Assembly (NCBI GenBank): GCA_008534395.1
Contig: SHMQ01000001.1
Location: 170,255-234,254, forward strand
Reading direction: 5' to 3'
Length of the DNA stretch: 64,000 nt
Source: Candidatus Acidulodesulfobacterium acidiphilum
Lineage (GTDB): Bacteria > SZUA-79 > Acidulodesulfobacterales > Acidulodesulfobacteraceae
The notes beneath the pieces were generated by a model that worked only from the letters and a program-made list of their open reading frames with translations, had not been told where the DNA came from and made no database searches. The position numbers and the translations under genes are program-made. Shown one piece after another: positions 1 through 64,000 of this stretch (positions within the stretch are counted from its first letter, which is position 1; each line of letters opens with the position of its first letter).

Positions 1-1815
1 TTTTCTGTTTAATAGTCCGTTTTCGACGTCGTCTAATTTTTTTTCCATATTAGCGGTGAATTTCAAGTTTATTATATCGGAAAAACCGGATTTTAAAATA
101 TCGGAAACGGTCATTCCAAGTTCCGTAGGTTTAAATTTTTGAGTTGTACTCCCTTTTTTTGCGGTATCTGCCGATTCAGTGGTCATTACGACGTAATCTT
201 TTGTCTTAATGTTGGCTATTATGCTCTGGTAGGTAGAAGGCCTTCCTATGCCGTTTTCGTCTAAAGCCTTGACTAAGCTTGCTTCGGTGTATCTAGGCGG
301 AGGAGAAGTAAAATGCTGAAAAACGTCGGCTTTTTTTATGGAAGCAGGGTCGCCTTTTGAAAGCAGTTCAAATATTTTAATTATAGAAGAAGGATGGTTT
401 TCGTTTTGCGTTTGTTCGATATTGCCTTCTTCTAAAACTTCTTTGTTTTTAAGATTTTCATTGATAACTTTCTGAAAGCCGTCGAATTTTAATATACTTT
501 CGGTAGTCTTAAAAATATATTCGTCTTTTTCTTTATTTTTAACGCTATATGTTCCTTTTAACGTCAGCGAGTACTGGTCGTAAATACTCTGGCTCATAAA
601 AGAGGCGGTAAAATACGTCCATATAAGATTGTATAGTTTAAATTCGTCGGCGCTTAGGTATGCTTTGATTTTTTTAGGCGTCAATAAAATATTAGTCGGT
701 CTGATAGCTTCGTGCGCATCCTGAACTTTTTTGGCGCTTGCGGTTGTTTTGCTTTTTTTGGGAGAATTTTTATCGGCAATATAGTCTATGCCGTAAACTT
801 CGTTTATAAATTTTTTGGCTGCCGATGCCGCTTCGTCAGATATTCTAGTGGAATCGGTTCTCATGTATGTAATAAGACCTACCGGACCTAGAGATTTTTT
901 GCTTACGTTTTCTACCGCCCCTATTTCGATGCCTTCGTAAAGTTTTTGCGCTACGGACATTGTTTTCTTTACGGGAAAATGAAGTATTTTTGCGGCTTCC
1001 TGCTGAAGGGTGCTCGTTATCAAAGGCAGAGCGGCTTTTCTGTAAGTCTGCTTTTTCGATATGTCTTCGATAGAATAATCGTTTTTTATCGAAAGAAGCC
1101 TGTTTTTCAATTCTCCGGCTTCTTTTTCGGATTTAATTTCAGGGTCTTTTCCGTTTATTTTAAACAGTTCGCCTTCGATATCGGTAGAAAATTTTTTCTT
1201 ATCTCCGCCTTGAATTTCAAATAAAGCCGTTACCGTCCAGAATTCTACTTTGACGAAAGCGTTTATTTCTTTTTCTCTTTCTACTATAAGATATAGTGCG
1301 ACGGATTGAACTCTGCCGGCCGAAAGGCCTCTTCTTACTTTATCCCACAAAAAAGGACTGAGGTTGTAACCGACTAAACGGTCTAAAATTCTGCGCGCTT
1401 TTTGGGATTCGTACATAGATTCGTTTAAGACGGCGGGATTTTTTATGGCTTCCAAGACTTTATCTTTGGTAATTTCATGAAAAAGAACCCTTTTTATATC
1501 CGGCTTTTTGCCGTTAATTTCGTCTATAATCTCTTTTATGTTCCACGCTATGGCTTCCCCTTCGCGGTCGGGATCGGGAGCCAGATAAATAATATCTGCT
1601 TTTTTTGCAAGTTTTTTAATTTCATCTACGGTTTTTTCCTTTCCTTTTATTATTTCGTACTTAGGTTCGAAGCCGTTTTTAATATCCACCCCTATAGAAC
1701 TTTTGGGTAAATTTTTAATATGACCCACAGTTGCTTTGACTATAAAATCGGACCCTAAATATTTATTTATAGTATTTGCTTTAGAAGGCGACTCTACGAG
1801 AACTAAATTTTTCAT
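1..1815 (-). CDS. topA: DNA topoisomerase I (type IA), C-terminus beyond window
   Basis: Relaxes negatively supercoiled DNA by cutting and rejoining one strand. The reverse strand is open from the ATG at 1815 to base 1 (605 codons, no stop in the window). The Toprim start reads MKNLVLVESPSKA and is followed by DPDREGEAIAW; the active-site segment LITYMRTDSTR carries the catalytic tyrosine, residue 317, close to position 319 of the E. coli enzyme. Family members run to about 700-870 residues, so the C-terminal zinc-ribbon part lies outside the window. The start overlaps the upstream dprA stop by 4 bp (ATGA), with GGAGGA about 12 nt upstream, so the two are probably co-transcribed. The small plus-strand ORFs inside this gene are shadows. 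Confidence 0.97.
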   Translation of the reverse strand, partial: MKNLVLVESPSKANTINKYLGSDFIVKATVGHIKNLPKSSIGVDIKNGFEPKYEIIKGKEKTVDEIKKLAKKADIIYLAPDPDREGEAIAWNIKEIIDEINGKKPDIKRVLFHEITKDKVLEAIKNPAVLNESMYESQKARRILDRLVGYNLSPFLWDKVRRGLSAGRVQSVALYLIVEREKEINAFVKVEFWTVTALFEIQGGDKKKFSTDIEGELFKINGKDPEIKSEKEAGELKNRLLSIKNDYSIEDISKKQTYRKAALPLITSTLQQEAAKILHFPVKKTMSVAQKLYEGIEIGAVENVSKKSLGPVGLITYMRTDSTRISDEAASAAKKFINEVYGIDYIADKNSPKKSKTTASAKKVQDAHEAIRPTNILLTPKKIKAYLSADEFKLYNLIWTYFTASFMSQSIYDQYSLTLKGTYSVKNKEKDEYIFKTTESILKFDGFQKVINENLKNKEVLEEGNIEQTQNENHPSSIIKIFELLSKGDPASIKKADVFQHFTSPPPRYTEASLVKALDENGIGRPSTYQSIIANIKTKDYVVMTTESADTAKKGSTTQKFKPTELGMTVSDILKSGFSDIINLKFTANMEKKLDDVENGLLNRK

Positions 1816-2894
1816 ATTTTTTTTATTATTCCTCCGGGCAGCCTTTCTATTTCCGAATTTATTTCAAGTATAGAAAGCGCTCTAATAATTTCATTTTCAT
1901 TTGCTTTTAATCTAATATTGCTTAGTTTCAATAAATTGTCAATAGTAATATTTTCTTTTGTTAAAGAATTTATTATAAATTTGCTGATAACTTCATATTC
2001 TTCCGGTACGTCCGTTCCGTAAGCGGCGGCGTCTTTTTGGGTATTTGCATTCGCAGTTGCAGTTATAGTTATGTTTTTTTTGTAATTTTCTTTGCCGAGA
2101 AAAATTTTTACTTTCTTGCCGGCGCCTTTAAATTTTTTTATTAAACTTGCAAGAGAGCTATTATGCGACAGATAAAGTACGGCCATCTCTTGCGACAAAT
2201 GAAAAGCGAGACTGTTTCTTAAGGCAAATCCGTATTTTGAATTTTTTGCAAAAGGGTCTAAAGCCGAAATTTGAGGAAATTTGAGATTTAATTGTTTCTG
2301 CTTATTTTTATATGCATATGCCGATTTTAGCAGAGAATATGGTTTAGTTGTTAAAATAAAAATATCTTCAGTGAATTTATCCGATAATTTTTCCATAAAT
2401 TCGTTATCGGCAGATTCGTGTATTCCTAGGCATAAAGAAGAAAATTTTTGATTACCGCCTTTATCTTTGCAATAAAGATAAAGTTCGTTTATTAACGAAG
2501 AATCCGGTTTAAAAATATTCGTGCCTTCATACCTGGACGACGTAATAAATAACCCTTCATTTAATTTTTTTAATGGATTTTTTGAATAAAAATTTTCAAA
2601 TAAATCTTCCGGATCATATATATGCAAAAATTCAGGCAAAGAAACGGAAATATTTTGTTTGCGGCCGTAATTTATAATGCGGGAAGTTTTTAAAGGTTTG
2701 ATTTTTAATTCTCTTAATAAATTTATTTCGTTTTCGGCATCGTTTTTTAGCTTTTCATAAAAATCGTACTTTTTTAAATCGGAGATATTGACCGCAGCCT
2801 TTTTTTTATCGGCAGTTTCTTTTGCGGGTCCCTCCCGTTTTGCATTTATATATATCCTGTAATTTTTATACAATTCACAATATTCGGCATTCAT
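1812..2894 (-). CDS. dprA: DprA/Smf-like DNA-processing protein (divergent)
   Basis: DprA proteins bind incoming single-stranded DNA and load RecA. The call rests on position directly before topA (a common pairing), on length (360 residues from this start), on a segment reading LRNSLAFHLSQEMAVLY that lines up with the RNRIIAGLSD region of DprA, and on a C-terminal winged-helix-like tail ending LERLPGGI-like (ERLPGGIIKKI). The glycine-rich GSR motif is degenerate (TSSRYEG). A longer frame reaches 2978, but the extra 28 residues are low-complexity Phe/Ile/Leu translated from A/T-rich intergenic DNA, so the ATG at 2894 is preferred although it has no clear Shine-Dalgarno site. Divergent from the gene starting at 3051. 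Confidence 0.62.
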   Translation of the reverse strand: MNAEYCELYKNYRIYINAKREGPAKETADKKKAAVNISDLKKYDFYEKLKNDAENEINLLRELKIKPLKTSRIINYGRKQNISVSLPEFLHIYDPEDLFENFYSKNPLKKLNEGLFITSSRYEGTNIFKPDSSLINELYLYCKDKGGNQKFSSLCLGIHESADNEFMEKLSDKFTEDIFILTTKPYSLLKSAYAYKNKQKQLNLKFPQISALDPFAKNSKYGFALRNSLAFHLSQEMAVLYLSHNSSLASLIKKFKGAGKKVKIFLGKENYKKNITITATANANTQKDAAAYGTDVPEEYEVISKFIINSLTKENITIDNLLKLSNIRLKANENEIIRALSILEINSEIERLPGGIIKKI

Positions 2895-3050
2895 AAGAAT
2901 AATAATAAAAAAATTTAAAAAATTATATAATTTATAGTCTTTTAAAGAAAATAAAATAAATTGGATTGACTGAAGCAAAGATAAGTTGTATAAATAATAA
3001 AAAGAACAATTATAAATATAATAATAATTAAATTGCCATCAAAATACAAT

Positions 3051-4334
3051 ATGAATAGAATAAAAATTTTATTTTTATGTTCGGTAATTTTTTTTACCGT
3101 TTTTATATTTTCGTTATATACATGCAAAAGCGCTGCCGCCAAAAATGGTAATGCATCAAATAAAGAATCGGTTATAAGAATTGCCTTGGTAATGCCGGTA
3201 GAAGGCAGTTATGCTTTTTTCGGAAAGCAGTTTGTAAACGGAATGCTTTTGAGTTTAAAGAAAAAAGAAGCGTCTAAGGTAAAATTCATTATAGTCAATC
3301 TGCCTTTAAGCGCGGGCAAAACAAGCATATCCGGTTTGTTCAAATCTTTAAACAAACAAGGCGTTTCTGCTATAATCGGACCGCTTTTTGCCGGACAGTT
3401 GAAATATTTTGCAAAATATTCCGATGAATTTAAAATTCCGGTCATTACTCCTTCGCCTGTAGTCCCCAAAAATTATTTATCCCATTTTGTATTCAGCTAT
3501 GGAATGACTTTGAAACAGGAAATAAAAACGAATATGAAATATGCATATGAACACGGCATTAAGTCCGTTTCCGTCATATATCCTTATTACGGATATGGAC
3601 CTTTAACTTTAAAGTATATTATCTTTTATGCTAAAAAATTTGGAATAACTTTATTAAATAAAACTGCATATAATAGAAATACGGTAGATTTTTTTAATAA
3701 TTTTGAAAACTTAGTTATTTTTAACGCTATAACAAACCGTAACGTAACTGCAGCCGAAAGAGCCGAACTCGGTGTTACAAAATATGACCTCATGAACGGC
3801 ATAACAAAGTCCAAACCTAATATCCCATTTGGGGGTCTTTTTGTGTTAGGCGGAAAGTCCAAGCTTAAACTAATTTTAACTCAGTTAGTTTATTATAATA
3901 TCACGGGATTCCCTTTATTTGCGCTTAGTTCTATAGACTCGAGGCGCTTTATGGAAAAAAATGCTTTTTATATGGAGAATTCTTTTTTTTCGGACGGTTT
4001 TTTTAAGCATGCCCATAACGCTATAGTAAAAAAATTTTCGTCGGCTTATAAAAAATCATATGGAAAAGCTCCAAATATACTTAGCGCCGAAGGTTACGAT
4101 ATAGGGAAAATCGTTATAAAAGCATCAGCATTAGAATCGAACGCCGTCGGTTCAAGCCCGTCAAATCAAAAAGCACCTAAAGGCGTAAGTTTTTATAAAG
4201 CCATATTGAAAATAAAAAAAATTAAAGGCGTATGCGGAGTAATTAACCTGAAAAATAATATATTTCATAAATCGCTTTATCTTTTTAATTATAAAAACGG
4301 GAAAATTTATATATTAAAAAATCCTCTTGAATGA
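3051..4334 (+). CDS. Periplasmic ligand-binding protein, LpoA/branched-chain amino-acid receptor fold
   Basis: 427 residues. An N-terminal hydrophobic segment (about residues 5-25, ILFLCSVIFFTVFIFSLY) followed by CKSAAA looks like a secretion signal; TC before the cleavage region is a poor lipobox. The mature part has type I periplasmic-binding-protein features: IRIALVMPVEGSYAFFGKQFVNGM near the start and GVSAIIGPLFAGQ about 70 residues on, as in Peripla_BP_6 and LpoA-like proteins. Ligand unknown. A TTG 18 bases upstream also opens the frame, but the ATG at 3051 directly precedes the signal peptide. The stop overlaps the following nuclease gene by 4 bp (ATGA). No permease gene is nearby, so a sensing or cell-wall role is as likely as transport. 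Confidence 0.7.
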   Translation: MNRIKILFLCSVIFFTVFIFSLYTCKSAAAKNGNASNKESVIRIALVMPVEGSYAFFGKQFVNGMLLSLKKKEASKVKFIIVNLPLSAGKTSISGLFKSLNKQGVSAIIGPLFAGQLKYFAKYSDEFKIPVITPSPVVPKNYLSHFVFSYGMTLKQEIKTNMKYAYEHGIKSVSVIYPYYGYGPLTLKYIIFYAKKFGITLLNKTAYNRNTVDFFNNFENLVIFNAITNRNVTAAERAELGVTKYDLMNGITKSKPNIPFGGLFVLGGKSKLKLILTQLVYYNITGFPLFALSSIDSRRFMEKNAFYMENSFFSDGFFKHAHNAIVKKFSSAYKKSYGKAPNILSAEGYDIGKIVIKASALESNAVGSSPSNQKAPKGVSFYKAILKIKKIKGVCGVINLKNNIFHKSLYLFNYKNGKIYILKNPLE

Positions 4335-5599
4335 TTAAGTTTATACATGCTGCGGACATTCATCTCGACAGCCCGCTAATAGGGCTTGAAAATTATGAAG
4401 GCGCTCCGGTTGAAAAAATTAGGGGGGCGGCAAGAAAGGCCCTGTCTGAACTTGTAGATTTAGCGGCAGAGGAAGAGGCGTCTTTTGTCGTAATAGCAGG
4501 CGATATGTATGATGGAGACTGGAAAGATTACAATACCGGTTTATTTTTGTTAAACACATTATCCAAGCTGGCGTCAAACGGCATTAATGTTTTTATAGCC
4601 AAAGGCAATCATGACGCAGAAAGCAAGATAACCAAAAATTTAAAACCGCCTGAAGGAATAAAAATATTTTCTTCTAAAAAACCGGAAACGTTTTATTTAA
4701 ATTTAAAAAACTTCAATATAGCGATTCATGGACAAAGTTTTTCCTCTCCTGCCGTAAAAGAAAATTTAGCTTCCAATTACCCGCAAGCGGAAAAAGGCAT
4801 GTTTAATGTGGGCATTCTGCACACTTCCGTTAACGGCAGGGCAGGGCATGAAAACTATGCGCCATGCTCTATCGACGATCTTAAATCTAAAGGTTATAAT
4901 TATTGGGCGCTCGGACATATCCATAAAAGAGAAGTTTTAAGCGAAAATCCTTTAATAGTTTTCCCGGGCAATATTCAAGGAAGGCATATTAAAGAAACGG
5001 GTTTTAAAGGATGCATGGTAGTAAGCATCGACGATGATTACAATGTTTCGGCGGAGTTTAAGAGTTTATGTTCCATAGTTTGGTCTTACTGCGAAACCGA
5101 CGTAACCGGCGCCGAGTCTCCGGAAGAAGTAGTCGAAAAAGTAAACATAAGCGTTAAAAACGAACTTTCAAAAAATAAAGGCATGTTTACCGCGGCAAGA
5201 ATATCCATTAAAGGCGCTTGCAGGGCGCATAACGCTCTTTTATCCGATCCGGAAAAGTGGAAAAACGAAATACGGCTCGAAGCGGCAAATTCTTGCAAAA
5301 GCTCCGTATGGCTTGAAAAGATAAATATAAAAACATCCGTAAAAGCAGATATGGAAGAGTTGAAAAAAAGAAAAGATGCAGTCGGAGACTTAATGCGGTA
5401 TATAGATTCTTTAAACGGCGAGCAAAGCCAGGAAATTAAAGATATGTTATCCGGAATATCGTCTGATTTAAAAGACAAACTTCCTCGGGAATTGAAAAAC
5501 AATAATTTTTTCGATAACGGCGAAAACATTTTGGAGATTACGAACGAAGCCAGACAAATTTTGTTATCCCGTTTGTTATCGTCAACGACGGCGGATTAA
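4331..5599 (+). CDS. YhaO/SbcD-type metallophosphoesterase (DNA repair nuclease)
   Basis: 422 residues, catalytic partner of the SMC-like ATPase that follows. Metal-binding motifs of the calcineurin-like nuclease fold are present in order: HAADIHLDSP (residue 6 on), VIAGDMYD, KGNHDAES, GILHTS and ALGHIHKRE. The C-terminal ~170 residues are helical and likely contact the ATPase. It starts inside the stop of the upstream gene, and its own stop overlaps the next ATG by one base (TAATG), so translation is coupled. A decayed copy of its first ~70 bases lies at 8961-9035. Confidence 0.88.
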   Translation: MIKFIHAADIHLDSPLIGLENYEGAPVEKIRGAARKALSELVDLAAEEEASFVVIAGDMYDGDWKDYNTGLFLLNTLSKLASNGINVFIAKGNHDAESKITKNLKPPEGIKIFSSKKPETFYLNLKNFNIAIHGQSFSSPAVKENLASNYPQAEKGMFNVGILHTSVNGRAGHENYAPCSIDDLKSKGYNYWALGHIHKREVLSENPLIVFPGNIQGRHIKETGFKGCMVVSIDDDYNVSAEFKSLCSIVWSYCETDVTGAESPEEVVEKVNISVKNELSKNKGMFTAARISIKGACRAHNALLSDPEKWKNEIRLEAANSCKSSVWLEKINIKTSVKADMEELKKRKDAVGDLMRYIDSLNGEQSQEIKDMLSGISSDLKDKLPRELKNNNFFDNGENILEITNEARQILLSRLLSSTTAD

Positions 5600-7101
5600 T
5601 GAAAATTATCTGGATGGGACTAAAGCCTTACGGACCTTTTATAGATAAAACTATAAATTTTGAAGGCAGGGAAAATTTCCATATAGTCTATGGACATAAC
5701 GAATCTGGGAAAACAACGACTTTGAGGGCAGTTAAATCTCTTTTTTTTGGAATCAAAGAAAGAACTGCCGACAGTTTTAAATTTGACGGAAATAAATTAA
5801 GAATATTTGCAAAAATAGAAAATTCATCCGGCGAAAGTTTAGTTTTTCAAAGACGAAAGGGGCACTCAAAAACGTTTCTTGACGAAAACGGAAACGAATT
5901 GGATATATCAATCCTTAAAAAATTTATTTACGGGTTAGACGAATCTTCTTTCGTCAATATGTTTGGATTCAGCAGAGATGATTTGGTAAACGGCGGAAAA
6001 GACATAGTTTTAGGCAAAGGGGATATAGGGCAAAGTCTTTTTGCCGCAGGAACAGGCATTGGCGGATTTAGGAAAATATTAAAAGACTTAGAAGAAGAAT
6101 CGCAAAATCTTTTTAAAAAAAGAAGTCCCACATCCCTTATAAATAAATATGTTTCGGAATATGAATCTTTAAAAAAGAAAATAAACGATATTTTGCTTCA
6201 ACCAAAAATTTGGACGGAGCATGAAGAAAATCTTAAAAACGCCGAAGCTAAAAAAATATTTTTAAACAGAAATATAGATTCTTTTAGTGCAAAACTTAAC
6301 AAGTTTAAGCGAATAAGCGACGCATTGCCTATTATTGCAGAAAGAAAAAACTTAATACAAAAAAAAGATGCCCTCGGCGAAACTTTAATTCTTAGAAAAG
6401 ATTTTAAAGAAGAACGAATAAATTTAATGAGGGATTTGGACGTTTCATCGGTTGAAGCAAATAAAATAAAGGAAAAAATTGAAAATCTTGAAGCAAACAT
6501 AAAAAAAATAGTAATACCGGAAAAGTTTATAGAAAATAGAAAGCTTATAGACGATATTTATGTTAGATTTGGAAGTTATCTTAAAGAAACTAAAGATTTA
6601 CCTGCGCTTTTATCCCAGAGAGACGAGCTTATCGTTGAAATTAAATATTTATCTTCCCAAATAAGACCGGAAACCCCTTTAGACGAAACTTCGCAATTAA
6701 CGGTAAGTTTGCAAAAAAGTAAAAGCATATCTTCTTTAGCAAATAAATATATTAAACTTGAAGACAAAATCTCAGAAATTTCCGACGTAATAAACAAAAC
6801 AAATTTAAAGGCGTTATCCGCCAAAAATAAATTAAAAGAGACCGAGAACGGAGAATATTTCAATAACGACAGATTAAAAAAGATTTTGTCGAATATTCAA
6901 AAAGACGGCGATTTGGAAAAAGTTTTGTATAAAAAAACGGAAGAGCTAAAAAAAGCAGAAAATTCGTGCAGTATAGAACTTTCAAAACTTCCGTTATGCC
7001 GGTGGAATATAGAAGAAATAGAAAAACTTAAGTTACCGTTAATCGAAACGGTAGAAAGATACGAAAATGAGTTTGAAAATACGGATGCGGAAATTATTTG
7101 A
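5599..7101 (+). CDS. YhaN/SbcC-like ATPase, N-terminal half (frameshifted gene)
   Basis: 500 residues. Walker A is YGHNESGKTTTLRA (about residues 31-44), with the family-typical FGI segment after it and a Q-loop/SFVNMFGFSRDD region near 115-125. The rest is coiled coil. It stops at 7099-7101 (TGA), while the coiled-coil and Walker B half continues in the next frame at 7067-8167. Reading across 7097-7099 with one T fewer gives a continuous protein of about 855 residues, close to the usual YhaN length. Either a real one-base insertion or a sequence error; a naturally split ATPase is less likely because the N-terminal ~11 residues of the downstream ORF are only an out-of-frame reading of this one. 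Confidence 0.85.
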   Translation: MKIIWMGLKPYGPFIDKTINFEGRENFHIVYGHNESGKTTTLRAVKSLFFGIKERTADSFKFDGNKLRIFAKIENSSGESLVFQRRKGHSKTFLDENGNELDISILKKFIYGLDESSFVNMFGFSRDDLVNGGKDIVLGKGDIGQSLFAAGTGIGGFRKILKDLEEESQNLFKKRSPTSLINKYVSEYESLKKKINDILLQPKIWTEHEENLKNAEAKKIFLNRNIDSFSAKLNKFKRISDALPIIAERKNLIQKKDALGETLILRKDFKEERINLMRDLDVSSVEANKIKEKIENLEANIKKIVIPEKFIENRKLIDDIYVRFGSYLKETKDLPALLSQRDELIVEIKYLSSQIRPETPLDETSQLTVSLQKSKSISSLANKYIKLEDKISEISDVINKTNLKALSAKNKLKETENGEYFNNDRLKKILSNIQKDGDLEKVLYKKTEELKKAENSCSIELSKLPLCRWNIEEIEKLKLPLIETVERYENEFENTDAEII

Positions 7102-8167
7102 AAAAGACGTTTTAAACCTTTGCGAAAAAATTATGCCTGAAATAACAAAAAGTCAGGTAAGCGCTATAGTTACTACTTTGCATTCCGAACTTGAAAAAGC
7201 CGACAAGGAAAACATAGTACTTGAAAATTATAAAAAATCGCTTGCGGATTATATTAAAGAAATGAAGGAAAAAGAGACGGCCGTCGCCGTTTTGCGATCT
7301 AGAATCGATTCTCTTATAAAAGAAGCAGGCTGTATAGATATAAATCAAGTATATAACGTCGAAAACCGATCGGAAGAATTCCTGAATATTTCAAACAGAT
7401 TAGAACAATCAGACAAAGAGTTGCGGGGGTATTCCAACGGAATGCCAATAGAAGAATTTATTTCCGAAGCGGCAGATATCGATATAGATAAACTTCCCGT
7501 TGAAATTTTAAATTTAAACGACGAGATAAAAAGATTGAAAGACGAAGTTTCGGCTTATGAACAGAAAATCGGAGAAGAAAAATCTTTTTTAAGTAAATGC
7601 GACGGAAACTCTGCGGCGGCGGACTTGGAGGAAAAAGCTTCTTCCGTTGCGGCACAGATAGAATATTATTCCGAAAGATATATACAATTGCGGCTGGCCC
7701 GCGATATATTAAATAAAGAAATCGAAAATTACCGCGTTAAAAATCAGGTTCCGGTCTTAAAAAGGGCGGGGGAAATATTTTCGACGCTGACGACGGGATC
7801 TTTTTCAGGATTAAAAGCTGCTTTCGGACAAAAAGACGAAAACATTCTGGTGGGCATAAGGACAAGTACCGAGGGGATAGAAGACGAAATAGGAGTCGAA
7901 GGTATGAGCGAAGGCACCTGCGACCAGCTCTATCTTTCATTGCGGCTTGCAAGTTTAGAAAGATATATGGAATCTAATGAGCCAATGCCTCTCATAATCG
8001 ACGACGTTCTCGTAAATTTTGACGATGAAAGGGCAAAGGCGTGTTTAAAAATTTTCGGGGAAATTTCAAAAAAAAATCAAGTTATATATTTTACCCATCA
8101 TATGCACATCCTCGATATCGCTTCAGATATAGTCCCGCATAGAGACATGAAAGTCCATAATTTATAA
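7067..8167 (+). CDS. YhaN/SbcC-like ATPase, C-terminal half (frameshifted gene)
   Basis: 366 residues, predicted coiled coil followed by the ATPase C-lobe: signature region GMSEGTCDQLYLSLRLA (about 280-296), Walker B PLIIDDVLVNFDD (about 309-321) and a D-loop/H-loop end VIYFTHH. With the preceding half it makes one SMC/Rad50-like protein that should assemble with the metallophosphoesterase at 4331. The ATG at 7067 has no Shine-Dalgarno sequence and lies inside the upstream frame, which fits a frameshift better than a separate start. Confidence 0.85.
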   Translation: MSLKIRMRKLFEKDVLNLCEKIMPEITKSQVSAIVTTLHSELEKADKENIVLENYKKSLADYIKEMKEKETAVAVLRSRIDSLIKEAGCIDINQVYNVENRSEEFLNISNRLEQSDKELRGYSNGMPIEEFISEAADIDIDKLPVEILNLNDEIKRLKDEVSAYEQKIGEEKSFLSKCDGNSAAADLEEKASSVAAQIEYYSERYIQLRLARDILNKEIENYRVKNQVPVLKRAGEIFSTLTTGSFSGLKAAFGQKDENILVGIRTSTEGIEDEIGVEGMSEGTCDQLYLSLRLASLERYMESNEPMPLIIDDVLVNFDDERAKACLKIFGEISKKNQVIYFTHHMHILDIASDIVPHRDMKVHNL

Positions 8168-8269
8168 TTTAGAAAAATATTGGAATAAAATTTCTATCCT
8201 TTTCGGTTAGAATAAATTCTGAAAAAGCCTTAATTTTTTCCTAATAGAATATAAATAGTCAATTTGATA

Positions 8270-8278
8270 TGATATAAT
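8270..8278 (+). promoter_or_regulatory. Extended -10 promoter (TGATATAAT) of nitroreductase gene
   Basis: TG-N-TATAAT, the extended -10 form, 32 bp before the ATG at 8311, where GGAGG provides the ribosome site. The same nine bases recur at 9597, 13892, 26049, 57593 and 61632. Confidence 0.5.
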
Positions 8279-8310
8279 TATTTAAAGATATAAATATTGG
8301 AGGTATAATA

Positions 8311-8967
8311 ATGGAATTATTTGAAGCTATAGATTCAAGGACGTCGAAAAGAGATTTTGAAGACAAACCCGTCTCCAAGGAGATTATAGATAAAATACTT
8401 AAATTATCGCTGAGAGCTCCTTCATGGGCAAATTCCCAGCCTTGGGAGATAGCGGTTTCTACCGGTAAAACCTCCGAATTTATTAAAACTAATCTTTATG
8501 AACTTGCGAAAAACTGCACCCCTATTAATCCGGATTATCCTTTTCCCGATTCCTGGCCGGAAAAACAAAACAATAATATGTTTGAAACCGGCAGACACAG
8601 GTTTGAATATATAGGCATCAACAGGGACGACAAAGAAAAAAGAACTGAATTTTCCCTTAGCAACTATGTTTTTTTTCATTCCCAAACCGCCATTTTTATA
8701 TATATGGATGAAAATTTAGGCATATGGTCGGTTTTCGACTGCGGTTTTTTAGCGCAGAACATTTTACTTGCCGCACACGGCTTTGGCTTGGGCGCTTGCC
8801 CCCAGGCTTATTTAGTCGCATATCCAGACATTTTAAGGAAAGCGTTTAAACTGCCTAACAATAAAAAGTTTCTGCTCGGAATTTCAATAGGTTACTACAA
8901 AAAAGAAAGCAAGGTAAACGAAATAAAAACTTTCAGAAACGAAGACTTCATAAACTATTTTGAATGA
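8311..8967 (+). CDS. Nitroreductase family flavoprotein
   Basis: 218 residues, FMN-dependent NAD(P)H oxidoreductase fold. The FMN-binding start reads AIDSRTSKRDFEDKPV, followed by RAPSWANSQPWEI (usual R-A-P-S-x-x-N-x-Q-P-W), and the C-terminal HGFGLGACPQA and LGISIGY. Strong ribosome site GGAGGT 8 nt before ATG. Monocistronic by context. Substrate cannot be told from sequence. Its stop is fused to a relic of the YhaO-type gene (8961-9035). Confidence 0.88.
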   Translation: MELFEAIDSRTSKRDFEDKPVSKEIIDKILKLSLRAPSWANSQPWEIAVSTGKTSEFIKTNLYELAKNCTPINPDYPFPDSWPEKQNNNMFETGRHRFEYIGINRDDKEKRTEFSLSNYVFFHSQTAIFIYMDENLGIWSVFDCGFLAQNILLAAHGFGLGACPQAYLVAYPDILRKAFKLPNNKKFLLGISIGYYKKESKVNEIKTFRNEDFINYFE

Positions 8968-9035
8968 TAAAGTTTATAAATATGGGCCGTCATTAACCTC
9001 GACAGCCTGTTAATGGCTTGAAAATTATAAGGCAT
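8961..9035 (+). pseudogene. Decayed copy of the 5' end of the YhaO-type nuclease gene
   Basis: The bases from the nitroreductase stop onward align with 4325-4402: shared runs include TTGAATGAT, AAGTTTATA, CTCGACAGCC and GGCTTGAAAATTAT, with small deletions and substitutions that destroy the frame. Alignment stops where the copy reaches AAGGC. It therefore also reproduces the junction (TTGAATGAT) at the end of the binding-protein gene. A local duplication that decayed. Confidence 0.7.
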
Positions 9036-9117
9036 TATTTAAAAGTTTATTATTTATATTATTTAAAATGTTTCCGTAAAAATTAATATAAGTTCGGTTC
9101 TATATATTATGGCAATC

Positions 9118-9510
9118 TTATTTTGCTTGCTTTAATATAAATTCTTTCAGAACCGCGGCGTTGTTGTTTATTTCGTTTTTAAGCCCGTATAATAAAGTTA
9201 CATTTTTGTTTCCCGTTTTTAACAATTTTAATATTTCCGCAATCGAATTATCCAAATCCTGCCCGGCGGATGAATTATGGATACGGTTATATTCCGAAAG
9301 TTCTTGCAAATATTTTGCTTTAAATTCTTTGAAATTTATTGCCGCTTCATGAAACGATTTTCTCAATTCGTTTGACGGCGCTATATCTTTAAACCAGAAA
9401 TCTATTTTTGCCTTTTCTTTGCTTATGCCCCTCGGCCATAACCTGTCCACTAATATTCTTATGCCGTCTTCATCGGACGGTTCATCGTAAATTCTTTTTA
9501 TATTCAGCAT
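9118..9510 (-). CDS. DUF488 family protein (YeaO-like)
   Basis: 130 residues. The motif RIYDEPSDEDGIRILVDRLWPRGISKEKA at the N-terminus (family signature VDRLWPRG) and the C-terminal TLLYGLKNE region are diagnostic of DUF488. Function unknown; the family is small, soluble and widespread. Stands alone on the minus strand between plus-strand genes. Confidence 0.88.
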   Translation of the reverse strand: MLNIKRIYDEPSDEDGIRILVDRLWPRGISKEKAKIDFWFKDIAPSNELRKSFHEAAINFKEFKAKYLQELSEYNRIHNSSAGQDLDNSIAEILKLLKTGNKNVTLLYGLKNEINNNAAVLKEFILKQAK

Positions 9511-9596
9511 AATTTTTTTCCTCGGGCATTTGTATTATAAATAAATTATATCAGAAAAATATAAAAATTTGCCCAATATTAAAAACTGTTACCGTA

Positions 9597-9605
9597 TGAT
9601 ATAAT
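9597..9605 (+). promoter_or_regulatory. Extended -10-like TGATATAAT left of the MITE-like element
   Basis: Same nine-base extended -10 as before other genes, 21 bp before the inverted-repeat element at 9626. It may be the original promoter of the isochorismatase-like gene, now separated from it by the insertion; a second, weaker copy (TGATATAAA, 9972-9980) lies directly before that gene. Confidence 0.35.
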
Positions 9606-9625
9606 GAATTATATATTATATATAT

Positions 9626-9944
9626 TCCTTAACTCACTGTTAGGGATTCTTTATTTGGATGAGCCGTCTAAATACCGACGGCTTTAAAACGTATCCGCCT
9701 ACGCGGGAATGACTATGGTGGGATTGAGGTCTTAACCCAAAAGGTGTCATTCCCGTCTGCATCAAAGACATGCTTTGATAAACGCAGACGGGAATATCTG
9801 CGAAAGCAGATATAAACATATATTTTTCTGAATGTATTGAAAAAGCATGTCTTTTTCATCAGAAAAATATGCCGTTTATGCAGTATTTATAATATTTATA
9901 ATTTGTTAAATCAATTTTTATAGTCTCTAACGGTGAGTTAAGGA
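9626..9944. mobile_element. MITE-like element with ~21-bp terminal inverted repeats
   Basis: Left end TCCTTAACTCACTGTTAGGGA (9626-9646) is the inverse complement, with two mismatches, of the right end at 9924-9944. Length 319 bp, no ORF. The inside is a set of hairpins: a long one at about 9751-9797 (arms ATTCCCGTCTGC / GCAGACGGGAAT, inner arms ATCAAAG / CTTTGAT), ATATCTGC-GAAA-GCAGATAT just after it, and ATATTTTTCTGA / TCAGAAAAATAT at about 9820-9871. Flanks read TAT on both sides, so a TA-type target duplication is possible. It fills most of the 487-bp gap between 9511 and 9997. Non-autonomous; no matching transposase in the window. Confidence 0.7.
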
Positions 9945-9997
9945 TATTAAAGTTCATCTACTTAGTTAGTATGATATAAATTATTTTAGGAGATAAT

Positions 9998-10627
9998 ATG
10001 AAAAAAGCAAACGGAGTAGAAATCTACGAAAATTTAAAAGAGATACTGAATCCGGAGCGTTCTTGCCTTGTCGTGTGGGATGTTCAAAACGGCTTGGTTT
10101 CCAGAATATATAATAAAACGGAATTTGTTTCCGATATTAAATATTTGATAAATGCCTTAAGGGGTAAAATTCCCATAGTATATACCCTTATAACCCCTGC
10201 GGCAAAAGAGTTCAGGTCTTCATGGTCGTATTACGCTATGATGAAGCGTTTCGGCGTTGACGATCCCGCTAAACTTCCAGATTTTATGGCGAAGGGTTCA
10301 AGCGACAGAAATATTCTCGAAGATATAGCGCCGCAGGATGGCGATATACTGCTTGAGAAGCCTACGGCAAGCATATTTATCGGAACTTATTTTGAGCAGA
10401 TGATGAAAAACAGGAACATAAATACTATTATTTTTACCGGAATAGCCACGGAAATAGGGGTCGAATCTTCTGCAAGGGATGCGGCAAACCGCGGATTTTA
10501 CCCTGTAATCGCAGAAGACTGCGTATCTTCTATGGATAAGGACGCTCACGGCAGGTCTTTGGAAAATATGAGAAAAATGTTTATATGCGAAAATTCTGAA
10601 ACTATCGTGGAAAATATTCTTAAATAA
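9998..10627 (+). CDS. Isochorismatase-like cysteine hydrolase fold, catalytic Cys replaced by Gly
   Basis: 209 residues. The fold is marked by VVWDVQNG (Asp28) and LLEKPTASIF (Lys121), two members of the Asp-Lys-Cys triad. The third, in the family GVxTxxCVES segment, reads TGIATEIGVESSARDA: Gly154 stands where the nucleophilic Cys is in nicotinamidase-type amidases. True isochorismatases (EntB, PhzD) also lack this Cys, so a vinyl-ether hydrolase or other non-amidase role is plausible. Ribosome site AGGAG 8 nt upstream. Its 3' end is duplicated at 13120-13221, and its upstream 30 bases resemble those of the LRV gene. Confidence 0.82.
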   Translation: MKKANGVEIYENLKEILNPERSCLVVWDVQNGLVSRIYNKTEFVSDIKYLINALRGKIPIVYTLITPAAKEFRSSWSYYAMMKRFGVDDPAKLPDFMAKGSSDRNILEDIAPQDGDILLEKPTASIFIGTYFEQMMKNRNINTIIFTGIATEIGVESSARDAANRGFYPVIAEDCVSSMDKDAHGRSLENMRKMFICENSETIVENILK

Positions 10628-10632
10628 AATTA

Positions 10633-10668
10633 TATGATTCTGCCAAATCAAAAAAAAGCAGCGCGTTA
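10633..10668 (+). pseudogene. Relic of the start of the molybdoprotein gene
   Basis: ATGATTCTGCCAAATCAAAA and the next bases match the start of the gene at 13228 (ATGATTCCGCCAAACC...), reading M-I-L-P-N-Q-K-K-A-A-R then stop. The distance from the preceding stop is nearly the same in both places (13222-13227 versus 10628-10632). Beyond 10668 similarity ends; 10669-10890 shows no feature I can support. Confidence 0.7.
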
Positions 10669-10890
10669 GATATTTCGTATTAGCCTAATTTTTGTACTAT
10701 TTTTTAATAATTTATTAGATCTGCTTTTTTAACTGTTTTTACCGTCACACTATATATTTTGATAAAATTATACTAGCTGTTTATTCAGTTATTGATATTA
10801 TATTACGATAATACAATAAACTTTATTGGCAACATAAGCGAAACGGCCATAAGTAAATATTCATTATATTTAATTATATTTATTCTGTAA

Positions 10891-12396
10891 TTAAAATAAC
10901 GGTTTGCCCACGTCCGATACGTCTTTCAAAGCAGCATCGGTTTCACCGTTATCTTTTTCGAACGGTATAATATCAATAGAATCATCGAAATCAGCCATAT
11001 ATATTTTTTGTTCTTTTTTAGAAACCAGCAGCCATATTGTATAGCAAAGTCCCATTAAAAGCATAATAGCAGTAATTAAATCAATTGAAGAACCGAAATA
11101 TTTGGGTCCGTAAACAAAAAATAATGCAAGAATAGTTCCTAAATATATAAAAACAAAAAAAGCGCCGGATAAGATAATAATATGATTGTGATTAGTTATG
11201 GAATGTTTGATGTTTTTATGATATTTTAATAAAAATATTATAGTATTAAAACTGTCTAAAAAAAACTCCGCTACTAAAAAAAATCCTGCCGTCGCCAGAA
11301 CTATATTAAAAAAATTTTCAAACGAGGGAAAAAAAATTTCTAACAAAATCGTTGCGAAAGATAGAATCAGCGGTATTAATATAGACCATTTTGGAACTCT
11401 TTTTTTTGATAAAAATCCAAAAAATTTTGGCATTATTTTGTCTCTCGACATTGAAAAGAGCGCCCTTGACAATATAAAAGTAGTAAGCCATAAAGACCCT
11501 GCCGTCGAAGCAACTAAGGCTAATTTTATAACCGGCAGAATAGCGGGATTAGTATTATTAGCCCATGCAAGTAATACGTCGGGACTTGATTTTAATGTTT
11601 TTAAAGACGTTTCATGAAGTAAAATAGGCCATATAATATAATAATAAACAACTACCATTATTGCGCCTATTATTCCGCTTTTACCCGGAGTTAATTTTGG
11701 CTTTTCCGATTCTTCTGAAGCATATGAATCTATTTCCCAGCCATCAACAATCGTAGCCCCAACAATCATGCATACTAATATTCCGGAAAAATTAAAATTA
11801 GAAAATGAAAATATACTGCCGCTATGCATGCCGTATGAAAATTTATCCCATATTCTATATCCTATGACCCCTATAAGCAAAACAGCTATAATTTCTACAA
11901 ATAAAAATATTTGAGTAACAATTGCGGTTAATTTTGTGCCGTATAATAAAACTAATCCGGCAAAAGCAGTCCATATTAATGCAAACAAGATTTCATAAGA
12001 AACATTAAATTGATTAAAACCCAGCAAATCAAGCGTAAATCTGGATGCCGGAATTAAAATAGGCGGTATAGACCAAAAATATGCCATTATTATAATCCAA
12101 GCCTGAAAATTAGAATAATTAATGCCGACTATTCGTCTTGACCAGTGATACGATGCGCCCGCATTAGGAAAATGTTTGTTTAATACTAAAAAAATCCATG
12201 ATGAAATTAGAAACGGCAACGCAATTAAGCCTATAGCCAAAGGTACGTATAGTCCCGCGCTTTGAACCATACTCGTTCCTGCGGCTGCAATGCTAAATAT
12301 GGGCGCTACGCTTGAGATTGAAAGACTCGATAAATCGAATAATTTTAATATCTGATGAAGTTTATTTTTGTCGCCGGCAAGACTACTTCTTTCCAT
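10891..12396 (-). CDS. APC-superfamily amino acid/amine permease
   Basis: 501 residues with about 12 hydrophobic segments. The first (SSLSISSVAPIFSIAAAGTS) and the NAGASYHWSRRIVG loop after TM2 are typical of APC transporters, which exchange or symport amino acids, polyamines or ethanolamine. The C-terminal ~50 residues are charged and cytoplasmic. The gene is preceded by a cobalamin riboswitch (12433-12632), so its substrate is probably tied to B12 supply or to a B12-dependent pathway; this is inference. It interrupts a duplicated gene group (10633-13228), so it may be an insertion. GGGGGG lies just before the ATG and could act as ribosome site. Confidence 0.85.
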   Translation of the reverse strand: MERSSLAGDKNKLHQILKLFDLSSLSISSVAPIFSIAAAGTSMVQSAGLYVPLAIGLIALPFLISSWIFLVLNKHFPNAGASYHWSRRIVGINYSNFQAWIIIMAYFWSIPPILIPASRFTLDLLGFNQFNVSYEILFALIWTAFAGLVLLYGTKLTAIVTQIFLFVEIIAVLLIGVIGYRIWDKFSYGMHSGSIFSFSNFNFSGILVCMIVGATIVDGWEIDSYASEESEKPKLTPGKSGIIGAIMVVVYYYIIWPILLHETSLKTLKSSPDVLLAWANNTNPAILPVIKLALVASTAGSLWLTTFILSRALFSMSRDKIMPKFFGFLSKKRVPKWSILIPLILSFATILLEIFFPSFENFFNIVLATAGFFLVAEFFLDSFNTIIFLLKYHKNIKHSITNHNHIIILSGAFFVFIYLGTILALFFVYGPKYFGSSIDLITAIMLLMGLCYTIWLLVSKKEQKIYMADFDDSIDIIPFEKDNGETDAALKDVSDVGKPLF

Positions 12397-12432
12397 TTGA
12401 CCCCCCGCAAATGTAAATTAAATCATTTAAAA

Positions 12433-12632
12433 GCAGGTCTTCCGGCTTGAGCATTCGGATAATCAGCCTTCCCAACATTTATACTAATAATATATGTATA
12501 ATAAATACATATATTATATTATGAATTATGTAAGTGGCTTAATTGTAATTAGATTATCCTTAAAAAACGATAACTCTTACGGCTGCGGGTACAGCATAGG
12601 CTTTTAACCTATTTCCCTTGTCTTTTAAACGG
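12433..12632 (-). promoter_or_regulatory. Cobalamin riboswitch upstream of APC permease
   Basis: Read on the minus strand the leader contains, in order: AAAAGACAAGGGAAATAGG, AAAAGCC, CTGTACCCGCAGCCGTAA, AGCCACTTACAT, an A/T-rich variable arm, TTGGGAAGGC, and CAAGCCGGAAGACCTGC. These are the conserved blocks of the cobalamin element (GGGAA...GGTG..AA.CC, CCCGC, GCCAC, GGGAAGGC, GAGCC.GA.GACCTGC) in the right order and spacing. It ends 37 nt before the permease ATG, so control of translation start or of early termination is likely. Confidence 0.92.
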
Positions 12633-12666
12633 TTGTGAATTTGTTTTTATTTTTTTCTATCTTTAT

Positions 12667-12695
12667 ATATATGACATATCCCAAATATTTTTCAA
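12667..12695 (-). promoter_or_regulatory. Candidate promoter of riboswitch-permease transcript
   Basis: Minus strand TTGAAA (12695-12690), 17-bp spacer, ATATAT (12672-12667), about 35 nt before the riboswitch core. The -10 is weak. Confidence 0.3.
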
Positions 12696-12875
12696 TATGC
12701 TATAAATATATTTTAAAATTTAATAAAAGTCAATAAATAATAAAATCTCAAAATATAAAAGAATCGATTGTTTTGATTTTATTTATATCTTCCATATCTT
12801 CGTTTTAGGAATAACCAAGTCAGTTTAATACTTTAACTATGAAATTTTTCAATTATAAATAAATAGAATTAAAAT

Positions 12876-12945
12876 TTATTAAAGTTTATCTACTTAGTTA
12901 ATATATAAAAATGACCGAAAGCGAATTTATAAATATTCTAAATTA
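12876..12945 (+). pseudogene. Relic of the promoter and first 10 codons of the LRV-repeat gene
   Basis: TTAAAGTTTATCTACTTAG, then ATATATAAAAATGACCGAAA and on to AAATATTCTAAA match 13957-14029 almost base for base; the copy then hits TAG (reads MTESEFINILN-stop). It lies upstream of tandem operator-like dyads. Confidence 0.75.
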
Positions 12946-12955
12946 GTTCTTGAAC

Positions 12956-13023
12956 TGCAAATAAATAAATGTTATATTTGCACTTAAAGGCATAACTGCA
13001 AATAAGGATAAATTATATTTGCA
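12956..13023. promoter_or_regulatory. Two tandem operator-like dyads TGCAAATA-N11-TATTTGCA
   Basis: Dyad 1 at 12956-12982 and dyad 2 at 12997-13023 have identical 8-bp arms and an identical 11-bp gap; their starts are 41 bp apart. The mini-ORF with a Fic-like N-terminus begins 25 bp later (13048), suggesting an old toxin-antitoxin operator. Confidence 0.55.
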
Positions 13024-13047
13024 TTACTTAATTTAAAAGAAGAAAAT

Positions 13048-13221
13048 ATGGATATAAAAGAATTTAATGCAGGTTATTATAAACAGCGATACGGATATAA
13101 AAGTTTTATACCTTCTTGTATCGATACGGATAAGGAAGCACACGGCAGGTCATTAGAAAATATGAGAAAAATGTTTATATGCGAAAATTCTAAAATTATC
13201 GTTGAAAATATTCGTAGATAA
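13048..13221 (+). pseudogene. Chimeric mini-ORF: Fic-type N-terminus joined to isochorismatase C-terminus
   Basis: 57 codons. The first ~22 (MDIKEFNAGYYKQRYGYKSF) resemble the start of Fic/DOC-family proteins (from memory of the family, not a search). From DTDKEAHGRSLENMRKM onward the bases match the 3' end of the gene at 9998 (its residues about 180-209), including its stop context. It is thus a fusion of two gene fragments. It is followed after 6 bases by the intact molybdoprotein gene, the ancestral neighbour of the isochorismatase-like gene. A ribosome site is weak (AGAAGAAA). Confidence 0.65.
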
Positions 13222-13227
13222 ACTTAT

Positions 13228-13776
13228 ATGATTCCGCCAAACCAAAAAAAAGTAGAAGACCTGATTCAGCTTGATTTAGGATATATTCCGGACGTAAACA
13301 TCGACGACTACAGGCTTACGATACAAGGATCGGTCGAAAATCCGGCGATTTTCACTTACGAAGACATCGTAAAAATCGGTAACGATAAAGTAACCGACGA
13401 CTTTCACTGCGTTACCGGTTGGACTAAAGAATCGGCGGAATGGGAGGGCGTTTTGTCGAAGAAACTTGCCGCTATAGTCAAACCCCTTAATAATGCAAAA
13501 TACGTTTTAATAGGTTCTTACGACGGTTATACGACAAACGTAGATACCGATTTCCTTCTTAAGGACAACTCGATATTTGCCTTAAAATATGCGGGGCAAA
13601 TTTTAACTCCGGAACACGGTTTCCCCGTTCGCCTCGTTATTCCCGATAAATATGCATATAAAAGCGCAAAATGGATAAAAACGATTACCTTTTTAGACAA
13701 AGAAGAGCTTGGATACTGGGAGCAAAGAGGCTATTCCAACGGCGCAGACCCGTTCAAAGAAGAAAGATATGCTTAG
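13228..13776 (+). CDS. Sulfite-oxidase-like molybdopterin-binding protein
   Basis: 182 residues, the oxidoreductase molybdopterin-binding domain (YedY/MsrP and sulfite oxidase superfamily). The Mo-thiolate ligand is probably Cys61 in DDFHCVTGWTKES; further family blocks are GYTTNVD, ALKYAGQILTPEHGFPVRLVIP and YKSAKWIKTITF. No signal peptide or twin-arginine motif, so it should be cytoplasmic, unlike MsrP. Substrate unknown; the domain alone, without the dimerisation domain of sulfite oxidase, is common in small family members. The start is fixed by the duplicated relic at 10633. Confidence 0.85.
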   Translation: MIPPNQKKVEDLIQLDLGYIPDVNIDDYRLTIQGSVENPAIFTYEDIVKIGNDKVTDDFHCVTGWTKESAEWEGVLSKKLAAIVKPLNNAKYVLIGSYDGYTTNVDTDFLLKDNSIFALKYAGQILTPEHGFPVRLVIPDKYAYKSAKWIKTITFLDKEELGYWEQRGYSNGADPFKEERYA

Positions 13777-13840
13777 AGAAAGAGGAAATTGGCAAAATGA
13801 AATTATATTGGTAACTCAAGCGCAGATTATAGTTTGTCGC

Positions 13841-13889
13841 AAAGTTTAACATCATAGATTTCCACGCAAAGTTTAACGTAATACCCTAC
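13841..13889 (+). pseudogene. 49-bp relic of the linker of the large restriction gene
   Basis: Aligns with 24181-24229 at roughly 41 of 49 positions (shared GATTTCC, GCAAAGTTT, ACGTAATACCC). In the source this encodes the linker before the S24-like domain (NVIDFPAKFDVIP). Here stops break the frame. Confidence 0.55.
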
Positions 13890-13891
13890 TA

Positions 13892-13900
13892 TGATATAAT
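13892..13900 (+). promoter_or_regulatory. Extended -10 promoter (TGATATAAT) upstream of LRV gene
   Basis: TG-N-TATAAT about 97 bp before the ATG at 13997. The leader between contains the AGTTTATCTATTTAG segment that is repeated before 9998 and 12909. Confidence 0.4.
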
Positions 13901-13996
13901 TAATTATGTATTACAAATATAAATAAATAAAATTAAAATTGGAATTAGAATGAAAATTTATTAAGTTTATCTATTTAGTTTAGTTAGTATATAAAA

Positions 13997-14515
13997 ATGA
14001 CCGAAAGCGAATTTATAAATATTCTAAAAACCGGCGATTTCAAAGAGCGGTTTAATGCCGTAAGCACGGCGGATACCTCTTATCTCATTCACGCTCTTAA
14101 CGATAAGGACGAAAACGTAAGATATAAAGTCGCCTCAAGAATATCCGCCAAAAATTTAACGCCTCTTATAAACGACCCGTATAAAGAAGTACGTCTAATA
14201 GTCGCAAAAAGAATAGACGCAAAAGAGCTTCCAAAAATGCTCAACGACAAATCTTTCTGGGTAAGGCATGCGGTCGCCGAAAGAATAGACGAATCTTTTC
14301 TGCCTTCATTAATGAGCGATAAAGAGCCGATAGTAAGAATTAAGGTCGCCGAAAGAATAGACCCGAAATATTTAAAGGATATGATTAAAGACGACGAAGC
14401 ATTAGTAAGAAAAGCCGTGTCTAGAAGAATCCCCGAAGAATATTTGTCTTTAATGAAAGACGACAATAGCGAAAGCGTCAGAAATATCGTTGCCGAAAGG
14501 ACGTCTAAGTTATGA
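13997..14515 (+). CDS. LRV (leucine-rich variant) repeat protein
   Basis: 172 residues made almost wholly of about six tandem ~23-residue units of the form VRxxVAxRIxxxxLxxLxxDxxxx, e.g. VRYKVASRISAKNL, VRLIVAKRIDAKEL, VRHAVAERIDESFL, VRIKVAERIDPKYL. This matches LRV repeats, an alpha/3-10 solenoid that serves as a binding scaffold. No Fe-S cysteines as in the Azotobacter LRV protein. The stop overlaps the next ATG (ATGA), so it is coupled to the SDR gene. A truncated copy of its start sits at 12876-12945. Confidence 0.8.
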   Translation: MTESEFINILKTGDFKERFNAVSTADTSYLIHALNDKDENVRYKVASRISAKNLTPLINDPYKEVRLIVAKRIDAKELPKMLNDKSFWVRHAVAERIDESFLPSLMSDKEPIVRIKVAERIDPKYLKDMIKDDEALVRKAVSRRIPEEYLSLMKDDNSESVRNIVAERTSKL

Positions 14516-15342
14516 AAACCGTTCTTATTACGGGTTCTACCGACGGAATAGGGAAGCAGACCGCCGTTATTCTTGCGCAAAAAGGCTTTTCCGTCTTGAT
14601 TCACGGCAGGAATGAAGAAAAATGCAAACAAACCATAAGGGAAATTTTTTCTTTAACGGGTGCTAAAAATTTGGATTACTTCGCATGCGACTTGCTGTCG
14701 CTAAAAGAAGTCCGCCACTTCTCCGAAGAGGTTAAAAAAAGGTATGAAAGTTTAGATATCTTGATAAACAACGCCGGCGTTTATTTGAAAGATTACATAT
14801 TGTCTCCGGAAGGAATAGAAGCTACGTTTCAGATAAACCATCTTTCGATGTTTTATCTAACGTTAAATCTTCTTCCAATTATTAAACCGGCAGGAGAACC
14901 CGCCCGCATAATAAACGTAAGTTCGACCGCGCATGCTTCGAAAATGGATTTCGACAATCTCGTAAAACCTGTAAAATACGACGGGCACAGAGCCTACAGC
15001 CTTTCTAAATTATGCAATATTCTTTTTACCTTCGAGTTAAGCGAAAGGCTGAAGGATAAAAATATCACCGTAAATTGCCTGCATCCTGGAGTCATAAACA
15101 CGAAACTTTTAAAAGCAGGCTGGGGCGCAGTCGGAGGGTTTTTCGGCAGAAGTCCGCAGGACGGGGCTAAGACCTCGGTTTATTTAGCCGTTTCTAAAGA
15201 TGTAGAAAACATAACCGGAAAATATTTCAGCGATTCAAAAATTGCAAAACCGCACGATATAGCCTATGATAAAGATGCGAGGACGAAATTATGGCGGCTG
15301 AGCGAAGAATTAATAAATAAAAGCGGTTATGAAATAGTATGA
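14512..15342 (+). CDS. Short-chain dehydrogenase/reductase
   Basis: 276 residues. Classical SDR motifs: TGSTDGIGKQ (cofactor loop, residue 7 on), NNAGV (about 91), SST and the catalytic YSLSK (about Tyr163/Lys167). The arrangement and length resemble the retinol-dehydrogenase/WWOX-like branch, which uses NADP(H). Substrate unknown. Coupled to the LRV protein by a 4-bp overlap. Confidence 0.88.
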   Translation: MKTVLITGSTDGIGKQTAVILAQKGFSVLIHGRNEEKCKQTIREIFSLTGAKNLDYFACDLLSLKEVRHFSEEVKKRYESLDILINNAGVYLKDYILSPEGIEATFQINHLSMFYLTLNLLPIIKPAGEPARIINVSSTAHASKMDFDNLVKPVKYDGHRAYSLSKLCNILFTFELSERLKDKNITVNCLHPGVINTKLLKAGWGAVGGFFGRSPQDGAKTSVYLAVSKDVENITGKYFSDSKIAKPHDIAYDKDARTKLWRLSEELINKSGYEIV

Positions 15343-15427
15343 AATAAATTATTTTGAAAACTAGCAATAAATATTATTTAACATATATAATAATTTATTA
15401 AATTTATATTATAAAAAAGGATTATAA

Positions 15428-16981
15428 ATGGCGAAGATTAACGACAACAACAGTTCAAATCAGACGGGAGACATCAATTTTACTTTCAAGCTCTGGCAGA
15501 CTGCGGATAAGATGCGCAATAATATGGATGCCGCAGAATATAAGCACGTCGTTCTTGGGCTTATATTCCTTAAATATATTTCAGACTCGTTTACCGAGCT
15601 TTACAATGAGTTATTAAACAATGCGGAAGCCGACCCGGAGGATTTGGACGAATATAAATCCAAGAATATATTTTACGTTCCCAAAAAAGCCAGATGGGAT
15701 TACTTGCAGAATAATGCGAAACAGCCGCATATAGGCAAGCTAATAGACGATGCAATGACCGAAATAGAAAATATTAATCCCGTATTAAAAGGCGTCCTTC
15801 CGAAAAATTATGCAAGGGAAGGATTAGACAAACAGCGCCTCGGCGAACTTATAGATTTAATAGGCACGATTGGTTTGGGCGAGAAAGAAAACATAAGCAA
15901 GGATATACTGGGTCGGGTTTACGAGTATTTTTTAGGACAGTTTGCGGATGCGGAAGGTAAAAAAGGCGGGCAGTTTTATACTCCAAGATGCATAGTTAAA
16001 CTCCTTACGGAAATGATAGAGCCGTATAAGGGCAGAGTATATGACCCATGCTGCGGCTCCGGCGGAATGTTCGTCCAGTCCGAAAAATTTGTTAAGGAAC
16101 ACGGCGGCAGAATAGGCGATATTTCCATTTACGGTCAGGAGAGTAACCAGACTGCATGGCGGCTTTGCAAAATGAACCTTGCTATCCGCAGGATAGAAGC
16201 GGATATTCAGTGGAACAACGAAGGAAGTTTTTTAAACGACGCCCATAAAACCTTAAAAGCCGATTTTATTCTTGCCAATCCTCCTTTTAACGATTCAGAT
16301 TGGAGAGGCGAACTTTTAAAGGATGACGTCCGCTGGAAATACGGCGTCCCCCCTGTTAATAACGCAAACTTTGCATGGATTCAGCATTTTATCTTTCACC
16401 TGTCCCCGACCGGCATAGCGGGCTTTGTTCTTTCCAACGGCTCGATGAGTTCCAATACCTCTAACGAAGGAGAAATAAGAAAAAATATAATAGATGCCGA
16501 TTTAGTGGACTGCATGGTCGCCCTTCCCTCGCAGCTATTTTACAACACTATGATTCCGGCTTGTCTCTGGTTTATAGCCCGCGATAAAAAGAACCATAAA
16601 TTTAGGGACAGAAGAGGCGAGGTTTTGTTTATAGACGCCCGCGAAATGGGCGTTATGATAGACAGAAGACACAGAGAGCTTACCGATGAAGAAATTAATA
16701 AAATCGCAGGTACTTACCATGCTTTCAGGGGTGAAGGAGGCGAGTATGAAGATATTGCCGGTTTCTGCAAAGCAGCGGCCATTGAAGAAATAAAAAAGCA
16801 GGGCTATATTTTAACTCCCGGCAGATATGTCGGCACTAAAGAAACGGAAGAAGACGACGAAGTATTCGAAGAAAAGATGAAACGGCTGACGGCGGAACTG
16901 TCGAAACAGATGGCGGAAGAAAAAAGGCTGAACGAAGAGATAAAAATACAATTAGCTAAAATAGGGCTAAATTTGGAATAA
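15428..16981 (+). CDS. hsdM: Type I restriction-modification N6-adenine methyltransferase (HsdM)
   Basis: 517 residues. Helical HsdM N-terminal domain ([20 protein letters not shown], typical), then the methylase core with motif [10 protein letters not shown] (about residue 204) preceded by GQFYTP, and motif [10 protein letters not shown] (about 286). Ribosome site AAAGGA upstream. Starts the defence island. The specificity subunit follows 1 kb later as a fusion with an antitoxin; no HsdR was found, so restriction by this pair is uncertain and the S24-type enzyme at 19380 is a separate type. Confidence 0.95.
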
Positions 16982-16987
16982 GAATTT

Positions 16988-17464
16988 ATGGAAAATATTA
17001 AAAATGAAATAGCTATATATCAGTCGGAAAGCGGAGCGATTGAGATAGCAATAGATTTTAAAAAGGAAACTCTTTTATTAACCCAACAGCAAGTTGCTCA
17101 ACTTTTTGGCATCAAGAAAGCCGCAATTTCAAAGCATGTGAAAAATATATTTGCTTCGGCTGAACTTGAAAAAGAGTCAACTGTTTCCATTTTGGAAACA
17201 GTTCAAAAAGAAGGTGACAGGAAAATTGTTAGAAAGATAGAATATTATAATTTAGATTTGGTTTTATCTATAGGATATCGCGTTAATTCGCTGAATGCCA
17301 CTAGATTTCGCCGGTGGGCGACCACAACATTAAAAGAGCATATTATAAAAGGTTATTCTATTGTGCTAACGGCACTTACTTTGCTTATCGCCGAAAGCAA
17401 TCCGAAAGATAAGGATAGAATGATAGGTGTTATACTGCTGATTTTGGAAAGTGGGAAAAAATAA
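16988..17464 (+). pseudogene. RhuM/Fic family gene with internal deletion
   Basis: 158 residues. Residues 1-120 are the RhuM region (LTQQQVAQLFGIKKAAISKH, then NLDLVLSIGYRVNS and RRWATTTLKEHIIKGY). The tail ALTLLIAESNPKDKDRMIG is the kind of C-terminal end seen in RhuM-Fic/DOC proteins, which normally lies ~180 residues later. The Fic catalytic motif HPFxxGN between them is missing, so this looks like an in-frame deletion product without AMP-transferase activity. Lies 6 bp after hsdM. RhuM genes often hitch-hike in type I loci. Confidence 0.65.
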
Positions 17465-17585
17465 CAAGAAAACAAGATAATATTAGCCATAAATTAAAGA
17501 GAAAATTATTAATGTTCTCGAGGGGACCAAACCAGCTTTCAGTAATCGTCAAAATAAATATGAATTATAATTATGGGAGTAATAT

Positions 17586-18005
17586 ATGCCTTTAGATTTA
17601 AGTAGTTTGCAAAAAGCGGTTAATTCTTTAGAAAGGGCTATTAAAGTCGCCGATAGGGTTATCAAAGATAGAGTTAATACGGATGAAGAAGAAGTTATAC
17701 GCGCAGGGGTTATCCAAAATTTTGAATTTACTTATGAGCTTTGCTGGAAGTTTATGAAAAGATGGCTTGAAATAAATATAGGCGGAGCTAATTTAGACGG
17801 GGCTACCAGGAGGGAACTTTTCCGCGAGGCATATAAAAGCGGGCTCATTGAAGATGTAGATAATTGGATGGAGTATCACGGAGCACGAAACGAAACATCC
17901 CATACATATGGTGATGATAAAGCAGAAGATGTATTTGAAGTTGCAAAAACCTTTTTAAAAGATGCAAAACAGCTATTTTTAATCTTAGAAGAAAAAAATG
18001 ATTGA
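17586..18005 (+). CDS. hepT: HepT-like HEPN toxin (HI0074 family)
   Basis: 139 residues, all-helical HEPN fold. The active-site motif RX4HXY is complete: RNETSHTY, Arg101/His106/Tyr108. In characterised MntA-HepT systems this motif cuts RNA and the Tyr is AMPylated by MntA. The family also was called nucleotidyltransferase substrate-binding protein. Ribosome site GGGAG 8 nt upstream. Its stop overlaps the next ATG by 8 bp. The partner antitoxin is fused to HsdS. Confidence 0.88.
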   Translation: MPLDLSSLQKAVNSLERAIKVADRVIKDRVNTDEEEVIRAGVIQNFEFTYELCWKFMKRWLEINIGGANLDGATRRELFREAYKSGLIEDVDNWMEYHGARNETSHTYGDDKAEDVFEVAKTFLKDAKQLFLILEEKND

Positions 18006-19119
18006 TGTTGCAAAACACGAATTAAAAACTATTCTTGATATATTAAATAAGCATGTGAATGAGTGCGAGGTTAGAGCTTTTGGCTCAAGGGTTACATGGA
18101 CGAATAAGGATAGTTCAGATTTAGATTTAGTTGTAGTTTGCGATAAGAAATTAGAAAGAGGTCGAATAGGAAAACTCAGGGAAGCATTTGAAGAATCTTC
18201 TCTTCCTTTCACTGTTGATGTTATGGACTGGCATGGTATAACTGAGGAGTTTCAAAAAAATATAGAAAAGTCTTATTATGTTTTAAAAAAAGCATATGAA
18301 AAAACAAATAATGTTTGGCAATATTATAAAGTATCGGATTTTGCCGATGTTATGAGCGGGGGTACGCCAAAAACCGAAATTCCGGAATATTGGAATGGAA
18401 ATATTCCCTGGATAACACCCAAAGATCTTTCTAATTATAATGCCCGTGAAATTTCGCGCGGAGAAAGGAATATTTCTCTTGAAGGTCTAAAAAATAGCAG
18501 CGCAAGGCTTTTACCTCCACGTACAGTTTTATTGACAAGCAGAGCGCCTGTAGGTTATCTTGCTATTGCTAAAAACGAACTTACTACTAATCAGGGCTTT
18601 AAGAACCTTATCGTTAAAAATGGTTTCTCGCCTGAATTTATTTATTATCTTCTACTAAACAATGTAGATTATCTTAAATTACAAGCGTCCGGCTCTACAT
18701 TTCAGGAACTTACCGCAAGCACATTAAGGAATTTGGAATTTCTATTGCCGGAATATGCAATACAAGAAGAAATTGCTATAATTTTAGGAAATATTGACGA
18801 CAAAATAGAACTTCTGCGGGAGCAGAATAAAACACTGGAAGCTATAGCGCAGGCAATCTATAAGCGGTGGTTCGTTGATTTCGAGTTTCCCATAGAAGAC
18901 GAAACCTCTAATTCAATTTTTGAAAAAATGATTATTAATTTACAACAAATCCAAACCCTATCCGCTCTTCGGGACTCCCTTCTTCCCAAACTTATGTCCG
19001 GCAAAATAAGGGTGCCGGCTAAAAATGAAGCGGAAACTACCCTTTCAGACGGAGCTCGCCATTCATCCTTAACAGAAGAGGGGACGAAAAGTGAAAATCC
19101 TCAAACGGAGGGTGAATAG
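17998..19119 (+). CDS. MntA nucleotidyltransferase fused to a one-TRD HsdS
   Basis: 373 residues in one uninterrupted frame. Residues 1-~100: minimal nucleotidyltransferase with GSX10DXD exact (Gly29-Ser30, Asp41-Leu-Asp43) and a third acid in VDVMDW. Residues ~105-373: type I specificity subunit with YYKVSDFADVMSGGTPKTE at the start of the target-recognition domain, then the conserved coiled coil IQEEIAIILGNIDDKIELLR and IYKRWFVDFEFP. Only one TRD plus one spacer, half the usual ~400-450 residues, so two copies may be needed per HsdM complex. There is no Met at the junction, so HsdS cannot start separately near there. Coupled to hepT by an 8-bp overlap. See findings. Confidence 0.85.
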   Translation: MIDVAKHELKTILDILNKHVNECEVRAFGSRVTWTNKDSSDLDLVVVCDKKLERGRIGKLREAFEESSLPFTVDVMDWHGITEEFQKNIEKSYYVLKKAYEKTNNVWQYYKVSDFADVMSGGTPKTEIPEYWNGNIPWITPKDLSNYNAREISRGERNISLEGLKNSSARLLPPRTVLLTSRAPVGYLAIAKNELTTNQGFKNLIVKNGFSPEFIYYLLLNNVDYLKLQASGSTFQELTASTLRNLEFLLPEYAIQEEIAIILGNIDDKIELLREQNKTLEAIAQAIYKRWFVDFEFPIEDETSNSIFEKMIINLQQIQTLSALRDSLLPKLMSGKIRVPAKNEAETTLSDGARHSSLTEEGTKSENPQTEGE

Positions 19120-19147
19120 CTCGGAAAGAGAAAACATAATCGTTATA

Positions 19148-19240
19148 GCAAAAATTGCAACAGTTCAAAATGAAGGTAATCGAATAGTAACACGAGAAAT
19201 AGAATCTTATAATTTAGATGTTATTTTATCGGTTATTGCA
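19148..19240 (+). pseudogene. Second RhuM fragment
   Basis: One frame reads IATVQNEGNRIVTREIESYNL followed by DVILS, which matches residues ~68-95 of the RhuM gene at 16988 (ETVQKEGDRKIVRKIEYYNLDLVLS). The DNA differs widely, so it is a separate old copy rather than a recent duplicate. The rest of 19120-19379 carries the dyad at 19236 and nothing else I can name. Confidence 0.65.
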
Positions 19241-19264
19241 ATGTGCAAAAAATGCACATTGCAA
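19236..19264. promoter_or_regulatory. Perfect 12-bp inverted repeat, TTGCAATGTGCA arms, A5 gap
   Basis: TTGCAATGTGCA, AAAAA, TGCACATTGCAA: arms fully complementary. Placed 115 bp before the restriction gene and at the end of the RhuM relic. It could be an operator or a hairpin; it shares the TGCA core with the dyads at 12956-13023. Confidence 0.55.
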
Positions 19265-19379
19265 ATATAATAAAGGCAGATAAAGCGTTTTATTATTTTA
19301 AAAAAATTGTTAATATAATACGGATATATTAAATAAAATTAATTAAATAATTAATCAATAAATTAATACGGAGCGTTTA

Positions 19380-20084
19380 ATGTCCATAAAAACCGTTTTA
19401 AATAATTTAAGAGCCGAATATACTAATATAAGAGATTTGGGTACGGCTTTTGAAAAATTAACGCTAAATTTTTTAAAGACGGATAATATATATAAAACTT
19501 TATATAAAAATGTATGGATGTTTAAAGATTTTGTTATATCCCATCCCGAATATGGTTTAAAAGAAAATGACACCGGCGTTGACCTTGTAGCAGAATTTAG
19601 GGAAGGAGATGAAAGATTTTGCGCTATACAGTGCAAGGTTTACGAAGAAGGACATAAATTAGTCAAAGAAGATATTGATTCTTTTTTCACTGCATCCGGT
19701 AAAAAAATTTTTACCGACAGGTTATTGGTAGTTACCACGAACAGTATAAGCGATAACGTAAGCGACTCTCTTAGTGAACAGGCCGTTCCCGTCAGCCTGA
19801 TAACTTTGGACGATCTGGAAAACAGTTCTATCGATTGGCTGCAATTTGATATAAACAAAATTGAAAATCTTGAAGTAAAGCCCAAAAAAACGATAAGGCC
19901 GCATCAGAAAGAAGCTTTGGAAAAAACCGTCGAATATTTTAAATATCATGACAGGGGAAAGCTTATTATGGCTTGCGGTACCGGAAAGACCTATACTTCG
20001 CTTAAAATAGCCGAAGCTATAACGCAAGGTAACGCCAACATACTGTTTTTAGTGCCGTCGATATCGCTTTATCGCAAACCTTAA
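19380..20084 (+). CDS. Mrr-type nuclease and helicase N-terminus of large restriction enzyme (frameshifted)
   Basis: 234 residues of a longer protein. Residues ~15-130 form an Mrr-like nuclease: GTAFEKLTLNFL, then GVDLVAEF and FCAIQCKVY (the D...QxK catalytic set). Residue ~190 on begins a superfamily 2 helicase: RPHQKEALEK (Q-motif-like) and MACGTGKTYTS (Walker A). It stops at 20084, but the helicase continues without a break in another frame from 20072 (SQTLKEWNYEAE). Restoring one T in the run 20068-20070 rejoins them (PSISLLSQTLKEW). Ribosome site GGAG 7 nt before ATG. Confidence 0.85.
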   Translation: MSIKTVLNNLRAEYTNIRDLGTAFEKLTLNFLKTDNIYKTLYKNVWMFKDFVISHPEYGLKENDTGVDLVAEFREGDERFCAIQCKVYEEGHKLVKEDIDSFFTASGKKIFTDRLLVVTTNSISDNVSDSLSEQAVPVSLITLDDLENSSIDWLQFDINKIENLEVKPKKTIRPHQKEALEKTVEYFKYHDRGKLIMACGTGKTYTSLKIAEAITQGNANILFLVPSISLYRKP

Positions 20085-20404
20085 AAGAATGGAATTATGA
20101 AGCCGAAAATCAGATAAATTCATATGCGGTATGCTCCGACGTTAAAATAGGCAAAGACGAGGATTTAAGACTGCATGAACTTTCTTTCCCCGCTACTACA
20201 AATGCCGATAAATTATTAGAAAATTTTCAAAACGGCAACAACATAAAAAGCAGAACCGTAATTTTTTCGACATATCAATCGCTTGACGTAATTCAAGATG
20301 CGCAGTCTAAAGGACTGCCTGGGTTCGATTTCGTAATATGCGATGAAGCCCATAGGACTACGGGAGTTATTAAGGGTCCGATAAAAGACGATTCTAACTT
20401 CGTC

Positions 20405-23400
20405 ATGATACACGACAACGACAAGATTAAAGCTAAAAAGCGGATGTATATGACGGCAACCCCAAGAATTTATACTTCAAACGTTAAAAATACTGCTAAG
20501 AAAAAAGACATAGTGCTTTGTTCTATGGACGACGATTCTGAAATATACGGGGAAACTATATATAAATTAAGTTTTTCCAAAGCGGTAGAACTTGGACTAT
20601 TATCCGATTATCAGGTTATGGTTTATATGGTGGCGCAAGATTTTATAAACGAAGATATGCAGTCGGAACTTGCGAGAAAAGACAATACTCTAAACTTAGG
20701 CGATTTGTCTAAATTAACCGGCTGTTACAACGGGTTATCCAAAAAAAGCATAGACGATTCCAATCTATTTATCGATACAAATCCTATGAAAAGAGCCGTT
20801 ATGTTTGCCGGCAAAATAGAAATTTCTAAAAAAATAGCCAAAGAATTTAGGAAAATAACGCAGAATTTAGGCGATTTAAAATGTGAAGCAGAGCATATAG
20901 ACGGTACTACGAATATTATAGAAAGAAATAATCGCATAGACTGGCTGAAAGAACCGATTCCGGAGGGCGAATGCAGAATATTATCGAACGCAAGATGTTT
21001 GTCGGAAGGCGTCGATATTCCGGCGCTAGATGCCGTAATATTTTTAAATCCTAAAGATTCCGAAATAGATATTATTCAGGCGGTCGGAAGAGCTATGAGG
21101 AAATCTGAAGGAAAAAAATTCGGATATATTATATTGCCGGTAGCCATACCAGTTAACAAGGCGCCGGAGGATGTTTTAAAAGACAGCAATTATAATATAG
21201 TTTGGAATACGCTCGAAAGCCTGCGCGCCCACGACGATAAAATGGACAGGGAAATAAACCAATTAAAATACAACGGAGAAAGCGACAGGATACATATAAT
21301 AGGAACCGGCGTAAGTATTCCGAAGGAACAGCTTAATTTCGACTTTCCGGAAGATAAAATAAAGATGTGGAAAGACGCCATAAGAGTAAAAATAGTCGAA
21401 AAATGCGGCGATAAGGAATATTTATTAAATTGGACGAAAGATATAATAGACATAATGAACGTCCATATCGCAAGAATAAACGAAATTTTAAAACAGAACG
21501 CAAACGACAGGAAAGAATTCGATGTTTTCTTGGAAGAATTAAGACAGAATATAAGTCCCGTAATATCCGAAGAAGACGCTATTATTATGCTATCCCAGCA
21601 TCTTATTACAAAACCTGTTTTCGAAACATTATTCGATTCCGACTTTGTAAAAAGAAACCCTATTTCTCTTGCTATGGATAAAATAATAAACTTGTTGGAC
21701 GAAAAAGGGCTTAAAAACGAAACCAAGAAATTGGAGCGGTTTTATGAATCGGTTAAAAATAAAGTAAGCGCGATTAAAAATCCGGAAGACAAACAAAAGG
21801 TAATAATAGAACTTTACGACAACTTCTTTTCTCTCGCAAATCCAAAATCGTCGGATAAATACGGCATAGTATATACTCCGGTAGAAATAGTGGACTTTAT
21901 AGTTAACAGCGTAGAGCATGTTTTAAACGAAGAATTCGCTACAAAGCTTGAAAACGAAAACGTCCATATATTAGACCCTTTTACAGGAACCGGCACTTTT
22001 ATTACGAGACTGCTTCATAACGGCATAATCGGTCCAGATAAATTAGAAAATAAGTATAAAAATGAACTGCATGCAAACGACATTATGCTTCTTGCGTATT
22101 ACATAGCAGCCGTTAATATAGAAGAAACCTACAAAAATATAGCAGGAAAATACGAACCTTTTACGGGTATAGTTTTAACCGATACTTTTCAGATGCTTGA
22201 AGACGAATATAAGTCGCAAGAACAACAAATAACTATATCCGCTACCGACGAAGAAATATTTTATCCGCTAAAAAGAAACAGTAAAAGAGCGTTAAAACAA
22301 AAACAGCAAGATATCAGGGTTATTATAGGCAATCCTCCATATTCGGCAAATCAAGGAAATGCTAATGAGAACAATAAAAACGATAAATATCCCAAGTTGG
22401 ACGAAAAAATAATAAACACGTACGTTAAAAATTCTATTGCCCAGAATAAACAAAGTCTTCACGATTCATATATACGGGCTTTTAGGTGGGCGACGGACAG
22501 AATTAAAGATAAAGGGGTAATATGCTATATCAGCAATAATTCTTATATTAACGGCAAAGCTCTTGACGGTTTTCGCAAAAGCCTTTTAGACGAATTTACT
22601 GCCGTTTATTGTTTTAACCTAAAAGGCAATTTCAGGGCTTATAACGCCGAAGAAGGCGAAAACGTTTTCGGAAACAGATGCGGAACCGGAGTAGCTATAA
22701 CCTTACTCGTAAAAAACCCCGATAAAGCAAAAAATAATAAAATATTCTATTATGAAATACCTGAAAAATTAAAAACTAACGAAAAATTGAATTATATTTC
22801 TTATACAAAAGATATAACCCATATAAAATGGCAGGAAATTATTCCCAACGAATCCCATGACTGGATTAAAAAAAGAAATCCAGTATTTTCGGAATTTATT
22901 CCTATGGGCGATAAAACAGGATTAGAAAGTGAAACGATATTTAAAATTTACTCCGGAGGCTTAAAAACCCAGAGAGATTCATGGTGCTATAACTTTTCAA
23001 AAGAAAAACTTCAAAACAACATAAAATCTATGATTGAGTTTTATAACGGCGAAGTCGACAGATATAGCAATGCGGTCAATATTCAGGAAAATATAGATAG
23101 TTTCGTCAACAACGACCCGACTAAAATAAGCTGGTCGGATGGACTTAAAAATAAATTAAAAAATAAAAAAAAGTTAGAGTTTAATAGTCAAGATATAATT
23201 ACTGCCGTTCATAGACCGTTTTGCAAACAATGGCTTTATTATAACAGAGATTTAAATGAAAGAGTTTACCAAATTCCAAAAATATTTCCGGATAAAAATT
23301 CGGATAATTTATTGATTTTAACAAGCGACTTTGAAAATAATGGTAACTTTGTTAATATAACAAATTTAATTCCAGATTTACATAAGCATGTTCAATCCTT

Positions 23401-24706
23401 TCCCCTTTACTACTACGAAAAAACCGATGATGAAAATAATGAAAATAGTTCGCATCCAGGTTTATTTAATTCGGAACCGCAACAGGATAAGACTCAATAC
23501 ACTAAAAAAGACAACATTTCCGATGAATTTTTAAAAGAAATACAAGATAAATACCATGACGCAGGCATAAATAAGGAGGATATTTTTTATTATATATACG
23601 GCATATTGCATAACGAAGATTATAAAAAGACGTTTGCAAACGATTTGACTAAAATGCTGCCGCGCATTCCGTTTATCTCCGAGTTTAAGGACATAAGCAA
23701 ATACGGCAGGGAATTGGCAAATTTGCATATTAATTACGAAAATATTGAACCGTATCCCGTTAAGGAAATAATATCGGAAAATGCCAAAAATTTAACGGAA
23801 AAAGAACTTTACCACGTAGAAAAAATGAAATTCGGCAAAAAAGGAAAGGATAAAGATAAAACGACGATAATATATAACGATTACATAACCTTATCCAATA
23901 TACCTTTGGAATCCTACGATTATATCGTTAACGGCAAATCGGCCATAGAATGGATAATGAACAGATATCAGGTAAACACCGATAAAAACAGTCTTATAAA
24001 AAACGACCCAAATTTATATCTTGAAGAAATTAACGATTACAAATATATCGTCAACCTTATAAAAAGAATAATTAATTTAAGCATAAAATCTCTTGATATA
24101 ATAAAGGAAATTTCAAAATATAAGATAGTCGAATCAGAATCTGCGGCTGAAAGCCCAATAAAATACGATGATAATGCGAAAAAGTCTAACGTAATCGATT
24201 TCCCTGCAAAGTTTGACGTAATACCCGACGACGATGTTCCCGAAGAGCAGAAATTCGTCGAATATCTTCCAGTGTATTCTTTGGAAGCCGCCGCTTCAAA
24301 GTTTAGCGCAGAACAGTACATCGAGCGGCTCGGCTGGAAAAACGTTAATAATTTAAATTATTTTCATAAATTATATCCCGATATGTTTATAGCGAAAGTC
24401 GTCGGCAAATCCATGGAGCCGACCATACCTGACGGCAGTTATTGCATATTCCGCTATGAACCGCAAGGTTCGCGCGAAGGCAAAGTAGTGATTGCGGAAA
24501 TGATGCATGAGTTAGACCCAGAAACGAATCAAAAATTTACGGTAAAAAGATATCATAGCGAAAAAGAATATTCTGAAGAAGACGGAAATTGGTTGCATAC
24601 AAGAATTATTCTTTCTCCGGATAATAAAGACTTTGAAAACATCATATTGGAAAACGCTTCCGAAAACAAATATAAAATAGTGGCGGAGTTTATTTCCGTC
24701 ATATAA
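20405..24706 (+). CDS. Helicase-methyltransferase-TRD-S24 portion of large type ISP-like enzyme
   Basis: 1433 residues from the first in-frame ATG, but the frame is open from 20072 and includes the DEAH box ICDEAHRTTG (about 20338). Order, numbered on the rejoined ~1774-residue protein: helicase C-lobe (ILSNARCLSEGVDIPALDAV, QAVGRAMRK), N6-methyltransferase with DPFTGTGTF (about 864) and IGNPPYSANQ (about 984), a type ISP C-terminal/target-recognition region (SWCYNFSKEKL, ITAVHRPFCKQWLYYN), a linker, and at the end an S24/LexA-like domain with GKSMEPTIPDGSYCIFR (Ser) and FTVKRYH (Lys). All-in-one restriction, translocation and methylation, with an added protease-like module. Part of the linker is duplicated at 13841-13889. 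Confidence 0.87.
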   Translation: MIHDNDKIKAKKRMYMTATPRIYTSNVKNTAKKKDIVLCSMDDDSEIYGETIYKLSFSKAVELGLLSDYQVMVYMVAQDFINEDMQSELARKDNTLNLGDLSKLTGCYNGLSKKSIDDSNLFIDTNPMKRAVMFAGKIEISKKIAKEFRKITQNLGDLKCEAEHIDGTTNIIERNNRIDWLKEPIPEGECRILSNARCLSEGVDIPALDAVIFLNPKDSEIDIIQAVGRAMRKSEGKKFGYIILPVAIPVNKAPEDVLKDSNYNIVWNTLESLRAHDDKMDREINQLKYNGESDRIHIIGTGVSIPKEQLNFDFPEDKIKMWKDAIRVKIVEKCGDKEYLLNWTKDIIDIMNVHIARINEILKQNANDRKEFDVFLEELRQNISPVISEEDAIIMLSQHLITKPVFETLFDSDFVKRNPISLAMDKIINLLDEKGLKNETKKLERFYESVKNKVSAIKNPEDKQKVIIELYDNFFSLANPKSSDKYGIVYTPVEIVDFIVNSVEHVLNEEFATKLENENVHILDPFTGTGTFITRLLHNGIIGPDKLENKYKNELHANDIMLLAYYIAAVNIEETYKNIAGKYEPFTGIVLTDTFQMLEDEYKSQEQQITISATDEEIFYPLKRNSKRALKQKQQDIRVIIGNPPYSANQGNANENNKNDKYPKLDEKIINTYVKNSIAQNKQSLHDSYIRAFRWATDRIKDKGVICYISNNSYINGKALDGFRKSLLDEFTAVYCFNLKGNFRAYNAEEGENVFGNRCGTGVAITLLVKNPDKAKNNKIFYYEIPEKLKTNEKLNYISYTKDITHIKWQEIIPNESHDWIKKRNPVFSEFIPMGDKTGLESETIFKIYSGGLKTQRDSWCYNFSKEKLQNNIKSMIEFYNGEVDRYSNAVNIQENIDSFVNNDPTKISWSDGLKNKLKNKKKLEFNSQDIITAVHRPFCKQWLYYNRDLNERVYQIPKIFPDKNSDNLLILTSDFENNGNFVNITNLIPDLHKHVQSFPLYYYEKTDDENNENSSHPGLFNSEPQQDKTQYTKKDNISDEFLKEIQDKYHDAGINKEDIFYYIYGILHNEDYKKTFANDLTKMLPRIPFISEFKDISKYGRELANLHINYENIEPYPVKEIISENAKNLTEKELYHVEKMKFGKKGKDKDKTTIIYNDYITLSNIPLESYDYIVNGKSAIEWIMNRYQVNTDKNSLIKNDPNLYLEEINDYKYIVNLIKRIINLSIKSLDIIKEISKYKIVESESAAESPIKYDDNAKKSNVIDFPAKFDVIPDDDVPEEQKFVEYLPVYSLEAAASKFSAEQYIERLGWKNVNNLNYFHKLYPDMFIAKVVGKSMEPTIPDGSYCIFRYEPQGSREGKVVIAEMMHELDPETNQKFTVKRYHSEKEYSEEDGNWLHTRIILSPDNKDFENIILENASENKYKIVAEFISVI

Positions 24707-24732
24707 TAAGCGATATTTATAAATTAAATTCA

Positions 24733-24772
24733 AAAACTAAATAATGAAAATAATTATTTTAGTTTTATAATT
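24733..24772 (+). terminator. A/T-only hairpin after the restriction gene
   Basis: AAAACTAAATAAT and ATTATTTTAGTTTT pair with one bulge, 25 bp past the stop. No GC stem and a poor T-run, so termination is uncertain. Confidence 0.3.
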
Positions 24773-24856
24773 TATCAATATGATATATAATAAATTATAA
24801 TATACATCATGTTAGTAAATTATAAATGATTAAATTCATAAAAAGAGGAATTTTAA

Positions 24857-25102
24857 ATGAGAAGAACCCAAATATATTTAGACGATGAAATATACGAAAT
24901 TTTAAAGAAAGAAAGTTTGATTTTAGGTAAAAGTACATCTCAAATAATAAGAGAAAACCCCAAAAAAAACCTGGTAAATAAAAGCGATAAAATATCAAAC
25001 GCCATAGACGGTTCTAAAGGCGCGTGGAAAGACAAACCCGATTTTAAAATTAACTATTTTATTAGAAAATTAAGAAAGGGAAATAGAATTGATAATTTTT
25101 GA
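24857..25102 (+). CDS. Ribbon-helix-helix antitoxin, VapB/CopG type
   Basis: 81 residues. N-terminal RRTQIYLDDEIYEILKKES is a typical ribbon-helix-helix strand and helix, followed by KSTSQIIRE; the C-terminal half (SKGAWKDKPD onward) is the toxin-binding tail. Ribosome site AGAGGA. Overlaps the PIN toxin by 14 bp, as expected for a type II toxin-antitoxin pair. Confidence 0.85.
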   Translation: MRRTQIYLDDEIYEILKKESLILGKSTSQIIRENPKKNLVNKSDKISNAIDGSKGAWKDKPDFKINYFIRKLRKGNRIDNF

Positions 25103-25418
25103 TACGGACATTATCATTTGGATATTAAGAGGTAAAGAAACAATAGTGACTGACGCAAAACGCTTATCCGAAGAAACATCAGGCAAAATATATATAACGC
25201 CCATTCAGGTTGCGGAGGTTTATTCGGGAATGACGGACAAAGAGGAAAGAAAAACCCGTAAACTTATAGAAAGTTTTTATTTTTTAGATATAAATAAACG
25301 AATAGGCGAATTGGCTGGTATATATATAAATAAATATAGAAAGTCCCATCAAATAGAGCTTGCAGATGCAATCATAGGAGCTTCGGCAAAAAATTACAAT
25401 TTAAATTATACACATTAA
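25089..25418 (+). CDS. VapC-type PIN-domain toxin, C-terminus shifted out of frame
   Basis: 109 residues. PIN acidic residues are in FDTDIIIW (Asp5), VAEVYSG (Glu) and ELADAIIGASA (Asp). The frame ends at a TAA after NYNLNYTH, but the next frame from 25409 reads YTLNKKHYPMLSKDDLISA and stops at 25468. That is the ordinary VapC end (TLN..HYPM). One missing T near 25406 explains this. If real, the toxin lacks its last helix. RNA cleavage is the known role of the family. Confidence 0.85.
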   Translation: MIIFDTDIIIWILRGKETIVTDAKRLSEETSGKIYITPIQVAEVYSGMTDKEERKTRKLIESFYFLDINKRIGELAGIYINKYRKSHQIELADAIIGASAKNYNLNYTH

Positions 25419-25492
25419 ATAAAAAGCACTACCCCATGCTTAGCAAAGACGATTTAATCAGTGCTTAGCAAAGTGACTGTTAAACCATTTCT

Positions 25493-25906
25493 TTAAAAGA
25501 TACGCTTAAACAATCCTTTCTTTGCCGGTTTTATTACGGGCTTGTAAGATTCCAGATTCGCTATGTCTTCAGGTTTTTCCTTTGAAACGATAATCCAGGG
25601 CGGCGGCGTCGTTAAAGAACAGCCGCCTCCCGACATTCTCGGATGGTAGATTTTTATTATAGACGGTTCGTCTTTTGTGTGGACGTAAAACCATCCGCAA
25701 ATCTTATCAAGATTTTTTATTTCGTCCATTCTTTCCTTTAAAAATCCGGCTGCCGCTCCGGCGTCCATTTCGCCCTTCTCGTCGTCCGTCTGGGTATAGA
25801 CGTAATGCCATTGCGAGCCGGAATTTTTAACGTCTTCTATAAGTTTTTCGACGGCCTCCCACTGCAAAAGGCCCGAAAAAGCCACGGTGTCTGCTTTATA
25901 AGGCAT
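25493..25906 (-). CDS. Conserved-looking hypothetical protein
   Basis: 137 residues, soluble, no signal peptide. Strong ribosome site (AGGAGGGGG, 5-6 nt before ATG) supports translation. Features: acidic middle, a PRMSGGGCSLTTPPPW loop, and a basic C-terminal tail GLFKRIF. I do not recognise the family. Monocistronic between the VapBC pair and the membrane protein. Confidence 0.6.
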   Translation of the reverse strand: MPYKADTVAFSGLLQWEAVEKLIEDVKNSGSQWHYVYTQTDDEKGEMDAGAAAGFLKERMDEIKNLDKICGWFYVHTKDEPSIIKIYHPRMSGGGCSLTTPPPWIIVSKEKPEDIANLESYKPVIKPAKKGLFKRIF

Positions 25907-26021
25907 ATTCCCCCTCCTTTTTATTTTTCTACATTATCATTATTTAAAATATTGAACATGCAGTTAATTTTTTTAAATGATTATAATTCCTTATGTTATC
26001 TTCACTAAAAAATTATAACAT

Positions 26022-26049
26022 AAAATTAAATATAAAATTTTTTTTATAT
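26022..26049. repeat. 28-bp direct repeat, copy 1, with 20-bp A/T dyad
   Basis: Identical to 27098-27125. Its last 20 bp (26030-26049) form a dyad ATATAAAA-N4-TTTTATAT. It touches the extended -10 of the membrane protein gene. Confidence 0.6.
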
Positions 26050-26057
26050 GATATAAT
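26049..26057 (+). promoter_or_regulatory. Extended -10 promoter (TGATATAAT)
   Basis: TG-N-TATAAT 100 bp before the gene at 26157 and directly after the A/T dyad, so a repressor bound to the dyad would block it. Confidence 0.45.
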
Positions 26058-26156
26058 TATAATAAAAAAAGGACTTATAAGGCAATTATAAATATAAAAA
26101 TTCGATTAAGTAATTATATATGTAAAATTAAATTTAAAAAATAAATAATAAAAATA

Positions 26157-26489
26157 ATGAGAAAAATTAATTTTTTAAAAAAAATAGACGCGTGGCAGTT
26201 GGGAATATTCGTAGTAGTTATAAGTTTATTTTCGGTAATATTATCTTTAATTCTTTTATTCATGGATTATAAGCATCCGAATTTGTGGGAGGCGCGCGGC
26301 GAAGTCAGCGCTTCGCTTACTTCTTCCCTTGCGGTGCTTGCAGCCGTCATAGCTATATTTATAGGTTTGAGGGTGCAGTCGAGCGAACACAAATCTACAG
26401 AAGACATAAAAACAGATTTAATAGAAATTAACGGACTCCTTAATAATTTGATTTCTATTTTTACGGTTATTAAAGCCAATCAATTATAA
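26157..26489 (+). CDS. Unknown membrane protein, N-terminal part (frameshifted)
   Basis: 110 residues with two membrane segments (about residues 15-38, LGIFVVVISLFSVILSLILL, and about 58-75, SSLAVLAAVIAIFIGL). The frame ends at 26489; another frame continues from 26488 as NSEAKIIKSLDLSPLKDTLN and runs to 27063. A one-base insertion or two-base deletion near 26486 separates the two. Family not recognised; the layout (two TM, then helical cytoplasmic domain) resembles small membrane sensors. Confidence 0.55.
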   Translation: MRKINFLKKIDAWQLGIFVVVISLFSVILSLILLFMDYKHPNLWEARGEVSASLTSSLAVLAAVIAIFIGLRVQSSEHKSTEDIKTDLIEINGLLNNLISIFTVIKANQL

Positions 26490-27063
26490 TTCCGAAGCAA
26501 AAATTATAAAAAGCTTAGATCTTTCGCCGCTTAAAGATACTTTAAACAGATTTTTGATTTCTTCGACGTATTTCGGCCTGACCTATTATTTTTATATTAA
26601 TCAGGAAAAAACGAAATATTTCTTCAGGATTTTCGCTCTGGATTTAACCTATATACAATTTTTTTTGAGCATGCAGGGCGAAGGCAGAGATGTAAGTAAG
26701 CTAACTATTCCGGAGCATGCGATTGCCGAGGTGCGAGCGGCATTAAATAGGCTTAAAGAAAAAGATATAGAAGAAATAGCTTCTTATATGTCATCGTCTT
26801 TAATAAAATTAATCGAAAAAAATAACGAGATAATGAACGAAAATCCGTTAATAAAATTATTTCAGGAATTAATGGAAGAAAAAGTTTCCGATAATATTTT
26901 TTCGGTAGATACGGTAAAAGCGGAAGAACTTATATCGGGCATAAACAACGTTGAGCTTAAAAACAATTTGACCGAGATTTTAGATAAAGCAAAAAATAAC
27001 GACGACGAGTCTAAACTTCTTTTAAACACGGTTATAGAAAAATTTTCTCTTAAAGATAAGTGA
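26488..27063 (+). CDS. Unknown membrane protein, C-terminal helical part (frameshifted)
   Basis: Open from 26488; a TTG at 26554 is the first possible start inside. Helical, charged, with repeated Leu/Ile heptads (IEEIASYMSSSLIKLIEKNNEIM; LTEILDKAKNNDDESKLLLNT), so coiled coil is likely. No cysteine and no catalytic motif noticed. Together with the preceding ORF it would be about 300 residues. No function can be assigned. Confidence 0.5.
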   Translation, partial: NSEAKIIKSLDLSPLKDTLNRFLISSTYFGLTYYFYINQEKTKYFFRIFALDLTYIQFFLSMQGEGRDVSKLTIPEHAIAEVRAALNRLKEKDIEEIASYMSSSLIKLIEKNNEIMNENPLIKLFQELMEEKVSDNIFSVDTVKAEELISGINNVELKNNLTEILDKAKNNDDESKLLLNTVIEKFSLKDK

Positions 27064-27097
27064 TAAACTATAAAATTAAGATGTAATTAAAATATAA

Positions 27098-27125
27098 AAA
27101 ATTAAATATAAAATTTTTTTTATAT
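27098..27125. repeat. 28-bp direct repeat, copy 2, with 20-bp A/T dyad
   Basis: Identical to 26022-26049; the dyad occupies 27106-27125, just upstream of the -35 at 27131. Confidence 0.6.
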
Positions 27126-27130
27126 TTTGC

Positions 27131-27159
27131 TTGACTATATAAAAAAATTTTTATATACT
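27131..27159 (+). promoter_or_regulatory. Sigma70-type promoter with A/T operator in the spacer
   Basis: TTGACT (27131-27136), 17-bp spacer, TATACT (27154-27159). The spacer lies in a dyad at 27137-27156 with 9-bp arms ATATAAAAA / TTTTTATAT and a 2-bp gap, 31 bp from the dyad at 27106. This is a typical ArsR-repressor position. Confidence 0.7.
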
Positions 27160-27272
27160 TAAAATATATTATGATAGTATATGTTTTAACTGTGCATGAT
27201 TAAATAATTTTTGTTTAACAAAAAATTTATTATTTTAATTTTTATTAAATTGAATTAAACGAGGAGGTATAA

Positions 27273-27623
27273 ATGTCCGGAAACAATATGGGTTCCTGCG
27301 GATGCGGGTCGGGAAAAGCTAAAAAAACTACTCCGAAAGAAGCGGTGGTTGATATAAAAAATCTTGAAAACGGCGTGCTTGTCGAGTTGAACGCGGAAGA
27401 AGTTACAAAAAGCGATATGGAAAAAAGCATAGAAAATTGCAATACAGGCAAATGCGACTGCCTTAGCGATTCGCAAAAAGCCAGAATAAAATCTATTTCT
27501 TTAAAAGAAGGAGATTTTGGAAGTCTTTCCGTTGAAATAGAAGGCGATATCGACAAGGAAGAAATAAAACAGGCCATGGAGAAAGCGGCAAAAAATCAGA
27601 AAAAAGGTTCTTGCTGCTGCTGA
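27273..27623 (+). CDS. Cys-rich small protein, putative metal-binding
   Basis: 116 residues with 8 cysteines in three groups: CGC at residues 9-11, C56/C61/C63 (NCNTGKCDC), and CCC at 114-116, the very end. The middle is an acidic, helical/strand domain (VVDIKNLENGVLVELNAEE...). Excellent ribosome site (GAGGAGGT). First gene of the ArsR-pump operon, which suggests binding of a soft metal or metalloid (As, Sb, Hg, Cu) or delivery to the sensor. No family recognised. Confidence 0.7.
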   Translation: MSGNNMGSCGCGSGKAKKTTPKEAVVDIKNLENGVLVELNAEEVTKSDMEKSIENCNTGKCDCLSDSQKARIKSISLKEGDFGSLSVEIEGDIDKEEIKQAMEKAAKNQKKGSCCC

Positions 27624-27685
27624 TATATACTGTCGATATATAATATAAATCTTAATTTAAATAAAAGATTTAAAGAAAACAAAAT

Positions 27686-28036
27686 ATGAAAGAAGCGTTA
27701 AAAATTTTAGAAAGCGAAAACGATGTTGAACCTATAGATATATCCGAAGATATATCTATAGGACGGCTTAGAGATATTTTTTACGCTTTATCGGATAAGG
27801 TTAGGCTTGAGATTATAAGCCTGTTGATAGATAACGGAGAAATGTGCGTTTGTAAATTTCAGGAAATTTTTAAAATATCACAGCCCAACCTTTCTTTTCA
27901 TCTGGGCATTCTTAGAAAGTCCGGTCTCGTTACGACCAGAAGAAAAGGCACATGGATGAATTACAGCCTTAACGGCGAAAACGAAGTTTTAAAAAATTTG
28001 CTTCCTTTAATTAAAAAGGCATCTGCCGAAAAGTAA
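27686..28036 (+). CDS. ArsR/SmtB-family repressor
   Basis: 116 residues, winged helix: LRDIFYALSDKVRLEIISLL, then CVCKFQEIFKISQPNLSFHLGILRKSGLV. Cys54 and Cys56 (MCVCKF) sit at the alpha3 metal site of ArsR proteins (ELCVCDL type), which bind As(III)/Sb(III). It is likely to repress the operon that starts at 27273 via the A/T dyads at 27106-27156. The N-terminal ~25 residues are an acidic extension. Confidence 0.88.
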   Translation: MKEALKILESENDVEPIDISEDISIGRLRDIFYALSDKVRLEIISLLIDNGEMCVCKFQEIFKISQPNLSFHLGILRKSGLVTTRRKGTWMNYSLNGENEVLKNLLPLIKKASAEK

Positions 28037-28066
28037 ATAAAACGGCTTATTAGGCGATAAAATAAA

Positions 28067-29527
28067 ATGAAAAAAAATATAATTGCATCCGTTTTTTTAA
28101 TAATTATTGTTTATATAATAAGCCTTGTATTGCCTTTCAACGTTTATGCTCAAACAAACAAAAAAATGTTTAAAAATAAGCATAAATATAACGGCGGCAT
28201 AAGTATGGGGCGGCAAAGGGCTCAAAACGGCGCATATACCGTAAACAGGGCCGTAAGGCAGGCGCTGAAAAACAACGATTTAATAAAAAGCGCGGTTCAA
28301 AGGGTTAAGGCGGCGCAGGCAAATTTTAACGCGGCTACCGCAGGTATGCTGCCGAAACTTTCGTTTAACTACAATGCGTCGAGAATGGAATACCAGCCGT
28401 ATCTTCAGACGTCGCACGTGCCTATCCCGACGTTTAGTAAAAGCGGCGGCAAAAACGGCTATATGTATTTTCCTCCCCGCATATATATGAATTCCGATAC
28501 TAATTTTAACTGGAGCCTTCAAATAACCCAGCCTGTTTTTACAGGTTTTGCGCTTCTCGATAAAAGAGAACTTGCAAAAATAGGCATAAATATATCGAGG
28601 GTTCAAAAACATGAAGCCGTCTTAAACGTTATAGAAGGCGTAAAATTGGCGTATTTTAACGTTTTAAGGGCGCAGGAGCAGTTAAAAGTAGCGGGCGAAC
28701 AGGTAAAATCTTTAAAATCCCACGAAATGCAGGCAAAACTCCTTTACAAACAGGGCGTAATTCCTTATAACGACCTGCTGAAATCCGAAGTCGCCCTTGC
28801 GGACGCCGTGCAGTATAAGACGTCGTCCATAGCCGCTTTAAATATTGCCGTGTCGAATTTCAATACCGTTCTCAATCAAAACATTAACGCAAAGGACGGT
28901 TTTAAAAATATACGTTACGTTAATTTTAAAAGATACCGGTTAAGCCCTCTTTTTGTTTATGCCTTAAGGCACAGACCTGGATTAAAAATATTCAGGTTTA
29001 AAATTAAGCAGGAGACGCTTAAAGAAAAGATTGCCGAGAGCAGGTATTATCCTCATGTTTCGGCTTTTGCCGCATATTCTCAGTCCGGCCAAAACTGGCT
29101 TGCTGAAAATAATGCGTTTAATAATCAGGAAAATAAGATAATAGGTTTAAGCGCTACATGGACGCTGTTTAACTGGTTTAAAACGTCGGATAATTATCAG
29201 AAAGAAAAGCATGAAAAGACTGCCTTAAAATATAGCCTTAAATCTTATATAAACGACGTCAGGCTTGAGGTTAAAAGCGATTTATTAAATCTTCGGACGG
29301 CTTTTAAAAATATTAAAGCTGCAAAATTGTCGGTAAGGCAGGCTAAAGAGAATCTTAAAATTACAAATTTGCAGTATATACAGGAAACTACCACGTCAAC
29401 CGAAGTTTTAGACGCGGAAACTTATCTTAAACATGCCCAATTAAACTATTACGATTCGCTTTACGGATACGATATATATTTAGCCAAGCTTCAAAGAGAC
29501 ATAGGGAGGAATAGATATGGAGAATAA
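28067..29527 (+). CDS. TolC-family outer-membrane efflux protein
   Basis: 486 residues. Signal peptide about residues 1-29 (IIASVFLIIIVYIISLVLPFNVYA). Two OEP repeats: NRAVRQALKNNDLIKSAVQRVKAAQANF and later LFVYALRHRPGLKIFRFKIKQ, each followed by the sequence of a beta hairpin and long helices. Provides the outer-membrane exit duct for the pump encoded by the two following genes. Its stop overlaps the next ATG by 11 bp. Confidence 0.9.
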   Translation: MKKNIIASVFLIIIVYIISLVLPFNVYAQTNKKMFKNKHKYNGGISMGRQRAQNGAYTVNRAVRQALKNNDLIKSAVQRVKAAQANFNAATAGMLPKLSFNYNASRMEYQPYLQTSHVPIPTFSKSGGKNGYMYFPPRIYMNSDTNFNWSLQITQPVFTGFALLDKRELAKIGINISRVQKHEAVLNVIEGVKLAYFNVLRAQEQLKVAGEQVKSLKSHEMQAKLLYKQGVIPYNDLLKSEVALADAVQYKTSSIAALNIAVSNFNTVLNQNINAKDGFKNIRYVNFKRYRLSPLFVYALRHRPGLKIFRFKIKQETLKEKIAESRYYPHVSAFAAYSQSGQNWLAENNAFNNQENKIIGLSATWTLFNWFKTSDNYQKEKHEKTALKYSLKSYINDVRLEVKSDLLNLRTAFKNIKAAKLSVRQAKENLKITNLQYIQETTTSTEVLDAETYLKHAQLNYYDSLYGYDIYLAKLQRDIGRNRYGE

Positions 29528-30650
29528 AACAAATGAAGGTGCCGTAAATGCCGTTAACGCAGATAATGGCGACGATAAAAATATCGGCGGCAACGTAAAC
29601 GGCAACGGCAAAAAAAACAGAGTAAAAAAGAAATACGTTTTAATAGCAATAATCGTAGTTTTAGTTATCGGGACGATTTTTGAACTTCATAATATCGAAT
29701 TTTCATTCTCCCACGTTACGACAAGCGACGCTTTCGTGGACGGAAGCAGCGCTATAGTGCCTGTTGCTCCTCAGGTCAAGGGTAAAGTCGTAGAAGTATA
29801 CGTCAAAGAAAATCAGTTCGTAAAAAAAGGACAGCCGCTTTTTAAAATAGACCAATCCGATTATATTCAGGACGTAAACAGGTCGCTCGCCGGTTTTAAA
29901 GCCAGCAAAAAACAGATAAAACAGATATCGATTTCTATTTTAGTCCAGAACAGCGCTCTTGCAAAAGCAAGATATCAGCTTAAAGCCGACGAAGCTTTAG
30001 AAAAATTAGACCGTCAGAATTATATAAGATACAGAAATCTTTATGAAGGAAAGGCCGCTTCAAAACTTATGTTCGATGAAATGGCTACAAAATACAAGAT
30101 GACTTTGGCAAAAGTCGGCGCAGACGAAGCGAATCTGACACAGATTGCCGCAAGCATAGCGGAATTAAGGACGGCTTTAAAATCAAGGGTTTTCTTTGCA
30201 AAGACGGCGCGCGCCGCCTATAAAATAGCCCAAATTAATCTGCACAGAACGATAGTTTATGCGCCATGCAACGGATATGTGACGAAAAAGAACGTAAACG
30301 TTGGAAGTTACGTTATGCCCGGCATTCCTTACCTTAATGTAGTCAATCTTCGCAAAGTCTGGATAGTGGCTAATTTTAAAGAGTCGGACATTGATAATAT
30401 AAAAATAGGCGCGCCGGTTATTATAACAGTCGATGCTTATCCGGGCGTTACTTTTCACGGGACGGTATCAAGTTTTCAATCGGGAACCGGTTCGGTTTTT
30501 AGCCTTCTTCCGCCGGAAAATGCGACAGGAAACTATATAAAAGTAGTGCAGAGGGTTCCCGTAAAAATTAATTTAAACAAAGAATTTTACTCTAAGACCC
30601 CTCTTTATCCCGGGCTATCGGTAGAACCGTTCGTTAAAATAGAAAAATAA
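29517..30650 (+). CDS. HlyD/EmrA-family membrane-fusion protein
   Basis: 377 residues. N-terminal ~35 residues Asn/Gly-rich and cytoplasmic, then a single TM (YVLIAIIVVLVIGTIFEL), then the lipoyl/hairpin/beta-barrel order of periplasmic adaptors: TTSDAFVDGSSAIVPVAPQVKGKVVEV, coiled coil, TIVYAPCNGYVTKKNVNVGSYV, and NLRKVWIVANFKESD. Links the MFS pump to the TolC partner. Translationally coupled to the outer-membrane gene. Confidence 0.92.
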   Translation: MENKTNEGAVNAVNADNGDDKNIGGNVNGNGKKNRVKKKYVLIAIIVVLVIGTIFELHNIEFSFSHVTTSDAFVDGSSAIVPVAPQVKGKVVEVYVKENQFVKKGQPLFKIDQSDYIQDVNRSLAGFKASKKQIKQISISILVQNSALAKARYQLKADEALEKLDRQNYIRYRNLYEGKAASKLMFDEMATKYKMTLAKVGADEANLTQIAASIAELRTALKSRVFFAKTARAAYKIAQINLHRTIVYAPCNGYVTKKNVNVGSYVMPGIPYLNVVNLRKVWIVANFKESDIDNIKIGAPVIITVDAYPGVTFHGTVSSFQSGTGSVFSLLPPENATGNYIKVVQRVPVKINLNKEFYSKTPLYPGLSVEPFVKIEK

Positions 30651-30663
30651 ACTCTTTATTAAC

Positions 30664-30770
30664 ATTATGGAAAAGGTGTCAGATTAATTTTCCGGAAACA
30701 AATTTTCTGTTAATCGACTGTTTAGTATGCGGAAAATAAAATCTGACACCTTTTCCACCTTTTCCATAAT
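30664..30770. repeat. Long imperfect inverted repeat with GGTGTCAG motif (REP-like)
   Basis: GGAAAAGGTGTCAGATTA (30669 on) with TTTTCCG faces CGGAAAAT...ATCTGACACC (30730-30759), and an outer pair ATTATGGAAAAGGTG / CACCTTTTCCATAAT (30664-30678 / 30756-30770). The motif GGTGTCAGATTTATTT is repeated in degenerate form at 57624 and 61511. It sits between two pump genes and may attenuate or protect the transcript. Confidence 0.6.
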
Positions 30771-30784
30771 GATGGATTTAGATT

Positions 30785-32338
30785 ATGAACATGAATTTAA
30801 AAAATAAATGGCTGATAGTTTTAGCGGTAATTCCAAGCACTACGCTATACAGTATGGATATGAGCGTAGTAAACGTCGCCCTGCCCTATATACAGGGCGC
30901 AATGGATGCCTCGATAGAGCAGGTTACATGGGTTGTTACGGGTTATATGCTTTCCGGCGTTATTCTAATGCCTTTGGTAAGTTTTTTTAGTTCGCGTTTC
31001 GGCAGGAAAAATTATTACATATCTTCCGTTTTTTTATTTACGGTAAGTTCCGCTTTGTGCGGTCTTTCATGGAATTTAGACTCCATAGTTCTTTTCCGCC
31101 TCCTGCAGGGCGTAGGCGGCGGAGCCCTTATACCTTTGTCGCAGACCTACCTTGCCGAAAATTTTGAAAAAAAAGAACAGGGTAAGGCTATGGCGATATT
31201 CAGCCTTGCGATAGTTTTAGGCCCTGCAATCGGCCCTTATATCGGAGGCTGGATAGTAACGAATTATTCCTGGCCGTGGGTATTTTACGTTAATCTTCCC
31301 ATAGGACTTTTAAACCTTATACTTATTTATTTAATAATCGAAGACCATCCTTTAATGAAGAGGATAAAAGGAAACGTAGATTGGCTCGGCATAATTTTTT
31401 TAACCGTAGGACTCGGGGCAATGCAGATTGTTTTAACGGACGGTCAGTATAAAAACTGGTTTTCTTCAAGCTATATAGTGAATCTAACAATTATATCGGC
31501 AGTTGCTTCGGTACTTTTCGTTATAACTGAACTCATAGTGGAAAATCCGGCGGTTAACATTAAAGTTTTAAAAGATATAAATTTATCGGCTAATTCTTTT
31601 TTGTCTATGGTTTTTAGCCTCGGAATATTCGGAAGCCTGTTTCTTCTGCCTATGTTTTTGCAAAAAATAATGGGGTATTCAGCATACGATGCAGGTATTG
31701 CTATAATGTCGAGGGGTCTTGCTATGGTTATAAGCATGCCGCTTGCAGGCAGGCTGTTTAATAAAGTAGGGCCAAAAATTTTAGTTTTTATAGGATTTAT
31801 TTTATCTATTATATCTTCGATTCAGATAGGCTCAATGAGTCTTAATATGGGTTTTTGGGATGTTTTTTGGCCTCAGTTTACGCAGGGTTTAGGCTTCGGA
31901 TTGATAATAGTTTCCCTTATGACATCTTCTTTGATTACGCTTGAAAATAAATATAAAATAGACGGAGCAGGTTTGTTTAATCTGATTAGGCAGGTTGCCG
32001 GTTCGATAGGTATAGCTATACTGGCTACGATGATAGATAATAATACCCAGATGGCGCATTCCGTTCTCGTACAAAATATAAGCGACAATACGCAGACGAT
32101 GTTATCCTTAAGGAGAGCCGCTCAAATTACGCATTCTTTTGTGTTTTATCCTCCCGTCAAAAAGGTTCTTGCATTAATTAACGGTATGGTAACTCAGCAA
32201 TCTACGATGATTGCTTTTAATATGGCATTTATATTTATGGCGGTATGTTTTGTCGTGTCTATGCCGGTTATTTTCCTGCTTAAGGGTTCAAAAAGCGCAA
32301 AAGACAAAAACGGCTCCTCCTCTATTACCCCTGAATGA
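30785..32338 (+). CDS. MFS drug/proton antiporter, DHA2 (EmrB) family
   Basis: 517 residues, about 14 membrane segments. Motif D/C features of DHA2: DMSVVNVALPYIQGAMDAS in TM1, GGGALIPLSQTYLAENF, and LGPAIGPYIGGWIV (motif C, GxxxGPxxGG) in TM5. Proton-driven export; substrate not readable, but linkage with an ArsR regulator and the Cys-rich protein hints at metalloid or thiol conjugate export rather than the usual hydrophobic drugs (inference). Confidence 0.92.
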   Translation: MNMNLKNKWLIVLAVIPSTTLYSMDMSVVNVALPYIQGAMDASIEQVTWVVTGYMLSGVILMPLVSFFSSRFGRKNYYISSVFLFTVSSALCGLSWNLDSIVLFRLLQGVGGGALIPLSQTYLAENFEKKEQGKAMAIFSLAIVLGPAIGPYIGGWIVTNYSWPWVFYVNLPIGLLNLILIYLIIEDHPLMKRIKGNVDWLGIIFLTVGLGAMQIVLTDGQYKNWFSSSYIVNLTIISAVASVLFVITELIVENPAVNIKVLKDINLSANSFLSMVFSLGIFGSLFLLPMFLQKIMGYSAYDAGIAIMSRGLAMVISMPLAGRLFNKVGPKILVFIGFILSIISSIQIGSMSLNMGFWDVFWPQFTQGLGFGLIIVSLMTSSLITLENKYKIDGAGLFNLIRQVAGSIGIAILATMIDNNTQMAHSVLVQNISDNTQTMLSLRRAAQITHSFVFYPPVKKVLALINGMVTQQSTMIAFNMAFIFMAVCFVVSMPVIFLLKGSKSAKDKNGSSSITPE

Positions 32339-32456
32339 TATAAGTATTTCCAGCAAATCCGTTTCAAACTTTCAAACTTAAAATTAATATTGTATAATAT
32401 ATAAATGTCCGTAAATTTATTGCGGAATTAACTAAATATATATATAAAATATTTTT

Positions 32457-34844
32457 ATGAAAACTAAAGACGAAAAAAAAGCTAAAGAGGTAAACTCGGG
32501 CAAACCAAAAACCAAGAAAAAAAAATTAACTAAGATAATTATTTCGGCTATACTGATTATAATTTTTGCACCGGTCGTTATTCTTACCGTATTATATTTT
32601 ATTCTTGCTTCTACCGTTCCAAGTATTAATACTTTGAAAGACTATCATCCGCAGGAAGTAAATTACGTATATTCGGCAAGCGGCAAATTGGTAGGTTATC
32701 TCGGTTCAGTCAACAGAGAGGTAGTACCTTTTTCCGAAATTCCTTTGCAGGTAAGGGAGGCTTTTCTAGCGGCGGAAGACAAAAATTTTTATAATCAGGG
32801 GCCGCTTGATTATAAAGCAATAACGAGGGCTTTTTTCGTTAATCTTTTTGCCGGACATATTGTGGAGGGCGGTTCAACTATAACCCAGCAGGTAGCAAAA
32901 ACTATCCTTATTCCTTATCAAAGAACGTATATTTGGAAATTGAGGGAGGCTATTTTAGCATATAGGGTTGCGGATAATTTATCTAAAAACGAAATATTAA
33001 ATATATACCTTAATCAGATTTATTTGGGCAATAATGCTTATGGCATACAGGCGGCTTCGCTGACTTACTTCGGCGTACCCGTATGGAAACTTACCCTGCC
33101 GGAAGCTGCTATGCTAGGCGGATTGCCGCAGGCCCCCTCTTTTTTAGATCCGTATATTCATTATAAAGATGCTAAAAGAAGGCAGAAATATGTTTTATTT
33201 CAGATGGCTAACGACGGATTTATAACGAAAGCTCAGGCCGAAAAAGCTTATAAAACAAAGCTTGTTTTTAGCAATTTTTTTAAATATTACGGCGTAGCGC
33301 CGTATTATCTTGCTTTTATTAAGCAGGAAATTATAAGCAAATACGGCAAACAGGTTTATAAAGAAGGCGGCTTAAAAATATACGCGGCGTTAAGCGCAAG
33401 GGCGCAGACGTATGCAGATAAAGCGGTTAAAAGAGGGTTAATCAAACTTACCCACGAATACGGCTACACCGGACCTTTACATAAATATTCTTACGGCGAA
33501 ATGCTTAATAAGATAAAAAACGAAAAAAACCGTATTAAATATTTGTATAAAGGCGATTTGTATAAAGGTTTTGTTACGGCTATTTCTAAAAACGGTCAAG
33601 TAGCTTACGTAGCCTTAGGAAAATTTAAAGGAATACTGCCTGTATCCAATATGAGATGGGCATCCCATTTTCAAAGATACGTGTATTTTGCATACAGGAC
33701 TATTAATAACGTTAACCAGGCTTTAAAACCGGGTTACGAAATATTAGTCAAATTTGACGGATGGAATAAAGATCATATACCGGTTTTTTCTTTGGAAGAA
33801 AAAGACGTTATAGAGGGAGCATTAGTTTCGTTAGACCCTAAAAACGGTTTCGTTAGGGCAATGGTAGGAGGAATAAGTTTTCGCCAAACTCAGTTTAACA
33901 GTGCGCTTTACGCAAAAAGACAGACCGGTTCGGCTTTTAAGCCAATAGTTTATTCCGAAGCTCTTACGGAAGGTTATACACCTTCATCTATTATAAATAA
34001 TACCCCCGTAATATACCCTACCGGAGTACCAGGAAAATATTACAAACCGCACAATTTTTCGAGAAGATTTACAGGTCCTACTACGCTTCTTATCGGGCTG
34101 GCGCATTCTATAGACGTGGTGGCGGTCAAACTGCTTAAAAAAGTAGGAATTGAGAAAGTCGTGCATCTTGCCAATGAAATGGGCATTCATCATGTAGTCA
34201 GGAACTTAACTATGGCTCTCGGCTCTTCAAGCGTCCGTCTTATAGACTTGACGGACGCATATACTTCTTTTGCAAACGGCGGAAAAGAATGCAAACCTGT
34301 TTTTATAATTAAAATATTAACGCCGAACGGAAAAGAGCTTTATCATTATAAACCTGAATGCAAGCAGGTTTTATCGCCTCAAGTTGCTTATGTATTGACT
34401 AATATGCTGGAAAGAGTCATAACTAACGGGACTGGAGTTACTATTGGAAATATTCGGAAAATTACGCCTTACGTGGCAGGCAAAACCGGCTCTTCAAGCC
34501 AGTATAGGGACGGAGTGTTTATGGGATATACTTCTTCTTTAGTTACGGGAGTCTGGACGGGTTTAGACGATTTTCATTCTATGGGCAGGTTTATGGTAGG
34601 AGCTATAACTGCGGCGCCTATATGGTACTCTTATATGTCCAAATCGCTTCTTATTTTTCGTCCTCAGGCATTTTCTATACCTAAAGGAATAGTTTTTGCA
34701 GAGATTAATCCATATACGGGTTTAATAGCGAATTCAAGTTATAAAGATCCTGTACTGATGCCTTATATTAAAGGCACCGAGCCTACTGAAACCGTAAAGA
34801 AGAAAAAGATTAAAAATCCGCAGTCGTTTTTCGGATTATTTTAA
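32457..34844 (+). CDS. mrcA: Class A penicillin-binding protein (PBP1A-like)
   Basis: 795 residues, bifunctional peptidoglycan synthase in the inner membrane. TM at about residues 24-50, then GT51 transglycosylase with AAEDKNFYNQGPLDY (Glu pair) and GGSTITQQVAK, LNQIYLGNNAYGIQAAS. Transpeptidase: SxxK at Ser492 (RQTGSAFKP), KTG at 676 (AGKTGSS), and the middle motif reads Ser551-Ile-Asp553 where most have SxN. An OB-like insert lies between. N-terminal cytoplasmic tail is very Lys-rich. The C-terminus ends KKKKIKNPQSFFGLF. No strong Shine-Dalgarno. Confidence 0.94.
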   Translation: MKTKDEKKAKEVNSGKPKTKKKKLTKIIISAILIIIFAPVVILTVLYFILASTVPSINTLKDYHPQEVNYVYSASGKLVGYLGSVNREVVPFSEIPLQVREAFLAAEDKNFYNQGPLDYKAITRAFFVNLFAGHIVEGGSTITQQVAKTILIPYQRTYIWKLREAILAYRVADNLSKNEILNIYLNQIYLGNNAYGIQAASLTYFGVPVWKLTLPEAAMLGGLPQAPSFLDPYIHYKDAKRRQKYVLFQMANDGFITKAQAEKAYKTKLVFSNFFKYYGVAPYYLAFIKQEIISKYGKQVYKEGGLKIYAALSARAQTYADKAVKRGLIKLTHEYGYTGPLHKYSYGEMLNKIKNEKNRIKYLYKGDLYKGFVTAISKNGQVAYVALGKFKGILPVSNMRWASHFQRYVYFAYRTINNVNQALKPGYEILVKFDGWNKDHIPVFSLEEKDVIEGALVSLDPKNGFVRAMVGGISFRQTQFNSALYAKRQTGSAFKPIVYSEALTEGYTPSSIINNTPVIYPTGVPGKYYKPHNFSRRFTGPTTLLIGLAHSIDVVAVKLLKKVGIEKVVHLANEMGIHHVVRNLTMALGSSSVRLIDLTDAYTSFANGGKECKPVFIIKILTPNGKELYHYKPECKQVLSPQVAYVLTNMLERVITNGTGVTIGNIRKITPYVAGKTGSSSQYRDGVFMGYTSSLVTGVWTGLDDFHSMGRFMVGAITAAPIWYSYMSKSLLIFRPQAFSIPKGIVFAEINPYTGLIANSSYKDPVLMPYIKGTEPTETVKKKKIKNPQSFFGLF

Positions 34845-34879
34845 TTAACGCATAATAATTTTTATAAAATATACCGCTA

Positions 34880-35932
34880 ATGTATAAATTTAATAATTTA
34901 GTTGACGGATACGGCAGAAGATTAACGTATCTTAGAATAAGCGTTACCGACAGGTGCAATTTAAGATGCGTTTACTGCATGCCTGAATCCGGCGTTTCCA
35001 TTATAAAACACGAAGATATTATTTCATACGAAGATATCTTAAGGTTAGTGCGCATTCTTTCAATACACGGCTTAAACAAAGTCAGGATCACGGGGGGAGA
35101 ACCTTTGGCTAGAAAAGGCCTAATCGGTTTTGTGCAAAAACTTTCGGAAATAAAAGATATAAACAATATTTCTATGACGACTAACGGCATTCTTTTAGAT
35201 AAATATGCCCACGGTCTATTCGATGCGGGATTAAAAAGAATCAATATAAGCTTAGATTCTTTAAACGAAGAAAAGTTCAAAAAAATTACAAGAACCGGCA
35301 GACTTGAAACCGTCTTGAAGAACATAGAGCTTGCAAAAAAAATAGGCTATAATCCGATTAAAATCAATACTGTTTTAATAAGAGGAATCAACGACGACGA
35401 AATTATAGATTTCGTAAATTTTGCAAGAAAATTTGAACTTAATTTAAGATTTATAGAATATATGCCAATCGGAGGCAATATAGCGGATGCAGTGTCGTCG
35501 CAAGAGATAGAAGAAAAAATAAAATTAGAGTTTGATGATTTTAAGCCTAAGAAATCAAAAATAAAATATAATAACGTATCGGACGAAAATGTTTACGACA
35601 ATAAATTAAGCGTTTACGATGGAGTAAGCAGGATTTTCGGTTTTGACGATAATGATGCGGTTATAGGTTTTATAAGTCCTATGTCCGAGCATTTTTGCGG
35701 CGATTGCAACAGGCTAAGGCTGACTGCCTCGGGAAATCTCAGGCTGTGTCTTTTTTATGACGAGGAGTACAATATTAAAGATATTTTAAAAGAGAGCGAC
35801 GACGAAATTGTTTTCGAAAAAATTTCTAATATAGTTAAGTTAAAACATTTTAAGCATAACTTTAAAGAAAAAACGGAAAAAAAAGGAGATATTTCTTGGG
35901 CAAACGATTTTATGAACTCAATCGGCGGATAA
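34880..35932 (+). CDS. moaA: GTP 3',8-cyclase (molybdenum cofactor step 1)
   Basis: 350 residues, radical SAM enzyme. N-terminal 4Fe-4S motif CNLRCVYC, SAM-binding GGEPL, and C-terminal second cluster CGDCNRLRLTASGNLRLC. Makes 3',8-cyclo-GTP for molybdopterin; the sulfite-oxidase-like protein at 13228 is one possible user. The usual C-terminal GG is present (SIGG at the end). The ~20-residue stretch 235-260 (Asn/Asp-rich) is an insert. Upstream 35 bp is short and lacks a clear promoter. Confidence 0.96.
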   Translation: MYKFNNLVDGYGRRLTYLRISVTDRCNLRCVYCMPESGVSIIKHEDIISYEDILRLVRILSIHGLNKVRITGGEPLARKGLIGFVQKLSEIKDINNISMTTNGILLDKYAHGLFDAGLKRINISLDSLNEEKFKKITRTGRLETVLKNIELAKKIGYNPIKINTVLIRGINDDEIIDFVNFARKFELNLRFIEYMPIGGNIADAVSSQEIEEKIKLEFDDFKPKKSKIKYNNVSDENVYDNKLSVYDGVSRIFGFDDNDAVIGFISPMSEHFCGDCNRLRLTASGNLRLCLFYDEEYNIKDILKESDDEIVFEKISNIVKLKHFKHNFKEKTEKKGDISWANDFMNSIGG

Positions 35933-36005
35933 TAATCAATTTGTGACGAGGACAGAATTGCATTCTACCCCGTATTTAAATAAATAAATACAAAGGAGAA
36001 AAATT

Positions 36006-38441
36006 TTGGAACAAACAAGCATTATCAACATTAACATTGAAGACGAGATGAGGCAGTCCTACTTAGATTACGCGATGAGCGTTATTATAGGCAGGGCGCT
36101 TCCCGAAGTAAAAGACGGATTAAAGCCCGTTCACAGAAGAATTCTTTTTGCTATGAACGAAATAGGCAATGATTTTAATAAACCGTATAAAAAATCCGCA
36201 AGAATCGTCGGAGACGTTATAGGTAAATATCATCCTCACGGCGATGCGGCGGTTTACGATGCAACCGTCAGGATGGCGCAGGATTTTTCTTTAAGATATC
36301 CTCTCGTCGACGGACAGGGAAACTTTGGTTCTATAGACGGCGATCCGCCTGCGGCTATGAGATATACGGAAATAAGGATGACTAAGCTTTCGTCTTTCCT
36401 TTTAGACGATATAGATTTTGAAACCGTAGATTTTACTCCGAACTATGATGGTTCTTTGCAAGAACCTGCAGTTTTGCCGGCTAAATTTCCGAATCTTTTA
36501 GTTAATGGTTCGTCGGGAATAGCGGTCGGCATGTCATCAAATATACCGCCGCATAATCTTACGGAAGCCGTGGATGCAGTTCTTTATTATATGGATAATC
36601 CGGAATGCGTTATAGACGAACTTATGCAAATAATTAAAGGCCCCGATTTTCCTACCGGAGGCATTATTTACGGTTATTCGGGAATCAATAATTATTTTAA
36701 CACGGGAAGAGGGCTAGTTAAAGTAAGGGCAAGACATCATTTTGAAAAAGCAAAAATAATTATTACGGAGATACCATATCAGGTCAACAAGTCTAAAATA
36801 CTTGAACGCATAGCGGAACTCGTAAAGGAAAAAAAAATAGAAGGGATATCGGATCTTCGCGACGAATCGGACAGGGAGGGAATGAGGGTAGTTATAGAAC
36901 TAAAAAGAGACGCAAACGAAACCGTCGTAATGAACAACCTGTTTAAACACACCCAACTCGAGGAAACTTTCGGAGTAATTTTTCTTGCGATAGTAAATAA
37001 CCAGCCTAAAATTTTAAATATAAAGGATATGCTGGCTCTTTTCGTAGATTTCAGAAAAGAAGTCGTAACGAAAAGAACGATATTCGAACTGAAAAAGGCC
37101 GAAGCGCGTCTTCATATATTGGAGGCCTTTAAAGTCGTAGCGCAAAATATAGACGAAGTTATAGAACTCATTAAAACTTCTGCATCTCCTTCCGCCGCCA
37201 AAGAACGTCTTATGCAGAAATACAGCTTTTCCGAAATTCAGGCACGGGCGGTACTCGACTTAAAATTGGAAAAAATCACTAATCTTGAACGCGAACATAT
37301 TATTAAAGAATACGAAGAAATATTGGATAAAGTAAAAAAATTAAGAGAACTGCTTGCCAGCGAAAAACTTATAAAAGACGTTATAAAAGAAGAGCTTAAA
37401 ATTATAAGAGAGAAATTCGGCGACGAAAGAAAGACGGAGATAGTGCCGGAGGAAAACGAAACAGAACTGATAGATCTTATTCCCAATGAAGCAATGATAG
37501 TTATGATGACGGAAAACGGCTACATTAAAAGAACCAAACTTTCGACTTTCAAGGCTCAAAACAGGGGAGGCAAAGGTCAGACGGGCATAAAATCCAAAGA
37601 AGAAGATTTTGTGGCAAGTTCTTTTTGCGCAAATACGCATGATAATATTCTTTTCATTTCAAATTTTGGAAACGCGTATAAATTAAACGTTTACGCTATA
37701 CCGGAAACTCTTAAAACCTCGAAAGGCAAACCGATAGTAAATCTTCTTAGCTTAAAAGAAAAAGAAACCGTTTCGTCAGTGCTTCCTATTAAAAGTTTCG
37801 ACGTTAATTACTCTATATTTATAGCAACTAAAAAGGGGCAGATAATAAAAACATCTTTAGATAAGTTTTCAAATATCAGAAAAAACGGTTTAATAGCCAT
37901 AAAACTTAAAGAAGGCGACGAAGTCATAAGTACCAGGATAGTTGACAATGCCTTAAAAAATCAGCTTGTAGTTATCGCTACGAAAAACGGAAAATCCCTT
38001 TGCGCGGACGTGGATAATTTTAGAACGCTTGGAAGGGGAGCTATGGGCGTAAGAGGCATAGCTCTTTCAAAAAACGACGAGGTGGTGTCTATGGACGTTC
38101 TTTCTTCGGAAAACGATTATCTTGTCTCTATAACGGAAAAAGGTTACGGCAAAAAAACTATCATGACCGAATTTAGGAAGCAGAGCAGGGGCGGCAAGGG
38201 GATAATAGCCGTTAAAACGGGAGCGAGAAACGGATTTGTCGTTTCCGTGCTTAAAGCTTCGGGAGATAACGATATAATCTTAATAACCTCTAACGGTAAA
38301 ATTATAAGGATTAACGAGTCTAATTTAAGAAGCATAGGAAGAAACACTATGGGCGTTAAATTAGTCAATTTGGACGAAACCGAAAGAGTAGTCAGCGCCG
38401 TAATATCGTCAAACGATTTAATGACGGAAGATTATGAATAA
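36006..38441 (+). CDS. gyrA: DNA gyrase subunit A
   Basis: 811 residues from a TTG start with AAAGGAG 9 nt before it. Breakage-reunion domain: [22 protein letters not shown] (quinolone region) and catalytic Tyr120 (AMRYTEIRM). C-terminal beta-pinwheel with GyrA-box-like [10 protein letters not shown], so gyrase rather than topoisomerase IV is favoured. Introduces negative supercoils with GyrB, which is not in the window. Overlaps gpsA by 8 bp. Confidence 0.95.
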
Positions 38442-39456
38442 AACCGTGGGAATTATCGGTTCGGGGAGTTTTGGAACGGCTTTAGCCGTTAATTTTTCAA
38501 AATTTGCGGACGAAGTTTATTTAAAATGCAGGAATAAAGAGTTTGCCGAAGAATTAAAAATAAAAAGATATAACGAATACTATCTAAAGGATGTCAGGCT
38601 GGACGAAAATATAACGGTAACAGACGATTATGAAACCGTTTTTAAAAATTGTAAAATTATATTTTTAACCGTTCCGTCCAAGGCGCTAAAGAGTACTCTT
38701 TTAGATATAAAAAAAAAGGAAGATAAATTTGATTTCGGCTCGTATATATTTTTAAACACCGCTAAAGGGATGGGAGACGAGTCCATGAATTTGCCGAGCG
38801 AGGTTTTTAAAAGCGTATTCGGAGATAAAATGTTAGAAAGATATGCAGTTTTAAGCGGTCCTAGTTTTGCGGCGGAAGTTTCAAGGTATCTGCCTACCGC
38901 AGTATGCATTGCATCGCAAAACAATGAAATTTTAAATGAAATAAAAAATTTTTTTAAAAAAGCGGTACACTTTAGAGTATATACTTTAAACGACGTTAAA
39001 GGGGTAGAGCTTGGAGGTTCGCTTAAAAACGTAATTGCTATTGCAGCTGGAGTTTCCGACGGTTTTGGACTCGGCAACAATGCCAGGGCGGCTCTTCTTA
39101 CCCGCGGTATCGTCGAAATGACTAGATTCGGCGAGGTTATGGGGGCGGATAGTCAAACTTTTACCGGACTTTCAGGTATAGGCGATTTAATGCTTACCGC
39201 AGCATCCGACTTAAGCAGAAACAGAACGGTGGGGCTAAGGATAGGTAGAGGGGAAAATATAGATTATATTTTAAAAGGAATGAAGATGGTTGCGGAAGGA
39301 GTTGCGACGACAAAATCGGTGCATAATATAGCTAAAGAAAAAAACATTTATATGCCCATTACCGAAGTGGTTTACTCCATTCTTTACGAAGGGCTGAAGC
39401 CTTCCGATGCCATAATAAAACTTTTGGAAAGAGACATAAAAGACGAGTTTATCTGA
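38434..39456 (+). CDS. gpsA: Glycerol-3-phosphate dehydrogenase (NAD(P)+)
   Basis: 340 residues. Rossmann [14 protein letters not shown] at the N-terminus, KGMG (112 or so), SGPSFAAEV and [10 protein letters not shown], plus the catalytic Lys region KNVIAIAAG. Makes sn-glycerol-3-phosphate for phospholipids. Starts inside the end of gyrA. Confidence 0.95.
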
Positions 39457-39515
39457 TTGTAGTACAAGAATTGAATTCCGGTACTACGCAAAAAAATTGA
39501 AAGTAAGGAGGCATT

Positions 39516-39938
39516 ATGGGGATAAAATTAGAATATTTAAAAAATTTACAATTTAAAGCAGTTTCCGAACATAACGAAAACTATTCTATATTATTGGATA
39601 CGTCTAAAGATACCGGAGGCGACGAAGCAGGCATAAGACCTACCGATTTGATTATGGTAAGTCTCGCCGGATGCAGTTCTATGGATATAATATCCATTTT
39701 AAAGAAAAAAAAGCAAATTATTACCGATTTTAAAGTAAACGTGACGGGCGAAAGAGCGGATACCCATCCCAGAGTTTTTACAAAAATAACCGTAATTTAT
39801 GAATTTACCGGAGAAAATATCGAAGAACAGGCCGTCATAAGGTCTATAGAACTTTCTAAAGATAAATATTGCAGCGTTTGGGCTATGCTGAAACAGTGCG
39901 TAGATATAGAATGGTCATATAAAATTAAAAATTGTTAG
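39516..39938 (+). CDS. OsmC family protein
   Basis: 140 residues. LDTSKDTGGDEAGIRPTDLIMVSLAGCSSMDIISIL carries the first conserved Cys; the second is in KYCSVWAML. The family reduces organic hydroperoxides with these two Cys. Ribosome site AAGGAGG. Followed after 11 bp by the AMMECR1-like gene. Confidence 0.9.
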   Translation: MGIKLEYLKNLQFKAVSEHNENYSILLDTSKDTGGDEAGIRPTDLIMVSLAGCSSMDIISILKKKKQIITDFKVNVTGERADTHPRVFTKITVIYEFTGENIEEQAVIRSIELSKDKYCSVWAMLKQCVDIEWSYKIKNC

Positions 39939-39949
39939 AGGCGATAAAC

Positions 39950-40522
39950 ATGAAAAATTACGATTTAACGGAAAACGAAAAATCCGTTTTGTTAAAAATA
40001 GCCAGACGATCGATAGAGGACAGTTTTAACCGCAGTAGAGATTTATATATTAACTCTAAAGATTTAATTTCTTCGTTGACCGACAATCTTAAGGCAGACG
40101 CGGGCGTATTTGTCACCCTTAAAACAAAAGGCGAGCAATTAAGAGGATGCATAGGCAATTTTAATTTTAATATTCCCGTTTATCAAAATGTTTATAACAT
40201 GGCAAAAGAAGCGGCTTTCAGCGATCCAAGATTTATGCCGCTAAACGATGTCGAACTTAAAAACGTCAAAATTGAAATATCCGTTTTGACTCCTCTTCAA
40301 AAAATAGACGACCTTGAAAAAATAGAAATAGGGAAACACGGTTTATATATTATAAAAAACGGTCGCCACGGAGTTCTGCTTCCCCAGGTCGCTACAGAAA
40401 ACGGTATGGACAGGCAACAGTTTTTGGAGGCGGTTTCGATGAAAGCAGGCCTTCCCTCCGACGCATATAAGCAAGGCGCAGAAATTCTTATTTTTTCGGC
40501 TATAGTTTTCGGTGAAAATTGA
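39950..40522 (+). CDS. amrA: AMMECR1 domain protein (AmmeMemoRadiSam system protein A)
   Basis: 190 residues. Family core LRGCIGNF, AAFSDPRF, ISVLTPL and GRHGVLLPQVATENG. Usually occurs with AmrB and a radical SAM protein; here it is beside OsmC and the heme genes, which is unusual, and no AmrB is present. A TTG 18 bases upstream opens the frame, but ATG at 39950 has a better ribosome site (AGAGGCG). Function of the family unclear. Confidence 0.88.
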   Translation: MKNYDLTENEKSVLLKIARRSIEDSFNRSRDLYINSKDLISSLTDNLKADAGVFVTLKTKGEQLRGCIGNFNFNIPVYQNVYNMAKEAAFSDPRFMPLNDVELKNVKIEISVLTPLQKIDDLEKIEIGKHGLYIIKNGRHGVLLPQVATENGMDRQQFLEAVSMKAGLPSDAYKQGAEILIFSAIVFGEN

Positions 40523-41166
40523 TGAAATATTATCCCGTCAACCTTAATATTGCTGGAAAAAAAGTCCTAGTCGTCGGCGGCGGTTCGGTTGCTTCCAGAA
40601 AAGTCGAAAGGCTTCATGAGCGCGGAGCCGATATAACGGTTATAGCCCCTGAAGTATCGGAAGAAATTAAAAAACTTGCCGATAAAAACGCTTTAAAAAT
40701 TATAGAAAGAATATATGAAGCAGGCGATGAGAAAGGAGCGTTTGCCGTATTCTGTGCGGTATCGGCTGGAGATGAAAATTCCAATATGGAAAAAAAACTT
40801 TACGAAAGATGCGTTAAAAGAAATATTTTAATAAATGTCGCCGATAAGCCGGATTTTTGTACTTTCACGCTTCCTGCGCTTGTTTCCAGGGGCGAGTTCG
40901 ACATAGCTATTTTTACTAGCGGACACAGTCCTAGGCTTGCCAGAAAAATCAGGGAAGATTTAGAAAAAGTTTACGGAGAAGAATACGATACTTACGTAAA
41001 AATCCTCGGTTTTATAAGGAAAGAGATTAAATTAAAAAAATATCCGCAGAATAAAAATCAGGAGCTTTTTGAAGAATTAATAAATTCTGATCTTTTCGAT
41101 ATTATAAAGGATAAACGATTTTCCGAAGCGAGTCTTTTTATAAGCAATTTTATCAAGAGGGCATAA
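40519..41166 (+). CDS. Precorrin-2 dehydrogenase/ferrochelatase domain (Met8/CysG-N)
   Basis: 215 residues. Oxidises precorrin-2 to sirohydrochlorin with NAD+ and may insert iron. Motifs: NIAGKKVLVVGGGSVASRKV, and NVADKPDFCTFTLPALVSRGEFDIAIFTSGHSP, typical of SirC/Met8. It overlaps the AMMECR1 gene stop by 4 bp (ATGA) and begins the tetrapyrrole group. Its product feeds the siroheme-dependent route. Confidence 0.92.
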   Translation: MMKYYPVNLNIAGKKVLVVGGGSVASRKVERLHERGADITVIAPEVSEEIKKLADKNALKIIERIYEAGDEKGAFAVFCAVSAGDENSNMEKKLYERCVKRNILINVADKPDFCTFTLPALVSRGEFDIAIFTSGHSPRLARKIREDLEKVYGEEYDTYVKILGFIRKEIKLKKYPQNKNQELFEELINSDLFDIIKDKRFSEASLFISNFIKRA

Positions 41167-41172
41167 ACCATA

Positions 41173-41991
41173 ATGCTTAAAGAATTATATTTAATTCCTT
41201 TAATTATTTATATATTATCCTATGTCGTTTTTACGTTTAAAGATAAAAAATTCCATAAAGTTTTTACTTATTTAGTTTATGCGGGATTTATATGCCAGAG
41301 CATAATTTTTTTAACATTTTTGGGCATTAAAGGGCTTGCCGTTCCTGTTCACATAGACAAGTTCGTTTTTTTTAATGCATGGATTTTAATGTTGGTAGTA
41401 GTAATATTTAGTTTTTTTTATAAAGTGGAATATATTTTATTATATATTACCCCTTTAGTCGCGCTAAATTTGTTCATAGCTTTTTTTGTTCCGCATATTC
41501 GTATAATGCCGATTATGGCAAATACCGATAGAGTTATTCTTCTTACGCATATATTGCTTATATTGATAGGCGATTCTCTTTTTGCCCTTTCTTTTATAGT
41601 TTCTTTAATATATATTTTTCAGGAAAGAAAAATAAAGAATAAAAAGAATTTGAAAATTTTAGATATGTCTTCAGGCGTGGGCTACAATTTGGAACTGCTG
41701 GATAACATAAATTATATTTGCTTAAAAGTAGGTTTCCCGTTTATAACTATAGGAATAGTTATGGGAATTTATCTGTCGAGTTCTTTATTTAAAACGTTTT
41801 TGGTCGTAAAGCCGATTGAAATTATGTCTTTGATAACATGGTTTATTTATGCCGTTTTATTGCACGAAAGGATGGCAAAAGGCCTGAGAGGAAAGAGGGC
41901 GGCTGTTTTCGGCATCATAGGTTTTCTGCTTATATTAGCCAGCTTAAGTTTCTCTTTTTATTTTTTTCCGGCTTTTCATGGATTTGAATAA
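41173..41991 (+). CDS. HemX/CcsA-family cytochrome c assembly membrane protein
   Basis: 272 residues with 8 hydrophobic segments (first at 4-18, YLIPLIIYILSYVVF). HemX proteins sit before hemA and affect its level or heme handling; CcsA relatives carry heme for cytochrome c. The WWD motif typical of true CcsA is not present, so the HemX side is favoured. Location directly before hemA supports this. Confidence 0.82.
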   Translation: MLKELYLIPLIIYILSYVVFTFKDKKFHKVFTYLVYAGFICQSIIFLTFLGIKGLAVPVHIDKFVFFNAWILMLVVVIFSFFYKVEYILLYITPLVALNLFIAFFVPHIRIMPIMANTDRVILLTHILLILIGDSLFALSFIVSLIYIFQERKIKNKKNLKILDMSSGVGYNLELLDNINYICLKVGFPFITIGIVMGIYLSSSLFKTFLVVKPIEIMSLITWFIYAVLLHERMAKGLRGKRAAVFGIIGFLLILASLSFSFYFFPAFHGFE

Positions 41992-42016
41992 TTAATAAAT
42001 TTAAGACATATTATAG

Positions 42017-42022
42017 TATAAT
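42017..42022 (+). promoter_or_regulatory. -10 element TATAAT seven bases before hemA ATG
   Basis: TATAAT at 42017-42022 then 7 nt then ATG at 42030. No Shine-Dalgarno before the ATG, so transcription would start at or by the ATG (leaderless). The -35 is not convincing. Confidence 0.4.
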
Positions 42023-42029
42023 AAATTTC

Positions 42030-43415
42030 ATGGATATTTTAATTATTGGGTTAAATCATAAGACCTCAAATATAAACGAAAGGGAGACGGTTTCAAAAAA
42101 ACTTCTCACGGCGGAACTGAGGCGGGAGTTTATCGAAAAACTGCTTGAACTCAAAGATGAAGCAGGCAGACAGCTTATAAAAGAAACAGCCGTTCTTACG
42201 ACATGCAACAGGTCCGAATTTATAATGAATCTTTCTTACTGGACTCAGGGAAAAGGCGGACATGCGATTAAAAATTACATCGCAAAATATTTTTTCGACG
42301 ATTTGGAAAAGGAAAAAATTTTATATATGCATCTCAACGAAGATGCCGTAAGACATCTTTTTACGGTAGCGTCAAGTTTAGATTCCATGATAATAGGCGA
42401 GCCGCAGATACTCGGTCAGTTAAAAGGAGCTTATAATGAGGCTTGCAAGTTTAATACCAGCGGCCAGTTTTTAAATAAACTGTTCCATAAAGCTTTTAAC
42501 TGCGCAAAAACGGTCAGAACGGAAACTAAAATAGCGGCTTCTCCAGTGTCGGTCAGCTATGCCGCCGTAGAACTGTCCCGCAAAATTTTTAACGGTTTGG
42601 AAGATAAAAAAGTGCTTCTTCTCGGTGCAGGCGAAATGGGCAAACTTACAGTAAAACATTTTATAAAATACGGCGTAAAAAATATCAATATAGCAAACAG
42701 AACCGCCGAGAAAGCGCTCAGGTTCGTCGAAGAATCTTTTGAAGATAAGGAAAAAAGATATTTAAACGTAATAGATTTTTCGGAATATTACAAAAACTTG
42801 CCGAATTCCGATATCGTTTTGTGTTCTACGGGTTCGGAAGATTATATATTAAAGTATGAAGATATCTTACCGGTTATAAAAATGCGCAAACAGAAACCTT
42901 TATTTTTAATCGATATTTCTATGCCGAGAAACATAGATCCGGAAATAAATAAAATACCCAACGTTTATTTATTCGACATAGACGATATAGGGAAAATGAT
43001 AGAAAACAATATGGAAATAAGGAAGCATGAAGCCGATGCGGCTATAGATTTAATAAATGCCGCGGTAGGCGAGTTTATGAACTGGAAAGAGTCCCTAAAT
43101 GCCGTTCCTGTTATAATTTCTTTAAGAAATAAAATTAAAAATCTGCTTGAATCCGAACTTTCAAGATATATAACCGACGAAAAAGAAAAAGATATAGTTG
43201 TTAATTCATTAACAAACAAACTGCTTCATGAACCGACAATGCTGATTAAAAAGTCGTGTTTAAATCCTGATGGAATAAATTCTATTAAAACCGTCAAGGC
43301 TCTTTTTAATCTTGATGCAGAAGATTATCAGGATATTTCCAAAGATGCCTCTAAAAAGCATGCTGCGGAATCGGATACGTCATATAACGAAACTAAAATA
43401 AAACTTGTAAAATAA
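42030..43415 (+). CDS. hemA: Glutamyl-tRNA reductase
   Basis: 461 residues. First step of the C5 pathway: charged tRNA-Glu to glutamate semialdehyde. NADPH-binding GAGEMGKL; Cys nucleophile in TTCNRSEF; DSMIIGEPQILGQLK. C-terminal dimerisation helix (about 330-420) and an extra C-terminal tail of ~30 residues. The preceding 8 residues MDILIIGLNHKTS are typical. hemL and hemB are not here. Confidence 0.96.
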   Translation: MDILIIGLNHKTSNINERETVSKKLLTAELRREFIEKLLELKDEAGRQLIKETAVLTTCNRSEFIMNLSYWTQGKGGHAIKNYIAKYFFDDLEKEKILYMHLNEDAVRHLFTVASSLDSMIIGEPQILGQLKGAYNEACKFNTSGQFLNKLFHKAFNCAKTVRTETKIAASPVSVSYAAVELSRKIFNGLEDKKVLLLGAGEMGKLTVKHFIKYGVKNINIANRTAEKALRFVEESFEDKEKRYLNVIDFSEYYKNLPNSDIVLCSTGSEDYILKYEDILPVIKMRKQKPLFLIDISMPRNIDPEINKIPNVYLFDIDDIGKMIENNMEIRKHEADAAIDLINAAVGEFMNWKESLNAVPVIISLRNKIKNLLESELSRYITDEKEKDIVVNSLTNKLLHEPTMLIKKSCLNPDGINSIKTVKALFNLDAEDYQDISKDASKKHAAESDTSYNETKIKLVK

Positions 43416-43425
43416 AAGGCGAACT

Positions 43426-44382
43426 TTGAAAATTAAATTAGGAACAAGAGGAAGCAAACTTGCTTTATATCAGGCAAATCTAGTTAAAAGCATACTGGAA
43501 TCGCATTACGAAAGTTTAAATGAAACCGTTAGCGTAGAAATAATAACGGTAAAAACGACCGGAGATAGAATTTTAAATGCTTCGTTAAGCAGTTTCGGCG
43601 GAAAAGGTTTGTTCGTCAAAGAAATAGAAGAAGCTCTTTTTAACGGCGGTATAGATATTGCCGTTCACAGCTTAAAAGACGTGCCTCAAGTAATTCCGGA
43701 AGGCTTGGAAATAGGCGTTACGCTTAAAAGAGATGATCCAAGCGACTGCATAATACTTAAGAAAAAGCCGCAATCGCCTTTAACGGGTTATATCCAAGAT
43801 TTAACCGGACTTTTAAAAAAAGACGCGATCGTCGGCACTTCAAGTTTAAGAAGACGCTCTCTTTTGAACAGATATTCAGAAGGCCTTATATTCGAGCCGT
43901 TAAGAGGTAATATAGATACGAGATTGGGAAAAGTTAAAAAAGGTTTTTTCGATGCGATAGTTTTATCATCTTCAGGATTAGCCAGGCTTAATCTTCAGTC
44001 TTATATAGACGCTTATTTAGACCCTTCCATATATATACCCCAGTGCGGACAGGGGGTAATAGCAGTGGAATATAAAACAATCAGAGACGATATTAAAGAA
44101 ATTATGAAACCTTTAAACGACGAAGACACTTTTAAGGCGGTTTTTGCGGAAAGGGCGTGCATTAGAGCATTGGACTGCGGGTGCGCTTCGCCGGTAGGCG
44201 CATATGCTTACATTAAAGACGGTGAAATTTACATAAAAGGTTTTGTTTCAAATACCGCAGGGGAATACTTAGAAGATGAATTTAAGGGCAAGAAAGAAGA
44301 TTATGAAAATATCGGTAACGGCTTGGCATTAAGACTTATCGAAAAAGGCGCAGTAGGAATACTCGGGAAAAATAATCTGTAA
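43426..44382 (+). CDS. hemC: Porphobilinogen deaminase (hydroxymethylbilane synthase)
   Basis: 318 residues from a TTG start with AAGGCG upstream. GTRGSKLALYQA, IAVHSLKDVP, RRRSLLNRYSEGL, and the dipyrromethane-cofactor Cys in ALDCGCASPVGAYA. Polymerises four porphobilinogen units. 10 bp after hemA. Confidence 0.96.
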   Translation: MKIKLGTRGSKLALYQANLVKSILESHYESLNETVSVEIITVKTTGDRILNASLSSFGGKGLFVKEIEEALFNGGIDIAVHSLKDVPQVIPEGLEIGVTLKRDDPSDCIILKKKPQSPLTGYIQDLTGLLKKDAIVGTSSLRRRSLLNRYSEGLIFEPLRGNIDTRLGKVKKGFFDAIVLSSSGLARLNLQSYIDAYLDPSIYIPQCGQGVIAVEYKTIRDDIKEIMKPLNDEDTFKAVFAERACIRALDCGCASPVGAYAYIKDGEIYIKGFVSNTAGEYLEDEFKGKKEDYENIGNGLALRLIEKGAVGILGKNNL

Positions 44383-44420
44383 AATAATAAATTAAAAATT
44401 AAAAAGGAATTTAAAATCAT

Positions 44421-46034
44421 ATGAAGACTAAAGAAGTAAAAAAAACCGGTAAAGTTTATCTTGCGGGAGCCGGCCCCGGAGATCCCGAACTGCTTACGCT
44501 TAAAACCAAAAGAATTCTATGTGAAGCCGACGTAATAATTTACGACAGCCTTATTTCCGAGGAAATTTTATCTTTTGCAAAAGAAGGATGCGAAATAATT
44601 TATGCCGGCAAAAGATCTTCAAACCACACTCTTCCTCAATATTCCATCAACGAACTTCTTGCAGAAAAAGCTAAAAACAACAGCGTCGTTTTAAGGCTTA
44701 AAGGAGGCGACCCTTATCTTTTCGGAAGAGGCGGGGAAGAAGCCGAAAGGCTGTTTAAAGACAATATCGAATTTGAGGTAATACCGGGTATTTCTTCTTC
44801 CTTTGCCGTTCCTGCTTATGCGGGAATACCGTTGACCCACAGAGATTACGCTTCTACGGTAGCTATTGTTACGGGACATGAGGGGGAGCATAAGGAAAAA
44901 AGCACGATAAACTGGAAAGGATTAGCGGGAGCCGATACTATCGTCATATTAATGGGTTATAAAAATTTAGATTCCAATACTAAAAATTTAATAGAAGCAG
45001 GAAAAGATAAAGATACACCCTGCGCGGTTATTCAGGAAGGAACTACCTTAAACCAGAAAGCCGCTGTAGGCACTTTAAGCACTATAGCCGAAGAGGTAGA
45101 AAAAAAAGGATTAAAAAGTCCGATGATATTAATCGTGGGCAACGTAGTAAAATTAAGAAATACGCTGAACTGGTTCGAAACGAGGCAGTTAAGCGGTTTA
45201 AGCGTTATAGTTACCAGAGGCGAGGGGCAATCGGGAACGCTGTCGGGAAAACTTAAGAAGCTCGGCGCATTCGTAATAAATCTTCCTCTTATAAAAATAA
45301 TGAAAGAAAGTAAAAATATAGATGAAACTAAAATCGATAAAGTTATAGGCAATATTAAACAGTACGATTATTTAATTTTTACCAGCGCAAATGCAGTTTC
45401 GGGATTTTTCGGCCGTTTTTTTTCAAAAGGAATGGATACAAGAGCGTTTCCAGGTAAAAAAATTATTTCGGTAGGCAAAGTTTCCTCAACGGAGCTTTTA
45501 AAATACGGCGTAATTCCCGATATAATTCCGTCCGAGCCTTCCCAGACCGGAATAATAGATGTCTTAAAGGACGTCAATATTAAAGATAAAAAGATTCTTT
45601 TTCCGCAGGCTTTAAAAATCAACAAAGACCTTCCGGAATTTCTTGCTTCTAAGGGAGCCCATGTCGAAAATTTGCCCGTTTATGAAACCGTAGTGCCGGA
45701 AGAGTCTAAAGAAGCTATAAAAGAAGTTTTTGTTTCCCTAAAAAAAACAGGCAAAAATATAGGTCTGCCGGATAATTTAGATTTAAAAAATATTCTGGTT
45801 ACTTTTACAAGCTATTCCACCGTAGAAAATTTTGCAAACGCTTTAAAAGATATCGACGAAAATCTTTTGAAAAAAGTCGTTTCTTCAGGCGTTAAGTTTG
45901 CAAGCATAGGAAACAAAACGGCCGAATATGCGTTGGGATTTGGCATAAAATCTGATATAATATCTAAAGACGTTAATATAGATTCGCTTATAGACGGAAT
46001 ATTAGGTTATTATAAAAAAGATAAAAAAAACTAA
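44421..46034 (+). CDS. cobA-hemD: Fused uroporphyrinogen-III C-methyltransferase / uroporphyrinogen-III synthase
   Basis: 537 residues. Residues ~8-255 CobA/SUMT: VYLAGAGPGDPELLTLK and RLKGGDPYLFGRGGEEAE, PGISSSFAVPAYAGIPLTHRDYAS. Residues ~260-537 HemD: VIVTRGEGQSGTLSGKLKKLGA, IFTSANAVSGFF, ILVTFTSYSTVENF. It first makes uroporphyrinogen III and then methylates it to precorrin-2. Such fusions are common in clostridia and sulfate reducers. Confidence 0.95.
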   Translation: MKTKEVKKTGKVYLAGAGPGDPELLTLKTKRILCEADVIIYDSLISEEILSFAKEGCEIIYAGKRSSNHTLPQYSINELLAEKAKNNSVVLRLKGGDPYLFGRGGEEAERLFKDNIEFEVIPGISSSFAVPAYAGIPLTHRDYASTVAIVTGHEGEHKEKSTINWKGLAGADTIVILMGYKNLDSNTKNLIEAGKDKDTPCAVIQEGTTLNQKAAVGTLSTIAEEVEKKGLKSPMILIVGNVVKLRNTLNWFETRQLSGLSVIVTRGEGQSGTLSGKLKKLGAFVINLPLIKIMKESKNIDETKIDKVIGNIKQYDYLIFTSANAVSGFFGRFFSKGMDTRAFPGKKIISVGKVSSTELLKYGVIPDIIPSEPSQTGIIDVLKDVNIKDKKILFPQALKINKDLPEFLASKGAHVENLPVYETVVPEESKEAIKEVFVSLKKTGKNIGLPDNLDLKNILVTFTSYSTVENFANALKDIDENLLKKVVSSGVKFASIGNKTAEYALGFGIKSDIISKDVNIDSLIDGILGYYKKDKKN

Positions 46035-46048
46035 AGGAGAAGATATAA

Positions 46049-47239
46049 ATGATAGGAATTTCAAAACTTTACTGCGGAGGGGTTCACGCCTCGGACGCAC
46101 TCAGATACGGGCGCATGTCCAGCAAACTTCCTTCGCATCTTTTGCAGTTTTCGGAAGATAAAAAACCCGTTATAGTATGGAACATGACGAGAACTTGCAA
46201 TTTAAACTGCGTTCACTGCTATTCGCAGTCTAAAAACCTTCAATACAACAACGAGCTTACTCTTGAAGAAGGAAAAGCTTTTATAGACGATATATCCGTT
46301 TTCGGCTCTCCGGTTATGCTTTTTTCAGGCGGAGAACCTTTGATGCACCCCAATTTTTTAGACTTGTGTTTTTATGCAAAGTCTAAAGGAATGAGAGCGG
46401 TTATTTCGACCAACGGAACGCTTATTACGAGAGAACTGGCAAAAGAATTAAAAAAAGTCGGATTATCTTACGTTGGCGTAAGCTTAGACGGTTTAGAACC
46501 GGTTCACGACAAGTTCAGGGGCAAAAAGGGCGCTTTCAGGGAAGCGATAGAAGGTATAAATTATGCCAAGGAAGCGGGCATTAAGGTGGGACTCAGGTTT
46601 ACGATAAACAAAAGAAATGCAGAGGAAATACCCGGAATTTTTAAACTCATGGAAGAAGAAAATATTCCGAGAATCTGTTTTTATCATCTTGTTTATGCGG
46701 GAAGAGGAACAAAGCTTATGGAAGAGGACTTAACGCATGAAGAGACGAGGCAGACGGTAGATACCATACTTGAACTGACCAAAGAGATTTATTCAAGGGA
46801 CAATCAAAAAGAAGTCCTCACGGTGGACAACCATGCCGACGGTCCTTATATTTATTTAAAACTTTTAAAAGAAGGCAAAACCGAAGAAGCCGCAAACGTT
46901 ATGAGCCTGCTTAAAATGAACGGCGGAAACAGTTCCGGAGTAGGCATAGGATGCGTCAGCTGGGACGGCGAAGTTTATGCCGACCAGTTTTGGAGGCACT
47001 ATTCTTTCGGAAACGTGAAGGAAAGAAAATTCAGCGAAATATGGACGGACACCTCAAATCCTTTAATGAAACAGCTTAAAAACAAAAAAGAATACGTAAA
47101 AGGAAAATGTAAAACCTGTAAATGGCTCGATATATGCAACGGAAATTTCAGAGTAAGGTCCGAAGCGAAAGAAGACGACTTATGGTCGCCGGATCCGGCC
47201 TGCTATTTGACCGAAGAGGAGATACACGATGCAAAATAA
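46049..47239 (+). CDS. ahbC: AhbC, 12,18-didecarboxysiroheme deacetylase (radical SAM)
   Basis: 396 residues. Opens MIGISKLYCGGVHASDALRYG and KPVIVWNMTRTCNLNCVHCYS, a close match to AhbC; radical SAM cluster CNLNCVHC, FSGGEPL. The C-terminal SPASM-like part holds CKTCKWLDIC and nearby Cys. Turns 12,18-didecarboxysiroheme into Fe-coproporphyrin III in the siroheme-based heme route. Ribosome site AAAGGAGA. The stop overlaps ahbD by 11 bp. Confidence 0.92.
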   Translation: MIGISKLYCGGVHASDALRYGRMSSKLPSHLLQFSEDKKPVIVWNMTRTCNLNCVHCYSQSKNLQYNNELTLEEGKAFIDDISVFGSPVMLFSGGEPLMHPNFLDLCFYAKSKGMRAVISTNGTLITRELAKELKKVGLSYVGVSLDGLEPVHDKFRGKKGAFREAIEGINYAKEAGIKVGLRFTINKRNAEEIPGIFKLMEEENIPRICFYHLVYAGRGTKLMEEDLTHEETRQTVDTILELTKEIYSRDNQKEVLTVDNHADGPYIYLKLLKEGKTEEAANVMSLLKMNGGNSSGVGIGCVSWDGEVYADQFWRHYSFGNVKERKFSEIWTDTSNPLMKQLKNKKEYVKGKCKTCKWLDICNGNFRVRSEAKEDDLWSPDPACYLTEEEIHDAK

Positions 47240-48377
47240 CCATATGTCTAATCCGCATGGTCATCCGGCAGGCATGACGCACGGCGGAGCAATGCCCAAA
47301 AAAAACGAACTAAGATTGGTTTTCTGGGAGCTTACCGCAAGATGCAACCTTAAATGCGTTCACTGCAGGGCGGAAGCGCAGATGGAAAGACAGGAAGACG
47401 AACTTTCGACGGAAAAATGTTTCAGCGTCATAGACGATTTATGCAAGTTCAGCAGTCCGATACTTATTTTAACGGGAGGCGAGCCGCTTTACAGGGAAGA
47501 TATTTTCGATATAGCCGAATATGCGACTAAAAAAGGCTTAAGAGTGGCGCTTGCCACCAACGGAACTTTAGTCGACGAAAAAGTTGCAAAGCGGATTATA
47601 GGAAGCGGTATTAAAAGAGTCTCTATAAGTCTTGACGGTTCAAACGCCAAAACCCACGATTCATTCAGGATGATACCGGGTTCTTTCGAGAGCGCTTTTA
47701 ACGGAATTAAAAATCTGCAGAAAGAAGGCATAGAAGTTCAGGTAAACACGACTATAGCAAGGCATAATGAAGACGAAGTACCGGATATACTTGAATTAGC
47801 TATTAAAAACAATTTAAAAGCCCTGCATATATTTATGCTTGTGCCGGTAGGTTGCGGAGTTCAAATTGCCGATTCCCAGATGCTCGATAAGCAGAAATAT
47901 GAAGATATACTTTCCTGGTTTTACGACAAGACTATGGAGTTTAGAGGTAAAATAGAATTAAAAGCGACCTGCGCGCCTCATTTTTTTAGAATTATGCATA
48001 AAAAGGCAAAAGACGCAGGCATAACTATAACTCCTGAAACGCACGGAATGAATGCAGTTACCAAAGGATGCCTTGCCGGAAGCGGAGTGATGTTTATATC
48101 GAGAAAGGGAATAGTCCAGCCGTGCGGATATCTTCCCGTTCAGGCGGGAGACGTTACAAAGCAGTCTGCCGAAGAGATATGGAATGGTTCCGAGGTATTT
48201 TTAAATTTAAGGGATACGGGACTTTTAAAGGGCAAATGCGGTATATGCGAATATAAAAAAGTCTGTGAAGGCTGCAGGGCAAGAGCTTATTACGAAAAAG
48301 GAGATTATATGGAAGAAGAGCCTTACTGTATTTACGAACCGCTAAGAGGAAGAAGCGCTTTAATCGGCGATAAATAA
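47229..48377 (+). CDS. ahbD: AhbD, heme b synthase (radical SAM)
   Basis: 382 residues. Radical SAM cluster CNLKCVHC, LTGGEPLY; second-cluster region CGICEYKKVCEGC. Converts two propionates of Fe-coproporphyrin III to vinyls, giving heme b. The His/Met-rich start (NHMSNPHGHPAGMTHGG) is unusual; the ATG at 47229 has GAGGAG and is preferred over internal Met6/12. Overlap with ahbC implies coupled translation. Confidence 0.92.
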   Translation: MQNNHMSNPHGHPAGMTHGGAMPKKNELRLVFWELTARCNLKCVHCRAEAQMERQEDELSTEKCFSVIDDLCKFSSPILILTGGEPLYREDIFDIAEYATKKGLRVALATNGTLVDEKVAKRIIGSGIKRVSISLDGSNAKTHDSFRMIPGSFESAFNGIKNLQKEGIEVQVNTTIARHNEDEVPDILELAIKNNLKALHIFMLVPVGCGVQIADSQMLDKQKYEDILSWFYDKTMEFRGKIELKATCAPHFFRIMHKKAKDAGITITPETHGMNAVTKGCLAGSGVMFISRKGIVQPCGYLPVQAGDVTKQSAEEIWNGSEVFLNLRDTGLLKGKCGICEYKKVCEGCRARAYYEKGDYMEEEPYCIYEPLRGRSALIGDK

Positions 48378-48381
48378 TTAC

Positions 48382-48387
48382 TATAAT
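48382..48387 (+). promoter_or_regulatory. -10 element TATAAT ten bases before RDD gene
   Basis: TATAAT then 10 nt then ATG 48398, without Shine-Dalgarno. A near-leaderless start is possible. Confidence 0.3.
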
Positions 48388-48397
48388 AAATTGATTT

Positions 48398-48817
48398 ATG
48401 AATAAAAAAGCAAACGTCCTTCACAGATTTATCGCAAAGACTATAGATTTGCTGATATTCGGTTTTTTAAGCGAGATGTTTTATCCTTACGGTTATCTGG
48501 CCGGAGTTCTTTATCTGCTGATTGCCGACGGCTTTTTTGACGGGGCTAGCTTAGGCAAAAGGCTGATAGGATTAAAAGTTACGACCGGCATAGATAATAA
48601 ACAGCCGGAGTTTAAAGAATCCATTATAAGAAATTCTTTTATTGCCGTACCCCTGCTTTTTTCTTTTATACCTTTAGTAGGGTATTTTTTATTGGTCGTA
48701 ATCGGCGCTATTATATATGCGGCGGAAATATATTTTATTATGAAAAGTCCGGAAGGCGACAGGCTCGGCGATAGATTTGCCTTTACCCACGTAATAGACG
48801 TTCCAAGAAATAAATAA
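48398..48817 (+). CDS. RDD family membrane protein
   Basis: 139 residues with three hydrophobic stretches. The family signature R-D-D is diverged (HRFIAKTIDLLIFG near the start) but FFDGASLGKRLIGLKVT is characteristic. Function of the family unclear (transport or ion tolerance). Six bases precede polA, so likely co-transcribed. Confidence 0.75.
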   Translation: MNKKANVLHRFIAKTIDLLIFGFLSEMFYPYGYLAGVLYLLIADGFFDGASLGKRLIGLKVTTGIDNKQPEFKESIIRNSFIAVPLLFSFIPLVGYFLLVVIGAIIYAAEIYFIMKSPEGDRLGDRFAFTHVIDVPRNK

Positions 48818-48822
48818 AAAAC

Positions 48823-51522
48823 ATGGAAAAAGACAGCATTAAAGCCGATCTTTTTTTGATAGATTCCAGTTCCTATTTTTACAGGGCATTTTATGCCCTT
48901 CCTCCGCTTACAAATTCAAAAGGAAAACCTACAGGCGCCGCTTTGGGATATACCAGGATGCTTATGAAGCTAATTAAAGAAGCGGATATAAAATACGGCG
49001 CATGCCTGTTCGATTCCGAAGAAAGTTTCAGGAAGCAGTCGTACGAGGCTTATAAAGCCAATAGAAAAGGAATGCCCGAAGATTTGGTTTCGCAGGTCGA
49101 TTACCTAACCGATATTTCTTATCTGCTGGGGTTTGAAACGTTTAAGCTTAACGGATACGAGGCGGACGATTTAATAGCCCGAACGGTAAAAAACTTTGAA
49201 GGCGGCGATGCGTCTATCTGTATAGTTAGCAGCGATAAAGACCTTAAACAACTGCTCTCCGATAAAGTTTTTATGTACGATGCCCTTAAAAATAAAATTA
49301 TCACAAAAAATATTTTTGAGGAAGAAAACGGAATCAAGCCGGAAGAATACAGATATGTTTTGGCGCTTATGGGAGATGCGTCGGATAATATACCAGGAAT
49401 TAAAGGGATTGGCGAGAAAACTGCATTTGCGCTTATTAAAGAATATAAAAATTTAGACGGCATTTATAAAAACATAGATAATATTAAGAAGCCTAAGCTT
49501 AAAGAACTTTTATTAATATACAAAGAAGATGCTTATAAAAGTTTAGAGCTTGCATCTTTCTATGAAGATATTAGCTTAAATGAAGCGTATTTTATTCCCG
49601 GTTCGGGAAAATCTTTGGAAAATAGTAAAGTATTTAATGTCATTGAAGATTTTGCTTTAAAAGAAAAAAACAAGGCCGGTCTTTATAAAGTTTTTAAAGA
49701 GCTTGAATTTAATTCGCTTATAAAAGATTTAGGAGTCGAAAATAATAAAACGGAAGAGTCGGATAAAGATACGGAATATACCGAGAATACTATCCAAGCC
49801 GTTTCTCAAAATTATTCAGAAGACGGCGAATTTCTTTCTGTTTACGTCGATTTTACAGAAAAAAAGAAAGAATTATTCGACGACGAATCAAATCCCATAT
49901 ATATTTATTCTAAAGAAACAGGGCCTGTATCTTACGGGCTTAAAGATATTTATGAAGGCAAACGTTTAAAGGATTTATTAAAAGACGCTTCCGTTTTAAA
50001 AATAGGGTGCGGACTTAATGCCGCAAAACTGTTTTTGGAAAATAACGGAATCGAATTCAACGGACTTTATTTCGATATAAAAATAGCATCCTATCTTTTG
50101 AATCCTATAAAACACAAACATACTTTCGAAGATATCGAAGCGGAATTTCAAGAAAAGCTTAAGCCGTTAAAATCTGAAGAATCAAACAATTATGCTCTTA
50201 CCGTCTATCGATTGTATAAAATTTTGAAAGCCGAAATAGAAACCGACGATGCTTTAAAACGCCTGTTCAACGAAGTCGATATGCCGCTTTCGGCGGTCCT
50301 TTTCGAAATGGAAAAAGCCGGATTTAAAGTGGACAAAGATATGCTTATGTCTTTATCGGCATCATTAGATTCCGACTCAAAAAAACTTACCGGAATAATA
50401 CATAAAATCGCAGGCAGAGAATTTAATATTAATTCGCCTAAACAGCTTAGCGCAATTATGTTCGACGAGATGAACTTTAAGCGCGTCAAAAAAAACAGCA
50501 CCGATATAGAAGTTCTTCAGACGTTAAAAGCAGAATTTGAAATACTTCTCGGAAACGGCAATGAAGATAAAACCTTAAGAGATTATCTTTTATTTTTGGA
50601 CAGTTTAATATCTTACAGGAACAAGGTTAAGCTTAAAACGGCTTTCGTCGACGTGCTTCTAAGGGAAATAGACAAATACGACAGGGTTCACACTTCTTTT
50701 TCTCAAATAACTACTTCTACCGGAAGGCTTGCAAGCCAGAGCCCAAATCTTCAGAATATTCCCGTTTCGGGAGAAGAAGGGATTAAAATAAGGCGCTCTT
50801 TTATAGCTAAAGACGGCTGTATTCTTCTTTCTGCGGATTATTCCCAGATTGATTTAAGGGTAATGGCATCTATTTCAGGGGATAAATCCTTAATCGAAAG
50901 TTTTAAAAATAACGAAGATATTCACGCAAAAACTGCGGGGGAAATTTTCGGTGTCGGCGCCGATGCCGTCGATAAAGATATGAGGAGAAAGGCAAAAGTA
51001 ATTAATTTTGGAATAATTTACGGCATGAGCCCTTTCGGCTTATCCAAAGAACTCGGTATTTCATCGGAGGAAGCAAGGCATTATATAGATTTATATTTTA
51101 AAAACCATCCCGCAATTAAAGAATATATGGAAAAAACGGTTAAAGAGGCAAAGACAAACGGATTCGTCAGAACGGCTTTCGGAAGAAAATGCTATATAGA
51201 AAACATAAATTCCCGAATAAGAAATTTATCTTCGTTTTCGGAAAGGGCGGCGATAAACGCTCCTATTCAAGGAACCGCCTCCGATATAATTAAAATTGCC
51301 ATGGTAAATATTTATAAATACATTCAAAACGACGAAATTTTAAAAAACTCCGCAACAATGCTCCTGCAGGTTCACGACGAACTGATATTCGAAATAGAAG
51401 AATCAATAGCGAACAGCTTCGCAAAAGTCATCGCTCCCCTAATGACCGATCAAAATCTTCTGTCAGGCGTTCCGCTGTCCGTAAATATAGGTACCGCAAA
51501 AAACTGGGCGGAAGCTCACTAA
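48823..51522 (+). CDS. polA: DNA polymerase I
   Basis: 899 residues. Order: 5'-3' exonuclease (LIDSSSYFYRAFYAL, YEADDLIARTV, GIGEKTAF), a 3'-5' exonuclease fold without catalytic residues (DFTEKK where DTET would be, and no acidic residue in GCGLNAAKLFL), and the polymerase (DYSQIDLRVMA, the O-helix RRKAKVINFGIIYG, LLQVHDELIFE). Repair and Okazaki-fragment synthesis, apparently without proofreading. No ribosome site; coupled to the RDD gene. Confidence 0.96.
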   Translation: MEKDSIKADLFLIDSSSYFYRAFYALPPLTNSKGKPTGAALGYTRMLMKLIKEADIKYGACLFDSEESFRKQSYEAYKANRKGMPEDLVSQVDYLTDISYLLGFETFKLNGYEADDLIARTVKNFEGGDASICIVSSDKDLKQLLSDKVFMYDALKNKIITKNIFEEENGIKPEEYRYVLALMGDASDNIPGIKGIGEKTAFALIKEYKNLDGIYKNIDNIKKPKLKELLLIYKEDAYKSLELASFYEDISLNEAYFIPGSGKSLENSKVFNVIEDFALKEKNKAGLYKVFKELEFNSLIKDLGVENNKTEESDKDTEYTENTIQAVSQNYSEDGEFLSVYVDFTEKKKELFDDESNPIYIYSKETGPVSYGLKDIYEGKRLKDLLKDASVLKIGCGLNAAKLFLENNGIEFNGLYFDIKIASYLLNPIKHKHTFEDIEAEFQEKLKPLKSEESNNYALTVYRLYKILKAEIETDDALKRLFNEVDMPLSAVLFEMEKAGFKVDKDMLMSLSASLDSDSKKLTGIIHKIAGREFNINSPKQLSAIMFDEMNFKRVKKNSTDIEVLQTLKAEFEILLGNGNEDKTLRDYLLFLDSLISYRNKVKLKTAFVDVLLREIDKYDRVHTSFSQITTSTGRLASQSPNLQNIPVSGEEGIKIRRSFIAKDGCILLSADYSQIDLRVMASISGDKSLIESFKNNEDIHAKTAGEIFGVGADAVDKDMRRKAKVINFGIIYGMSPFGLSKELGISSEEARHYIDLYFKNHPAIKEYMEKTVKEAKTNGFVRTAFGRKCYIENINSRIRNLSSFSERAAINAPIQGTASDIIKIAMVNIYKYIQNDEILKNSATMLLQVHDELIFEIEESIANSFAKVIAPLMTDQNLLSGVPLSVNIGTAKNWAEAH

Positions 51523-51565
51523 GAAGTAAAAACCAAATAATTTTAACATCTTTTAATATTTTTTC

Positions 51566-51593
51566 TTGACAAATTTTTTACATGTGGTATAAA
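51566..51593 (+). promoter_or_regulatory. cydA promoter
   Basis: TTGACA (51566-51571), 16-bp spacer, TATAAA (51588-51593). A second TTGACA with TAAAAT follows at about 51631-51658. A near-palindrome GATAAAT-N8-ATTTATC (51597-51618) sits just after the first -10 and may be an operator; the 5' leader is ~200 nt and has no ORF. Confidence 0.5.
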
Positions 51594-51805
51594 TAAGATA
51601 AATAGGATTAAATTTATCCTGATTATTTTTTTGACAATTTTCAATTATGAGATAAAATTTTATTAAATAATATTAAATTTTAATTGATTAATAAAATATA
51701 TCACTTATTTAATTTTATTTTAATTGTTTTTGATATAGAGTTGAGTTTTACATTTGTTCTTATATAATTTTAATTTAATTTTTTTCTAACTTTAAGGGGT
51801 GCTTT

Positions 51806-53209
51806 ATGGATAGTACAGCTTTATTACTGGCGCGTATCCAGTTTGGAATGACGGCCTTTTTCCACTTTCTTTACCCGCCCTTGACCATCGGTTTGGGCTT
51901 GCTTTTAGTAATAACCGAAGGAACTTACGTTTTTACCAAAGATCAAGAGTACTTAAGAATTACCCGTTTTTTTGCAAAATTATTTGCTATTAACTTTGTC
52001 GTAGGCGTTGCATCGGGAATCGTTATGGAGTTTCAGTTCGGAACGAACTGGGCGCAGTATTCGTCTTTTGTAGGGGCTATATTTGGTTCTCCTCTTGCAA
52101 TAGAAGGGCTGTTTGCTTTTTTTATGGAATCTATTTTCGTGGGCGTTATGCTTCTCGGATGGAACAGGCTTTCCGCTAAAGCCCACTGGGTATCTACCAT
52201 ACTTGTCGCATTCGGTTCTACTTTGTCCGGAGTATGGATATTAGTAGCAAATTCATGGATGCAGACGCCTGCAGGCTACAAAATAGGTTCAAATGGAATA
52301 CCTAAAATGACAAACTTCTGGCAGATGGTATTTAATCCTTATTTTCCGTCGGAATTTACTCATGTCATAATGGGCGCATGGGAGTATTCAGCTTTTTTTA
52401 TGGCGGGCGTTGCAGCATGGTTTTTAATTAAAAACAATAAAGATACGGTAATGAGGAAGGCTTTAAAAGTAGCCGTTATATTCGGCGTAATAGTTGCCTG
52501 CGGTCAGATTATAGTCGGAGATATCGGAGCAAGAGAAGTAGTAAAATACCAGCCGACTAAGCTGGCAATGATGGAAGCTCTCTGGCATTCCCAGAGATAT
52601 GCACCGGAAACGCTTTTTGCCCTGCCTAACAATGCAACGGAATCTAACGGACCGCAAATCGGAATACCGAGTATGTTGAGCATGCTTTCATATTTAAATC
52701 CGGCCGCAAAAGTTATGGGTTTAAATGCGGCTATAAGATATATCAATAAAAAAGATTCAAAATTAGATCACACCAAGCTGACTCTTGCAATGTTTCCGCC
52801 CGTATGGATTGTGTTTTGGTCGTTTCATATAATGATGTATTTTGGATTTTATTTTGCTTTAGTTATGCTTATAGCTCTATATCTTTTACTCAAAAACAAA
52901 CTGTTCGACAGCCCGAAAATGCTAAAATTATTATCGTTTTCTACGTTTTTGCCGTTAATAGCAATCGAATTAGGTTGGTTTACGACAGAAATAGGAAGAC
53001 AGCCGTTTACGGTTTACGGTCTTTTGACGACTTTTAATTCGGTTTCTAAAAACGTAAGCGCAGTCGATTTAGGTTTGTCGATAACTATGTTTGTTTTGAT
53101 TTATATAACCTTGGCTTCTTTTGCGGTTTATCTGTTTAAAAGGGAACTAAAGGAAAGAGTTGAAGGTAAAGACGAACTTGCCGGCGAATCTGCAAAGGCA
53201 GCAAATTAA
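51806..53209 (+). CDS. cydA: Cytochrome bd oxidase subunit I
   Basis: 467 residues, quinol-oxidising membrane protein with about 9 TM. HFLYPPLTIG (heme-ligand His), the Q-loop KYQPTKLAMMEALW and the conserved GWFTTEIGRQPF. Binds hemes b558, b595, d. Good ribosome site (AAGGGGTG). Gives a high-affinity O2 sink for an otherwise anaerobic-looking organism. Confidence 0.95.
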   Translation: MDSTALLLARIQFGMTAFFHFLYPPLTIGLGLLLVITEGTYVFTKDQEYLRITRFFAKLFAINFVVGVASGIVMEFQFGTNWAQYSSFVGAIFGSPLAIEGLFAFFMESIFVGVMLLGWNRLSAKAHWVSTILVAFGSTLSGVWILVANSWMQTPAGYKIGSNGIPKMTNFWQMVFNPYFPSEFTHVIMGAWEYSAFFMAGVAAWFLIKNNKDTVMRKALKVAVIFGVIVACGQIIVGDIGAREVVKYQPTKLAMMEALWHSQRYAPETLFALPNNATESNGPQIGIPSMLSMLSYLNPAAKVMGLNAAIRYINKKDSKLDHTKLTLAMFPPVWIVFWSFHIMMYFGFYFALVMLIALYLLLKNKLFDSPKMLKLLSFSTFLPLIAIELGWFTTEIGRQPFTVYGLLTTFNSVSKNVSAVDLGLSITMFVLIYITLASFAVYLFKRELKERVEGKDELAGESAKAAN

Positions 53210-53232
53210 AATAATCAGGAGGTGTCATTATC

Positions 53233-54249
53233 ATGAACTTAAATATATTATGGTTTATTCTTGTTGCCGTTATAATTTTGGGCTGGTCGGTTATGGACGG
53301 ATTCGATTACGGCGTAGGCGGACTTTTAAATTTCATAGCTAAAAACAATGAAGAAAAAAGATACGTTATTAACGCAATAGGTCCTGTTTGGGACGGGAAC
53401 CAGGTATGGCTTATACTTGGAGGCGGCGCAGTTTTTGCGGCTTTTCCGTTAGTTTATGCGTCGATTTTCAGCGGATTCTATCTTGCAATGATGTTAGTCG
53501 TATGGCTGATAATATTCAGGGCGGTTTCATTTGAATTTAGAAGCAAGGTTGAAAGTGCTAAATGGAGAAACTTTTGGGATACGGACATTACCGTAACCGG
53601 TCTCGGTATTGCCTTACTGCTCGGCGTGGCTATAGCAAATATATTGATGGGAGTTCCGCTGAATAAAGAGCATATCGATTATCAGTCGCTTTTCAGCCTC
53701 TTAAATATTTTCGGCTTGGTAGGCGGTCTAATATCCCTTTCCATGTTTTTAATGCACGGCTCTACTTATTTAATTATGAAAACCGAAGGAGAGGTTCAGC
53801 AGAGGGCAAGGGCTTTCGCTAAAGGATTTGCCGTAGCCTTTATAATCGTAACTTTGCTGTTTTTAATAATTTCGCCGATATTTGCTCCAAGGCTTCTAGG
53901 AAACAGTTTTGGCATAATAGGCGACCTCGTTCCGGTTATAATGTTTATAGGGGCTATAGGAGTTATACTGACGGCAGGGTCTTCAAGCGATATAAAGCCG
54001 TTTGCATATTCTATCGTTGCTATTATCGGCGCTGTTGCAAGTTTAGCCGTCGGCATATTTCCGAATATAGTTCCGTCTTCAATTAATACAAAATACAGTT
54101 TAAATATATATAATTCGGCTTCAAACCATCTAACGCTTTTAGTTATGCTAATAGCGACTATTATCGGTTTGCCGCTGGTTTTAATATATGCAATTTACGC
54201 ATATAAAAAGTTTGGCTTAAAGGTAAAAATGGACGACAGCAGTTATTGA
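53233..54249 (+). CDS. cydB: Cytochrome bd oxidase subunit II
   Basis: 338 residues, 8-9 TM. WSVMDGFDYGVGGLL and GPVWDGNQVWLILGGGAVFAAFPLVYA are typical. Ribosome site AGGAGGT. 23 bp after cydA. CydX was not seen. Confidence 0.95.
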   Translation: MNLNILWFILVAVIILGWSVMDGFDYGVGGLLNFIAKNNEEKRYVINAIGPVWDGNQVWLILGGGAVFAAFPLVYASIFSGFYLAMMLVVWLIIFRAVSFEFRSKVESAKWRNFWDTDITVTGLGIALLLGVAIANILMGVPLNKEHIDYQSLFSLLNIFGLVGGLISLSMFLMHGSTYLIMKTEGEVQQRARAFAKGFAVAFIIVTLLFLIISPIFAPRLLGNSFGIIGDLVPVIMFIGAIGVILTAGSSSDIKPFAYSIVAIIGAVASLAVGIFPNIVPSSINTKYSLNIYNSASNHLTLLVMLIATIIGLPLVLIYAIYAYKKFGLKVKMDDSSY

Positions 54250-54280
54250 TTTTTTTTATGTATATATTTTAACCTTTACC

Positions 54281-54334
54281 AAAATGCCCTATAATAAAAT
54301 TAACCCCCCTTAATTTTTTATAGGGCATTTTTTT
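54281..54334 (+). terminator. Terminator after cydAB
   Basis: AAATGCCCTATAA and TTATAGGGCATTT form a 13-bp stem around a 26-nt loop, followed by a run of T. Confidence 0.75.
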
Positions 54335-54355
54335 ACCTTATATTATATAATAATA

Positions 54356-54372
54356 AAGATAATTCATATCTT
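54356..54372. promoter_or_regulatory. Operator-like palindrome AAGATA-N5-TATCTT
   Basis: Perfect 6-bp arms, 16 bp before the Rrf2-gene ATG. Same spacing and core AGAT-N7-ATCT as 55537-55553 in front of the RIC gene, so probably the Rrf2-family binding site. Confidence 0.6.
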
Positions 54373-54388
54373 ATTTAGAGGTGTTTAC

Positions 54389-54823
54389 ATGAATATTTCA
54401 AGAGCCAGCGATTATGCTATCAGAGGATTGGTTTACATGGCAAAACAACCTGCTGGAACAGTGTGTTACGTAAAAGATATTGCAAAAAACACAAATTCGC
54501 CTGCTTCTTTTATGTCGAAAATATTTCAAACATTGGCAAAAAGCGGTATCATCGACTCTTTTATAGGAACTAAAGGAGGTTTTACATTTAACGCCCGACC
54601 CGAAGATATCACTATAAAAAAGGTCGTAGAAATTATTGACGGACCAATCGTTTTGAACCGATGCGTAGTTAATAAATCTTCCTGCCAGAACGCAGGCAAT
54701 TGCGACGTGCATTTTATGTGGGCAGATATTCAAAAAATGCTGACGAAAGCCCTAAGCTCTTATTCCATCGCCGATTTTGCAACCGATAAAAAAGGGAATA
54801 TGTTACCGGAAGCTGTGCAATAA
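54389..54823 (+). CDS. Rrf2-family Fe-S transcription regulator (NsrR/IscR-like)
   Basis: 144 residues. Winged helix: SRASDYAIRGLVYMA, then SPASFMSKIFQTLAKSGIIDSFIGTKGGF. Cluster cysteines C92-x6-C99-x5-C105 in CVVNKSSCQNAGNC, the usual place for an Fe-S cluster in NsrR/IscR/RsrR. Between the cyd operon and the convergent RIC gene (minus strand), and with its own palindrome, this is most likely an NO- or oxidant-responsive repressor, autoregulated. Confidence 0.88.
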   Translation: MNISRASDYAIRGLVYMAKQPAGTVCYVKDIAKNTNSPASFMSKIFQTLAKSGIIDSFIGTKGGFTFNARPEDITIKKVVEIIDGPIVLNRCVVNKSSCQNAGNCDVHFMWADIQKMLTKALSSYSIADFATDKKGNMLPEAVQ

Positions 54824-54832
54824 AAAAGGCGC

Positions 54833-55516
54833 TTAGATTTTTTTAAAAAGAATATTGTTTTCCATGTGAACGTGAATCATTATATCGTCCGAAATATTCT
54901 TCAGCAGTTCGTATGCATGCTTATAAGAAGCGCAGGCGTCTTTAGGAACCGAATAGCCGGAGCTTAAAAAAAGCATCTCTTTCAGAATATGCCCTACGTA
55001 TTCATGATAATACAGCGCATCTTCTATTTCTTGCTTTATGTTTTCGGTTTTTCCGGCTTTTATATCGGTCAAGAGCCCTTTTTCCTCTTTGTCTAAATGA
55101 AGGAACATAGCCTGCGACATTTTATTAAAAAGCCCCCTTATTTTAAGAAGTTCCGGGTGTCCCTTTCCGTGGACGTTTGCAATTTTTTCGACATAATCTT
55201 CGGCTTCCGGAATATGCACCCGTAAAAATGTATGGTGTATATTAACTATATAGTCTATTAAAAAATTAACGTCCCAGTCTTTAGCTTTTTTACTTAACGA
55301 ATAATTATCGTCGTTTTCCGCCGCTGAATAGTTTTTTAATTCATCGACTATAAGGATGCGGTCTATACCGGATTCTTCGCATACATCTTGTAATGTTTTT
55401 GAACCGCCGCAACAAAAATCCACGCCGTATTTTTTAAATACCCCGATTTTTTCCGGATTTTCCGAAGCAATTTCGCCTACGCTCTTTAGCAGTAAAACAT
55501 CCTCGCCGGTTTTCAT
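54833..55516 (-). CDS. ric: RIC family iron-sulfur cluster repair di-iron protein (ScdA/YtfE)
   Basis: 227 residues. N-terminal ScdA motif FKKYGVDFCCGGSKTLQDVC; the rest is a hemerythrin-like bundle with HHTFLR, HGKGHPE, HLDKEE, HEYVG and HVHMENN, giving the di-iron His/Glu ligands. Repairs clusters damaged by NO or oxidation. AAGGAGAG directly upstream. Convergent with the Rrf2 gene (9 bp apart) and regulated by a similar palindrome, 55537-55553. Confidence 0.93.
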   Translation of the reverse strand: MKTGEDVLLLKSVGEIASENPEKIGVFKKYGVDFCCGGSKTLQDVCEESGIDRILIVDELKNYSAAENDDNYSLSKKAKDWDVNFLIDYIVNIHHTFLRVHIPEAEDYVEKIANVHGKGHPELLKIRGLFNKMSQAMFLHLDKEEKGLLTDIKAGKTENIKQEIEDALYYHEYVGHILKEMLFLSSGYSVPKDACASYKHAYELLKNISDDIMIHVHMENNILFKKI

Positions 55517-55536
55517 TTTTATCTCTCCTTAGAATT

Positions 55537-55553
55537 TAGATTTCCGATATCTA
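55537..55553. promoter_or_regulatory. Operator-like palindrome TAGAT-N7-ATCTA before RIC gene
   Basis: Five-base arms; the same 17-bp frame as 54356-54372 (AGAT-N7-ATCT). Its centre is about 28 bp upstream of the RIC ATG; the other is 25 bp upstream of the Rrf2 ATG. Confidence 0.55.
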
Positions 55554-55589
55554 TTTCCATCTTTGTGATTTTATTATCTCTAATTTGGA

Positions 55590-55754
55590 ATGTTTAATAT
55601 ATGATTTTTGTCACATTAATAAAATAAATAATTTTAAAAAATAAAAAATGCGACAAAGTCGGAACGATTACTCTTTTTCGCCGCTTTATTTTATTTTTAT
55701 CGTTCAGCCGGCACACCCCCGGACGATAATAGAATAAATAAAGCGGCGTTTTTT
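55590..55754 (+). ncRNA. Possible small RNA ending in a long stem-loop and U-run
   Basis: The stem-loop (CGCCGCTTTATTTTATT 55679-55695 against AATAAATAAAGCGGCG 55733-55748, inner stem ATCGTTC/GGACGAT) is followed by TTTTTT (55749-55754). It reads as a rightward terminator, yet upstream is only divergent DNA (the RIC gene points left). So a short transcript starting around 55590-55650 is plausible. The loop CCGGCACACCCCCGG may form an inner hairpin. Start not determined. Confidence 0.4.
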
Positions 55755-55840
55755 ATTTTATTGAAATTCGTTTTATGCAGATTCTCCCTAATGCATTTTT
55801 ATATTTAAAATTAAATCGTAAAATAGCTCCTTCAATAATA

Positions 55841-55896
55841 TTGTTACGAAAATTTAACATAATTGTAATAATCTTGTAACATTTGTTTGTTAGAAT
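55841..55896 (+). promoter_or_regulatory. Pho-box-like array with -10 of the porin gene
   Basis: Seven-base units in 11-bp phase: TTGTTAC (55841), ATTTAAC (55852), TTGTAAT (55863), TTGTAAC (55874), GTTTGTT (55885), each separated by 4 nt. TAGAAT (55891-55896) lies 10 bp after TTGTAAC, the usual place of the -10 in PhoB-activated promoters that lack a -35. Confidence 0.6.
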
Positions 55897-55957
55897 AAGT
55901 ATGGAAACGGAAAAATATATTAATTAAGCAACTTAAATTGAAAGAGAGGAGGAAGTC

Positions 55958-57514
55958 ATGTACGAAATTAACGAGACACAAAAGACTATGCGCTTGAACA
56001 TGTTGCCGACATTTATATTTGCAACGGCCGCAGTCCTTGCATTAGTCTTTGCGTTCAGCGGGGCAGGGAAGGCTTACGCATCGGGAGCGGCCCTTTACGA
56101 AAACCCCAACACCGGCGAAATATTTTTAAAGCCGGGACCCGGCAGGGTAAAAGTAGGACAGAGCGTCATCAATCAGCTGTTAAAACCGAACGCAAAAAAG
56201 ACGACGGAGCAGATTAAAAATTTAAAAACTACCGAAAAGAAACTCGAGACTTCGCTTAAAACCGTCAAGAGTCAAACGCTTCCTGCGTGGACTAAACATG
56301 TTTCATTAGGCGCATTGATTTATATGGGTTACGGTTATTATACTCAGACGGGATTAACGGAAGGTTCGATGCAGCTTGAAGAAAATCCGCCTGCAAGCGG
56401 CAATAACGGCTATAATGCATTTAACGTGAACAGGGCGTACTTAATATTCCTGTATCATCAGGACAACTGGTTCTTAAAAGTTACGCCGAATTTTTTCAAA
56501 ACGAATAATTCCGGATCTACCGGCGGAAACCAGTATTTCAGGCTTAAATACGCATTTTTGCAGTTCAATCATGTTTACGATGCAAACGGTTGGACGGTTA
56601 ACCTTAAAGCAGGGCAGTTTCCGACCCCTATGGTCGCATGGGAAGACGGCTTATTGGGTTATCACGTCGCGGAAAGAACCCCGTGGGGTTTCTTAAACGT
56701 AACCTCTACACAGGCGGGACTCGGCGTTTCCGGCAAATACAGGTCTAACGGAAGGGTTTACCTTGCATATAACGCTGGTTTCTTTGATAACGCCGCATTT
56801 CACGCCAACGAAACGGTGGACCAGAAATCTCCTCAGGCAAGATTAACTATTTATCCATTAGGAGCGGATTCCGGTTTAAACGGACTCAGCATCAGCGGAT
56901 ATTATGCCTGGGCTGAAGACAATTCAAGTTTTGGAGATGCCGCTATAGGTCCAAATACCAACAGTCCAGAAACAAGAGTTTCGGCGGTATTAGATTATAA
57001 AACGCCGAACGCAAATATCGCACTGCAGTACGATTATGCAATAAACCACGTCGTGGAACCGGGCGCAGGCGAAAGCGGGGATAACGACAGTTATTGCGGA
57101 ATAGAATCGGACGTTTACGGTTGTTACACATCCAGCACTATGCCGCCAATAACAAGTTTATACGACGGTCATAACGTCGAACACGGTTACGACGCTTTCG
57201 GATACTACAATATTCCTAATACGAGATTTGGAGTTTTCGGGCTTATACAGAGATATTATTATGAGGCTACAAATTACAATACTAACGGCGATTCATTGAC
57301 CGGCGGCAATCCTTTCGATTTTCAGAGAAGCGTAGCCGGCGTCGCTTACCGTCTCAATAAACACGTAACGCTTACCGCCGACTGGCAGAACTACCAATTT
57401 TTAAATGCCAGCAATTATAGAAGTTTAGCTTCGACAAGTACGCAATATTTAGAATACGGCCAGTGGATGGGGCAGACCAACGCCTTTTTCATGCAGGCAA
57501 GGATTGCATTCTAG
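55958..57514 (+). CDS. Outer-membrane porin (OprO/OprP-like)
   Basis: 518 residues. Signal peptide: hydrophobic core about residues 18-36 ending AYAS; then a short coiled coil (residues ~85-110, TEQIKNLKTTEKKLETSLKTV) as in Opr porins, then beta-barrel with aromatic and alternating strands ending in RIAF, the C-terminal Phe used for outer-membrane insertion. Strong ribosome site GAGGAGG. The Pho-box-like promoter supports a phosphate or other anion porin; the ligand is inference. Followed by a good terminator. Confidence 0.8.
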   Translation: MYEINETQKTMRLNMLPTFIFATAAVLALVFAFSGAGKAYASGAALYENPNTGEIFLKPGPGRVKVGQSVINQLLKPNAKKTTEQIKNLKTTEKKLETSLKTVKSQTLPAWTKHVSLGALIYMGYGYYTQTGLTEGSMQLEENPPASGNNGYNAFNVNRAYLIFLYHQDNWFLKVTPNFFKTNNSGSTGGNQYFRLKYAFLQFNHVYDANGWTVNLKAGQFPTPMVAWEDGLLGYHVAERTPWGFLNVTSTQAGLGVSGKYRSNGRVYLAYNAGFFDNAAFHANETVDQKSPQARLTIYPLGADSGLNGLSISGYYAWAEDNSSFGDAAIGPNTNSPETRVSAVLDYKTPNANIALQYDYAINHVVEPGAGESGDNDSYCGIESDVYGCYTSSTMPPITSLYDGHNVEHGYDAFGYYNIPNTRFGVFGLIQRYYYEATNYNTNGDSLTGGNPFDFQRSVAGVAYRLNKHVTLTADWQNYQFLNASNYRSLASTSTQYLEYGQWMGQTNAFFMQARIAF

Positions 57515-57553
57515 ACTCTTGACTTAATAGCTTTTCTCTCTAGCACCTCCCTG

Positions 57554-57583
57554 ATACCCGCCCTAAAAAGCGGGTATTTTTGT
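57554..57583 (+). terminator. Porin terminator
   Basis: ATACCCGC (57554-57561) pairs with GCGGGTAT (57570-57577), followed by TTTTTGTTTT. Confidence 0.85.
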
Positions 57584-57592
57584 TTTAAAATT

Positions 57593-57655
57593 TGATATAA
57601 TCAATATATGTTATTAATAAAAAAAAGGTATCTGATTTATTTATTTTCTTACTTC
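57593..57655 (+). repeat. TGATATAAT plus degenerate GGTGTCAG repeat
   Basis: TGATATAATCAA (57593) precedes AAAGGTATCTGATTTATTTATT (57624 on), which parallels 61511 (AAAGGTGTCAGATTTATTTATT) at most positions. A 39-codon ORF at 57608-57727 crosses it but shows no family and is probably chance. Confidence 0.4.
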
Positions 57656-57721
57656 ATTAAACTTAATAAGTATTTTACCACGTATAAAAAAAGTATCGAC
57701 ATTACAGAGGAAGTTTCTATG

Positions 57722-58171
57722 TTATAGGTTCGTTAAAGCCTTATTATCCCTGTATTTAGACCATGATATTTTCTGGTCTAACATAGATATTTTTGAAAAT
57801 CTTTTTCTGAAAGAAATTATTTTACCGATAGAACTTTCGGACATACCTATATCCGCCGCAAATGTTATATTTTGCTTTAAAAGATAGAAACCTAGGTCGT
57901 TAAGCCTTTCTATAAAACGTATTATATTTTCGCCTATTAGCCAATACAAACGGGGGTCGGCTTTCTTCTTAGAACGCATAGTGGCTTCCGACAGCAATCC
58001 TCTTATATCGCCTAATAAAATCGTATAGTCGGTTTCGATAAAACTTAATTCCCGCCTAATATTTTTAGTCTCATCGTTAAGCTTATCAATCGAAGTAGCA
58101 GCTTTGTATCTACCTGTGAGTTTATCTTTTATTATTTTTAAAGGAAATTTTTCTTTTGTTTTTTCTTTCAT
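57722..58171 (-). CDS. YhcG/DUF1016 N-terminal-like DNA-binding protein, partner of GHKL ATPase
   Basis: 149 residues. LYWLIGENIIRFIERLNDLG, then MSESSIGKIISFRKRF and ISWSKYRD align with the N-terminal helical domain of YhcG (DUF1016) proteins (YWxIGxxI...; ...SxRNLxxMRxF; ...WSH). The C-terminal PD-D/ExK nuclease domain of full YhcG (about 350 residues) is absent, so it may serve as a DNA- or protein-binding subunit. Its start overlaps the ATPase stop (ATGA, 4 bp), so they are coupled. Basic N-terminus (KEKTKEKFPLKIIKDKL). Confidence 0.6.
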   Translation of the reverse strand: MKEKTKEKFPLKIIKDKLTGRYKAATSIDKLNDETKNIRRELSFIETDYTILLGDIRGLLSEATMRSKKKADPRLYWLIGENIIRFIERLNDLGFYLLKQNITFAADIGMSESSIGKIISFRKRFSKISMLDQKISWSKYRDNKALTNL

Positions 58172-59715
58172 GCTTCTTTTCCCCAGTCCGATAAAAAGCG
58201 GTTTATAAATGCTTGCAAAGATTTTTGTTCTTGCAGATAACCCGATAAGACAAATGCGGTTGAAACGACGATATGGTATTTCTCTCCGCCGCTTTTTGCA
58301 ATTCTTTTGAAAGCCGGATGCTCATTATTTATCCAGACCGTTCCTTCTTCTATTTTCCCTAATTCGTTCAAATCTTTATTATCGTAAAACCCGATCATTA
58401 ATCCGGGCGGCTTTCTTTTTCCTTCCTGCGGCAGTCCGTTATTTAGTTCGCCGATATCTAAGTTCGGGAGACCACCGTTTTCGTTTTCTCTATTTTTTGC
58501 ATTTTCTTCCGCTTTGCCATCATTAACATCGTGGTTTATAGCAGTTTTTTCGAGATTTTCCTCAACGGCTGTTCCTGATTCCGAAGCAGATGTATCGTCT
58601 AAAACGCCGATAGTGGCTTCGAATTTTTTTCTTCTGCCGAGCAAAGGATCTAATTCGGGAAAATCGTTAAGCATATTATCGAGAATCCCGCGAATTTCTT
58701 TTTCCAAAGGACGCAATTCTTTTGCGGGTTTTTCTCGTGATTCGTTTATTTCGCCGAATTCTTTTAAAATAGGTTCTATAACTTCCTGAACGGCTTTGCG
58801 GTAGCGGTAATATTTCTGAAGGCTTGCCGTATCTTTTAAAAAATCGGCTTTATTGGTGGTTAAAATTAACGAAAGACCCGGCATTTCTACTACTCCCGAT
58901 ATATAATCCGGATTTTTTGCAGAAATTCCCAGCCAGTCCCATCCGTGTTTTATGACTTTTCCGCAAGTAGATATCGCTACGCCCCTTTTTTCTTCGTCGA
59001 GCGGTTCTTTATATTTTCTGACGAAACCTACCCCGACGGGTTTCCCCTTTTTTCCGAAATGGATTTTAAAGGCATTGCTCTTTTCGAACTGCATCATTTC
59101 GGATAAATTTATTTTTTCTTCATTAACGTAAAAATTTATGCCGTTTTTATAAATAAACCTTAAAGCAGTTTGAAAAGTCGGATCAAGTATTGTATAAAAA
59201 TGTTTTTGAATAGTTTTCCTAATAAACTCTGGGTTAAGCAGTTCGGAATGATTTGATTTAAAAAATATCGATACGGCGGTTCCGTGATGTGGATTAAGCA
59301 ATTTTGAATCGGTCGATGCCGGCGTTATATATTTCCATGGTGCCTTTTCATCGTTTTCGAGTTTCCATCTTGTTGCGCCGCGGAAATTTCCGTTTGCCGT
59401 TTCCGTAATAACTTCTTTTGCTATAAGCAGGGATAATTTTGCGCCGACGCCCGCAAAACCGATGCCCATGCCTCTGGTCTTTGTCGTCGACGCGATATTG
59501 TGATATCCGTCCAATTCTTTTTTATTCATTCCTTTTCCGTTATCTATAACGGTCAGGATATATTTTTGAGAATCGACGATAAACCTTATATCGCTTGCAT
59601 GAGAATCGAGCGAATTAGCGACGAGTTCTGTAACGATAACTTCTTCCTGCGGGAAAGGATAGGAATCGCGTATATCTTCCAACAGATGATGTAAATTTAC
59701 CTTTGTTTCGCCCAT
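58168..59715 (-). CDS. GHKL (Hsp90/MutL/histidine-kinase fold) ATPase
   Basis: 515 residues. Bergerat motifs: N box ELVANSLDSHASDI, G1 VIDNGKGMNKKELDG, G2-like MGIGFAGVGAKLSL. The central part resembles a transducer-like domain; residues ~370-440 (SASESGTAV to GKRKPPG) are low-complexity linker. C-terminal ~80 residues are compact (EKYHIVVSTAFVLSGYL). Role unknown; the pairing with the small gene downstream suggests a two-gene module, possibly DNA-acting or defensive. No transposon or RM genes adjacent. Confidence 0.8.
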   Translation of the reverse strand: MGETKVNLHHLLEDIRDSYPFPQEEVIVTELVANSLDSHASDIRFIVDSQKYILTVIDNGKGMNKKELDGYHNIASTTKTRGMGIGFAGVGAKLSLLIAKEVITETANGNFRGATRWKLENDEKAPWKYITPASTDSKLLNPHHGTAVSIFFKSNHSELLNPEFIRKTIQKHFYTILDPTFQTALRFIYKNGINFYVNEEKINLSEMMQFEKSNAFKIHFGKKGKPVGVGFVRKYKEPLDEEKRGVAISTCGKVIKHGWDWLGISAKNPDYISGVVEMPGLSLILTTNKADFLKDTASLQKYYRYRKAVQEVIEPILKEFGEINESREKPAKELRPLEKEIRGILDNMLNDFPELDPLLGRRKKFEATIGVLDDTSASESGTAVEENLEKTAINHDVNDGKAEENAKNRENENGGLPNLDIGELNNGLPQEGKRKPPGLMIGFYDNKDLNELGKIEEGTVWINNEHPAFKRIAKSGGEKYHIVVSTAFVLSGYLQEQKSLQAFINRFLSDWGKEA

Positions 59716-59735
59716 TTGTGTTTCTTTGCCGGCAT

Positions 59736-60095
59736 TTATTTTAATGAATTAAGGTAATAAGCAATATATTTAACCTGTTTATTTGTTAAAATTTGCGAAC
59801 AGTATGGATCCATTCTGCAGCTTCTAATTGCCTTTTCCGTCTGCTTAAGCGAAAGATTTTTATTTCCCCAACCGGCAAGCGTTACTATATTGTCGATTCT
59901 TTTTCTTTTAACGAAAGAATGGCAGCGGATACACCCCGATTTTATAACAATTCTTTTGCCTTTTAATATATTAAGTTTACGGTTGGTTCTAACGAAAGAC
60001 TTCTTATGTAAAGCAAAACTATTTTTAACTAAGATAAATAAAAATACGGTAAAGAATAAAAAAGAAGTTAATAAAAATATTTTTCTGATAGTCAT
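59736..60095 (-). CDS. Small membrane-anchored c-type cytochrome
   Basis: 119 residues. N-terminal hydrophobic segment (FLLTSFLFFTVFLFILV, about 8-24), heme motif Cys55-Ile-Arg-Cys58-His59, probable axial Met95 in SCRMDPYCS, and a class I-like C-terminal helix KYIAYYLNSL. Two extra Cys (93, 99) could form a disulfide. Located in the periplasm; redox partner unknown. Very Lys/Arg-rich. Confidence 0.85.
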   Translation of the reverse strand: MTIRKIFLLTSFLFFTVFLFILVKNSFALHKKSFVRTNRKLNILKGKRIVIKSGCIRCHSFVKRKRIDNIVTLAGWGNKNLSLKQTEKAIRSCRMDPYCSQILTNKQVKYIAYYLNSLK

Positions 60096-60205
60096 TTAAA
60101 ATCTCCGTTTAAAGTTTTAATTTTATATAACTTTTATATTATAGCATCCAGATGAATATTTTCAATTAAAACTTATATATTCTTTTTTGTTGTTCTACCA
60201 ACATG

Positions 60206-60660
60206 ATAATGTCACTTATTACCAAAATAATAATGTCACCTTTAAGGTAATGCTATAAAATATTCTCCTGTAATTATTCTATGGGGAGGATACAATGGCA
60301 AGGGACATTATCATGGCGACGCGAACAGAGCTAAACAGACTGCACGTAATTAAAAAGATTTTAGAAGGCGGCATTACGCAAGCCAAAGCGGCGGAACTGC
60401 TTTCGTTATCCTTAAGGCAGGTAAAAAGATTAGTTAAAAAAGTAAAATTAACCGGCGATGGTGCGGTCGTGCATTCCTTACGAGGAAAACCTTCGCATAG
60501 GAAACTTTCGGACGAGGTTAGATTAAAAGTGTTAAATCTATATAAAGAAAATTATACAGACTTCGGACCTACGCTATTTTCCGAAGACCTCTCTGACAGT
60601 CAAACAATTGATGGAATTGTTATTAAAAATCCGTTTATTGTCGATAAAATAAGCAAATAA
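60206..60660 (+). mobile_element. Truncated ISNCY-family insertion sequence
   Basis: The left end has two ATAATGTCAC copies (60206 and 60230), then a good ribosome site and a 121-residue ORF (60295-60660): MATRTELNRLHVIKKILEG, a HTH with QAKAAELLSLSLRQVKRL, then GDGAVVHSLRGKPSHRK and YTDFGPTLFSEDL. This is the N-terminal third of ISNCY-type transposases (about 430 residues). The remaining ~20 residues (SDSQTIDGIVIKNPF) do not fit, so the catalytic domain is gone and another sequence is joined. Confidence 0.75.
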
Positions 60661-60702
60661 AAGCATATTAAATGTTAAAGTCGTTTGTTATCATTAAAAG
60701 CG

Positions 60703-61134
60703 TCAGCGTTTATTTATTTGTTTTATTAACGATTGCCTTATTTTATCAATAGTTTTTATAAATTTGCGGGCAATTTCTACAGCTCTTTTTGCCTCAGGCT
60801 CGGTTACTTCCGAAAAATCATCATAGTCTGCTTCATTTCTTAAAGACATTAATTCCTGGTATATTTTTCCGGTTTCAAGATTAACCGCTTTGTCTTTTAC
60901 GAAATGAAGCGAAAACATGGTTTTGACGCCGTCGTGTTTCGCAGGATCAATACCTTTTAAAATAAGCAGTGACCTTGCGGCATGATATACGGAATAGTAG
61001 CTTCTGTTTGCCGATGTTTTAAATCTCTTGGATTTTAGGTTAAATAAGGCATCTTCAAGCATTTCATTTGATTTTTGAAATCTTAAATCAGATAATGCCG
61101 TTTTTTCGTCACGGGTTAATTCCATATAAAACAA
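60703..61134 (-). CDS. HEPN-domain protein
   Basis: 143 residues. SKRFKTSANRSYYSVYHAARSLLILKG and LRNEADYDDF mark a UPF0332-type HEPN. The His of RX4-6H is not present (RNEADYDD), so RNase activity is uncertain. Overlaps the MNT stop (26 bp). A MFYMELTR start or the Met4 start are both possible. Confidence 0.8.
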   Translation of the reverse strand: MFYMELTRDEKTALSDLRFQKSNEMLEDALFNLKSKRFKTSANRSYYSVYHAARSLLILKGIDPAKHDGVKTMFSLHFVKDKAVNLETGKIYQELMSLRNEADYDDFSEVTEPEAKRAVEIARKFIKTIDKIRQSLIKQINKR

Positions 61135-61447
61135 CTCCGTCTTTTTTAATGTTTTGATAAAAACCTGTTTTAAATCTTTTGTTATTATTAAATGAATGCA
61201 ATGGAACTATTGTTACGGAAAATGGGATACCTGTTTTAATTTCTTCCTCATAAAAAATATCGTTTATAAAAGAAATTTCCTTAAGCGATTTTTTACCTAC
61301 GACTACAAGAACGTCCATATCGGAATCTTCCGAAAAATCGCCCCTTACCCGTGAACCGAAAGCCGTGACGCTCATTATATTGCTTCCTGCCTCGGTTTTT
61401 ATTTTGTCTATAATTCTTTTAAATGAATCGGTTTCATATGAATACAT
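61109..61447 (-). CDS. MNT-domain nucleotidyltransferase
   Basis: 112 residues. GSX10DXD exact: Gly31-Ser32, Asp43-Met-Asp45 (FGSRVRGDFSEDSDMDVLV). Partner of the HEPN gene downstream. Family members AMPylate the HEPN partner. Distinct from the MntA-HsdS fusion at 17998. Confidence 0.85.
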   Translation of the reverse strand: MYSYETDSFKRIIDKIKTEAGSNIMSVTAFGSRVRGDFSEDSDMDVLVVVGKKSLKEISFINDIFYEEEIKTGIPFSVTIVPLHSFNNNKRFKTGFYQNIKKDGVVLYGINP

Positions 61448-61507
61448 ATAATTATTTTATCATAATTCAACAATAAAAGTGTTGCGTAGTGAAAAAGAAA
61501 TTTCGTT

Positions 61508-61576
61508 TTTAAAGGTGTCAGATTTATTTATTCTTTTACTCCCGATTGGGTTTACGGGCAAATCAACCCGACTAAG
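61508..61576. repeat. REP-like GGTGTCAG element with inner GGGTT/AACCC stem
   Basis: AAAGGTGTCAGATTTATTTATT begins at 61511; GATTGGGTT (61543 on) faces AATCAACCC (61561-61569). Third member of the set with 30664 and 57624. Confidence 0.45.
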
Positions 61577-61631
61577 AAGAAAATTAAAAGCATTTATTTT
61601 CACTTACATTCTCCATTTTTATTTTTAAATC

Positions 61632-61640
61632 TGATATAAT
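61632..61640 (+). promoter_or_regulatory. Extended -10 giving a leaderless start
   Basis: TG-N-TATAAT ends 6 nt before the ATG at 61647; no Shine-Dalgarno. Transcription should begin at or within 1-2 bases of the ATG. Confidence 0.55.
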
Positions 61641-61646
61641 CAAGAC

Positions 61647-62585
61647 ATGTTTTACGATAATTTTAATAAAGACGGCGGTCTTAGTTTCGGAATAAATACC
61701 GATTCGTTTTTCGGCATCGGGTTCGGGCTTCTCGGAGATAATAATCCTGGTCGCCTGCAAGCATCGTTCGACGGTTTCTTTAATCTTTTAGATTCGTATA
61801 AAATAAGAAATATCGAGATAAATACAGAGATAGAGCAGTTAAACCCCGGTTCTTTGCAAAAATTTATTCTTCCTTCTATAAACGCTTTTTCTTCAAATTA
61901 TTCAAAATCTTCAAAATCACCGCTCCCCCTTTCCGTTTCTATCCATCTTCCTTATCTTCAGCTTAATCCGGCAAGCCCTTTAGAAGAGTACAGGCGGGTT
62001 TCCGTTAAAGCGATTGTTGAGGCAATAAATGCCTGTCGGGGGTTGGACGTTAAAAAATTCGTTATTCATCTTACTTCCGAATTTGAAGATTCAATTATGT
62101 TTTTTCCTATCGAAGAAAAAGCAAAAAAGGTTTTAATCGATATTGCCGTCCGTCAGGCAAAGAAAAGCATGTCCGATATATTAAAAGAAACTAAACTGAC
62201 GCCGGAAGTTTTTGCTTTAGAAAATCTTGAAGTTTTCCCGTTCGATTATCTATATCCGATAGTCGAAGAATTAGGTATATCTGTCTGTTTCGATATGGGA
62301 CACTGGGGCTTAAACGGTTTTATGCCGGAGGATTTTCTAAAAAAATTCAGCATTAACCGAATAGGCGAAATACATATTCAGGATATGTCGGAAAAAAGAA
62401 CCGACTTAAGAACCACAATAAGAAACGAACATAGACCGCTGGGAACCGGCATTTTAAACCCCGCCGGATTTTTCAGTTCTCTTATCGGGAACGGGCAATT
62501 TTCCGGACCTTTGATAATAGAAAACAGGTCTAAAGAAGATTTAATTTCTTCTTTAGACTATTTGAGATCAGGTAATTTTATATAA
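61647..62585 (+). CDS. Sugar-phosphate isomerase/epimerase-like TIM barrel
   Basis: 312 residues of the AP-endonuclease-2 superfamily. Probable metal ligands lie in FALENLE, CFDMGHWG, EIHIQDMS and LIIENR. The family isomerises sugars or cyclitols. Followed 8 bp later by an MFS sugar-type transporter, so both may serve one catabolic path. Substrate unknown. Confidence 0.8.
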   Translation: MFYDNFNKDGGLSFGINTDSFFGIGFGLLGDNNPGRLQASFDGFFNLLDSYKIRNIEINTEIEQLNPGSLQKFILPSINAFSSNYSKSSKSPLPLSVSIHLPYLQLNPASPLEEYRRVSVKAIVEAINACRGLDVKKFVIHLTSEFEDSIMFFPIEEKAKKVLIDIAVRQAKKSMSDILKETKLTPEVFALENLEVFPFDYLYPIVEELGISVCFDMGHWGLNGFMPEDFLKKFSINRIGEIHIQDMSEKRTDLRTTIRNEHRPLGTGILNPAGFFSSLIGNGQFSGPLIIENRSKEDLISSLDYLRSGNFI

Positions 62586-62593
62586 TATCCTGA

Positions 62594-63844
62594 ATGAATA
62601 TCTTTAAAAATTCAAGAAATCCATCTATTCAGCCTGTTCGCTTCTTCACCGCGCCCCTTCTGCTTTCTTCCGCCGGAATGTTTTTGGACGGTTATTCGTT
62701 AACCGTAATCGCATTCGCTATAATACTTATCAATCCTTATTTCCGCCTGAATACTTTAGAGTCCGGTTTAATCATAGCGTCAGTAGTGTTAGGCAGTATA
62801 ATAGGTGCATTGCTGATAGGATATTTCAGCGACGTTTTCGGGAGAAAATCGGTTTATATTTTAAATATGGCAGTTTTTGTTATATCGGGCATCGTATCTG
62901 CATTGTCGGTAAATTTTATAATGTTATTTTTATCCCGCATTGCTTTGGGCGTTGCGGTCGGAGCCGATTATCCGGTATCGAATTCATATATTGCTGAAAC
63001 TGCTCCCGAGGCGTTAAGGGGCAAGCATCTTTCTTTTGCAGGACTGTCGTTCGGCATAGGTTCGATATTTTCTTCTTTAACTGCGGCGGCTCTTTTTCCT
63101 TTCGGACCCGAAATGTGGCGTTTTATGCTCGGTATCGGCGTAATTCCGGCATTCGTAGTAATGTTTTTAAGAATTTCAATGCCCGAATCGGCAAGATGGA
63201 TAAATGCAAAACGCATTAAAGAGAAATATAAAAAAAATAAATTATATATAGAAGGAATGTTTTCCAAGGCGCATATAAAAAATACTCTGCTGTATTCTTT
63301 TATCTGGTTTTTATATGATATCGGGGCATACGGCATAGGGCTTTTAATTCCGTTAATCTTTAAAAAAAGCGGATTTATTTCAAACGAAGAAAATGCGCTT
63401 ATAACCTCTTCAATTCTTTTAACAGGCATAGCAAGTTCCGCAGTTGGGCTTTTAAATATCGATAGAATCGGAAGAAAAAATATACAGCTTGCCGGTTTTG
63501 CGGGAATGGGCATTTCCCTTTTTCTTATTCCTTACTTTTACGGCACGTTAGCCGGTCTTACAGCCGTAATTTTTATTGCCGAAATTTTTAATTCTTTAGC
63601 GTCTTTAACGGTAGGGATTTTTCCCGCCGAGCTGTCGCATACGTCTTTCAGGTCGTCCGCTTACGGATTTTCGGCAACGGCGGGCAAAATAGGAGCGGTA
63701 TGCGGAGTTTTAATAATGACGTATTTCGTCGGGAATAATAAAGATTTAGGCTATTACGCCGTAGCAGGTTTAATATCGGCAGCCTTTTTCCTTTCTTTTT
63801 TTCTGCCGGAAACGGGAAATAAACGGCTTGACGAAATTAAATAA
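62594..63844 (+). CDS. MFS sugar/organic acid-type transporter
   Basis: 416 residues, 12 TM. Motif A: GYFSDVFGRKSVYIL and, in the second half, LNIDRIGRKNIQL; GADYPVSNSYIAETAPEALRGK is typical of the sugar-porter group. Coupled to the epimerase (8 bp gap; TATAAT 62581-62586 lies 7 nt before the ATG, which could also give a leaderless start). Confidence 0.88.
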   Translation: MNIFKNSRNPSIQPVRFFTAPLLLSSAGMFLDGYSLTVIAFAIILINPYFRLNTLESGLIIASVVLGSIIGALLIGYFSDVFGRKSVYILNMAVFVISGIVSALSVNFIMLFLSRIALGVAVGADYPVSNSYIAETAPEALRGKHLSFAGLSFGIGSIFSSLTAAALFPFGPEMWRFMLGIGVIPAFVVMFLRISMPESARWINAKRIKEKYKKNKLYIEGMFSKAHIKNTLLYSFIWFLYDIGAYGIGLLIPLIFKKSGFISNEENALITSSILLTGIASSAVGLLNIDRIGRKNIQLAGFAGMGISLFLIPYFYGTLAGLTAVIFIAEIFNSLASLTVGIFPAELSHTSFRSSAYGFSATAGKIGAVCGVLIMTYFVGNNKDLGYYAVAGLISAAFFLSFFLPETGNKRLDEIK

Positions 63845-63851
63845 TAAGAAG

Positions 63852-63927
63852 CCGTTCCGATTTTTCCGTTCCGATTTTTCTGTTGTCAACTTTTAATTTG
63901 TCTATTGAATTTAACTTTTAATTTGTC
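63852..63927. repeat. Short tandem/direct repeats at window end
   Basis: CCGTTCCGATTTTT occurs twice in tandem (from 63852), then AACTTTTAATTTGTC occurs at 63888-63902 and 63913-63927 (25-bp step). They look like ends of a mobile element or binding sites; the source is beyond the window. Confidence 0.45.
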
Positions 63928-64000
63928 ATAATATCTTTGTATTATTATTTTGCTTTTAATACGTTTTATTAATAATCGCAATCAACCTTCATCACCCCCT

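Follow-up and report, generated by a model that had tools for sequence, protein, structure and literature searches.

An MNT antitoxin domain fused in frame to HsdS, beside hepT, in a family of type I restriction-modification loci

Gene content of the locus

The window, a stretch of 64,000 nucleotides from the genome of Candidatus Acidulodesulfobacterium acidiphilum (contig SHMQ01000001.1), holds a restriction-modification (R-M) operon in which hsdM is followed by a shortened RhuM-like gene, hepT, a frame that joins an MNT nucleotidyltransferase to a type I specificity (HsdS) region, and a type ISP restriction-modification gene (Table 1). The joined frame (17998-19119, + strand) stays open over 373 codons without a stop and matches Polbeta (PF18765, residues 11-96), NTP_transf_2 (PF01909) and one Methylase_S domain (PF01420, residues 107-281, E 5e-32). 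In-frame start codons near the junction occur at residue 76, within the MNT, and at residue 119, within the TRD, and the HsdS part therefore has no start of its own. The AlphaFold2 model of the fusion (pLDDT 87, pTM 0.59) contains two confident domains, though with this pTM the model leaves their relative placement free. Residues 1-100 match HI0073 (1no5, Z 19.0) and the Legionella MNT antitoxin (8xeo, Z 15.9), and residues 100-294 match HsdS (1yf2, Z 22.8) and EcoR124I (7bst, Z 17.9). The active-site motif GSX10DXD is present as GSRVTWTNKDSSDLD, and the score against the curated NCBI equivalog for MntA (NF047752) is 30.5 bits, below the cut-off of 60. An MNT antitoxin fused in frame to HsdS is thereby confirmed in this genome, bearing out the original prediction of a single frame without an internal start and of a complete MntA signature. 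Chance read-through of neighbouring genes was ruled out, as both domains match solved structures along their length and 40 fused loci are found elsewhere (see below).

Directly upstream lies hepT, whose last 8 nt are at the same time the first 8 nt of the fusion, an overlap found at 25 of 41 fused loci (the window counted). Its product matches PF08780 (E 2.6e-38) and TIGR01987/HI0074 (E 6e-26; 90.9 bits, cut-off 55.8), falls slightly below the cut-off of the HepT-like family PF01934 and scores 21.9 bits, below the cut-off of 60, against the curated NCBI equivalog for HepT (NF047751). The AlphaFold2 model (pLDDT 91) has the fold of HI0074 (1jog, Z 20.0) and of the AMPylated HEPN toxin of Legionella (8xdj, Z 18.5). 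The original prediction had also placed a HepT toxin gene with a complete RX4HXY signature next to the fusion; the motif RNETSHTY, the HEPN fold and the overlapping genes agree with this, and the HEPN partner stands, although it belongs to the HI0074 subfamily and not to the narrower PF01934 HepT.

Table 1. Features of the restriction-modification locus, in window coordinates
Feature	Position	Strand	Basis
hsdM, type I DNA methyltransferase subunit, 517 aa, intact	15428..16981	+	PF02384 E 1e-111, PF12161 E 4e-26
RhuM-like gene, shortened by a 510-bp in-frame internal loss; 158 aa vs 332 aa in relatives	16988..17464	+	PF13310
hepT, HEPN toxin candidate, HI0074/PF08780 subfamily, 139 aa	17586..18005	+	PF08780, TIGR01987; fold; Q44, E47, R101, H106, Y108 kept
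RX4HXY motif (RNETSHTY) of HepT; Tyr108 is the predicted AMPylation site	17886..17909	+	sequence; in fused loci R 41/42, H 39/42, Y 39/42
8-nt overlap of hepT stop with mnt::hsdS start (ATGATTGA)	17998..18005	+	sequence; 25/41 fused loci
MNT antitoxin domain, fusion residues 1-100	17998..18297	+	PF18765, PF01909, NF047752 (below cut-off); folds 1no5, 8xeo
GSX10DXD active-site motif of MNT, residues 29-43	18082..18126	+	sequence; G29, S30, D41, D43 in 42/42 fused MNTs
Trp34 codon, residue marking HsdS-fused MNTs	18097..18099	+	41/42 fused vs 1/41 unfused
HsdS part: one TRD (PF01420 at 18316-18840) and conserved helices (residues 253-293, 306-333)	18298..19116	+	PF01420 E 5e-32; 1yf2, 7bst
Junction of the missing 591-bp in-frame TRD2 segment, vs same-genus HsdS of G008	18904..18912	+	blastn
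Short rhuM-like remnant between the fusion and the ISP gene	19159..19230	+	blastn, 76% to rhuM of L039 and L044
Type ISP restriction-modification gene, frameshift between 20084 and 20405, S24-like tail 24188-24703	19380..24706	+	PF13156, PF18135, PF22240, PF00717

The window locus is a worn member of the family described below. Its hsdM is 95-97% identical to same-genus copies (dN/dS 0.04 vs G012, a relative of the same family), and residues 1-125 and 126-153 of the RhuM-like product align with residues 3-127 and 298-325 of intact relatives. At the TRD2 junction, 18794-18911 and 18910-19119 match positions 1396-1279 and 689-480 of locus L043 by blastn (92% and 96% identity), and after the 591-bp loss HsdS has a single PF01420 domain rather than two TRDs. 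A one-TRD HsdS, as first claimed, is thus correct for the window and incorrect as a family trait, being a local loss of the TRD2 segment. Since HsdS proteins with one TRD can function as homodimers with palindromic targets (PMC3874165, PMC6158711), activity of the window HsdS is possible. The single operon contains two in-frame losses, of 510 bp in rhuM and 591 bp in hsdS.

The claim that the fusion sits inside a type I locus holds in part, as hsdM is present and hepT lies between hsdM and hsdS, but no type I hsdR follows at the window locus. The type ISP gene occupies the hsdR position of relatives and bears all that remains, an S24-like tail 86% identical to the tail of their HsdR; an intact 1784-aa copy of the ISP gene is present in G002 (L180). 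Across relatives, hsdM-rhuM is followed by either hsdS-hsdR or a type ISP gene (L038, L044, L180, L182), with a common S24-peptidase-like tail (86-87% identical), as if hsdS-hsdR and ISP modules had been exchanged between shared ends. In G016, from another genus of the same family, the MNT frame is interrupted and followed by a remnant of the HsdS start in register, which indicates that the fusion predates the split of the two genera. Genome G012 has the HepT-MNT pair alone, unfused and upstream of hsdM. A HEAT/LRV-repeat gene (window 13997-14515) adjoins the restriction locus in all examined relatives holding that flank (L038, L039, L176, L180, L182), and the translations of a small gene pair behind the ISP gene (window 24857-25418) resemble a VapBC-type module (antitoxin and PIN).

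Distribution of the fused loci

Using the MNT alignment to scan one genome per species (84,980 species), 80 loci were returned, and at 40 of them the MNT frame runs on into HsdS (N-terminal MNT, 297-699 aa), a proportion that gives no prevalence because the scan was seeded with MNT peptide patterns. The prevailing gene order of the fused loci is hsdM-hepT-mnt::hsdS-hsdR, with hsdM at 37, a HEPN gene within 60 nt at 37 and hsdR at 32 of the 40, several contigs stopping early. Most of these relatives possess a full-length HsdS, in fusions of 490-570 aa, and all 38 fusion proteins submitted to a Pfam scan (36 scan loci, the window and one plasmid) match PF01420 and nucleotidyltransferase families. 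One of the 38 also matches the nuclease-like DUF559 (PF04480, E 1e-38) in the same chain. Inspection of a 307-aa MNT frame in G258 (L080) revealed no HsdS match.

The 40 fused loci are spread over about 19 phyla, among them Poribacteria, Chloroflexota, Acidobacteriota and Pseudomonadota. Their sources include complete chromosomes as well as the isolates Loktanella sp. DSM 29012 and Alloyangia mangrovi. In Zymomonas mobilis ATCC 10988, plasmid pZMOB01 carries an HI0074-type HEPN gene, a fused 527-aa 'subunit S' and HsdR. A sample of 386 genomes yielded recognisable fused frames in just two apart from the window, and the MNT::HsdS system is therefore widespread yet uncommon. The in-frame fusion, the HEPN gene directly upstream, the preceding hsdM and Trp34 (see below) are shared by the window with the 40 other loci, which rule out a fusion unique to this genome and an assembly artefact. 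The original prediction had proposed looking for the same architecture beside HEPN genes in other genomes and would have been undermined had relatives offered no homologous fusion; the 40 loci, in a type I context, supply it.

Judging from isolate names, many of the fused loci (e.g., L101, L104-L108, L110-L112, L144, L145) seem to come from sponge-symbiont metagenomes (Poribacteria, SAR202, Dehalococcoidia). One scan of viral contigs with the MNT alignment found no relative, and seven phage records matched the HsdS part only. When plasmids were scanned with the fused ATCC 10988 protein, no further Zymomonas record matched, and deletions in Z. mobilis ZM4 were for that reason dropped as evidence.

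Conserved residues and a possible link to the methylase

The catalytic residues of both partners are conserved. All 42 fused MNTs retain G29, S30, D41 and D43, and the HEPN proteins of the fused loci retain R101 (41/42), H106 (39/42), Y108 (39/42) and E47 (39/42), with about three of the 42 loci lacking the key His or Tyr of HepT. In the Legionella homologue, the residues that match Q44 and E47 are metal-site residues required for RNase activity and the tyrosine of RX4HXY is AMPylated (PMC11586414). Between the window and G016 or G012, dN/dS is 0.18-0.19 for HepT and 0.27-0.31 for MNT, values of purifying selection. The HepT motif is altered at four fused loci (L095, RNQTSRTY; L098, ISQTSHIY; L109, RNATSHIC; L165, RNATSYAY), where the toxin may possibly have been inactivated with MNT::HsdS retained.

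A tryptophan at position 34, in the G-loop region beside the active-site motif, distinguishes the fused MNTs: it is present in 41 of 42, compared to one of 41 unfused MNTs (Fisher 2e-21, a value that ignores relatedness). A tree of HepT and MNT built leaving out the Trp34 column requires no fewer than 10 changes of the fused state on well-supported branches. On this tree Trp34 tracks fusion state in nine of ten independent comparisons (sign test p 0.02), unlike every other top-ranked alignment column. The lone unfused MNT with Trp34 (L131) lies in a restriction locus and is sister to the lone fused MNT without it (L166). A single origin of the fused state is unsupported given the number of changes, and the tree does not separate gains from losses.

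Some unfused MNTs bear another mark of the methylase. In L132, L134 and L143 (Verrucomicrobia and relatives), the MNT adjoins hsdM and hsdS without being fused, and its last residues (about 17-24 aa) duplicate the C-terminal tail of HsdM, which HsdM itself retains; the copy is partial or decayed in L139, L146 and L148, and in L134 and L143 its DNA (21-35 bp) is 91-100% identical to the end of hsdM. Either the copy is an alternative tether between MNT and the methylase, or it is a duplication that arose when hepT-mnt inserted at the hsdM end. Together with the covariation of Trp34, these tails suggest a functional link between MNT and the methylase. Control of the toxin tied to the methylase is supported indirectly by the conserved catalytic residues, Trp34, purifying selection and the MNTs with HsdM tails.

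Interpretation and related systems

In related systems, HEPN toxins cleave RNA and are silenced through AMPylation by MNT (PMC11586414, PMC7641770), and the Legionella MNT, which is without helix alpha-4, AMPylates its HEPN rather inefficiently (PMC11586414, PMC7641770). The best explanation, to which we give slightly better than an even chance, is that the window locus is a worn member of a widespread type I R-M variant in which HsdS bears the antitoxin enzyme and loss or blockage of the methylase leaves new HepT active. HepT would be an RNase toxin, silenced by the HsdS-borne MNT through AMPylation of Tyr108. Like its Legionella counterpart, the MNT appears to be without the extra C-terminal helix by which other MNTs grip HEPN, and it would sit on the HsdM-HsdS methylase, where Trp34 may contact the methylase or HepT in the methylase setting. 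Should the methylase complex be lost or blocked (by loss of the locus, phage anti-restriction proteins or competing specificity genes), HepT made later would remain unmodified and growth would stop. In such a system a suicide or dormancy device would stand behind the restriction enzyme, much as PrrC does in EcoprrI, but the antitoxin would be enzymatic and a covalent part of the immune enzyme, and the toxin is probably held off only while the anti-virus restriction system is intact. Even in the worn window locus, the one-TRD HsdS could as a homodimer still make up the methylase, and silencing could persist without HsdR.

The narrower proposal, that the assembled methylase licenses AMPylation of the HEPN RNase, partly via Trp34, and that a disabled methylase arms the toxin, is held more tentatively, at a little under an even chance. 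AMPylation is covalent, so existing AMPylated HepT would not be reactivated by the loss of MNT; as it would not be freed, the switch must depend on new HepT synthesis or on a de-AMPylating enzyme, and this reliance is the weakest step of the mechanism. The same-family relatives with an unfused pair (G012) or a decayed fusion (G016) also count against the best explanation, the HepT-MNT pair persisting there unfused. Further points against it are the wear of the window copy (HsdR absent, segments of RhuM and HsdS lost, ISP gene frameshifted), the few fused loci whose HepT is without the key His or Tyr, and the free placement of the two domains in the AlphaFold2 model.

Several other readings were weighed. 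A fusion that merely makes loss of the restriction locus costly, stabilising a mobile R-M locus with no sensing of phage or methylase, is rather unlikely; it fits the patchy occurrence of the loci among phyla and on plasmids, the translational coupling of hepT to mnt::hsdS and the self-stabilisation known for toxin-antitoxin and R-M loci alike, but a separate antitoxin gene would do equally well, and the repeated methylase link and the fusion-specific Trp34 suggest a physical role. We consider it unlikely to a greater degree that the pair is a domesticated regulator in which HEPN is a substrate-binding subunit only and HsdM, HsdR or HsdS is nucleotidylated, with no toxin involved. The HEPN RNase and AMPylation residues are retained in nearly all fused loci and, of the characterised homologues, the closest is a toxin with RNase activity that its own MNT AMPylates (PMC11586414), even though the first description of HI0073/HI0074 was as a nucleotidyltransferase made of two proteins (title of 1no5) and HEPN domains joined to MNT within multidomain proteins are in many cases inactive (Anantharaman 2013, PMC3710099).

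Decay in the window genome raises the prospect of a relic, MNT::HsdS standing outside a working R-M system and HepT-MNT surviving as a common toxin-antitoxin pair to which an HsdS tail is attached. The loss of TRD2 and of part of rhuM, the replaced hsdR and the frameshifted ISP gene favour this, as do relatives in which the pair occurs by itself or next to HsdS decayed to remnants; against this, hsdM is intact and constrained (dN/dS 0.04), the HsdS losses are in frame, Trp34 is still there and a one-TRD HsdS can act as a homodimer (PMC3874165, PMC6158711). This reading, which would apply to the window copy and not to the family, is improbable. Assembly error or chance read-through of adjacent genes is least credible of all and can be given hardly any weight: the window genome is assembled in 70 contigs and comes without reads, and Acetobacter plasmids have mnt and hsdS as separate overlapping genes, but the same fusion occurs in 40 other assemblies, including complete chromosomes and isolates, and its remnant in G016.

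The locus can be compared with several known systems. With the type VII HEPN/MNT toxin-antitoxin pairs (HEPN-MNT of Legionella pneumophila, PMC11586414; HepT/MntA of Shewanella, PMC7641770) it shares the HEPN fold, Q44/E47 and RX4HXY, the MNT fold and GSX10DXD, and adjacent overlapping genes, whereas here the MNT is the N-terminal domain of HsdS rather than a stand-alone protein, its G-loop has Trp34, and hepT precedes mnt within a type I R-M operon. As in type I R-M systems (HsdM-HsdS-HsdR), hsdM and hsdS (with hsdR in relatives) form one operon and HsdS has the expected fold, TRD and conserved helices; the differences are hepT between hsdM and hsdS, the enzymatic antitoxin domain on HsdS and, in the window copy, the single TRD and missing hsdR. 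A type I enzyme keeps the HEPN nuclease PrrC latent, and a phage anti-restriction peptide activates it (PMC3506569). EcoprrI-PrrC (HEPN anticodon nuclease; PMC3874165, PMC3506569) likewise has a HEPN ribonuclease gene within an hsd operon, and restraint by the restriction enzyme is what we propose here. However, the likeness is one of logic only, as PrrC brings an ABC ATPase of its own and is restrained through protein contact, whereas the HEPN of the window, a small protein of 139 aa, stands alone, joined to no ABC ATPase, and is paired with a covalently modifying enzyme fused to HsdS. The Acetobacter plasmid loci (hsdM-hepT-mnt-hsdS-hsdR; L036) have the same genes, order and overlapping ends, but mnt and hsdS are separate overlapping frames and position 34 of the MNT is Gly.

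HEPN genes near restriction systems and the idea of coupling immunity to suicide are already known (PMC3710099, PMC3506569). The general linkage and the guarded toxin were proposed by Anantharaman 2013 (PMC3710099), but its main text is without HsdS or an MNT-HsdS fusion, and the domains fused to nucleases and helicases are HEPN, not the antitoxin. A literature search, with incomplete coverage of subscription papers and preprints, found no description of an MNT-HsdS fusion, and the MNT::HsdS type I variant is apparently undescribed; the novelty would be the guarding of a toxin within a core subunit of a type I restriction enzyme. With a conserved fusion of an AMPylating antitoxin and HsdS beside the toxin in about 19 phyla, the hypothesis is directly testable in a small operon, in which point mutants of Trp34, Asp41/43 and Tyr108 should separate tethering, AMPylation and toxicity. 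A toxin-antitoxin function is concealed in some of the proteins annotated as 'restriction endonuclease subunit S' and likewise in one or more defence-system profiles. PADLOC profile PDLC03138 ('Specificity_I') covers MNT and HsdS end to end (residues 1-529 of the L107 fusion against 1-483 of the 485 profile positions) but is labelled a type I specificity subunit only, the antitoxin domain and adjoining toxin passing without remark, and MNT::HsdS proteins are thus already in databases yet unrecognised.
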